Shown here piece after piece: positions 1 through 11,754 of a DNA stretch of 11,754 nucleotides. Under the pieces are notes generated by a model that was not told where the DNA came from, made no database searches, and worked only from the letters and a program-made list of their open reading frames with translations. This stretch comes from Lachnospiraceae bacterium (lineage in GTDB: Bacteria > Bacillota > Clostridia > Lachnospirales > Lachnospiraceae). The position numbers and the translations under genes are program-made. Each line of letters begins with the position of its first letter. The stretch's first letter is position 1. Where the stretch lies: NCBI GenBank assembly GCA_902363835.1, contig CABJBM010000053.1, forward strand, positions 1 through 11,754, read 5' to 3'.

Positions 1-1056
<1,056 letters not shown>

Positions 1057-1076
1057 CTTTAACAGAAAGGCAAGAG

Positions 1077-1110
1077 CAGGCGGGAGCTGGCATTCGTCAA
1101 TTTCCGCCTG
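1077..1110 (+). terminator. Possible weak terminator after the collagen-like gene
   Basis: CAGGCGG at 1077-1083 and CCGCCTG at 1104-1110 are exact reverse complements, 20 nt apart. The stem can be lengthened by G-U and A-U pairs. It begins 20 bp after the stop codon. Only a mixed, weakly T-rich stretch follows, so this is not a canonical intrinsic terminator. Confidence 0.35.
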
Positions 1111-1475
1111 TCTAATATGATTTCTCAAGCAATTCTATATCAAAGGCAAGAAAAAACGCTATGCATAGAGGAAAACAAGGCTTTTTATGGATCAAAAAAC
1201 AAATGAAAGCAAAATACAAATCCAGTTTTAGGCGAGCATTGTAATGATACAAGATGCCCTCTGCTATGATTAAATATCGGCATAATTTGACCGTAAGGCT
1301 GTTCCGGCAGGTATATACATATTTGTGAGAACAAGACTCTCGAATAATGAGGCGGGGGTTTTAGCGCTGGCAGCGTTCGTAATCAAAAGCGGCATTTACG
1401 ATATCTCATATTTTGTATCAAAACTTCCTTTAATACGATACCGGAACACTGATATAATAATTATAGGTGATAAGA
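1111..1475. other. AT-rich intergenic stretch, no recognisable gene
   Basis: No reading frame on either strand shows a recognisable family. A plus-strand frame starting with GTG at 1325 runs for about 100 codons, but it overlaps the Xre remnant in another frame and has no clear ribosome binding site. TATAAT at 1453-1458 is a good -10 hexamer 18 bp before the ATG at 1476, with no convincing -35 at 16-18 bp. Confidence 0.4.
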
Positions 1476-1694
1476 ATGAAATTACAAAAACTTTTGCAGG
1501 ATATGTAAATGTCTCATTATCATTTATTAAAAATCAGCAAGATTTCACGGGCAGCTCTTACAAGAATAGCGACTCCCGCTTCATACGAAAAACTGGATAT
1601 TATCATTATTTATCTTGCAGAGCAGTTTGAGGCATATAGAAATACACTTTCATTCTCCGGACTTTTTGTTTTCGACTTCTCTGTGAATCGGTAG
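1476..1694 (+). pseudogene. Remnant of a small Xre-type helix-turn-helix regulator, interrupted by an in-frame stop
   Basis: An ATG at 1476 follows a good Shine-Dalgarno (AGGTGA, 5 bp spacing) and a TATAAT -10 hexamer. It encodes MKLQKLLQDM, then TAA at 1506-1508, and the same frame continues at once from ATG 1509 as MSHYHLLKISKISRAALTRI and onward to the TAG at 1692-1694. The combined protein would be about 72 aa. The MKLQKLL opening plus a SxYxLxKxSxxxRAxLxRI helix-turn-helix pattern resembles the small Cro/C1-type regulators common in Lachnospiraceae. The C-terminal half has no clear match to that family. The in-frame stop suggests a decayed gene; translation restart at ATG 1509 cannot be excluded. 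The family assignment rests on motif memory only. Confidence 0.4.
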
Positions 1695-2501
1695 CACTGT
1701 ATTATTCAACTAAGGGGGCACCTCTGTTGCTCCCGTAATCGTAGCTGAAATGTTGCTGGCAGGATTATTATATGGAATATAATCTGAAAAAATTTATTCA
1801 TATTCCTTAGCTTTTCAATATTAATGTTAGGATAGAATTATGTCAATTCATATGTGGGCCAAGATTTTTTAGCCGAGTAATAATAATACTTAACAAAAAG
1901 AACAGGGCAATCTATCTTGCAATTGAAGATTGTTCAATTGCAAAAATAATAATAATGGCTTATTGTAGAACAATGGAAAGTTTACAGATAATGAGATGTT
2001 CTTGTGGAATTTAAAAAATGAAGTAAATTCGCTGCTAATTGTTTTCGTGCATTAAGGGAATATGGCTGACGCGTTCATTGTTGAAAAGACCGAAGGTGTT
2101 ATTGTCGGTACAAGAATCCTCCCCCTGTACTTACGGAAAATCCCAATTCTAAGGGAGGAGAAGAATGGCCAGGTGAATTCCTGACGCGGGCACTGCAAAC
2201 AGATTGAATTCAATATACAATAGATATTGTTAGAAGCAGTTGTTACGGCACGTTTGAGCCAGGAGACAGCTATAGGAGAATCATAGTGAATCCGGAGAAA
2301 ACCAAAGAAAGAATTATAGTACAAACCATAGAAATAATTTAGGAATCCAATATTCTGCCTAATGTCAATTCGTATCTTGTACTGGATTGAGGTATGTCAA
2401 GAGTTGAATTAAGTTTTAAAATGGTACATATGATGGTTGTATAAAACCAAAAAGACAAGAATATAAAATTTGAATCTGGTGCAGATTGATTAATATTATA
2501 A
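1695..2501. other. AT-rich, apparently decayed stretch without an intact gene
   Basis: No frame gives a recognisable intact protein. A 90-codon minus-strand frame (2052-2324) starts with TTG, lacks a ribosome binding site and resembles no family known to me. On the plus strand one frame around 2096-2337 reads protein-like in places (GGEEWPGEFLTRAL, then SSCYGTFEPGDSYRRIIVNP) with a single TGA between. It could be a decayed gene or chance. Several inverted repeats lie here: 1714-1734 (GGGGGCA/TGCTCCC), 1774-1806 (GGAATAT/ATATTCC) and a perfect 11-bp-arm palindrome at 1917-1943. Confidence 0.4.
1917..1943. repeat. Perfect inverted repeat, 11-bp arms
   Basis: TTGCAATTGAA (1917-1927) and TTCAATTGCAA (1933-1943) are exact reverse complements around the 5-bp spacer GATTG. 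No run of T follows on either strand, so it does not look like an intrinsic terminator. It could be an operator for a lost gene or a remnant of a mobile element. No intact gene lies adjacent. Confidence 0.6.
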
Positions 2502-2663
2502 CATGAGTATGTTTATGATGAGTATTACGACTGCTATATCTGTCCTAATAATGAAATATTAAAATACTCTATTACAAATCGTGATGGCTGCAAGGAGTAT
2601 AAAAGTAATCCCGTTAAATGTAAGGATTGTCCATATTTGCAGCAATACACAGAAAATAAATAA
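2502..2663 (+). pseudogene. Fragment of an IS1182-family transposase
   Basis: A 53-codon open stretch begins just after a TAA at 2499-2501, has no start codon, and ends at TAA 2661-2663. It encodes HEYVYDEYYDCYICPNN, then a segment with NRDGCKEYKSNP and four cysteines (CYIC and CKDC pairs), ending in CPYLQQYTENK. This is the EYVYDEYYDCYxCPNN / NRxGYxEYKSxPxxC region in the middle of IS1182-type transposases of Clostridia, which are normally about 450-550 aa. Neither the N-terminal part nor the C-terminal DDE region is readable around it, and no insertion-sequence ends were found. It is a dead remnant. Confidence 0.7.
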
Positions 2664-2942
2664 GTCAACAATCTGAGCAGATGAGTAATATTATCTGCTA
2701 TTTATCATGCAAAAAAAAGAAAAGGCTACAGTAGAAGTTGTTTAAAAATCCCTGTTGAACCCTTTCTTCTATGCCTTTCTGATATATTCATGGATTATTT
2801 GATAAACTTAACAACATTGCCCTTATAGGGAGTATATCAACCCGCCGGTTCTACCGCCGGCAATGATTTTCGTGTATCGTAAAGATGTAATGAAAGGCAC
2901 CGTGGACTATTTCTCCGGACCCAATTACAGCAAAACAAGATT
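2664..2942. other. Intergenic stretch between transposase remnant and the PTS locus
   Basis: No intact gene. A short hairpin (AGCAGAT/ATCTGCT) lies near 2675-2698 without a T-run. One plus-strand frame from about 2805 to the TAG at 2956-2958 reads protein-like (REYINPPVLPPAMIFVYRKD, then TVDYFSGPNYSKTR) and ends inside the operator described next. I do not recognise it; it may be the tail of a lost gene. The direct repeat CCGCCGG occurs twice around 2842-2860. Confidence 0.4.
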
Positions 2943-2963
2943 GTTTCCTAGCAATTAGGAAAC
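2943..2963. promoter_or_regulatory. Putative operator 1 of the PRD activator (8-5-8 inverted repeat)
   Basis: GTTTCCTA (2943-2950), spacer GCAAT, TAGGAAAC (2956-2963): a perfect palindrome. The same core, TTTCCTA-N5-TAGGAAA, recurs at 6129-6149 before the PTS genes. Its centre lies about 42 bp upstream of a -10-like hexamer, almost the same distance as at the second site. That fits an activator bound just upstream of -35. The pairing with the regulator at 4209-6128 is inferred from location. Confidence 0.75.
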
Positions 2964-2971
2964 AGATTTAC

Positions 2972-3000
2972 TTCCAAACTCTCACTGGACGGATTATAGT
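2972..3000 (+). promoter_or_regulatory. Putative activator-dependent promoter of the DUF871/regulator unit
   Basis: A -10-like TATAGT (2995-3000) is preceded at 17 bp by a poor -35 (TTCCAA, 3 of 6 consensus matches, 2972-2977). A weak -35 downstream of an operator is typical of activator-dependent promoters. The start of transcription would fall near 3007, leaving a leader of about 60 nt. Confidence 0.45.
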
Positions 3001-3011
3001 TAATATCAAAG

Positions 3012-3041
3012 AACCATCCGGCACGTAAGTACCGGCCGGTT
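3012..3041 (+). other. Leader hairpin before the DUF871 gene
   Basis: AACCATCCGG (3012-3021) can pair with CCGGCCGGTT (3032-3041), leaving a 2-nt mismatch in the middle and a 10-nt loop. It lies inside the predicted leader and 10 bp before the AAAGGGG ribosome binding site. No T-run follows. It could stabilise the message or be incidental. Confidence 0.35.
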
Positions 3042-3066
3042 AAACATTAAGAAAGGGGTTATACAT

Positions 3067-4161
3067 ATGGCAAGATTAGGTATTTCCGTTTATCCGGAAC
3101 ATTCTACTGAAGAAAAGGACATGGAATATATCAGAAAGGCAGGGAGGCTGGGATATAAGAGAATCTTCACCTGCCTTTTAAGCGTTGGGGAGAAGAGCAG
3201 GGAAGAGGTAATCGGACGGTTCCGAAGACTGGCGGATGAATCGCACGCCTGCGGTATGGAGATCATACCGGATGTGAGCCCTGCCGTATTCTCCCGACTG
3301 GGAATCTCCTATGAAGACTTATCCGTATTTCAGGAAATGCACGTGGATGGCATCCGTCTGGACGAAGGCTTTGACGGCATGAAAGAAAGTCTTATGACTT
3401 ACAATCCCCAGGGGCTTAAAGTGGAGCTTAATGCCAGCACCAAGCTGGCGTATGTGGAGAATACCATGGATTACCATCCGGATCGTGACAAGCTGATTAC
3501 CTGCCACAATTTTTATCCCCAGAAGTATACGGGATTGAGCCTGAACCATTTTAATATCTGTAATGATAAAATGAAATCACTGGGACTTAAGGTGGCTGCC
3601 TTTGTGTCCAGCAATGCGCCCGGAGCATACGGTCCATGGCCCGTGAATGAGGGACTGTGTACTTTAGAGCTGCACCGGGGCCTTCCCCTTGATTTTCAGG
3701 TGCGCCATCTCTTTGCCACCGGCATGGTAGATGATGTGCTTATTGCCAATGCTTATGCCACTGACGAAGAGCTTAAGGCCTGCGCTGCCCTTAATTCCAG
3801 CCTCCTGACTTTTGGTATCCAGTTGGAAAAGGAGCTGACCCGGAACGAACGCCAGATCCTGGATTATGAGTTCCGCCATGTGGTACGAGGGGATATAAGC
3901 GAGTACATGATCCGTTCCTCAGGCCCCAGAGTCACATTTGCAGACCGGTCCATCCCTGCTGCCAATACCAGGGATTTAAAGCCGGGCGATGTAGTTATCT
4001 TAAATGACGGTTATCCTAAATATAAGGGTGAACTGCAGGTGGTCACTAAAAACATGCCAAATGACGGCCGTAAAAATGTGATCGGCCATATTCCTGAGCA
4101 TGAGCATGTTTTGCTGGATTACGCAAAACCATGGACCGTGTTTGAATTCTGCATCCTCTGA
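3067..4161 (+). CDS. MupG-type 6-phospho-glycosidase (DUF871 TIM barrel plus cyclophilin-like domain)
   Basis: The 364-aa protein has the normal DUF871/MupG family length and is predicted cytoplasmic, with no signal peptide. The N-terminal domain (~1-245) is a TIM barrel opening with LGISVYPEHS and carrying family-like segments VDGIRLDEGFDG (93-104), LNASTK (121-126) and CHNFYPQKYTGLSLNHF (146-162). The rest (~250-364) is the small cyclophilin-like domain. The founding member, MupG of Staphylococcus aureus, hydrolyses MurNAc-6-phosphate-GlcNAc imported by a PTS. The shared theme is hydrolysis of an intracellular 6-phospho-hexosaminide. The start is supported by AAAGGGG 8 bp upstream. It is first in the unit, 47 bp before the regulator gene. 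The PTS genes downstream are of lactose/cellobiose type rather than the MurP type, so the substrate probably differs from that of MupG; the symbol is therefore withheld. Confidence 0.85.
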   Translation: MARLGISVYPEHSTEEKDMEYIRKAGRLGYKRIFTCLLSVGEKSREEVIGRFRRLADESHACGMEIIPDVSPAVFSRLGISYEDLSVFQEMHVDGIRLDEGFDGMKESLMTYNPQGLKVELNASTKLAYVENTMDYHPDRDKLITCHNFYPQKYTGLSLNHFNICNDKMKSLGLKVAAFVSSNAPGAYGPWPVNEGLCTLELHRGLPLDFQVRHLFATGMVDDVLIANAYATDEELKACAALNSSLLTFGIQLEKELTRNERQILDYEFRHVVRGDISEYMIRSSGPRVTFADRSIPAANTRDLKPGDVVILNDGYPKYKGELQVVTKNMPNDGRKNVIGHIPEHEHVLLDYAKPWTVFEFCIL

Positions 4162-4208
4162 GCAGGGGATCTTGCAGAAGAACACAGTAAGAAAAGGAGT
4201 AATGAAAC

Positions 4209-6128
4209 ATGCAGAATAAAAGACAGGTACAGCTGCTTGCCATATTATCTGAGCGGGGAGACTGGATAACCAGCCGGCGCCTGGCCGGTCTTCTGCAGGT
4301 GTCGGACCGGACCATACGTTCTGATGTGGAATCCATTAACAGTCAAATGACCCCTCCTCCCATAGAATCCAGTGTACGGCAGGGCTACCGCATCTGTGAA
4401 AAGGCCAGGATGTCGCCTCTTCCATCAAAAGAATCCCGGGGAGGGGATATTCCCCAGACTCCCGGTGCCCGGTGTGCATACATGATACAAAAGCTGTTAT
4501 TTGAGGTTAAAGAACTGAACCTCACCCTGCTTCAGAGCCAGATCTATGTCAGCGGAGCCTCCATTGACAATGACTTAAAGCGTATACGGAAGATGCTGGA
4601 ACCTTATTCCGGTTTAAAGCTGGTCCGCAATAAGGAATGCATTTCCTTAAAAGGGGATGAGGCCGGAAAACGGCGGTTTTACAGGGATCTGCTCATGGCT
4701 GAGGTACAGGAGAATTTTCTCAACTTAAACATGCTGGCCAATCTGTACAAAGGCTTTAACTTAATTGAGGTAAAGGATATATTTGTGGATGTGCTGAAGG
4801 AATACGATTATTCCATTCATGAATCCATGTTTCCCATGCTTATCCTCCACGCCGGTACCAGCATTGAGAGGATGAGCTGTGCCAACTACATCAGTATGGA
4901 AGAGGAGATGCCGGAACTGGATGATACCATTGAGTATCAGATTTCACGGGACTTTTTTGACCGCATTTCCAAACGCCTTCACATAAAGATCCATGACGGC
5001 GAAGTGGGGATGTTTGCCCTGGTTATCATGGGGAGAAAGGCCTCCAATTATACCGGAGATTTTGTGAATTTCAGCGGTAAGTGGCTCAGCACCAAGAAAC
5101 TGGTAGGCGAGGCTCTGGAGCAGATATACGCTTTGTTTGGGCTGGATTTCCGGCAGGATGGGGACCTGATCGCCGGCCTTAAGATGCATATCCACGGTCT
5201 GGTTGAGCGGGTCAGGAACCAGGTCCGGATGGAGGAGGTGTTTGTGGAAGAGATCAAGCGCAAATACCCTCTGGTCTTTGAGATGGGCATTTATGTGGTG
5301 GAATTTCTGGAAGAAAGGCTTAAGACTCCCATATCCGATGCAGAGAGCTGCTATATTGCCCTCCATCTGGGAGCCGCCAGTGAGCGCATGAAAGCAGAAA
5401 GAAAGTACCGCGCCGTAATGATCCTGCCTCACAACCAGTCTTTCTCCGACATGTGCGTGAAGAAAATTTCCGATATGTTCCGTGAGCGGATGGAAGTGGT
5501 GAAGGTATTTGGTTATTTTGAAGAGGAGGCAGTGTCTTCCATGGATCCGGACTTACTGCTCAGTACATTTCCCCTGGAGCACGGACTTAATGTGGAGACA
5601 GTCTCCATTAACCTGTTTGTGGATTCTGAGACAGAGTCCAGGATTCTCCAGGCCATTAACCGGCTGGATAAAAAGGGATTCCGGCTGGAGTTTTCCTCTC
5701 ATATCAGCAGCCTGATCCGGCGGGAACACTACCACACAGAGGTGAACTGCACCAGCCCGGAGGAAATCATCCGCATGCTGTGCTCCGGCCTGGTACAGGC
5801 CGGTGTTGTGGAGCCGGAATTCACAGATGTTGTATTAAAGAGGGAGCAGATGTCCCCAACCTCTTTTGTGAATACATTTGCCATTCCCCATGCGTTCGGC
5901 GCCTTTGCAAGGAATTCCACCATTGCAGTGGCCCAGTTGAAAAATCCTGTGAAATGGGGGGTATTTGAGGTGCGGCTGGTAATGCTGTTTGCCATCAACA
6001 AAGGGGATGCCAGGCTGATTAAGATCTTCTTTGACTGGATATCCAATATTGTAAATCAGCCTGAGGAGCTGGCAAAATTAGCGGCTCCCTGCGGATATGA
6101 GGAATTTCTTGACCGGATCATGGAGTGA
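4209..6128 (+). CDS. PRD-containing transcriptional activator with HTH, PTS EIIB-like and EIIA domains (LicR/MtlR type)
   Basis: A 639-aa multidomain regulator. Residues ~1-60 are an HTH_11 domain (LAGLLQVSDRTIRSDVESIN). A second HTH-like region spans ~90-150. PRD1 is ~170-275 with His214 (LILHAG); PRD2 is ~290-395 with His327/329 (MHIHGLVERVRNQ) and His386 (ALHLGAASER). An EIIB-like region lies at ~400-490 and an EIIA (mannitol/fructose type) at ~510-639 with the phosphorylatable His561 in FAIPHAFGAF. Such proteins bind DNA and are switched by PTS phosphorylation on PRD and EII domains, coupling transcription to substrate flux. Two oddities: the EIIB-like region has no cysteine where the phospho-site is expected (RAVMILPHNQSFSDM), and the second PRD1 histidine position reads ALVIMG. 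It has DNA-binding HTH domains rather than an RNA-binding antiterminator domain. AAGGAG at 4194-4199 supports ATG 4209. Confidence 0.9.
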   Translation: MQNKRQVQLLAILSERGDWITSRRLAGLLQVSDRTIRSDVESINSQMTPPPIESSVRQGYRICEKARMSPLPSKESRGGDIPQTPGARCAYMIQKLLFEVKELNLTLLQSQIYVSGASIDNDLKRIRKMLEPYSGLKLVRNKECISLKGDEAGKRRFYRDLLMAEVQENFLNLNMLANLYKGFNLIEVKDIFVDVLKEYDYSIHESMFPMLILHAGTSIERMSCANYISMEEEMPELDDTIEYQISRDFFDRISKRLHIKIHDGEVGMFALVIMGRKASNYTGDFVNFSGKWLSTKKLVGEALEQIYALFGLDFRQDGDLIAGLKMHIHGLVERVRNQVRMEEVFVEEIKRKYPLVFEMGIYVVEFLEERLKTPISDAESCYIALHLGAASERMKAERKYRAVMILPHNQSFSDMCVKKISDMFRERMEVVKVFGYFEEEAVSSMDPDLLLSTFPLEHGLNVETVSINLFVDSETESRILQAINRLDKKGFRLEFSSHISSLIRREHYHTEVNCTSPEEIIRMLCSGLVQAGVVEPEFTDVVLKREQMSPTSFVNTFAIPHAFGAFARNSTIAVAQLKNPVKWGVFEVRLVMLFAINKGDARLIKIFFDWISNIVNQPEELAKLAAPCGYEEFLDRIME

Positions 6129-6149
6129 ATTTCCTAAGAGCTAGGAAAT
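6129..6149. promoter_or_regulatory. Putative operator 2 of the PRD activator (8-5-8 inverted repeat)
   Basis: ATTTCCTA (6129-6136), spacer AGAGC, TAGGAAAT (6142-6149): a perfect palindrome starting immediately after the regulator's stop codon. Its core matches operator 1 while the spacers differ, so the arms look selected. It lies 30 bp upstream of the TATAAT at 6180, against 31 bp at the first site. Confidence 0.75.
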
Positions 6150-6152
6150 GCC

Positions 6153-6185
6153 TTTAAGGAAAAAACGGAATCATTGTCTTATAAT
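6153..6185 (+). promoter_or_regulatory. Putative activator-dependent promoter of the PTS unit
   Basis: TATAAT at 6180-6185 is a perfect -10 hexamer. No acceptable -35 lies 16-19 bp upstream (the region reads TTTAAGGAAAAAACGG), consistent with a need for the activator at 6129-6149. Transcription would start near 6192, giving a leader of about 87 nt before ATG 6279. Confidence 0.55.
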
Positions 6186-6211
6186 AATAATTAATTAAGG
6201 CAGCTTATGCA

Positions 6212-6246
6212 AAGATGCAGCAAACAAAACGGTTATGCTGCATTTT
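6212..6246 (+). promoter_or_regulatory. Leader hairpin with terminator-like features before the PTS genes
   Basis: AAGATGCAGCA (6212-6222) pairs along 11 positions (one G-U) with TGCTGCATTTT (6236-6246), with a 13-nt loop. The 3' arm ends in TTTT, followed by GCTTT. It sits between the predicted promoter and the AGGAGG site. It could be a weak attenuator or an mRNA-stabilising element. It also covers the start of the longer frame at 6207, which argues against that start. Confidence 0.5.
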
Positions 6247-6278
6247 GCTTTACATCAATACACGCAGGAGGCAGCAAT

Positions 6279-6617
6279 ATGTTAGAGGACTTAGAAACGA
6301 TCTGCTTTCAAATCATATCCAATGTAGGCGGCGCACGGTCCAGTTACATTGAGGCGATCCAGAAAGCAAAGCATGGGGATTTCAGCGGTGCGGCGGAATG
6401 TATAAAAGCCGGTCAGGAAATGTTTCTGGCAGGGCATGAGGTCCATTTTGAACTGATCCAGAAAGAGGCCCGGGGTGAGGTTGTGGGCAGTTCCCTAATC
6501 CTGATCCATGCGGAAGATCAGCTTATGAGCGCAGAAGGATTTAAAATCGTCGCAGAGGAGATGATAGCCAGCTATAAGAGGATTGCAGAGCTGGAGGAGA
6601 AGGTGGGGAGTAAATAA
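6279..6617 (+). CDS. PTS lactose/cellobiose-family EIIA component
   Basis: The 112-aa protein is the usual size of lactose/cellobiose EIIA, an all-helical cytoplasmic trimer that takes phosphate from HPr on a histidine and passes it to EIIB. The phospho-site is His77 in ILIHAEDQLM (family pattern HAxDxLM), with Asp80 at the usual metal-binding position. I place the start at ATG 6279 because AGGAGG lies 7 bp upstream at 6266-6271 and the protein then begins like its family (MLEDLETICFQIISNVG). The longer frame from ATG 6207 adds 24 residues unlike EIIA, lacks a ribosome binding site and begins just before a leader hairpin. It is the first gene of the PTS unit. Confidence 0.9.
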   Translation: MLEDLETICFQIISNVGGARSSYIEAIQKAKHGDFSGAAECIKAGQEMFLAGHEVHFELIQKEARGEVVGSSLILIHAEDQLMSAEGFKIVAEEMIASYKRIAELEEKVGSK

Positions 6618-6656
6618 TGGAAATAAAAAAATGCAAATAGCAAGGAGGACTTTATA

Positions 6657-6977
6657 ATGAAGCGAGTGTATTTATTTTGCAGTGCAGGAATGTCAACCAG
6701 CATGCTGGCAAGCAAGATGCAGAGCGTAGCCAACCAGCATAACCTTCCCATCGAAGTGGAGGCTTTCCCTGATGGAAAGATCGGCCAGATCATTGATGAG
6801 AAGCATCCGGATGTAATTCTTTTAGGGCCCCAGGTCAAATACCGGTATGGTGAGATTGTGGAAAAGTACGGAAGCACAGGCATCCCCATACAGGTTATTG
6901 ACCAGACGGATTACGGTATGATGAATGGTGAGAAAGTTCTTAAATCTGCCATCAAGCTTTTAAAAGCTTCCAAATAA
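6657..6977 (+). CDS. PTS lactose/cellobiose-family EIIB component
   Basis: A 106-aa cytoplasmic protein with the EIIB P-loop VYLFCSAGMSTSMLASKM; Cys8 is the phosphorylated cysteine. It also has VILLGPQVKYR (53-63), typical of cellobiose-type EIIB. It receives phosphate from EIIA and phosphorylates the sugar bound by EIIC during transport. ATG 6657 follows AAGGAGG at 8 bp. It lies 39 bp after the EIIA gene and 60 bp before the EIIC gene, so the three PTS parts are separate polypeptides in one unit. Confidence 0.93.
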   Translation: MKRVYLFCSAGMSTSMLASKMQSVANQHNLPIEVEAFPDGKIGQIIDEKHPDVILLGPQVKYRYGEIVEKYGSTGIPIQVIDQTDYGMMNGEKVLKSAIKLLKASK

Positions 6978-7037
6978 GTCAAAAAACCAGAACTTCCATT
7001 CATAGCAAAAATAATATAAAACGGGGGAATTACAATC

Positions 7038-8369
7038 ATGTTAAATAAATTAGAGTCTGTACTCATGCCTCTGGCAGAGAAAATCGGAAAGAACAAGTAT
7101 CTCATTGCAATTCGTGACGGCTTCCTGCTGTCCATGCCGCTGTTAATCGTTGGTTCCTTTTTCCTGCTTATTGCCAATTTCCCGATTCCGGGGTGGACTG
7201 ATTTCTGGGCAAAGTTCTTTGGGGAGAACTGGGATGCCTACTTCTCCAAGCCAACTGACGCCACTTTCTCAATTATGGCAGTGCTGGCAGTGGTTGGAAT
7301 CGGTTATTCTTTTTCAGAGCAGATGAAGGTGGATAAATTGTTCGGCGCTGCCGTATCACTGGTCTGCTGGTTTTTAATCATGCCTTATAAGATCCTGGTA
7401 AATGATACTGCAGTGTCCGGCATTCCTCTGGGCTGGGTTGGTTCCAAGGGAATCTTTGTAGGAATAATTGTGGCTTTTCTGTCCGTACATATCTATGCGT
7501 GGGTCAATAAAAAGGGCTGGATCATCAAGATGCCTGACGGCGTTCCTCCTACAGTGGCAAAGTCTTTCTCAGCCCTGATTCCTGCGGGAATTTCCGTGCT
7601 GGTGTTCTTCATCCTGAACATTGTCTTTGCCATGACCCCATATGACAACGCATTTAACTTTGTGTTCACCATCTTACAGACTCCGCTTCTTAAGCTGGGC
7701 AACACACTTCCGGCTATGGTAATCGCTTATATTTTCCTCCATTTCTTCTGGTTCTTTGGAGTGAACGGCGGTTCCGTGGTGGGCGCAGTGTTCAACCCCA
7801 TCCTTCAGACCTTGTCTGCCGAGAACCTGGCTGCATTCCGGGCAGGCCAGCCTCTGCCTAATATTATATCCCAGCAGTTCCAGGATCTGTTCGCCACTTT
7901 CGGCGGCTGCGGCTCCACCTTGTCACTGCTCATAGCAATGCTCTTTTTCTGCCGCTCCAAGCGCATTAAGGAGTTGGGAAAACTGGCATTTATCCCTGGT
8001 TTGTTTGGTATCAATGAGCCTATTGTGTTTGGTCTGCCCATTTTGCTGAACCCGATGATGCTTATTCCGTTCATGCTGGTGCCCACCATTAACATTGTGA
8101 TTTCCTACTTCTGCATGAGCATCGGCCTTGTTCCTCTGTGCTCAGGTGTGGCAATCCCATGGACCATGCCGGTGATCTTATCCGGATTCCTGGCAACCGG
8201 CTGGCAGGGAGCCGTGCTTCAGATGCTGCTTCTTGCACTGGGGGTATTCATCTATATGCCGTTTATCAAGATGATGGATAAACAGTACCTGGAAGACGAG
8301 ACCAGGGCAGCTGACAAACCTGATGACGATGATATTGATCTTAACGATCTTTCTTTTGATGATCTGTAA
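7038..8369 (+). CDS. PTS lactose/cellobiose-family EIIC permease
   Basis: A 443-aa membrane protein with about ten hydrophobic segments and the usual length for cellobiose-type EIIC. The family signature GINEPIVFGLPILLNPMM (324-341) is present with Glu327, the conserved substrate-contacting glutamate region. The other key motif, normally FGIHG, reads FFGVNGGSVVGA (239-250), so the histidine expected there is Asn243. This could alter sugar recognition. The C-terminus (416-443) is an acidic cytoplasmic tail. It moves and presents the sugar to EIIB for phosphorylation. The ribosome binding site is GGGGG, 10 bp upstream. The stop codon is 16 bp before the next start. Confidence 0.93.
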   Translation: MLNKLESVLMPLAEKIGKNKYLIAIRDGFLLSMPLLIVGSFFLLIANFPIPGWTDFWAKFFGENWDAYFSKPTDATFSIMAVLAVVGIGYSFSEQMKVDKLFGAAVSLVCWFLIMPYKILVNDTAVSGIPLGWVGSKGIFVGIIVAFLSVHIYAWVNKKGWIIKMPDGVPPTVAKSFSALIPAGISVLVFFILNIVFAMTPYDNAFNFVFTILQTPLLKLGNTLPAMVIAYIFLHFFWFFGVNGGSVVGAVFNPILQTLSAENLAAFRAGQPLPNIISQQFQDLFATFGGCGSTLSLLIAMLFFCRSKRIKELGKLAFIPGLFGINEPIVFGLPILLNPMMLIPFMLVPTINIVISYFCMSIGLVPLCSGVAIPWTMPVILSGFLATGWQGAVLQMLLLALGVFIYMPFIKMMDKQYLEDETRAADKPDDDDIDLNDLSFDDL

Positions 8370-8385
8370 AATGAGGGAAACAGTG

Positions 8386-8910
8386 ATGAAGCTTATTATG
8401 ATATACGACCAGATTCAGTCAGGTCTTGGAACCAAGGACGACACCATGGTTCCCCTTACAGGGAAAAAGGAGCTTATCGGGCCGGCAATCATGATGGAAC
8501 CTTTTTTAAAGCAGGTGGACGGACACGTAATGGCCTGCTTATGCTGCGGCAACGGCACATACCTTGCTGATCCGGAGGAGGTCAGCCGAAAGCTTTGTGC
8601 CATGGTAAACAAGCTGCAGCCGGATGTGGTCATGTGCGGACCGGCTTTTAATTACGCGGATTACGCCAAAATGTGCGCCAAAGTGGCCTGTGACATTAAT
8701 TCCACCACCAGTGCAAAGGCATTTGCAGCCATGTCTGCGGAAAATGCAGATACCATTGCAGCTTATAAAGATAAAGTAGCCATTGTGGAAACTCCGAAAA
8801 AGGGCGGTCTGGGCCTTAATGACGCCCTTAAGAACATGTGTGTACTGGCCAGGGCCCTGGCTGACAATGCAGACACTTCAGAGCTGATTTATGAATTCTG
8901 TTTTAAATAA
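8386..8910 (+). CDS. Short GrdB-related protein (glycine/betaine/D-proline reductase component B family), no selenocysteine
   Basis: A 174-aa cytoplasmic protein. MKLIMIYDQIQSGLGT, then GPAIMMEPFL (32-41), CLCCGNGTYL (51-60), QPDVVMCGPAFNYADYAKMC (78-97) and KVAIVETPKKGG (130-141) follow the order of the N-terminal half of GrdB-type substrate-binding subunits (HYxNQFFAGxGGE, GPxxxL, xxCGDNYF, GPAFNAGRYG). Full GrdB is about 430 aa with Sec or Cys in its C-terminal half. That half is absent and there is no in-frame TGA. Reductase partners GrdA/C/D are not in the window. Function is unknown; a redox or C-N bond role would be inference. The start at 8386 is chosen for GAGGG 8 bp upstream and the family-like N-terminus; a longer frame from 8323 overlaps the EIIC gene. 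Confidence 0.65.
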   Translation: MKLIMIYDQIQSGLGTKDDTMVPLTGKKELIGPAIMMEPFLKQVDGHVMACLCCGNGTYLADPEEVSRKLCAMVNKLQPDVVMCGPAFNYADYAKMCAKVACDINSTTSAKAFAAMSAENADTIAAYKDKVAIVETPKKGGLGLNDALKNMCVLARALADNADTSELIYEFCFK

Positions 8911-8925
8911 AAGGAGGCCTTTGCA

Positions 8926-9894
8926 ATGTGGGGTATGATAGCAACCTGGCGCATGGCCGTAGAAGGGATTACAAGGGGAGCTGAGATGCTTAAGGAAAGC
9001 GGAGACGCAGGGGATGCCATTGAGGCGGCCATCCGTCAGGTGGAAGACTTCCCTTACTATAAATCCGTAGGCTACGGCGGACTGCCAAATGAGGAAATGG
9101 AAGTGGAAATGGATGCGGCCTATATGGACGGCAGCACACTGGATATAGGAGCCGTGGCCGCTATCCGGGACTTTGCAAATCCCGTGTCCATTGCCAGGCG
9201 CTTAAGCCGGGAAAAAGTCAACAGCATGCTGGTGGCTGAGGGAGCTGAGAAGTTCGCCCACAAGGAAGGCTTTGAGCGCAAAAATATGCTGACAGACCGG
9301 GCTAAGGCGCATTACAGGAAGCGGGTCAAAGAGATGGCCGCCCAGGCGGCAGCTGAGGAGCTTAAGCCCTATTCCGGTCATGACACCGTTGGTATGGCCT
9401 GCCTGGATGGAATGGGAAAAATGGCGGCAGCTACCTCAACCAGCGGCCTATTCATGAAGAAAAAGGGCAGGGTAGGCGATTCCCCCATATCAGGTTCCGG
9501 ATTCTATGCTGACAGCAGGAAAGGAGCCGCCAGCGCCACCGGCCTGGGAGAGGATCTGATGAAAGGCTGCATTTCTTATGAGGCCGTCCGCCTTATGGGA
9601 GAGGGAATCCATCCTCAGGAAGCCTGTGAGACGGCAGTGAACCGGCTGGACCGGGAACTTCGGGAACGCCGGGGCGAAGCAGGTGACATATCCATCATTG
9701 CCATGAATCCTAAGGGAGAGTGGGGGGCTGCCACAAATATAGAGGGATTTTCTTTTGCAGTGGTTACAGAGGAACTGGAACCAACAGTATATCTGGTAAC
9801 CCGGGAGGAGAAAGGCCGCTGCACCTATGAAAAAGCTTCTGAAGAATGGATGGAACATTACATGAAGACGCGCATGGCGCCCATAGAGGAATAA
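8926..9894 (+). CDS. N4-(beta-N-acetylglucosaminyl)-L-asparaginase family (glycosylasparaginase / isoaspartyl peptidase, Ntn hydrolase)
   Basis: A 322-aa protein with the family's autocleavage and active-site motif GHDTVGMACLD (151-161). Thr154 should be the new N-terminal nucleophile after cleavage between Asp153 and Thr154. It also has ATSTSG (169-174) and GRVGDSPISGSGFYAD (181-196), the substrate-pocket signature of glycosylasparaginases. These enzymes split the GlcNAc-Asn bond of glycoasparagines, giving aspartate and the 1-amino sugar, and need Asn with free alpha groups. No signal peptide is seen, so it would act in the cytoplasm, unlike lysosomal or secreted homologues. The start follows a strong AAAGGAGG. 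It lies 15 bp after the GrdB-related gene and 3 bp before the dipeptidase gene. An isoaspartyl-peptidase activity is possible. Confidence 0.9.
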   Translation: MWGMIATWRMAVEGITRGAEMLKESGDAGDAIEAAIRQVEDFPYYKSVGYGGLPNEEMEVEMDAAYMDGSTLDIGAVAAIRDFANPVSIARRLSREKVNSMLVAEGAEKFAHKEGFERKNMLTDRAKAHYRKRVKEMAAQAAAEELKPYSGHDTVGMACLDGMGKMAAATSTSGLFMKKKGRVGDSPISGSGFYADSRKGAASATGLGEDLMKGCISYEAVRLMGEGIHPQEACETAVNRLDRELRERRGEAGDISIIAMNPKGEWGAATNIEGFSFAVVTEELEPTVYLVTREEKGRCTYEKASEEWMEHYMKTRMAPIEE

Positions 9895-9897
9895 AAT

Positions 9898-11055
9898 ATG
9901 GGATATGGAAATATGGAACATGAATCAGATAAGAAGATACTGGACTGCGTGGACCGGTTAAAGGACCGGTTCATCTCCAGTGTCCTGGAGCTGGTACGCA
10001 TTGACAGCGTGGAAAGGGAGGCCTGTGAGGGCGCTCCCTTTGGCCCGGGAGTAAAGCAGGCTTTGGAATGTGCCCTGGATATCAGCGGACAACTGGGGTT
10101 TGACACCGTGAACCTGGATCATTACATGGGGTATGCCCAGTACGGCAGGGGAGAGGACTATGTCTGCGCCATCGGTCATGTGGATGTGGTTCCTCCGGGA
10201 GAAGGCTGGAAGCAGCCGCCTTTTAACGGTTATATGGAAAACGGAGTCATTTACAGCAGGGGAGTGCTGGACAATAAGGGACCTGTCATGGCATGTCTCT
10301 ATGGCCTGGCCGCCATTAAGGAGGCAGGACTTGTTCTTAAGAATCCGGTGCGCATCATCTTTGGATGCGACGAGGAATCCGGATTTGAGGATCTAAAGTA
10401 TTATCTTTCAAAGGAGAGACCCCCTCTTTATGGATTCACACCGGACTGCAAGTATCCGGTGGTATACAGCGAACGGGGCAGGGCTGTGGTGAGGATTACC
10501 GGCAGCCTGGAGCAGTTGGAATCATTTTTTGATTTTGTAAACAAATATTTTATGGGAGCCAGGAATACAGGCGACCGGTTGGGCATTGACTTCTGCCACA
10601 AGGAATATGGTATGATGGAAATGCGGGGATATAAGCTGAGTGTGGTTCAGGACAGTCCCCGGGACGAAAAACACGCGGCCTTTGATGTGACCCTAAGCTA
10701 TCCGGGAGGCGTCACCATTGATGAAATCATGAAGCGCATTGGGGATAAAGCCGGGGCAGAGGAGCTTAAGGCCCAACTCATACAAAATTTTGACCCGGTA
10801 GTATTTCCAAAAGACACGCCCATGGTTAAAGCCATGCAGGAAAGCTATGAACTGGTCACAGGGCTGGACGGTACCCCTGTAACCACCACAGGCGGCACTT
10901 ATGCCAAGGCAATGCCGGGCATTGTTCCCTTTGGCCCAAGCTTCCCGGGGCAAAAAGGCATCAGCCACAATCCCAATGAGTGGATGAGTGTGGAGGACTT
11001 AATGACCAATGCAAAGATCTATGCCCTGGCCCTGTACCGTTTGGGACAATTATAA
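9898..11055 (+). CDS. Sapep/PepV-type M20 metal-dependent dipeptidase
   Basis: A 385-aa cytoplasmic peptidase of the M20 family. Metal ligands are visible in order: His94 in IGHVDVVPPGEGW, Asp125 in SRGVLDNKGPVMA, Glu159/Glu160 in FGCDEESGFEDL (general base and ligand), Asp183 in TPDCKYP and His357 in KGISHNPNEWMS. PepV and Sapep hydrolyse dipeptides and beta-Ala-dipeptides with Mn or Zn. Those proteins are about 465 aa; this one is roughly 80 residues shorter, apparently in the lid domain between Asp183 and His357, which could change its specificity. The start follows AGAGGA at about 7 bp. It is the last gene of the unit and could trim residues flanking a glycosylated Asn. Confidence 0.9.
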   Translation: MGYGNMEHESDKKILDCVDRLKDRFISSVLELVRIDSVEREACEGAPFGPGVKQALECALDISGQLGFDTVNLDHYMGYAQYGRGEDYVCAIGHVDVVPPGEGWKQPPFNGYMENGVIYSRGVLDNKGPVMACLYGLAAIKEAGLVLKNPVRIIFGCDEESGFEDLKYYLSKERPPLYGFTPDCKYPVVYSERGRAVVRITGSLEQLESFFDFVNKYFMGARNTGDRLGIDFCHKEYGMMEMRGYKLSVVQDSPRDEKHAAFDVTLSYPGGVTIDEIMKRIGDKAGAEELKAQLIQNFDPVVFPKDTPMVKAMQESYELVTGLDGTPVTTTGGTYAKAMPGIVPFGPSFPGQKGISHNPNEWMSVEDLMTNAKIYALALYRLGQL

Positions 11056-11226
11056 TATGCGGAGTGATTCCTGATTATATATATTTTTAATTAAGTCTGG
11101 CATTTCGTGTCTCCTCCCAAGTATAATCTTTCCCCATTGTTTGCTGTTCGCACCCTGATTAAATCAGCATTTCCCATTGAATGCAAATCCCCGCCCCTTA
11201 GCTTTTTTAACAATTCATCTCTCATA
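11056..11226. other. Intergenic gap between convergent genes
   Basis: The gap lies between the dipeptidase gene (plus) and the GyrI-like gene (minus). No strong terminator is visible. There is a small perfect palindrome CTGATT-A-AATCAG (11155-11167) and a T-rich stretch near 11080-11090 without a good stem before it. Confidence 0.4.
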
Positions 11227-11696
11227 TTACTTGATTATGGGATAACGAATAATTGTTTTCAATTTATCGGGAGATGTTTTGCGCGGGTCGCCTAAATACA
11301 ATTCATGGTGTTTACGTTTCTCTGAAAGGTCAAGTCTGTATCCCGAATCAGTTATAAAGGTTTTTAAGACATGAATCGTTGCAGGTTCGCTGTCATAAGA
11401 GCCGGTGTGCATGATTTGAGCACAAAGTCCCTCATTAAAAACTTCAAGCCTCGCAATAGACGAATCCAGGTTTGGCTTCTTTTTGGCCAGACTCTTTTTA
11501 GCTGCTTCAAAAACTTCCGGCGTAACAAACTCAGGCATCCGTATCATGGAAGTCCAGCGAAACGAGTTCTTTTCTGTTATGCCGATTTCAAAATCGCCTG
11601 TATCCGTTGACCATAAACCTTCCAATGGAGGAACAACAAAATCATAATACCCTTTGGGTTGATTGCCGCCCATTTTGCTCATTTTTATAGTATAGG
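11227..11696 (-). pseudogene. GyrI-like small-molecule-binding-domain protein, interrupted by a group II intron (3' part)
   Basis: Read on the minus strand, the frame runs from the intron boundary to TAA at 11227-11229, giving 155 codons plus two bases of a split codon. It begins YTIKMSKMGG and includes GYYDFVVPPLEGLW, FRWTSMIRMPEFVT, NEGLCAQIMHTGSYDSEPAT and a C-terminal HHELYLGDPRKTSPDKLKTI block. This is the GyrI-like/effector-binding domain family (AraC effector-binding fold), whose stand-alone members are about 200-210 aa and begin about 50 residues earlier. The missing N-terminus should lie on the far side of the intron. The intron is in the opposite orientation, so it cannot be spliced from this gene's own transcript. 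Members are thought to bind hydrophobic or drug-like ligands; the substrate here is unknown. Confidence 0.8.
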
Positions 11697-11754
11697 GTGC
11701 GCCCAGCAAAGGGCTTGAAGTTCGGTGGGTGAAAGTCCCACGCTGTAAGGTATA
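11697..11754 (+). mobile_element. 5' end of a bacterial group II intron (partial)
   Basis: The sequence from 11697 opens with GTGCG, the group II 5' splice-site consensus (GUGYG). Next comes the hairpin GCCC-AGCAAA-GGGC (11701-11714), then GTGGG (11725-11729) pairing with CCCAC (11737-11741) around TGAAAGT, and CTGTAAGG. The GGTGGGTGAAAGTCCCAC segment is characteristic of domain I of many clostridial group II introns. The coding homology of the GyrI-like gene on the other strand stops exactly at this boundary. The rest, including the reverse transcriptase/maturase, lies beyond the window. Confidence 0.85.

Follow-up and report, generated by a model that had tools for sequence, protein, structure and literature searches.

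A PTS operon with a glycosylasparaginase-type hydrolase as a candidate route for asparagine-linked N-acetylglucosamine in a Lachnospiraceae bacterium

Results

In the window (the whole 11,754-nucleotide stretch of DNA analysed here, from a gut-type bacterium), eight genes lie on the + strand, all of them with one or more Pfam families above cut-off, together with two copies of one operator, so that the gene inventory and common motif of the first-pass annotation were all found again. The first unit holds a GH170 gene (DUF871/MupG-like, 3067..4161), whose product is a putative 6-phospho-beta-glycosidase with MupG_N (9.7e-89) and MupG_C (1.6e-34) domains and 1x7f as best PDB match, and a gene for a PRD-type transcriptional regulator (4209..6128; Pfam HTH_11, Mga, PRD and EIIA-2). 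The second unit encodes lactose/cellobiose-family PTS proteins, namely EIIA (6279..6617; PF02255, 2.8e-30), EIIB (6657..6977; PF02302, 2.7e-17) and EIIC (7038..8369; PF02378, 7e-68), followed by a GrdB-like stand-alone domain of the "no Se" type (8386..8910), a glycosylasparaginase-type Ntn hydrolase (AGA; Asparaginase_2, PF01112, 1.8e-67; 8926..9894) and an M20 Sapep/PepV-type dipeptidase (9898..11055), which scored 338 bits against TIGR01887 (cut-off 208) and also matched PepV (1lfw). For EIIA, the start at 6279 is more likely than the ORF-list start at 6207, because a good ribosome site is found there. An Rfam scan of the window gave zero matches at gathering score.

Each unit is preceded by an exact copy of the inverted repeat TTTCCTA-N5-TAGGAAA, TTTCCTAGCAATTAGGAAA at 2944..2962 upstream of GH170-PRD and TTTCCTAAGAGCTAGGAAA at 6130..6148 upstream of the PTS-AGA unit. 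The statistics of the window alone are modest (three matches at up to three mismatches, with as many in 9 of 200 shuffles), and the operator is taken as real because of its copies in relatives. In 19 of 28 loci carrying the GrdB-like gene, the operator recurs with one mismatch or none before GH170, PRD or IIA; in L015 its spacer is 4 bases long, and none was found in L003, L007, L013, L020, L021, L024, L026 and L027, some of which are truncated by contig ends. The exact operator is present in the genomes of 15 of the 20 relatives searched (out of 28), with 22 sites that all fall within this operon, while a reversed control pattern gave one site each in 2 of the 20. The common palindrome is probably the site through which the PRD regulator acts on both units.

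AGA is closer to the Elizabethkingia glycosylasparaginase (EmAGA, 1p4k; 196 bits, 7.7e-57) than to isoaspartyl peptidases (129 bits at best). Its Trp8, Thr154, Arg182 and Asp185 correspond to EmAGA Trp11, Thr152, Arg180 and Asp183, with an HDT motif at Thr154 and TGLGE from 205; the available text of PMC13204146 names Trp11, Arg180, Asp183, Gly204 and Gly206 as substrate residues of glycosylasparaginase. The Ntn-hydrolase family, the nucleophile Thr after Asp and the substrate residues thus predict an enzyme of EC 3.5.1.26, which is probably cytoplasmic. No residue separated PTS-linked from kinase-linked AGAs (27 vs 10 sequences), so that nothing points to the PTS-linked ones being adapted to a phosphorylated substrate; the Lys pair in "FMKK" was rejected as a phosphate site, being also present in most ROK-kinase-type enzymes. 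AsnA2 of L. casei takes 6'-fucosylated GlcNAc-Asn in vitro, according to the accessible part of PMC6960285, so an O6 substituent is tolerated in a related enzyme.

The genome-neighbourhood check that had been proposed with the first-pass annotation showed that the linkage of AGA, PTS and peptidase recurs, with AGA in 26 of 28 fetched loci carrying the GrdB-like gene; of the other two genomes, G713 has AGA in a different operon and G714 has it on a different contig. A second PTS-AGA operon type, PRD-IIA-AGA-IIC-CutC-IIB, is found in five Bacillota genomes (L127-L131; IIC was not called in L129 and CutC of L131 stands apart), and as it has no GH170, GrdB-like or M20 gene, it shows that PTS and AGA are able to stand alone. 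M42 peptidases accompany AGA in some relatives.

In the order to which genome G414 belongs, an EIIC was nearby in 27 of 50 AGA loci, a ROK kinase in 10, both in none and neither in 13 (Fisher p 1.1e-4 for the exclusion, not phylogeny-corrected). Blastp with one ROK and two NagK-like references found no GlcNAc kinase in PTS-AGA loci, within at most 6 kb in the order sample and over the whole fetched stretch for other loci; GlcNAc kinases may lie elsewhere in PTS-AGA genomes. A NagK-like gene lay beside GH170, with no AGA, in 4 of 29 stretches (L138-L166), which were mostly retrieved for their GH170 genes, and NF046058 was matched by two of four scanned stretches bearing such a gene, both below cut-off. 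In the alf-2 locus of L. casei, a sugK mutant did not grow on glycoasparagine, and SugK was proposed to phosphorylate the freed GlcNAc (PMC6960285, available text). Taken with the exclusion of PTS and ROK kinase, this proposed role of SugK means that the PTS appears to replace the kinase.

By similarity, the EIIC is of the chitobiose type, with 388 bits to the chitobiose transporter ChbC (3qnq) and TIGR00410 above cut-off, and the cellobiose model TIGR00359 is also passed; however, it carries Asn243 at the position of His250 in ChbC, which we take to be a sugar-contacting residue. Asn was found at position 243 in 60 of 61 AGA-linked rows, and His in all 13 GH170-linked rows without AGA, where the counts include second fetches of loci already present (two AGA rows, one GH170 row). 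G713 carries the Asn form in its AGA operon and the His form in a GH170 operon that has no AGA; the 14.5 kb covered at its AGA operon show no GH170, although that contig starts with the PRD gene and an upstream GH170 could be missed. The signature has few independent origins, with three changes on the tree, where some placements are not starred and long branches are flagged.

Of the 22 assessable loci, 16 have GH170 within them or close by, and these genes come from two separate GH170 clades. It is found in none of the five second-type loci and is missing from four of those five genomes, as well as from the genomes of L018, L010 and L003, which are metagenome-assembled or small drafts. In the Lactobacillales-like order of G414, only 1 of 27 PTS-AGA loci has GH170 near it. 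Genome-wide, it is carried by 49 of the 56 PTS-AGA genomes searched and missing from seven, compared with 31 of 299 genomes of the phylum sample, a contrast suggesting that many carriers do need a phospho-glycosidase. Within the order of G414, genome-wide presence is uninformative as a discriminator, since 27 of 27 PTS-AGA genomes have GH170, but so do 191 of 246 genomes anyway. The data support operon linkage of GH170 in the window's lineage, and GH170 is most likely a lineage-specific extension of the PTS-AGA route.

Discussion

On balance, we favour the reading that the operon, as far as its sequence tells, is a dedicated PTS system for glycoasparagines, namely GlcNAc-Asn and short peptides bearing it. 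The AGA residues, the recurrent peptidases and the alf-2-like N-glycan loci give good support to a substrate with asparagine-linked GlcNAc; the case for a chitobiosyl unit is weaker. Animal or dietary N-glycoproteins degraded by endoglycosidases and proteases would leave GlcNAc-Asn stubs, the lac/cel-type EII would import the glycoasparagine and phosphorylate its GlcNAc at O6, and the M20 peptidase (in some relatives also M42) would remove attached residues. Cytoplasmic AGA would then split the Asn side-chain amide into aspartate and GlcNAc-6P, via an unstable 1-amino sugar, and GlcNAc-6P could enter the usual NagA/NagB route. In the window's lineage, GH170, under the same operator, may cleave a 6-phospho-hexosaminide and so extend the range to compounds that carry a second beta-GlcNAc (chitobiosyl-Asn or chitobiose). 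Host N-glycoproteins are reduced to GlcNAc-Asn by endoglycosidases and proteases, and with a PTS the cell would cover the cost of uptake and of sugar phosphorylation in a single step while gaining carbon and nitrogen; such a route would also account for the repeated occurrence of AGA next to PTS genes in several groups of Bacillota. The IIC residue (Asn vs His) offers a testable marker, together with the operon-specific operator.

Parts of such a pathway have precedents, and the earlier impression that a scheme with a step for each enzyme was new holds only in part, since the accessible portions of two papers already describe pepV next to asnA2 in L. casei (PMC6960285) and a cellobiose-type PTS combined with GH170 for chitobiose in L. 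paracasei (PMC12791066). The L. casei alf-2 locus, which serves fucosyl-GlcNAc-Asn, has AsnA2 glycosylasparaginase next to the M20 enzyme PepV, which is not essential there, and GlcNAc-Asn is split in the cytoplasm to aspartate and GlcNAc; it differs in having an MFS permease, an alpha-fucosidase and a ROK kinase (PMC6960285, available text). The window shares AGA and the PepV-type M20 enzyme with alf-2, but the ten window ORFs scanned include no MFS permease, alpha-L-fucosidase or ROK kinase, and a lac/cel-type PTS, GH170, a PRD regulator and a GrdB-like protein are present instead. The gene-map legend for other loci in the same paper abbreviates PTS, with no functional claim on it in the text available (PMC6960285). 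The L. paracasei chb operon likewise combines a cellobiose-type PTS with a GH170 enzyme, which is needed there for growth on N,N'-diacetylchitobiose, whereas a DUF3284 accessory protein is present and glycosylasparaginase and M20 are not among the genes given in the excerpt (PMC12791066). Bacillus coagulans CELO2 (celR-celB-celA-celX-celC) also has a DUF871 gene within a cellobiose-type PTS operon; its five genes, as described in the available text, are without glycosylasparaginase, peptidase and GrdB-like protein (PMC6271610). For S. aureus MupG, L. paracasei ChbE/ChbC and L. casei AsnA2, the comparisons draw on the papers, the alignments having been made with other sequences. A search of the open-licence literature, which takes in few subscription journals, turned up no account of a glycoasparagine PTS.

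The first-pass annotation had proposed that chitobiosyl-Asn is imported as the 6'-phosphate and cut by GH170 to GlcNAc-6P and GlcNAc-Asn, with AGA then giving aspartate and free GlcNAc. Its PTS operon for an Asn-linked GlcNAc compound is supported, given the recurrent linkage, while chitobiosyl-Asn import with an obligatory GH170 cut is not supported as the central route, with 0 of 5 second-type loci and seven of 56 genomes lacking the gene. We consider chitobiosyl-Asn unlikely as the main substrate, although GH170 is the first gene under the common operator in the window's lineage, recurs in loci from two clades, is enriched in PTS-AGA genomes over the phylum sample, and in L. paracasei (ChbE) is needed for growth on PTS-imported chitobiose (PMC12791066, accessible part). 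The earlier route would free GlcNAc, yet blastp found no ROK or NagK-like kinase in the PTS-AGA loci, whereas NagK-like genes do stand beside GH170 in some AGA-free stretches; the EIIC, with Asn243, also departs from the His-type IICs that accompany GH170 alone.

That this is an ordinary cellobiose/chitobiose PTS operon, with AGA and M20 as incidental nitrogen-scavenging neighbours, seems very unlikely to us: the EIIC scores and the lac-PTS clade of GH170 would fit, yet EIIC residue 243 tracks AGA, and AGA adjoins PTS genes in several operon architectures even though PF01112 is rare (11 of 299 Bacillota genomes). Catabolism of beta-aspartyl (isoaspartyl) peptides, with the Asparaginase_2 protein as isoaspartyl peptidase and M20 finishing the dipeptides, is scarcely probable. 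The two enzymes share a Pfam family, and the sole NCBIfam match of AGA is beta-aspartyl-peptidase (126 bits, far under the cut-off of 567); against this stand the nearer glycosylasparaginase, the linkage to a sugar PTS and the substrate-binding Trp, which is present in the window and missing from more distant PF01112 rows (L136, L137).

Recycling of peptidoglycan (MurNAc-GlcNAc or muropeptide) with a MupG-type enzyme is barely credible, and the first-pass annotation had argued mildly against a MurNAc substrate, for MurQ is absent among the ten window ORFs scanned with Pfam and the window GH170 (lac-PTS clade) is split 100/100 from the mostly MurQ/MurP-linked clade in a tree without S. aureus MupG, and so does not count as a MupG orthologue, even though MupG, the founding GH170 member, is a 6-phospho-N-acetylmuramidase (PMC6262408, available text) and L150, of the lac-PTS clade, lies near a true MurQ. 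The S. aureus mupG-murQ-murP-murR operon shares the logic of GH170 coupled to a PTS-made 6-phospho-disaccharide but has MurQ and a MurNAc substrate (PMC6262408, same text). The nearest relative of the window has a separate locus (L146) with MurQ, MurP-like EIIBC and a GH170 of the other clade.

Returning to the glycoasparagine reading, the GrdB-like protein (174 aa) has NF041545 (GrdB_like_no_Se) as best family (243 bits vs a cut-off of 175), aligns with the Pfam model over no more than positions 3-160 out of 347 and is not full-length protein B. Its predicted structure is confident (mean pLDDT 94), and a PDB Foldseek search with the model had no hit at E ≤ 0.001, the weaker ones being of a general nucleotide-fold or receiver-like kind. 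Through these operons, GrdB-like NF041545 and CutC, neither of them a well-understood family, gain a defined metabolic context. CutC is an orphan TIM-barrel family with a human member. It is a long shot, in our view, that the PTS phosphorylates the glyco-amino acid, AGA cuts GlcNAc-6P-Asn and the 1-amino sugar it releases is handled by a missing enzyme that is either CutC or the GrdB-like protein; if true, CutC would have a metabolic role unrelated to copper. In the loci compared, CutC is linked to AGA in three arrangements.

Proposed pathway and its precedents

The most likely reading of the window's operon, based on gene linkage, exclusion and one IIC residue, is that a substrate is imported by the PTS as a 6-phosphate and then cleaved by glycosylasparaginase (AGA). 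The EII would import GlcNAc-Asn or a short glycopeptide as the 6-phosphate, peptidases would free the alpha groups, and AGA would liberate aspartate and GlcNAc-6P; in the window's lineage, GH170, a DUF871/MupG-like putative 6-phospho-glycosidase, would add compounds bearing a second beta-GlcNAc to the diet. The individual parts are already known: asnA2 is paired with pepV (PMC6960285), a GH170 enzyme works alongside a cellobiose-type PTS on chitobiose (PMC12791066), a DUF871 gene lies within a cellobiose PTS operon (PMC6271610), and LSA1690 (cellobiose IIC), LSA1692 (GntR) and LSA1693 (asnA2) form a run in an expression table of L. sakei (PMC3146418). In the open-licence literature searched, no description of a PTS for glycoasparagine combining these parts was found.

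Operon conservation and operator

The window carries eight clear + strand genes (3067-11055) in the order GH170, PRD regulator, IIA, IIB, IIC, GrdB-like protein (NF041545, 8386-8910), AGA and M20 dipeptidase. Since AGA starts straight at its catalytic domain, it is probably cytoplasmic. By homology the window comes from a Lacrimispora-like source, the Lacrimispora celerecrescens locus L009 sharing 89-96% identity per gene with it. A single contig scan, with the GrdB-like protein as query, returned 28 loci (L001-L028), where this gene immediately follows IIC, and AGA is encoded in the fetched stretch of 26. The L024 genome (G713) has AGA in a second operon (L246), and the L027 genome has it on a separate contig (L247), which looks like the remainder of the L027 operon. 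The usual order in relatives is PRD-IIA-IIB-IIC-GrdB-like-AGA-M20-CutC-YitT, with an RDD membrane protein between PRD and IIA in some and two extra M42 aminopeptidase genes in L026 and L028; GH170 precedes PRD in the Enterocloster/Lacrimispora group, and other relatives mostly have it downstream. The predicted GrdB-like model was confident, yet a structural search gave no informative neighbours. Genomes of the same bacterial family repeatedly encode longer GrdB-like proteins (ORFs of ~350-400 aa, L044-L070), often more than one each; these score under the NF041545 cut-off.

The window has the palindrome TTTCCTA-N5-TAGGAAA in two exact copies, one before GH170-PRD (2944-2962) and the other before the PTS-AGA unit (6130-6148), and we infer that the PRD protein binds them. 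Allowing one mismatch, it lies upstream of GH170, PRD or IIA in 19/28 loci. A further locus, L015, has a copy with a spacer of 4 bases, and no such copy was found in the other eight (L003, L007, L013, L020, L021, L024, L026, L027); contig ends truncate some of these. The exact palindrome was present in 15 of 20 genomes searched (of the 28), with all 22 sites inside the operon by coordinates; the reversed control pattern gave one site each in two of the 20. The window-only shuffle test was modest (9/200 shuffles attained 3 matches at ≤3 mismatches).

AGA loci with a PTS or a kinase

PF01112, the AGA family, is rare in the sample of 299 Bacillota genomes (11/299). Five of these contexts, in five genomes (L127-L131), are a second, type-2 operon, PRD-IIA-AGA-IIC-CutC-IIB, which is without GH170, GrdB-like and M20 genes; L129 has no called IIC, and the CutC of L131 is 4.4 kb away on the opposite strand. 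In the order of genome G414, which we infer from its alf-2-like loci to be Lactobacillales, PF01112 occurs in 47/246 genomes (50 matches, all loci fetched). Around these 50 AGAs, an EIIC (same strand, ≤6 kb) was found in 27, a ROK kinase, detected by blastp against a single ROK protein, in 10, both in 0 and neither in 13 (Fisher p 1.1e-4, no phylogenetic correction). In the alf-2 pathway for fucosyl-GlcNAc-Asn, a sugK mutant did not grow on the substrate and SugK was proposed to act on released GlcNAc (PMC6960285). The mutual exclusion of EIIC and ROK kinase is most simply read as PTS uptake providing the phosphate. Among the kinase-type loci checked, an alpha-L-fucosidase gene in two (L230, L241), an MFS gene in L230, as in alf-2, and a GH38 alpha-mannosidase in L211 tie the AGA family in this order to N-glycan breakdown. 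The gene next to AGA in L228 (6390-8384, -) encodes 664 aa with a domain of the hypothetical glycosyl hydrolase family GHL6 and may be another enzyme acting on N-glycans; 667-aa ORFs adjoin AGA in L229 and L245.

AGA identity

The nearest PDB relative of the window AGA is the Elizabethkingia glycosylasparaginase (7.7e-57), with isoaspartyl peptidases well behind (best 2.3e-36). Its Trp8, Thr154, Arg182 and Asp185 correspond to Trp11, Thr152, Arg180 and Asp183 of the glycosylasparaginase in PMC13204146, which were linked to substrate binding and activity by docking and mutagenesis; the substrate-binding Trp is missing in two more distant PF01112 proteins (L136, L137). The enzyme of PMC13204146 was inactive on GlcNAc-peptides, which is consistent with a need for trimming peptidases. 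No residue pattern distinguishes AGA of PTS loci from AGA of kinase loci, and this, together with GH170 being very common among carriers, is the main weakness of the core reading; against the missing pattern can be set that L. casei AsnA2 accepts fucosylated GlcNAc-Asn (PMC6960285).

IIC residue 243

The window IIC was aligned to the ChbC chitobiose transporter (3qnq) across 422 residues, where His250, which reportedly contacts the sugar in the ChbC structure, is Asn at window position 243. A literature search on ChbC His250 found no paper with that residue. Of the 61 IIC rows with AGA at most 6 kb away (window counted), 60 have Asn, and all 13 rows with GH170 within 4 kb and no AGA nearby have His; repeat fetches of a locus already counted (L142, L143) make up two of the 61 and one of the 13, and IICs under 380 residues, including that of L009 (split over two ORFs), were left out. 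The one His row near AGA belongs to L208: it sits next to a GH170 gene, and another IIC of that locus is of the Asn type. Of four further IICs near neither gene, two have His, one has Ser and one, from the contig-cut L027 operon, has Asn. The IIC tree, in which several long branches were flagged, requires three changes for the Asn label, with the type-2 clade apart from the main clade (support 94/83, slightly under the starred level).

Genome G713 holds two paralogous PTS operons, a natural comparison: its AGA operon (L246, contig starting at the PRD gene) has an Asn-type IIC in two ORFs and no GH170 seen within 14.5 kb, and the other (L024) carries GH170, a GrdB-like gene and a His-type IIC, without AGA.

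GH170

In a tree built from 46 GH170 proteins, full support separates a 14-row clade, mostly MurQ/MurP-linked (11/14 by blast label), from a 32-row lac-PTS clade, which includes the window. Three lac-PTS rows bear the label 'Mur': L150 has a true MurQ, and the labels of L148 and L152 stem from an RpiR-type regulator and a second GH170 cluster nearby, respectively. Those from AGA operons fall, apart from L208, into two separate clades, one of 9 rows with the window among them and one where 6 such rows are interspersed with others.

Of the 22 assessable loci, 16 have GH170 inside the operon or close by (L001, L002, L004, L005, L006, L008, L009, L011, L012, L015, L020, L021, L023, L025, L028, and L027/L247 taken as one) and six do not (L013, L014, L017, L018, L019, L022). 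This count leaves out L003, L007, L010 and L016 (contig-limited), L024 (no AGA) and L026 (Enterococcus type, GH170 9 kb away), and L012 was scored positive although ~17 kb of unrelated ORFs part GH170-PRD from the PTS genes. In L142, from the L012 genome, these ORFs part GH170-PRD from PTS-AGA as though an insertion had split the operon.

Genome-wide, 49/56 PTS-AGA carriers searched have GH170 (9/10 + 40/46) versus 31/299 of the phylum sample, which argues for a GH170 role; in the G414 order all 27 PTS-AGA genomes have it, against a background of 191/246. Against a core role are the gaps: GH170 is in 0/5 type-2 loci; it was not found in four of the five type-2 genomes searched (the fifth has one, L157, of the MurQ/MurP clade), nor in the L018 genome or the drafts G169 and G030; and in the G414 order, it lies within 8 kb in only 1/27 PTS-AGA loci. 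NagK-like genes adjoin GH170 in four loci, all without AGA, and none was found in the AGA loci searched; the two scanned match NF046058 under its cut-off.

CutC and flanking genes

CutC (PF03932) is found with AGA in 23/26 AGA loci of the scan (L001-L008, L010-L015, L017-L023, L025, L028), in 5/5 type-2 loci (L127-L131; four within 1.5 kb) and within 4 kb in 8/50 loci of the G414 order (L206, L209, L210, L221, L223, L224, L225, L244), where at least 216/246 genomes have it. The arrangements differ among loci, and this recurrent company suggests that CutC may act in GlcNAc-Asn metabolism.

Positions 1-1056 of the window encode a collagen-like protein of Gly-Xaa-Yaa repeats, whose frame is open at the start of the window and whose C-terminal part lacks the repeat. 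The following ~1.9 kb (1057-2940) holds no recognised gene, and the two small ORFs tested gave no Pfam match. The gene 3' of the operon (11227-11709, -) codes for a small protein that has a ligand-binding domain of the GyrI-like type.
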